From positions 1 to 16,033 of the forward strand of contig JAQVLS010000011.1 in the NCBI GenBank assembly GCA_028704035.1: DNA of 16,033 nt. Reading direction: 5' to 3'. The position numbers and the translations under genes were made by a program. The DNA is from Desulfotomaculaceae bacterium (GTDB lineage Bacteria; Bacillota; Desulfotomaculia; Desulfotomaculales; Pelotomaculaceae). The notes beneath the pieces were generated by a model. The model saw only the letters and a program-made list of their open reading frames with translations. It searched no databases and was not told where the DNA came from. Position 1 is the stretch's first letter; each line of letters starts with the position of its first letter. Below are positions 1-16,033 of the stretch, in pieces.

Positions 1-65
1 TCGCGGGACAAGTAGGTACGGGCTGAACAGGAGTTTCAAAAGAAATATTGTTATCATTTACGGAG

Positions 66-166
66 AAAGCGCTGCAAAATAAAGACAGTTCGCATGATCG
101 GCGCCTCAGCCCCGGATTAAGGCGCCGGGTGGGGTACGGATGAACTGGCGTATTTTGCAGCGCTTT
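66..166. repeat. 16-bp perfect inverted repeat in the pgk leader
   Basis: The arm AAAGCGCTGCAAAATA at 66-81 is exactly complementary to TATTTTGCAGCGCTTT at 151-166. A second, nested inverted pair lies inside: CGGCGCCT at 99-106 and AGGCGCCG at 120-127. As RNA this would fold into a long two-tier hairpin ending 15 nt before the pgk ribosome binding site. No T-run follows, so it is not a normal intrinsic terminator. It could be an mRNA processing or stability structure at the head of the operon segment, or the ends of a small inserted element. Bases 1-65 show no recognisable gene end. Confidence 0.75.
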
Positions 167-197
167 ATAGAGATTAGGGAAGGGAGGTGTCCCGGCC

Positions 198-1382
198 ATG
201 GTTAAAAAAACTATCAGGGATATTGATGTAAAAGACAAAAGGGTTCTGGTAAGAGTGGACTTTAATGTCCCCCTGGATAAAGACAACCGGGTTTCGGATG
301 ACACCAGGATTATTGAGGCGCTTCCGACGATTAATTATCTTATTGAACATAGTGCAAAAGTAGTTCTTCTATCCCACCTCGGCCGCCCCAAAGGACATAT
401 TGATGAAAAATATAGAATGGATCCTGTGGCCCAAAGACTGTCCGAACTGCTCGGCAGGGAGGTTGCTAAAGTTGACGACTGCGTGGGCGACGTACCGCGT
501 GAAGCCATCGAGCGAATGCAGAGCGGAGACGTGATCCTGCTTGAAAATGTCCGCTTTCACCTGGAAGAAGAAAAAAATGATGAAAAATTCTCACAGCAGC
601 TGGCTGAACTGGCCGATATTTATGTGAATGACGCTTTTGGCACAGCCCATCGCGCCCATGCCTCCACTGCCGGTGTATCCGAGTTTTTGCCTGCGGTGGC
701 AGGTTCTTTAATGGAAAAAGAACTGGATATCCTGGGCCGGCTTTTAATTCACCCGGAGCGGCCTTTTGTAGCAATTATGGGCGGGGCCAAGGTTTCAGAC
801 AAAATCGCTGTTGTCTCAAATCTGCTGGATAAGATAGACACGATGATTATAGGCGGCGGTATGTCCAACACATTCCTGCAGGCGCAGGGTTATGACGTCG
901 GCAAATCACTGTTGGAAACAGATAAGATTGAACTGGCCAAGGGCTTGCTGGCAGAGGCAAAAAATAAAGGAGTAAAGCTGCTCCTGCCTGTGGATGTGGT
1001 CGTGGCGCCGGGCACCGCGCCGGATGCCGAGCAGAAGACCGTCCCGGTCAGTCAGATCCCGGCCGAGTGGATGGCTCTTGATATCGGCCAGGAGACCGTG
1101 ACGGAATTTACCGAGGCCATGAAAACAGCCTATACTATAGTATGGAACGGCCCCATGGGCGTTTTTGAGATGGAGCCGTTCGCCAAAGGCACCGAGGCGA
1201 TCGCGCTGGCCTTGGCCGAAAGCAAGGCTACTACAATAGTTGGTGGTGGGGATTCCGTCTCCGCGATAAAAAAGACCGGTGTCGCGGACAAAATAACCCA
1301 TATCTCAACCGGCGGCGGCGCTGCCCTGGAATTTCTGGAGGGCAAGGTTCTCCCTGGTGTGGCAGTGCTGCTGGATAAATAA
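198..1382 (+). CDS. pgk: Phosphoglycerate kinase
   Basis: This cytoplasmic glycolytic enzyme transfers the acyl phosphate of 1,3-bisphosphoglycerate to ADP, giving 3-phosphoglycerate and ATP. The 394-residue product has the normal bacterial length. Visible signatures are VDFNVPL near residue 20 (D21 and N23, substrate binding), R37, SHLGRPKG at 59-66, ENVRF with R119, AHRAH with R152, GGAKVSDK with K198, NGPMGVFE with E324, and the nucleotide-binding GGGDS at 349-353. Both Rossmann-like domains are complete. The ATG start follows AGGGAGGTG at 181-189 with good spacing. tpiA begins 20 nt downstream, and the order pgk-tpiA-gpmI-eno matches the classical Firmicute triose-phosphate operon. The usual preceding gap gene is not visible in the 197 bases upstream. 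Confidence 0.98.
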
Positions 1383-1383
1383 C

Positions 1384-1409
1384 GTGTCAAGGGGGTGGTC
1401 TGATGTCAC
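1384..1409. repeat. Possible degenerate REP-like copy carrying the tpiA start signal
   Basis: The pgk-tpiA junction reads GTGTCAAGGGG followed by GTGG and ends in GTCAC. Its first 11 bases match the left part of the palindromic repeats at 2183-2209 (read on the opposite strand) and 10216-10242, apart from one or two positions. The right half matches only loosely. The GGGGGTGG stretch also serves as the tpiA ribosome binding site, and the start codon lies inside the right end. This may be chance similarity. Confidence 0.3.
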
Positions 1410-2173
1410 GCAAACCGGTGATTGCAGGAAACTGGAAAATGTTTAAAACCGTATCCGAAGCTTTGACATTTGTCCGTGGTATCAGGCAGGCGACAGTCGG
1501 GCTGGGGTATGCCGAGGTGGTTTTGTGCCCACCCTTTACCGCCCTGGCGCTGATGTCGGAGGGCCTGCGCGGTTCAGGCATTTCGTTGGGAGCCCAGGAC
1601 GTTTTCTGGGAGGATAAGGGCGCCTTTACCGGGGAAATATCGCCGGTGATGCTGAAAGACGCGGGATGCAGTTATGTAATTGTCGGTCACTCCGAGCGCC
1701 GGCAGTATTTCAGGGAGACCGACGAAAAGGTAAACCGGAAAGTCAAAGCTGTTTTAGGTCACGGGCTGACGCCGATCATGTGTGTCGGCGAGACTCTGGA
1801 CGAGCGGGAGGCGGGCGTTACCGAGAAGATAGTGCGGGCTCAAACCACGGCCGGCCTGGCCGGCCTGGCGCCGGAGCAGGTTGCGGGCATGGTCATTGCT
1901 TACGAGCCGGTCTGGGCTATCGGCACCGGCAGGACCGCTTCAGATGAAGACGCCCAATCAGTGATAGCCTATATCCGGGACATCGTGCGGGAGCAGTGCG
2001 GTGAGACGGCCGCCGGGAACGTGCGCATCCTTTACGGCGGCAGCGTAAAACCTGAAAATACGGCCGGGCTGATGTCCAAAAGAGATATTGACGGGGCCCT
2101 GGTAGGCGGGGCCAGCCTGGAAGTAAAAAGCTTTACGGAAATAATCAAAAGGACGTCCGAAACTAGAAGATAA
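1403..2173 (+). CDS. tpiA: Triose-phosphate isomerase
   Basis: The enzyme interconverts dihydroxyacetone phosphate and glyceraldehyde 3-phosphate in the cytoplasm, normally as a TIM-barrel dimer. The 256-residue product has the usual length. Catalytic residues are all present: N10 and K12 in GNWKM, H96 in VGHSERR, and E168 in [11 protein letters not shown]. The phosphate-binding YGGSVKPEN and the later GALVGGASL segments close the barrel. The ATG at 1403 follows GGGGGTGG at 1391-1398 and gives the expected short N-terminus. It is the second gene of the glycolytic operon, 20 nt after pgk and 55 nt before gpmI. That 55-nt gap holds a REP-like hairpin, so gpmI and eno may be expressed at a different level from pgk and tpiA. 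Confidence 0.98.
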
Positions 2174-2182
2174 ACAAAAACC

Positions 2183-2216
2183 GTGTCAAGAGAACCGACC
2201 CCTTGGCACACTTTTT
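2183..2216 (+). repeat. REP-like palindrome, terminator-like, between tpiA and gpmI
   Basis: The 27-nt palindrome at 2183-2209 has arms GTGTCAAG and CTTGGCAC, which form an 8-bp stem with one G-U pair and an 11-nt loop. ACTTTTT follows to 2216, so the RNA resembles a weak intrinsic terminator or attenuator. The gpmI ribosome binding site starts immediately after. On the opposite strand the 27-mer matches the element at 10216-10242 at 22 of 27 positions, so it is a dispersed repeat and not merely a local hairpin. Confidence 0.7.
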
Positions 2217-2228
2217 GGAGGTAAGGGT

Positions 2229-3773
2229 TTGACATCAGAGGTAAAGCCGCTTGTCCTGGTAATACTGGACGGCTGGGGTGTCGGGGCCCGGGTTGAGGGA
2301 AACGCCATAGCCAGGGCGAGCTTGCCCAATTACAACAGCTTCCTGGAAAAATACCCGCACACAATCCTTGTTTGTGCCGGCGAAGAAGTCGGCCTGCCGG
2401 AGGGTCAGATGGGAAACTCCGAAGTGGGTCACCTGAATATGGGCTCCGGCCGGGTGGTATACCAGGCCCTGACCAGGATTACTAGAGAAATCAGGCTGGG
2501 CGCCTTTTTTCAAAATGAAGTATTGCTTGACGCGATAAATCATGCTAAAGATAACGGCAGCGCCCTGCATTTAATAGGCCTTTTATCAGATGGCGGGGTA
2601 CATAGCCATATCAGCCACCTGTTTGCCCTGCTCGACCTGGCAGCGCGGGAGAACATGCGCAATGTATTTATCCACGCCTTTCTTGACGGGCGTGACGTCC
2701 CGCCGGCCAACGCGAAAGAATATCTCACATCCCTGGAGCAAAAACTAGGAGAAATCGGCTTTGGCGCGGTGGCCACGGTGATGGGGCGCTATTACGGCAT
2801 GGACAGGGACCACCGCTGGGACCGTACCGAGCTGGCTTTTAACGCCATGACCTGCGGCGAGGGGATCCATACGGAAACCGCGCTGAAGGCGGTTGAACGC
2901 GGCTACTACAGAAATGAGACCGATGAATTTATTCAACCTACCGTTATTATCCATAGCTCCGGCGACGCCCTGGGCAACATAACCAGCGGTGACGCCGTCA
3001 TTTTCTTTAATTTCCGGCCGGACCGGGCCCGCCAAATCACCAGGGCTTTTACCGACAGGGATTTTAAAAACTTTACCAGAAAAAACGGGTACCCGGGCGT
3101 GCATTTTACCTGCTTGACCCTTTACGATAAAAACATCGACGCGCCGGTAGCTTTTAAACCACAGTCTTTAAAAAACACACTGGGAGAAGTGCTGAGCCAA
3201 AACGGCATTCGTCAGTTGCGTCTGGCTGAGACCGAAAAATACGCGCACGTCACATTTTTTTTCAATGGCGGTGTGGAAGAACCGAACCTGCTCGAAGAGA
3301 GGATCCTTGTCTCCTCGCCGAAAGTAGCCACCTATGACCTCAAGCCGGAAATGAGCGCGCGTGAGGTAACCGGCAGTTTTCTAGATGTGATAAAAGAAGG
3401 CCGGTTCGAAGTGATCATCATGAATTACGCCAACTCCGATATGGTGGGGCATACCGGGGACATGCGCGCCACAATCAAGGCGCTGGAAGTTGTGGACAGC
3501 TGTATGGGGAAGGTGGTACAGGCTGTCCTGGACAGGGACGGCATGGTCCTAATCACCGCCGATCACGGCAACGCCGATGAGATGGAGGATAGCGAGGGCA
3601 ACATTGTCACCGCCCACACCACTAACCCGGTGCCCTTTATATTTGTCAGGCGGGATGTTGAAGGTGTCAGCCTGCGGGAAGGCAGCCTGCGGGATATAGC
3701 CCCCACTATCCTGCAATTGCTGGGAATACCCAAGCCGGCGGAGATGACCGGAAATACACTAATAATAACTTAA
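2229..3773 (+). CDS. gpmI: 2,3-bisphosphoglycerate-independent phosphoglycerate mutase
   Basis: This Mn2+-dependent enzyme of the alkaline-phosphatase superfamily converts 3-phosphoglycerate to 2-phosphoglycerate. The 514 residues are the normal length for this type. The N-terminal metal site is LDGWG with D14, and the phosphoserine nucleophile S64 lies in GNSEVGHLNMGSGR. Further conserved blocks are FLDGRDVPP, MGRYYGMDRDHRWDR, FNFRPDRARQ, NYANSDMVGHTGD and TADHGNADEME, with a final AHTTNPVPF. The start is a TTG at 2229 after GGAGG at 2217-2221; no ATG or GTG fits as well. The stop codon overlaps the eno ribosome binding site region, indicating tight coupling to eno. Such enzymes are often pH- and Mn2+-sensitive in spore formers, which is family knowledge and not seen here. 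Confidence 0.98.
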   Translation: MTSEVKPLVLVILDGWGVGARVEGNAIARASLPNYNSFLEKYPHTILVCAGEEVGLPEGQMGNSEVGHLNMGSGRVVYQALTRITREIRLGAFFQNEVLLDAINHAKDNGSALHLIGLLSDGGVHSHISHLFALLDLAARENMRNVFIHAFLDGRDVPPANAKEYLTSLEQKLGEIGFGAVATVMGRYYGMDRDHRWDRTELAFNAMTCGEGIHTETALKAVERGYYRNETDEFIQPTVIIHSSGDALGNITSGDAVIFFNFRPDRARQITRAFTDRDFKNFTRKNGYPGVHFTCLTLYDKNIDAPVAFKPQSLKNTLGEVLSQNGIRQLRLAETEKYAHVTFFFNGGVEEPNLLEERILVSSPKVATYDLKPEMSAREVTGSFLDVIKEGRFEVIIMNYANSDMVGHTGDMRATIKALEVVDSCMGKVVQAVLDRDGMVLITADHGNADEMEDSEGNIVTAHTTNPVPFIFVRRDVEGVSLREGSLRDIAPTILQLLGIPKPAEMTGNTLIIT

Positions 3774-3780
3774 GGAGTGA

Positions 3781-5073
<1,293 letters not shown>

Positions 5074-5101
5074 TTACCTTAAATACCTAAAATAGTTATT
5101 G

Positions 5102-5130
5102 TTGACACCTGGAATTCTTTATATTATAAT
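5102..5130 (+). promoter_or_regulatory. Consensus housekeeping promoter for rplM-rpsI
   Basis: TTGACA at 5102-5107 and TATAAT at 5125-5130 are both perfect, separated by exactly 17 bp. Transcription should begin near 5137, leaving a leader of about 50 nt before rplM. Firmicute rplM operons can carry an autoregulatory L13 leader, but I see no convincing structure in this short leader. Confidence 0.92.
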
Positions 5131-5187
5131 GTTGGTTGTGGCTTTTAAGCTTTGTCTGTTTATATCTGAGGAGGGAAATTCTTTATT

Positions 5188-5622
5188 ATGAAGACCTTTA
5201 TGGCCAAGCCTAGCGATATGAAAAACCGCAAGTGGTACATACTGGACGCCGATGGTAAGGTTTTGGGCAGGCTTGCCGTGGAGGCAGCCAAGATCCTGCG
5301 CGGAAAACACAAGCCGGATTTCACACCGCATATTGACACAGGTGACCATGTGATTGTGATCAACGCAGAGAAAATTAAATTAACCGGCAATAAGTTAAAA
5401 ACTAAAAAATACTACAGACATTCCGGGTATCCTGGTGGTCTTAAAGTTGTCGATTATGAAACACTGATGAAAACCAGACCTGAGTTGGCCGTGGAAAAAG
5501 CAATTACCGGCATGTTGCCGCACAACCGGCTGGGAGCAGGTATGGCCAGGAAGCTCAAAGTATATAAGGGTCCCGAGCATCCGCACCAGTCGCAAAAACC
5601 CGAAGCCAGGCAGATGCAGTAG
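5188..5622 (+). CDS. rplM: 50S ribosomal protein L13
   Basis: L13 is an early-assembly protein of the large ribosomal subunit. The 144-residue product has the standard length and family pattern: [15 protein letters not shown] near 25-39, the basic [16 protein letters not shown] segment, [12 protein letters not shown], the [12 protein letters not shown] block and a C-terminal [21 protein letters not shown]. The ATG at 5188 follows GAGGAGGG at 5168-5175, a slightly long spacing of 12 nt. It is cotranscribed with rpsI, which starts 19 nt after its stop, and is driven by the consensus promoter at 5102-5130. In B. subtilis this pair follows truA; here it follows eno, so the left border is rearranged. 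Confidence 0.98.
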
Positions 5623-5641
5623 GGGAAGGAGGAATAAAAAA

Positions 5642-6034
5642 TTGGCACAGGTTATGTTTTACGGCACCGGACGCAGGAAAAACTCGGTGGCAAGGGTGTT
5701 CCTGATACCCGGTGAAGGCAATGTAATTATTAACAACAAGCCGATTAGCGAGTATTTTGGCCGCCGGACACTGGAAATGGTTGTCCGCCAACCGATAGAA
5801 TTGACGGGAGCTGATTCCCGCTTTGATATCCGGGCCAAAGTTCTGGGCGGCGGCATCAGCGGCCAGGCCGGCGCGATCAAGATGGGTATTGCCCGCGCCC
5901 TGACCCAGGCAGATCCCAATCTTCGTCCCCTTTTAAAAAAGGCCGGTTTTCTGACCAGGGATCCACGCATGAAAGAGCGCCGGAAATACGGCCTCAAGAA
6001 AGCCCGCAAGGCTTCACAATTTAGCAAGCGTTAA
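5642..6034 (+). CDS. rpsI: 30S ribosomal protein S9
   Basis: S9 is a small-subunit protein whose basic C-terminal tail reaches the P-site tRNA. The 130-residue product has the normal length. Family features are the N-terminal [15 protein letters not shown], the middle [19 protein letters not shown], and the tail [18 protein letters not shown] ending in the diagnostic SKR. Translation starts at TTG 5642, nine nt after AAGGAGG (5626-5632). It is the second and last gene of the rplM-rpsI operon and is followed within a few bases by a strong terminator. Confidence 0.98.
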
Positions 6035-6036
6035 TC

Positions 6037-6062
6037 AAAAGGAAGGAAAACCTTCCTTTTTT
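6037..6062 (+). terminator. Intrinsic terminator of rplM-rpsI
   Basis: AAAAGGAAGG at 6037-6046 pairs with CCTTCCTTTT at 6051-6060 around an AAAA loop, and the T-run continues to 6062. It begins directly after the rpsI stop codon. Confidence 0.9.
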
Positions 6063-6063
6063 G

Positions 6064-6092
6064 TTACAAAATATGATGTAATCGTTTATAAT
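6064..6092 (+). promoter_or_regulatory. Possible promoter for amj
   Basis: A perfect TATAAT lies at 6087-6092. A weak -35 candidate, TTACAA at 6064-6069, sits 17 bp upstream and abuts the rpsI terminator. B. subtilis amj is under the ECF factor sigma-M; I see no clear sigma-M site here. Confidence 0.45.
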
Positions 6093-6123
6093 TTTAAACA
6101 GATATATTTTTGGGGTGGAAACG

Positions 6124-6993
6124 GTGGACCGTTTACTTTTTGTCTTTCTGCTTACTGCTTTTATCAACCTGGTCAATACTTTAACCCGCAGCTCCCGTCT
6201 TTCAGGAGTGAGGACGAAGCACCTGGCTACCGCCATCTCGCTTTTTAGTGTCGTTTACCTGGCGGCCAGTTTTGCCAACACCCTTCAGGCCCCCCTGTTG
6301 GCCTCGACAGTAGAGAGTACTATCGAAAACGCTTATAATCAATCCCTGCTAATATCTCCGGGCAGCGTCATCGAGAGTCCGTTATACCAGGAAACACTGG
6401 TAGAATTGAGCCGCAAGCTCCGCTTTGTTATCCTGGGCGCCACACTTGGCACGGCAGCAGGTATTTTGGTGATCCCCAGTTTTGTCACTTCTTTTTCCAA
6501 CGCGATTAGAACATTCGGCCAGACCGGCTCAGTATTCAAGGTAATATTCCTCTTTTTCATAACAATGTTTAAGCCGGGCAGCGGCATGCTCAGATTCAGG
6601 ATGTCCTCTTGGGATACGTTCCGAAAGTTGCTTACTAGAAAAATGAGCATCCCTAAAGGTTTTCTTTACTGGAACCTGGCCAGCTACAGCCTGTGGACGG
6701 TCAACGTGCTGTCCGGTCTATATGCCGGCGCCCTTTACCCGGAATTTCGCTCAACTGCGGTGTTGATGGCTTCCATAGTAGGCAACGCCGCTATTGTCGT
6801 CAACGTGATGATGGTTGACCCTCTCCTGGCCAGGGTAACTGATGACGTGGCCAGCGGGGTAAAAGACGAAATAGAATTAAAGCAGATTATTTTTTTCCTC
6901 GCCATTTCCAATCTGCTGGGCACACTTTTAAGCCAGGCTGTATTTGAGCCTGTGGCCTGGGGCCTGCAGTATCTAACCAGGTGGATTACTTAA
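6124..6993 (+). CDS. amj: Lipid II flippase, Amj family
   Basis: The product resembles Amj (formerly DUF2837), an integral membrane protein that moves lipid-linked peptidoglycan precursor across the cytoplasmic membrane as an alternative to MurJ. I chose the GTG at 6124 because GGGGTGG at 6112-6118 lies just upstream; the GTG at 6115 would overlap that site. This gives 289 residues. The hydrophobic N-terminus LLFVFLLTAFINLVNTLTR runs into a conserved SSRLSGVRTKHLATA stretch. Later hydrophobic segments include ILGATLGTAAGILVIPSF, IFLFFITMF, a YWNLASYSLWTVNVLSGLY segment, VLMASIVGNAAIVVNV and IIFFLAISNLLGTLL, about six helices in all. It precedes the amidase cwlD, which fits an envelope role. 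Family assignment is by recalled sequence pattern. Confidence 0.8.
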   Translation: MDRLLFVFLLTAFINLVNTLTRSSRLSGVRTKHLATAISLFSVVYLAASFANTLQAPLLASTVESTIENAYNQSLLISPGSVIESPLYQETLVELSRKLRFVILGATLGTAAGILVIPSFVTSFSNAIRTFGQTGSVFKVIFLFFITMFKPGSGMLRFRMSSWDTFRKLLTRKMSIPKGFLYWNLASYSLWTVNVLSGLYAGALYPEFRSTAVLMASIVGNAAIVVNVMMVDPLLARVTDDVASGVKDEIELKQIIFFLAISNLLGTLLSQAVFEPVAWGLQYLTRWIT

Positions 6994-7085
6994 AGAAGCA
7001 GCGCAGGCACCCTATCCCGCTCGAACGAACTTGTACCTCTTTTTCTCCTCTCTCGCTCATCTCAAGATCAAAACCACTAAATTTT

Positions 7086-7115
7086 TTCATATTATCACGG
7101 CAGCAATCATACCAT
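7086..7115 (+). promoter_or_regulatory. Sigma-E-type (mother-cell) promoter for cwlD
   Basis: TTCATATT at 7086-7093 and CATACCAT at 7108-7115 are 14 bp apart. The B. subtilis sigma-E consensus is about TCATATT, 13-15 bp, CATACANT, so only one defined position differs. It lies 31 bp before the cwlD TTG start, which places the likely transcript start just ahead of the ribosome binding site. This fits known sigma-E control of cwlD in Bacillus. Confidence 0.75.
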
Positions 7116-7145
7116 AATAAGGAAGAAACAGAAAGGGGAATCTCT

Positions 7146-7961
7146 TTGTCTTCCGTTATTATAAAAACGATTAGAATCAGGAAGCGGTATCTGGCTGCTC
7201 TGGCGCTCCTGGCTTTCCTTTCTTTCTACCTGACCAGAGCCCAGAATGACAGGGCTGAAAGACAGGTTGTTGAAGCTATGTCCCAGGCGCTAGCCAGCAG
7301 GGTGATCGTGGTGGATTCCGGCCACGGCGGTGTTGACCCGGGCGTAGTGGGGAAAGGCGGGGCCCAGGAAAAAGAAATTACCCTGGCGGTGGGTAAGCTG
7401 TTGGCGGACAACCTGGCCCAGGCCGGCGCTATGGCCCTGATGACCAGGGAAACAGACAGCGACCTCAGTGATCCGGCTACAGCCGGAGTGACGGCAAAAA
7501 AGAGGGAAGACCTGGAAAGGCGGGTAGCTGTCGCCAACGATAACAGGGCTGATCTATATATCAGCGTCCATGTGAACAGTTCTCCCGACGCCAGCCGCAG
7601 CGGCGCCCAGGTTTATTACCAGCCGGGGGCAATCCATGGCGGAAAAGCCGGCCGGCATATTCAGTCAGAGCTTTCCAAAGTTTTAAAAAGCACTGATCGC
7701 CAGCCTACGGAGGTGGATTACTACATTACCAGAAACACGTCAATGGCCGCAGTGGTGGTGGAGGTAGGGTATATTTCCAATGGAGCCGAGGAAAAGCTGC
7801 TGTTGGACCCGAACTACCAAAGCAAGCTGGCCTGGGCCATATATGCGGGGGCTGTGAAGTATTTTGCCGTGGAAAACCCTCCCGCCCAGAAACCGCCGGG
7901 AAATGAAAGGGTCATTCAAACTTTCAAAGAGATGGAGAAGCAGATATTGAAGGAGCCTTGA
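7146..7961 (+). CDS. cwlD: Spore-cortex N-acetylmuramoyl-L-alanine amidase CwlD
   Basis: CwlD is an Amidase_3 zinc hydrolase that removes the peptide stem from muramic acid, the first step towards muramic delta-lactam in spore cortex. The TTG at 7146 follows AAAGGGG at 7132-7138 and gives 271 residues; the frame stays open upstream to 6981 but would add an unlikely non-hydrophobic leader. Residues 15-29 form an N-terminal membrane anchor after a basic stretch (RIRKR). The catalytic domain shows H60 in DSGHGG, E75 in QEKEIT, H142 in SVHVNSS and the catalytic E206 in VVVEVGYISN. No separate cell-wall-binding domain is visible. A sigma-E-like promoter precedes it and a strong terminator follows. 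Confidence 0.93.
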   Translation: MSSVIIKTIRIRKRYLAALALLAFLSFYLTRAQNDRAERQVVEAMSQALASRVIVVDSGHGGVDPGVVGKGGAQEKEITLAVGKLLADNLAQAGAMALMTRETDSDLSDPATAGVTAKKREDLERRVAVANDNRADLYISVHVNSSPDASRSGAQVYYQPGAIHGGKAGRHIQSELSKVLKSTDRQPTEVDYYITRNTSMAAVVVEVGYISNGAEEKLLLDPNYQSKLAWAIYAGAVKYFAVENPPAQKPPGNERVIQTFKEMEKQILKEP

Positions 7962-8000
7962 CACTGCCCATGCCTAAAGGCAGGGGATTCCTGGGGAATG

Positions 8001-8032
8001 AACGAGACAGTGATTTTTCACTGTCTCGTTTT
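8001..8032 (+). terminator. Intrinsic terminator after cwlD
   Basis: AACGAGACAGTGA at 8001-8013 is perfectly complementary to TCACTGTCTCGTT at 8018-8030. The 13-bp stem has a TTTT loop and runs into a short T-run ending at 8032. Confidence 0.9.
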
Positions 8033-8088
8033 GTGATATTTTGTCGGATGTTGCCATTAATAACTTGCCGTGGAAATGATTTTTTTTG

Positions 8089-8117
8089 TTGACATGTTAT
8101 TACCATTTTGCTAATAT
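8089..8117 (+). promoter_or_regulatory. Strong promoter for the DUF1659-DUF2922-YvrJ operon
   Basis: A perfect TTGACA at 8089-8094 is 17 bp from TAATAT at 8112-8117. TG at 8109-8110 adds an extended -10 element. The expected transcript start is near 8124, giving a leader of about 120 nt before the first small gene. Confidence 0.85.
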
Positions 8118-8133
8118 AGCAGTAGAACATATG

Positions 8134-8183
8134 TTTGGGGCGGGCAAATATATAACATTTACCTGCCCCAAATGTTTTATTTT
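8134..8183 (+). terminator. Attenuator-like hairpin in the small-protein operon leader
   Basis: TTTGGGGCGGG at 8134-8144 pairs with CCTGCCCCAAA at 8162-8172, an 11-bp stem with one G-U pair and a 17-nt A/T-rich loop. TGTTTTATTTT follows. It lies about 10 nt after the predicted transcript start and before the first gene, so it may be an attenuator or the end of a short transcript of about 60 nt. No alternative antiterminator pairing was identified. Confidence 0.6.
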
Positions 8184-8247
8184 GCCCCCTCAAACAACAT
8201 TAAGAGATGAAGGTGAAAAAGCCTTCACCAGATAAGGAGGTGAAATA

Positions 8248-8472
8248 GTGGCAATAAACAAGGTTCCCACAGGTTCTGTGCTCAAGCTGGTATTCAATGT
8301 TGGAATTGGCAACAATGGCAACCCGGTTTTTCGCACCAAAAGCCTGAACAATGTAAAGTCCACCGCGACTGATCAGGATCTTTTCGACGTAGCCGCAACG
8401 GTTGCCGATATGATGGATTACACGCTAAGCGGTATTTCCCGCGTCGACAACGCCCAGCTGGCAGAGGACTAA
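8248..8472 (+). CDS. DUF1659 family small protein
   Basis: This is a 74-residue protein of unknown function. Its pattern VLKLVFNVGIGNNGNPVFRTKS followed by a helix-like DLFDVAATVADMMDY fits DUF1659, a family of small Firmicute proteins that commonly sit beside DUF2922 and YvrJ genes. There is no signal peptide, membrane segment, cysteine or catalytic motif. A beta-hairpin, helix, beta arrangement is suggested by the alternating pattern. The GTG start at 8248 follows a full AAGGAGGTGA at 8234-8243, implying high expression. It is the first gene of a three-gene operon; DUF2922 starts 44 nt downstream across an A/T-rich gap holding the palindrome AATTATTAATAATT (8481-8494). The family name is recalled from pattern; no function is claimed. 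Confidence 0.85.
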   Translation: MAINKVPTGSVLKLVFNVGIGNNGNPVFRTKSLNNVKSTATDQDLFDVAATVADMMDYTLSGISRVDNAQLAED

Positions 8473-8516
8473 TATACGCTAATTATTAATAATTATTGTA
8501 GAAAGGAGGGAGCGTA

Positions 8517-8750
8517 TTGGCAGCTACCAGCAAAACACTGCGCATGGTTTTCAAGAGCCAGACCGGGAGAAACGTTACCATTACCCTGGACAACCCCCGC
8601 AACGACTTGACCGGCACTGAGATTGAAGCAGCCATGGAACTGATTATTGCCCGGAATATCTTCAACAGTTCGGGCGGTGATTTGGTGTCCAAGCAGGACA
8701 TCAAGATTATTGACACCACTACAGACGACCTTTACGACCCGCCCGCCTAG
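8517..8750 (+). CDS. DUF2922 family small protein
   Basis: This is a 77-residue protein of unknown function fitting DUF2922. The N-terminal TLRMVFKSQTGRNVTITLDN is followed by the conserved turn NDLTGTEIEAAMELIIARNIF and the C-terminal DIKIIDTTTDDLYD. It lacks cysteines, membrane segments and a signal peptide. Translation starts at TTG 8517 after AAAGGAGGG at 8502-8510. Its layout resembles the preceding DUF1659 protein (an L-x-x-V-F strand, a G-N turn, a central helix, a final strand), so the two may be distant homologues or form a heteromer; that is my inference. It lies between DUF1659 and YvrJ in one transcription unit. Confidence 0.85.
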   Translation: MAATSKTLRMVFKSQTGRNVTITLDNPRNDLTGTEIEAAMELIIARNIFNSSGGDLVSKQDIKIIDTTTDDLYDPPA

Positions 8751-8775
8751 GACACGGGCGTTAACATAAATTAAG

Positions 8776-8807
8776 CCGGGCTGGAGGATTTCCACCTCCC
8801 CGCCCGG
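8776..8807 (+). other. Intercistronic GC-rich hairpin before yvrJ
   Basis: CCGGGC at 8776-8781 pairs with GCCCGG at 8802-8807, and the inner GGAGG at 8783-8787 pairs with CCTCC at 8795-8799, around a 7-nt loop. No T-run follows, so it is unlikely to terminate fully. It may set the 3' end or stability of the DUF1659-DUF2922 message, or reduce yvrJ expression. Confidence 0.65.
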
Positions 8808-8849
8808 TGCGCGATCCCAAAGTTTAAACAAAGAAAAGGAGTGGTTTAA

Positions 8850-8993
8850 CTGGAAGCTATCCTGCAGGCGGTGGGTAACGTCGGCTTTCCCATAGCCGTA
8901 GCCGCGTATCTGCTGGTGCGCATCGAAGGCAAGCTGGAAGCGCTGGCAGCCAGTATTGCCAGGCTGGCCGAAGCAGTAGCGGGTGAGCGGTAG
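8850..8993 (+). CDS. YvrJ family small membrane protein, apparent CTG start
   Basis: A 47-residue protein fits the YvrJ family. The N-terminal NVGFPIAVAAYLLVRI (residues 10-25) is one hydrophobic helix, followed by an amphipathic, charged tail EGKLEALAASIARLAEAVAGE that could form a coiled coil. The only start that fits both the AAGGAGTGG ribosome binding site (8836-8844) and the family N-terminus is CTG at 8850. The GTG at 8841 is in frame but is followed two codons later by TAA, and the next GTG (8871) would remove conserved residues. The topology resembles small holin-like or bacteriocin-associated proteins, but this is only a shape comparison. It ends the small-protein operon; a 12-bp hairpin follows. 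Confidence 0.8.
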   Translation: MEAILQAVGNVGFPIAVAAYLLVRIEGKLEALAASIARLAEAVAGER

Positions 8994-9024
8994 CAGGAAA
9001 AGAGAAATTCGCGTGGAGCTGAAG

Positions 9025-9055
9025 AAGAGCCGCCGGCATAAAACCGGCGGCTCTT
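9025..9055 (+). terminator. Hairpin terminator of the small-protein operon
   Basis: AAGAGCCGCCGG at 9025-9036 is perfectly complementary to CCGGCGGCTCTT at 9044-9055 with a 7-nt loop. The stem is very stable, but only a short CTCTT precedes GC, so termination may rely on the stem or be incomplete. Confidence 0.65.
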
Positions 9056-9136
9056 GCTAGTGGAGTCAGGCTTATGACATTGTAGAGATGTACTTCCCCA
9101 ATTATAGCTGAAGGGGATATCTGAGGATATATACCC

Positions 9137-9165
9137 TGACGCCGCACACCCGGCGTTATCTTTTT
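9137..9165 (+). terminator. Terminator-like hairpin upstream of galE
   Basis: TGACGCCG at 9137-9144 pairs with CGGCGTTA at 9151-9158 (one G-U pair, 6-nt loop) and is followed by TCTTTTT ending at 9165. It would stop read-through from the small-protein operon before galE. Confidence 0.55.
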
Positions 9166-9188
9166 GGATAGCCCGCATTGTGGCGACA

Positions 9189-9197
9189 TGCTATAAT
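9189..9197 (+). promoter_or_regulatory. Extended -10 promoter for galE
   Basis: TGCTATAAT at 9189-9197 is an extended -10 element with a perfect TATAAT. No good -35 box lies at normal spacing. It is 29 bp before the galE start and inside the right arm of the inverted repeat. Confidence 0.55.
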
Positions 9198-9226
9198 TGG
9201 GGTAAAATGTCCCGGGAGAGTGATCT

Positions 9227-10213
9227 ATGAATATCCTGGTAACGGGCGGCGCCGGCTATATCGGCAGCCATACAGTTGTGGAGTTGGTCAGCAGGGATCA
9301 CCATGTGGTGGTGCTTGATAATTTATCCAAAGGCCACAAGGCCGCGGTGCGCGGAATTGAGCTTGTCCACGGCGACACCGGCGACACCGGGCTTTTAAAG
9401 GATGTTTTTAGGAAACACAATATCGAGGCGGTGATCCATTTCGCCGCCAGCAGCCTGGTCGGTGAGTCTGTGCGGCAGCCCGCCGGTTATTACCATAACA
9501 ACGTAGTCAAAGGGCTGGCCTTGCTGGACGCCATGGTGGAATCAGATGTGCGGCGCCTGATATTTTCCTCGACTGCGGCGGTATACGGAGAACCGGTGGA
9601 GGTACCGATCCCGGAGGAACACCCAACGGCGCCGACCAACCCTTACGGCGCTACAAAGCTGGCCCTGGAGGGGGCCATGCGCTGGTACGGCCAGGCTCAT
9701 GGACTGCGCTGCGTCTCCCTGCGCTATTTTAACGCGGCCGGAGCGGACCCGTCAGGGAAGATCGGGGAAGACCATGACCCGGAAACTCATCTGATCCCGC
9801 TGGTGCTTAAAGCGGCTGCCGGCCTTGCCTCACATCTGGAGGTATTTGGTACCGATTACCCCACCCCGGACGGCGCCTGTGTCAGGGACTATATTCATGT
9901 GAGCGACCTGGCTGCGGCCCACGCTCTGGCCCTGGACGCTCTGGCAGCAGGCACGCCCGCGGCTGTCTACAACCTGGGCAACGGCAACGGGTACAGCGTT
10001 TTAGAGGTAATTAAAGCCGCCGAAGAGGTGGTTGGGAAGCCAATTAAAGTAAAATACGGGCCCAGGAGATCGGGCGATCCGGCGGCGCTTGTAGCCGGCT
10101 CCGGCAGGATCATGGCTGAACTGGGCTGGCAGCCGCGCTTCGCGGACTTGAAGACGATCATAGAAACGGCCTGGCGCTGGCACAGCAGTCACCCGTTCGG
10201 ATTTGGCAAGTAA
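9227..10213 (+). CDS. galE: UDP-glucose 4-epimerase
   Basis: GalE interconverts UDP-glucose and UDP-galactose using tightly bound NAD+, feeding exopolysaccharide or cell-wall glycans. The 328-residue product is an extended short-chain dehydrogenase. The Rossmann motif GGAGYIGSH covers residues 7-15 and D31 begins the NAD-binding loop. SSTAAVYGE at 114-122 supplies the catalytic Ser/Thr, and Y140 and K144 form the YGATK catalytic pair. RYFNAAGADPSGKIGEDH and CVRDYIHVSDLA are typical GalE substrate-binding blocks. The ATG at 9227 follows GGGAGAGTGA. It appears monocistronic, with its own extended -10 promoter and a convergent gene downstream. No other sugar-nucleotide genes are nearby, so its physiological partner pathway is unknown. 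A small in-frame GDT duplication occurs at residues 49-54. Confidence 0.95.
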   Translation: MNILVTGGAGYIGSHTVVELVSRDHHVVVLDNLSKGHKAAVRGIELVHGDTGDTGLLKDVFRKHNIEAVIHFAASSLVGESVRQPAGYYHNNVVKGLALLDAMVESDVRRLIFSSTAAVYGEPVEVPIPEEHPTAPTNPYGATKLALEGAMRWYGQAHGLRCVSLRYFNAAGADPSGKIGEDHDPETHLIPLVLKAAAGLASHLEVFGTDYPTPDGACVRDYIHVSDLAAAHALALDALAAGTPAAVYNLGNGNGYSVLEVIKAAEEVVGKPIKVKYGPRRSGDPAALVAGSGRIMAELGWQPRFADLKTIIETAWRWHSSHPFGFGK

Positions 10214-10215
10214 CT

Positions 10216-10242
10216 GTGTCAAGGAGACGGTTTTATTGACAC
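10216..10242. repeat. REP-like palindrome after galE
   Basis: GTGTCAA at 10216-10222 and TTGACAC at 10236-10242 are perfect inverted arms around 13 nt. The 27-nt unit matches the reverse complement of the element at 2183-2209 at 22 of 27 positions. A further short palindrome, GGGAATGTCCC, follows at about 10247-10257. Together they look like an intergenic repeat cluster. Confidence 0.75.
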
Positions 10243-10387
10243 GCTAGGGAATGTCCCCGTTATTATTGGCGCAGGGGTTGTCCTTTCCTGGGAAAGCCAG
10301 GTGCAGGCTTTTGCTTTGAGCAGGTGTTATAAGTAATAAGGACGAAAGGCCCCAGGATAATTGTTTTCATTTTCGGATAATGATACC

Positions 10388-10416
10388 AAAATTAAAAACC
10401 CCCTTTCTAGAAGGGG
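10388..10416 (-). terminator. Intrinsic terminator of the minus-strand flavoprotein gene
   Basis: CCCCTT at 10400-10405 and AAGGGG at 10411-10416 form a 6-bp stem with a 5-nt loop. Read on the minus strand, the stem is followed by GTTTTTAATTTT, a good U-tract, and lies 11 bp after the stop codon. In the plus direction only ATTTC follows, so it would terminate galE weakly at best. Confidence 0.8.
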
Positions 10417-10427
10417 ATTTCTTTATC

Positions 10428-11381
10428 CTAGTCCGGCTCCTCTTCAACTTCTTTTGCCAGTTTCTCAAAAATTTTCTGCACCGACAGGATTTCTTTAATT
10501 TTATACACGTTCTTGCCGGTAAACACGACGCCCTCGTCGACATGCCCCAGACGGGCGTTTTCCAGTGCCCGGATGATACAGTACTCCCGGGAACATTCCT
10601 TGAGGCAGCCGTCGCATTCCTCCGGATTAGGCGCTGTTTTGTCCAGTATTTTTTTAACGAAGGGGTTGATCAGCGCCCGGCCCGGCATACCCACCGGGCT
10701 AGGAATAAGCACCACATCGTCAGCGGTAGCTTTCAGGTACATTTGTTTAAATGCCTCGGACACGGCGCATTCCATACTCAGCACAAAGCGGGTCGCCATC
10801 TGGACGCCGCTCGCGCCCAGCCTGATCGCCCTGGCGATGCCACTGCCGTCTACAATACCCCCGGCGGCTATTATAGGTATTTTTACTGAAGATGCGATTT
10901 CCGGCAATATTTCTTCAATTGAACGGCAGGTTCCCAAATGTCCCCCGGCTTCCACTCCTTCCGCCACTACAGCGGAAGCCCCCTGTTTTTCAGCGATTTT
11001 GGCCAGTTTGGCGGAAGACACGATGGATACGATCGGGGTATCAGATTCCTTGCCCCACTTGAAAATATCTCTGGAAAAGCCCGCCCCGGTAATGATCAGG
11101 TCAATCTTTTCCTCTATTGCCGTATGCACCAGAGCAGCGAATTGCCGTACGGCAAACATGATGTTGATGCCGATGATCCCTTTTGAGTTGCGCCGCGCGG
11201 TCCTAATTTCATTCCTCAGCTCATCCATTGACATGCCGGTAGCGGCGATAATGCCGATCCCGCCGGCGTTGGCTACAGCCGAGGCCAGTGGGGCCGTAGA
11301 TACACGAATAGCCATTCCACCCTGGATGATTGGGTAGCGGGGCGCCAGGCGCCCGATTTTCAGTGATGGAAATTTCATCAA
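10428..11381 (-). CDS. Nitronate monooxygenase / FabK-like FMN flavoprotein
   Basis: This TIM-barrel FMN enzyme belongs to the nitronate monooxygenase/enoyl-ACP reductase II superfamily; the substrate cannot be fixed from sequence. The product has 317 residues. PIIQGGMA at 17-24 binds FMN, GINIMFAV follows, H148 lies in EGVEAGGHLG (the position of the catalytic histidine of nitronate monooxygenases), and PIIAAGGIVDG with LGASGVQMATRF supplies the phosphate-binding loops. A C-terminal C256-x2-C259-x3-C263-x4-C268 cluster could hold a metal or Fe-S site and is common in clostridial members as I recall. The TTG at 11381 has a 9-nt spacing from AAGGAG; the adjacent ATG at 11378 is an alternative. 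It is monocistronic and convergent with galE. Confidence 0.85.
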   Translation of the reverse strand: MMKFPSLKIGRLAPRYPIIQGGMAIRVSTAPLASAVANAGGIGIIAATGMSMDELRNEIRTARRNSKGIIGINIMFAVRQFAALVHTAIEEKIDLIITGAGFSRDIFKWGKESDTPIVSIVSSAKLAKIAEKQGASAVVAEGVEAGGHLGTCRSIEEILPEIASSVKIPIIAAGGIVDGSGIARAIRLGASGVQMATRFVLSMECAVSEAFKQMYLKATADDVVLIPSPVGMPGRALINPFVKKILDKTAPNPEECDGCLKECSREYCIIRALENARLGHVDEGVVFTGKNVYKIKEILSVQKIFEKLAKEVEEEPD

Positions 11382-11524
11382 GATTCTTTTCTCCTTAAAA
11401 TAATTTATCCAGTATATATTATCCCAACGAGTAATCTAAATATAAGTTTTACTGGTAAAATTAGCATTATTGGGTTTTAATTTGTTGGCTGTCGTGGCAA
11501 ATTATACATTTTTCTTTTTAGTAA

Positions 11525-11553
11525 TTCAAATATTCTATATAAAATAGTATAAT
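11525..11553 (+). promoter_or_regulatory. Likely promoter of the FAD/Fe-S oxidoreductase gene
   Basis: TTCAAA at 11525-11530 is 17 bp from a perfect TATAAT at 11548-11553. The surrounding 11400-11640 interval between divergent genes is very A/T-rich and holds no gene. No clear minus-strand promoter for the flavoprotein gene was found there. Confidence 0.55.
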
Positions 11554-11574
11554 CCTTTGCACTGAGGTAAAAAC

Positions 11575-11605
11575 AATGTAATATTTAATGTAATATTTAA
11601 TGTAA
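11575..11605. repeat. 12-bp tandem repeat in the oxidoreductase leader
   Basis: The unit AATGTAATATTT occurs twice in perfect tandem (11575-11586, 11587-11598), followed by a partial AATGTAA to 11605. It starts 22 bp after the -10 box, in the transcribed leader. The 12-bp period is near one helical turn, so it may be an operator for a dimeric or cooperative regulator. Confidence 0.8.
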
Positions 11606-11651
11606 GTCAAAACGCATATATCGTATTTCATAAACCGGAGGTTTCACTATA

Positions 11652-13634
11652 TTGAACAACCAGCTTCCGCCTTGCGCCGGCGCCTGCCCGGTACATACTG
11701 ATGTCCGGGGATACCTGGCTGCTATAACCAGGCGGGATTACCTAGAAGCATACCGGCTGATCCGCGCCAACAATCCCTTTCCCTCCGTGTGCGCCTGGGT
11801 CTGCCAGCACCCGTGCGAGGATGCCTGCCGCCGTGCTGAAATTGACGCTCCCCTGTCTATTCGGGCTTTGAAGCGTTTTGTTGTTGAGGCGGTAGGACCT
11901 GTTTTGCATTTACCCACGGTACCGGATAGCAGCCGGAAGATAACGGTAGTCGGTGCGGGCCCGTCCGGGCTGACCGCAGCCTATGACCTGGCCCGCTGCG
12001 GTCACCAGGTGGTTGTGTATGACCGTCTGGCGGCACCCGGCGGGCACCTTCTAACCTCTCTGCCGGCCTACCGCCTGCCTGGTGAGGCTCTGCGGCGGGA
12101 TATCGAAAGTATCAAGGCCGCGGGTTTGGAGATACGCTGCGGGTTGGAAGTCGGCAGGGATATTAATCTTGACCGGATCAGGGAGTGCAGCGATGCAGTT
12201 ATCCTGAGTACGGGTCTGTGGCTGGGGCGGGGTTTAAACCTGCCCGGATTCGATCATCCTGAGGTGTTAAAAGCGCTGCCGTTTTTGCAAGCGGCCAACT
12301 CTTCCGAAAAACCGGCGGTGGGCAACCGGGTCATAGTAATCGGCGGGGGAGATGTGGCCCTGGATGCGGCTCGTACCGCCCTGCGACTGGGGGCAGCCGA
12401 GGTGGGGGTCGTTTGTCTGGAGCCGCGTGAGGAGATGCCCGCCCACACCTGGGAGATAGAAGACGGTGAGGCAGAGGGGGTTATAATCCACGCCGGCTGT
12501 GGCCCGGTAGAACTGCTGCTGGAAAATGTTGTAATCAGCGGTATAAATGCGCGGCAGGTTTTGTCGCTCTTTGACCGGGAGGGGAAAATTAACCCGGTTT
12601 ATGAACCAGACAGCCTGGTTACCCTGCCGGTAGACACAGTGATCCTTTCCATCGGCCAGGCGCCGGATAATCACCTGCTGGAAGGATTTTTGCCCGAAAC
12701 CCATAGCAGCGGTCCGCTGCCTGTGGCTGCCGCCTCCCACGTCAGGGGTGTATTTATGTGTGGAGAGATGGCTGACGGGCCGGGATCGACCATCAGCGCC
12801 ATTGCTTCCGGGCGCCGTGCTGCCGTGCTGGTCGAGCGCTATCTAAAAGGAGAGGTCGGGGCGCCGTACGAACCGCCATTGGCAGTTATCGGGCCGCTAC
12901 CGGGCCCGGTAGCTGAAAAAATACCCCGGAGCGAGCGCCAGGAGATGCCGCAGGTGCCGCCACAAGAGCGGAAGAAAAACTTTGCGCCATACGAGCAAGG
13001 CTTGGATGAGGCTTCGGCCTGTTTAGAGGCGGGCCGCTGCCTGAAGTGTGGCCTGGGAGCGACAATAATCACCGAAAAATGTGCAGCCTGCCTGAACTGC
13101 CTCAGGCTATGCCCCTATGGTGTGCCGGAGGTGGGGGGACACGCCCGCATATCCGTGGAGGGTTGCCAGGCCTGCGGGGTCTGCGCGGCGGTTTGTCCCG
13201 CCGGCGCCATTAATCTGGCCTGCCTGGATGATAAAGAATTCTTAAGATCGCTGGAGCTGTTTTCCATCAATAAAGATGTGGTTGTATTCGCCGGCCAGGG
13301 CTTCTGTATTGATAAAGCCGGCCAGGCCGCTTTTGATAAAGATCCCGCCCTGGCGCGGGTGCGGCTAGTAGAGATACCAACAGCAGACGCCCTGCGCCTG
13401 GAATGGCTGCTAAAAGTTTTTGAAAATGGGGCTGCCGGGGTCGCCGTAGTTGCCTGCGGAGCCGGCCGGCGCCGCCACGCGGAGGGAAATGCTACTGTAG
13501 AAGGTGTCATTTCGCGCGCCCGCAATTTACTGCAGGCAGCCGGCATCTCACCAGAGCGCCTGTTTTTCTGCCGACCGGGCGAAGACGATGACGTGTCTGG
13601 TTTATTGAAAGATTTTGTGCTGCAGTTGACATAG
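11652..13634 (+). CDS. FAD/NAD(P)-dependent Fe-S oxidoreductase with ferredoxin and degenerate MvhD-like domains
   Basis: This 660-residue multidomain redox protein probably moves electrons between NAD(P)H and an Fe-S partner; the physiological substrate is unknown. Residues 8-59 carry a GltD-type N-terminal Fe-S region (C8, C12, C47, C51, C55, C59). FAD binding is at VVGAGPSG (99-106) and NAD(P) binding at VIVIGGGDVALDAA (227-240). SIGQAP and GEMADGPGSTISAIASGRRAA are the usual closing FAD blocks. An EAGRCLKCG linker (459-467) precedes a 2x[4Fe-4S] ferredoxin domain with C477/480/483/487 and C505/508/511/515. Residues about 543-658 resemble MvhD/FlpD of heterodisulfide reductase-hydrogenase complexes but lack most cluster cysteines. 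TTG start 11652 follows GGAGG at 11637-11641. It stands alone, with no hdr, hydrogenase or gltB neighbour. Confidence 0.85.
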   Translation: MNNQLPPCAGACPVHTDVRGYLAAITRRDYLEAYRLIRANNPFPSVCAWVCQHPCEDACRRAEIDAPLSIRALKRFVVEAVGPVLHLPTVPDSSRKITVVGAGPSGLTAAYDLARCGHQVVVYDRLAAPGGHLLTSLPAYRLPGEALRRDIESIKAAGLEIRCGLEVGRDINLDRIRECSDAVILSTGLWLGRGLNLPGFDHPEVLKALPFLQAANSSEKPAVGNRVIVIGGGDVALDAARTALRLGAAEVGVVCLEPREEMPAHTWEIEDGEAEGVIIHAGCGPVELLLENVVISGINARQVLSLFDREGKINPVYEPDSLVTLPVDTVILSIGQAPDNHLLEGFLPETHSSGPLPVAAASHVRGVFMCGEMADGPGSTISAIASGRRAAVLVERYLKGEVGAPYEPPLAVIGPLPGPVAEKIPRSERQEMPQVPPQERKKNFAPYEQGLDEASACLEAGRCLKCGLGATIITEKCAACLNCLRLCPYGVPEVGGHARISVEGCQACGVCAAVCPAGAINLACLDDKEFLRSLELFSINKDVVVFAGQGFCIDKAGQAAFDKDPALARVRLVEIPTADALRLEWLLKVFENGAAGVAVVACGAGRRRHAEGNATVEGVISRARNLLQAAGISPERLFFCRPGEDDDVSGLLKDFVLQLT

Positions 13635-13740
13635 AATGATTACATTATAGATAAATAAAATTCAATATGCTGAAAAGCGCAACAACCGGGAGGCCTTATC
13701 AATAAAGGACCAGCGAACTTTTTGATAGTTTTGAAACAGA

Positions 13741-13769
13741 TTGACAGCCTGGTTTATTTTAGATATAGT
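13741..13769 (+). promoter_or_regulatory. Promoter of the M-box/mgtE transcript
   Basis: Perfect TTGACA at 13741-13746, a 17-bp spacer and TATAGT at 13764-13769. Transcription would start near 13776, about 16 nt before the riboswitch aptamer. Confidence 0.88.
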
Positions 13770-13791
13770 TAGGTTGTTAAAAAAATATTTT

Positions 13792-13996
13792 CTTCGTTAG
13801 GTGAGGCTTCTACACAGACACATGCCACTGCCCGGAAATGTCGAGAGACGCCGACGGGTTAACAGGTACTGCCGGCTTAAGGTTTTACTTAATGTGGCTG
13901 GGTTTGACCCTAGCTGTGTACGTGTCAAAACTTTCACGAGTGGAGAAGGTTTTCTGCGCATATTGGAAAAACCTTCTATTTAATGAGGGTTTTTTT
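13792..13996 (+). promoter_or_regulatory. M-box (ykoK leader) Mg2+ riboswitch with terminator platform
   Basis: The aptamer at about 13792-13948 contains the strongly conserved M-box blocks: CGTTAGGTGAGGCT, ACTGCCCGGAAATGTCGAGA, GACGCC, GGGTTAACAGGTACTG, CTTAAGGTTTT, CTTAATGTGGCT and ACGAGTGGAG. P1 is CTTC 13792-13795 with GAAG 13945-13948. Two exclusive hairpins follow. The antiterminator pairs AGAAGGTTTT (13944-13953) with AAAACCTTCT (13968-13977). The terminator pairs AAAAACCTTC (13967-13976) with GAGGGTTTTT (13985-13994) and ends in a T-run to 13996. Since P1 uses part of the antiterminator arm, Mg2+ binding should favour termination, as known for B. subtilis mgtE. Confidence 0.95.
13967..13996 (+). 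terminator. Conditional terminator of the M-box riboswitch
   Basis: A 10-bp stem (13967-13976 with 13985-13994, one T-G wobble) with the 8-nt loop TATTTAAT, running into seven T residues. Its left arm is shared with the antiterminator. Confidence 0.88.
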
Positions 13997-14095
13997 GTCG
14001 TTTTGGAGTATGAAGGTAGCGTAGACTGTAAACCATATAACGAGAGTGGAGGACTGGTGATCAGCCTGCTGTTGCCGTGGGGGGAGGCTAAGATT

Positions 14096-15457
14096 ATGAT
14101 TTCGTTAAATGAAAATCTGGTTGATGTAATCCGCGACGCCCTGCGAACCGAGGAATCAAGGGAAAACCTCCCTATCATGCTGGAAGATCTGCAGCCGTTT
14201 GACCTAGCCCACATCCTGCCGGAGTTCGAGAAGTCAGAACAACTGAACCTGATGTCAGTGCTGCCTGCCGGCAAGGTTGCCGATGCGCTGGAACACCTGG
14301 AGCCTGTACAGCAGTACTGGTTTTTGTTCCACCTGGGAGAGCCTTTTGCCCGAGAGGTATTAAACGGTATGTCCAGCGACATCATCGTTGACTTTTTTGC
14401 GGCTATACACCCGCGCCAGGCTGACCGCCTAGTTTTGTGGCTGCCAGAAGAATATCAGACCAAGGTAAGGTCGCTGATGAGCTATCCCGAAAACACCGCC
14501 GGCGGCCTAGCCATCGTGGAATATGTATCCGCCCGGCAGAACTGGACTGCGGAACAGACCCTCGCCCACGTGCGAAAGATCGGCAAAGAGGCTGAAATAG
14601 TATCATACGTATACGTGTTGGATGCGCCCGGCAGGCTTGTCGGCATCGTGTCCCTGCGCGAGCTGATCCTCGCTGCGCCAAAGACGAAACTGGCGGAGTT
14701 TCTCAACAGCAGCGTTATCTTCGTTAATGCCGACACAGACCAGGAAGAAGTAGCCCGGGTGTTCGGCCAGTACGACCTGGTGGCGCTGCCTGTAGTAGAT
14801 GGAAACGGCAGGATGGTCGGTATCATCACGGTAGACGATGTCCTCGACGTTGTGGAAGAGGAAGCCACAGAGGACTTCCAGCTCCTGGGCGGCAGCCAGC
14901 CGCTGGATGCGCCTTACATGCAGGCCGGGTTTTTTTCACTGTACCGCAAGCGGATCGGGTGGCTGCTGATTCTTTTCATAGCCCAGGCGTTTACCAGCAA
15001 CATCCTCAGGTATTACGAGGGAGTGCTTAGCGAAGTGATCTCGCTGGCCCTGTTCATACCACTCCTAATCGGCACCGGCGGCAACGCCGGAGCGCAGGCT
15101 TCCACGCTTGTGGTCCGGGCACTCGCTGTGGGCGAGTTAACCGTGGGGGATTTTGCCAGGGTTGTCTGGCGCGAATCCCGCCTGGGGCTGCTGTTAGGCT
15201 TGACCATGGCGGTCGCCACCTTTATCAGGGCGGTAACAATCGACGGTTCAATGAATCTGGGCATTACAGTCGCCGCAACCATTGTGGCTATAGTAACGGT
15301 CAGTTCGACAGTGGGCGCGGGAATACCCATCATCGGCAGGCGGCTGGGAATAGATCCCGCTGTGCTTTCAGCTCCTGTGATTACGACAATCATCGACTCA
15401 GCCGGCCTGTTCATATACTTTGAATTCGCCCGACATATCCTTTTAATCGGCCGATAG
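14096..15457 (+). CDS. mgtE: MgtE-family Mg2+ transporter
   Basis: MgtE is a homodimeric Mg2+-gated channel/transporter in the cytoplasmic membrane. I place the start at ATG 14096, eight nt after GGAGG (14083-14087), giving 453 residues, the normal MgtE length. The same frame is open back to 13838, but that stretch is the riboswitch and does not encode family sequence; GTG 14057 is a weaker alternative. Domains: helical N domain about 1-130, paired CBS domains about 135-258 (YVLDAPGRLVGIVSLREL and LPVVDGNGRMVGIITVDDVLDVV), a plug helix, and about five membrane helices from 287 on. Pore signatures are LIGTGGNAGAQAST at 324-337 and DPAVLSAPVITTIIDSAGL at 420-438, with D434 at the conserved pore aspartate. 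Control is by the upstream M-box. Confidence 0.96.
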   Translation: MISLNENLVDVIRDALRTEESRENLPIMLEDLQPFDLAHILPEFEKSEQLNLMSVLPAGKVADALEHLEPVQQYWFLFHLGEPFAREVLNGMSSDIIVDFFAAIHPRQADRLVLWLPEEYQTKVRSLMSYPENTAGGLAIVEYVSARQNWTAEQTLAHVRKIGKEAEIVSYVYVLDAPGRLVGIVSLRELILAAPKTKLAEFLNSSVIFVNADTDQEEVARVFGQYDLVALPVVDGNGRMVGIITVDDVLDVVEEEATEDFQLLGGSQPLDAPYMQAGFFSLYRKRIGWLLILFIAQAFTSNILRYYEGVLSEVISLALFIPLLIGTGGNAGAQASTLVVRALAVGELTVGDFARVVWRESRLGLLLGLTMAVATFIRAVTIDGSMNLGITVAATIVAIVTVSSTVGAGIPIIGRRLGIDPAVLSAPVITTIIDSAGLFIYFEFARHILLIGR

Positions 15458-15525
15458 ACCGCCCATCGTTTTAAAGGGGGCAGCCGTTATTACGATTGAA
15501 GCCAAACAATAAATAATAGTTTTTT

Positions 15526-15560
15526 TTGACAAATATATGGCCGAGAGGATAAGCTATAAA
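15526..15560 (+). promoter_or_regulatory. Possible promoter of the Rrf2 gene
   Basis: Perfect TTGACA at 15526-15531. The -10 is uncertain: GATAAG at 15548 has 16-bp spacing but poor ends, while TATAAA at 15555 is better but 23 bp away. Suboptimal spacing is common in regulated promoters, and Rrf2 regulators often repress their own gene. Confidence 0.35.
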
Positions 15561-15630
15561 CAACATTAAGTTGGTAGGGATTAGAAGCAAAAGAGATGGG
15601 TTTTAATATTTTTTAGAGGGGGGTTTTTGA

Positions 15631-16033
15631 TTGAGGTTTTCTACGCGGTCACGGTACGGACTGCGGGCAATGTTGGAACTTGCGTTTAATTATGATAAAA
15701 AAGAACCGACGCCCCTTTTTCAAATTGCGGAAAAGCAGTTAATTTCTGAGGGTTACCTGGAACATATGATGACTGTACTGCGCAAAGGAGGGCTGGTTCG
15801 CAGCGTGCGGGGCGCCCAGGGCGGCTATCTGCTGATGCGGGAGCCCGCCAAGATAACTGTCGGTAAGATCGTCAGGTGTTTGGAGGGGCCGCTTGCCCCC
15901 ACTGCTTGTGTAAGCGAAGAAGACCCGGAAAACTGTATAAGAGCGGAATTTTGCGTGACCAAGCAGCTGTGGGAAAGAGTCAGGGAAGCAACCGCATCAG
16001 TATTGGACAGCGTCACCCTGGCGGATCTGTGCA
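15631..16033 (+). CDS. Rrf2-family (IscR/CymR-like) transcriptional regulator, 3' truncated by the window
   Basis: A winged-helix DNA-binding regulator, visible for 134 residues and cut at the window end. MRFSTRSRYGLRAMLELA is the typical Rrf2 N-terminus, followed by the recognition region QIAEKQLISEGYLEHMMTVL and the wing GLVRSVRGAQGGYLL. Cysteines C93, C102 and C108 (C-x8-C-x5-C) fit the Fe-S ligand region of IscR-type members; C83 is extra. The C-terminal LDSVTLADL is also typical. The TTG start at 15631 follows GAGGGGGG at 15616-15623. In many Firmicutes such a gene precedes cysteine desulfurase and iscU-like genes, so Fe-S assembly genes may lie just outside the window. CymR-type control of cysteine metabolism is the alternative, but CymR lacks this cysteine set. 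Confidence 0.9.
   Translation, partial: MRFSTRSRYGLRAMLELAFNYDKKEPTPLFQIAEKQLISEGYLEHMMTVLRKGGLVRSVRGAQGGYLLMREPAKITVGKIVRCLEGPLAPTACVSEEDPENCIRAEFCVTKQLWERVREATASVLDSVTLADLC

Follow-up and report, generated by a model that had tools for sequence, protein, structure and literature searches.

The window, by which we mean the whole stretch of 16,033 nucleotides, comes from a Bacillota assembly of 250 contigs and 83.9% completeness (G000), and carries at positions 8089-9055 a three-gene operon encoding DUF1659, DUF2922 and YvrJ family proteins (Table 1). The three window proteins match their Pfam families with E-values of 2.1e-23, 1.4e-26 and 8e-19, respectively, all above the curated cut-offs (82.4 against 24.1 bits for DUF1659, 92.6 against 25.5 for DUF2922 and 67.4 against 29.5 for YvrJ). 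The genes lie where an earlier note on this DNA had placed them, with the unusual start codons it had read and a Shine-Dalgarno sequence before each. For the CTG start of YvrJ, support comes from its own Shine-Dalgarno sequence and from its first residues, which align with those of Met-starting relatives. The surrounding genes are, as we take it from their translations, pgk, tpi, the genes of phosphoglycerate mutase and enolase, and ribosomal protein genes, whereas Pfam identifies amj (PF10997) and an Amidase_3 gene upstream of the operon and a GalE-like epimerase gene downstream. The amj gene, for an alternate MurJ flippase, occupies positions 6115-6993 just 5' of the amidase gene. The sole Rfam match in the window is an M-box magnesium riboswitch (13786-13951, 143 bits), followed by what is presumably a magnesium transporter gene; the leader of the operon has no Rfam match.

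Table 1. Genes and sequence elements of the operon in window coordinates
Feature	Position	Strand	Details and basis
SigA-type promoter	8089..8117	+	TTGACA-17-TAATAT, TG before -10; 10/12 matches
LexA-like box AGAACATATGTTTG	8124..8137	+	One mismatch to CGAACNNNNGTTYG; six bases past -10
Attenuator-like leader	8131..8194	+	Mutually exclusive hairpins; folding
Shine-Dalgarno AAGGAGGTG of DUF1659 gene	8234..8242	+	Sequence reading
DUF1659 gene (PF07872)	8248..8472	+	74 aa, GTG start
Shine-Dalgarno AAGGAGG ahead of DUF2922 gene	8503-8509		Sequence reading
DUF2922 gene (PF11148)	8517..8750	+	77 aa, TTG start
GC-rich intercistronic hairpin	about 8775..8808	+	Folds
Shine-Dalgarno AAGGAG ahead of YvrJ gene	8836-8841		Sequence reading
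YvrJ gene (PF12841)	8850..8993	+	47 aa, CTG start; holin-like
12-bp perfect hairpin without T run	9025..9055	+	Hairpin search

The promoter with an extended -10 element reported in the earlier note was recovered, although its score by itself is not rare, with three promoter-like sites in the stretch against 1.7 expected from shuffled sequences. The attenuator-like hairpin also folds (8131-8175, -22.5 kcal/mol) and runs into a U-rich stretch, and folding yields an alternative hairpin (8142-8188) that excludes it. Given two mutually exclusive leader hairpins, one of them with a U-rich tail, attenuation is possible. The GC-rich hairpin between the second and third genes folds as described. The 12-bp hairpin past YvrJ is likewise real, but its reading as a terminator lacks support, given the missing T run and its absence from the terminator scan.

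Searches of 398 Bacillota genomes and 14 control genomes with the three Pfam models found DUF1659 in 195, DUF2922 in 194 and YvrJ in 161 of the 398. The two DUF families occur together in 194 genomes, with DUF1659 alone in one and DUF2922 alone in none; these co-occurrence lists were compiled by hand from the search listings, and the accompanying Fisher tests ignore ancestry. DUF2922 is accompanied by YvrJ in 144 genomes and lacks it in 50, and 17 of the 161 genomes with YvrJ are devoid of the pair. Among the controls, Thermotoga maritima matches both DUFs and Bacillus subtilis only YvrJ. We further compared 97 loci, comprising six plasmid loci, 11 viral loci and 80 named genome loci found with YvrJ. 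All three families are present in 75 of them, always in the order DUF1659-DUF2922-YvrJ on one strand, and the remainder consist of 21 loci with YvrJ alone (including the 11 viral ones) and one in which the pair occurs twice. A separate set of 80 survey loci was hand-picked from the stronger matches listed, mostly one or two per family, two of which are without DUF2922. The recurrence of the trio in Firmicutes, as stated in the earlier note, is that of a linked set.

The pair is also found on plasmids (L092-L097), and tyrosine recombinase, replication and SSB genes lie near it in several of these six records. Five genomes (G181, G346, G386, G029 and G272) hold four or more, up to eight, DUF1659/DUF2922 copies each, perhaps on mobile elements. 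In addition, a small protein with CxxC pairs (64-78 aa) follows DUF2922 on two plasmids and one chromosome (L092:9300-9533, L096 and L235).

Full-text searches of open-licence papers returned one that names DUF1659, none that treats DUF2922 and none with phrases for the families, an absence there that does not equal absence in print. The Amidase_3 gene preceding the trio, which we take to be CwlD-like, would suit a sporulation-related operon. Such a role also accords with a passage of a domain-frequency study that names DUF1659 in its sporulation cluster (PMC2955703). However, the recurrent neighbours of the loci include no sporulation gene. Both DUFs are present in Thermotoga maritima, presumably a non-sporulator, and neither in Bacillus subtilis, and we regard a sporulation operon as very improbable.

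AlphaFold models, built with 32 sequences each, predict the same strand-strand-helix-strand layout for DUF1659 (pLDDT 88.9) and DUF2922 (pLDDT 81.5), in agreement with the similar layout proposed earlier for the two soluble proteins. A BLASTP comparison of the two gives an E-value of 0.022 over 16 residues, and profile comparison aligns them in register over 41 columns with an E-value of 0.0027 and a probability of only 11%; a common origin is likely but unproven. Sequence comparison against solved structures gave no match for DUF1659 and one chance match for DUF2922 (0.12), and a fold comparison of the DUF1659 model found none at an E-value of 0.001 or below, the best being 1.5e-2.

From its sequence and alignment, the window YvrJ would have a single short helix in the membrane and, after it, a charged tail of amphipathic character. 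Small BhlA/TpeE-like holins are described as a short N-terminal membrane helix and an amphipathic charged tail in passages of PMC9527704. The window protein matches the PHROG family phrog_4898, annotated as 'lysis, holin', weakly (1.5e-4), and viral YvrJ proteins match it better (3.9e-8 for L099 and 3e-6 for L104); Pfam BhlA is unmatched by the window protein at E-values up to 0.1. A search of phage records with the YvrJ of L064 retrieved two places, both in the phage KonjoTrouble, plus two weak matches to gokushoviruses and nothing else. The KonjoTrouble protein gp33 is called 'holin' in RefSeq and 'hypothetical' in the original record, and scores just below the Pfam YvrJ cut-off (28.3 against 29.5 bits, 1.3e-6). 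Its gene sits between two genes annotated as endolysins, and the gene next to it encodes a GH25 endolysin. Taken together, these similarities suggest that YvrJ is probably a small holin.

Phage holin-endolysin cassettes, represented by the phrog_4898 holin, KonjoTrouble gp33 and PF05105 holins, are among the closest known systems, with a YvrJ-like protein taking the holin place beside endolysins. In the viral loci L098 and L105/L104, YvrJ has an Amidase_2 gene one or two genes away. Some viral YvrJ loci are not lysis cassettes: in L101, L103 and L106 YvrJ is followed by a membrane protein of 104-107 aa and then by capsid-looking genes, and no lysis gene was seen in L100 and L107. A membrane protein of 103-127 aa directly follows phage YvrJ in seven of the 11 viral loci (L099 and L101-L106), and is possibly a second holin-like protein. 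Unlike the phage cassettes, the operon is mostly chromosomal, and the DUF1659/DUF2922 pair is absent from all 11 viral YvrJ loci and went undetected in the phage collection at the sensitivity applied. Two queries found no DUF2922 in that collection and none was confirmed in viral contigs, while PHROG families 20302 and 21372 match DUF2922 weakly.

The position after DUF2922 can also be occupied by other holin families. Among the 50 trio-family genomes that lack YvrJ, a PF05105 holin directly follows DUF2922 in seven, six of which come from one family (L224/L281, L221/L292, L222/L291, L290, L293, L294 and L301), and precedes DUF1659 in one more (L284); any PF05105 match is found in 23 of the 50. 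Holins of phrog_13712 take the same slot in L191 (1.6e-10) and L194 (1.9e-4). For 17 of the 78 survey loci, the 2 kb after DUF2922 hold neither YvrJ nor any holin that the models recognise, so the pair can exist without an adjacent holin. A coiled-coil membrane protein of 69 aa that fills this slot in L194 and L195 was considered as XhlA-like, but this is unsupported by Pfam and it was not counted.

Wall hydrolases are recurrent neighbours. In many loci an Amidase_2, M15 or Amidase_3 gene follows YvrJ, often a few bases past its stop codon. Across 77 trio genomes, the Pfam model found 72 Amidase_2 genes in 45 genomes, and 18 of these genes, each in a different genome, are encoded on the strand of the trio and no more than 2 kb downstream of it, compared to 0.03 expected under uniform placement and ignoring shared ancestry. 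Models built locally place a hydrolase within 2 kb downstream in 23/78 survey loci (3/311 control tiles), 7/70 named loci (1/304) and two of the six plasmids (1/33), leaving 55 survey and 63 named loci without one, yet hydrolase and holin counts of this kind are biased because the models were built from the very neighbours counted. The Pfam-based count was therefore the one relied on. In the window, no hydrolase gene comes next downstream of the trio, and the Pfam search gave no Amidase_2 match in its genome. The five loci with perfect LexA-like boxes described below likewise have no hydrolase gene next downstream or linked, so that a lysis role at these loci and in the window remains a proposal.

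A small membrane protein with two soluble partners, found in part on plasmids, could also be read as an anti-phage or toxin-antitoxin device, with YvrJ as the membrane toxin and the two soluble proteins as its antitoxin. PADLOC, however, matched none of the three proteins, and the hydrolases and the replacement of the holin are better explained by lysis or secretion; we consider this the least probable of the readings weighed here. A YvrJ that sits in an exchangeable holin slot, and in some genomes next to hydrolases, fits a step that opens the membrane. The earlier note had ventured a holin- or bacteriocin-like device with soluble partners: the holin half gains from the phage homologues, the holin replacement and the adjacent hydrolases, whereas the bacteriocin half found no direct support.

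Three kinds of control, none of them raised in the earlier note, are associated with the operon. The first is a LexA-like box. AGAACATATGTTTG is the only site in the whole window that departs at no more than one base from the pattern CGAACNNNNGTTYG, which we take to be the LexA consensus, and the two closest relatives examined carry perfect boxes. In L199 and L200 the perfect box comes just after a TATAAT, a placement shared with the boxes of the window and of recA in the window genome, where recA and lexA each have a one-mismatch box. Perfect boxes occur in five of 157 upstream stretches (L199, L200, L207, L243, twice, and L249), compared to none in shuffled sequences and 0.45 in random tiles, and boxes within one mismatch in 11, compared to 1.7 and 2.7, respectively; the other 146 stretches have no box within one mismatch. 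In G252 and G276, CGAACNNNNGTTCG is found once per genome, at the trio, whereas the sole perfect CGAACNNNNGTTCG-type site of G000 lies away from it. No box was found at recA of G252, G276, G013 and G089 or at lexA of G089 and G113, and a looser pattern is no commoner genome-wide than its reversed control. The five perfect-box loci resemble the window in having YvrJ but no linked hydrolase, ComK-like or sigma factor gene.

The second is a sigma-70-like gene, located directly upstream in 34/70 named and 6/78 survey loci and exemplified by that of L113 (TIGR02937, 6.6e-23); the gene list and Pfam show no adjacent sigma factor gene in the window. Two loci without the trio, L279 and L280, have a PF05105 holin beside a sigma-like gene and resemble other sigma-holin pairs. 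The third is a ComK-like family of about 190 residues with no accepted name, whose model (A5) derives from genes neighbouring the trio, 26 members in all including L149:8754-9350. Twelve of the 26 match Pfam ComK at E-values up to 5 (best 2.5e-6), and the family lies mostly below Pfam recognition. It occurs in 140 of the 398 genomes, 135 of which also have DUF2922, and in at least 75 of the 139 genomes with a listed place the ComK-like gene is within 5 kb of a trio gene, a proximity whose random expectation assumes uniform placement and ignores shared ancestry. RecD2, ComF and YvyF genes often follow it. This family may be an overlooked competence-type regulator in Clostridia. Altogether, the sequence features around the operon point to stress as its control.

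The ComK-like neighbours raise the possibility of a competence helper, in which the pair would serve DNA uptake or the processing of the DNA taken in, and YvrJ, together with the amidase, would loosen wall and membrane locally without lysis. Besides the proximity itself, RecD2 and ComFC genes adjoin the ComK-like gene in many Clostridia, and in L215, L253 and L254, which lack YvrJ, the pair directly precedes RecD2 and ComF or ComK. In Bacillus subtilis, which unlike the trio genomes has YvrJ without either DUF by the Pfam models, yvrJ is likewise under an alternative sigma factor, as part of the SigO-RsoA regulon according to a passage of PMC8103513, and rsoA (8.7) and sigO (3.9) are among the changed genes listed for a competent subpopulation (PMC7317962, Table 1), although yvrJ itself is unnamed in the main text of that paper. 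However, the metK-recD2-comF neighbourhood may reflect an inherited position rather than function, no ComK-like match was obtained in the window genome and linked ones are mostly missing from the order to which it belongs, and the plasmid and phage contexts would be left unexplained. We consider a competence helper unlikely.

To our knowledge, the nearest published wiring is the UviA-UviB-Bcn5 system of Clostridium perfringens plasmids, which combines a sigma factor, a BhlA-family single-helix holin and an amidase (PMC9527704) and is induced by the SOS response with a LexA site (PMC4459074). Similar to that system, a sigma factor gene by a single-helix membrane protein, a nearby N-acetylmuramoyl-L-alanine amidase and a LexA-like site all occur around the operon, though each in its own subset of loci. 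A single locus seldom combines them all, and the window has the LexA-like box and the trio only. YvrJ also forms a Pfam family of its own and is preceded by two conserved soluble proteins, and no bacteriocin gene was noticed among the trio neighbours. The pair itself might be the cargo, that is, DUF1659 and DUF2922 would be an exported product, such as a two-part bacteriocin, freed by the holin. Such a reading draws on the same combination of sigma factor, holin, amidase and LexA site (PMC9527704, PMC4459074), on the plasmid occurrence and on the several copies in some genomes. Yet half of the sampled genomes conserve the pair, which is also chromosomal, no immunity gene was noticed, and neither known toxins nor PDB folds were matched (both proteins by sequence, DUF1659 alone by fold search). 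Bacteriocins usually vary more than this pair does, and release of a toxin-like cargo seems improbable to us.

We favour, with moderate confidence, a stress-controlled holin-type module for lysis or secretion that works with paired soluble partners; the interpretation offered in the earlier note is as a whole partly supported. In this module, YvrJ would insert into the cytoplasmic membrane by its short helix and amphipathic tail and open it in a controlled manner, as small BhlA/TpeE-type holins are supposed to do. A wall hydrolase or another cytoplasmic cargo would then cross the opened membrane, the hydrolase gene being adjacent in some relatives and presumably elsewhere in the genome for the window. 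As the pair is constant and the holin variable, we infer that DUF1659 and DUF2922 gate or load the holin; they would act as an obligate soluble pair, most likely on the cytoplasmic tail of YvrJ, restraining or triggering it. LexA probably represses the window promoter until DNA damage lifts the repression, and in other lineages a dedicated sigma factor or the ComK-like regulator would take over the role of LexA.

A broader version is tentative, and we think it doubtful: many Bacillota might possess a domesticated, stress-switched membrane opener, in which DUF1659/DUF2922 would be a universal gate for interchangeable holins under SOS, sigma-factor or ComK-like control, releasing DNA or hydrolases from a few cells so that competent neighbours profit. 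The ComK-like regulators seen in 140 of the 398 genomes are of interest for natural competence in Clostridia. Holins paired with conserved soluble partners would, as far as we know, be new, and DUF1659 and DUF2922, families without an assigned role that are found in 194 of the 398 genomes, would gain their first testable role.
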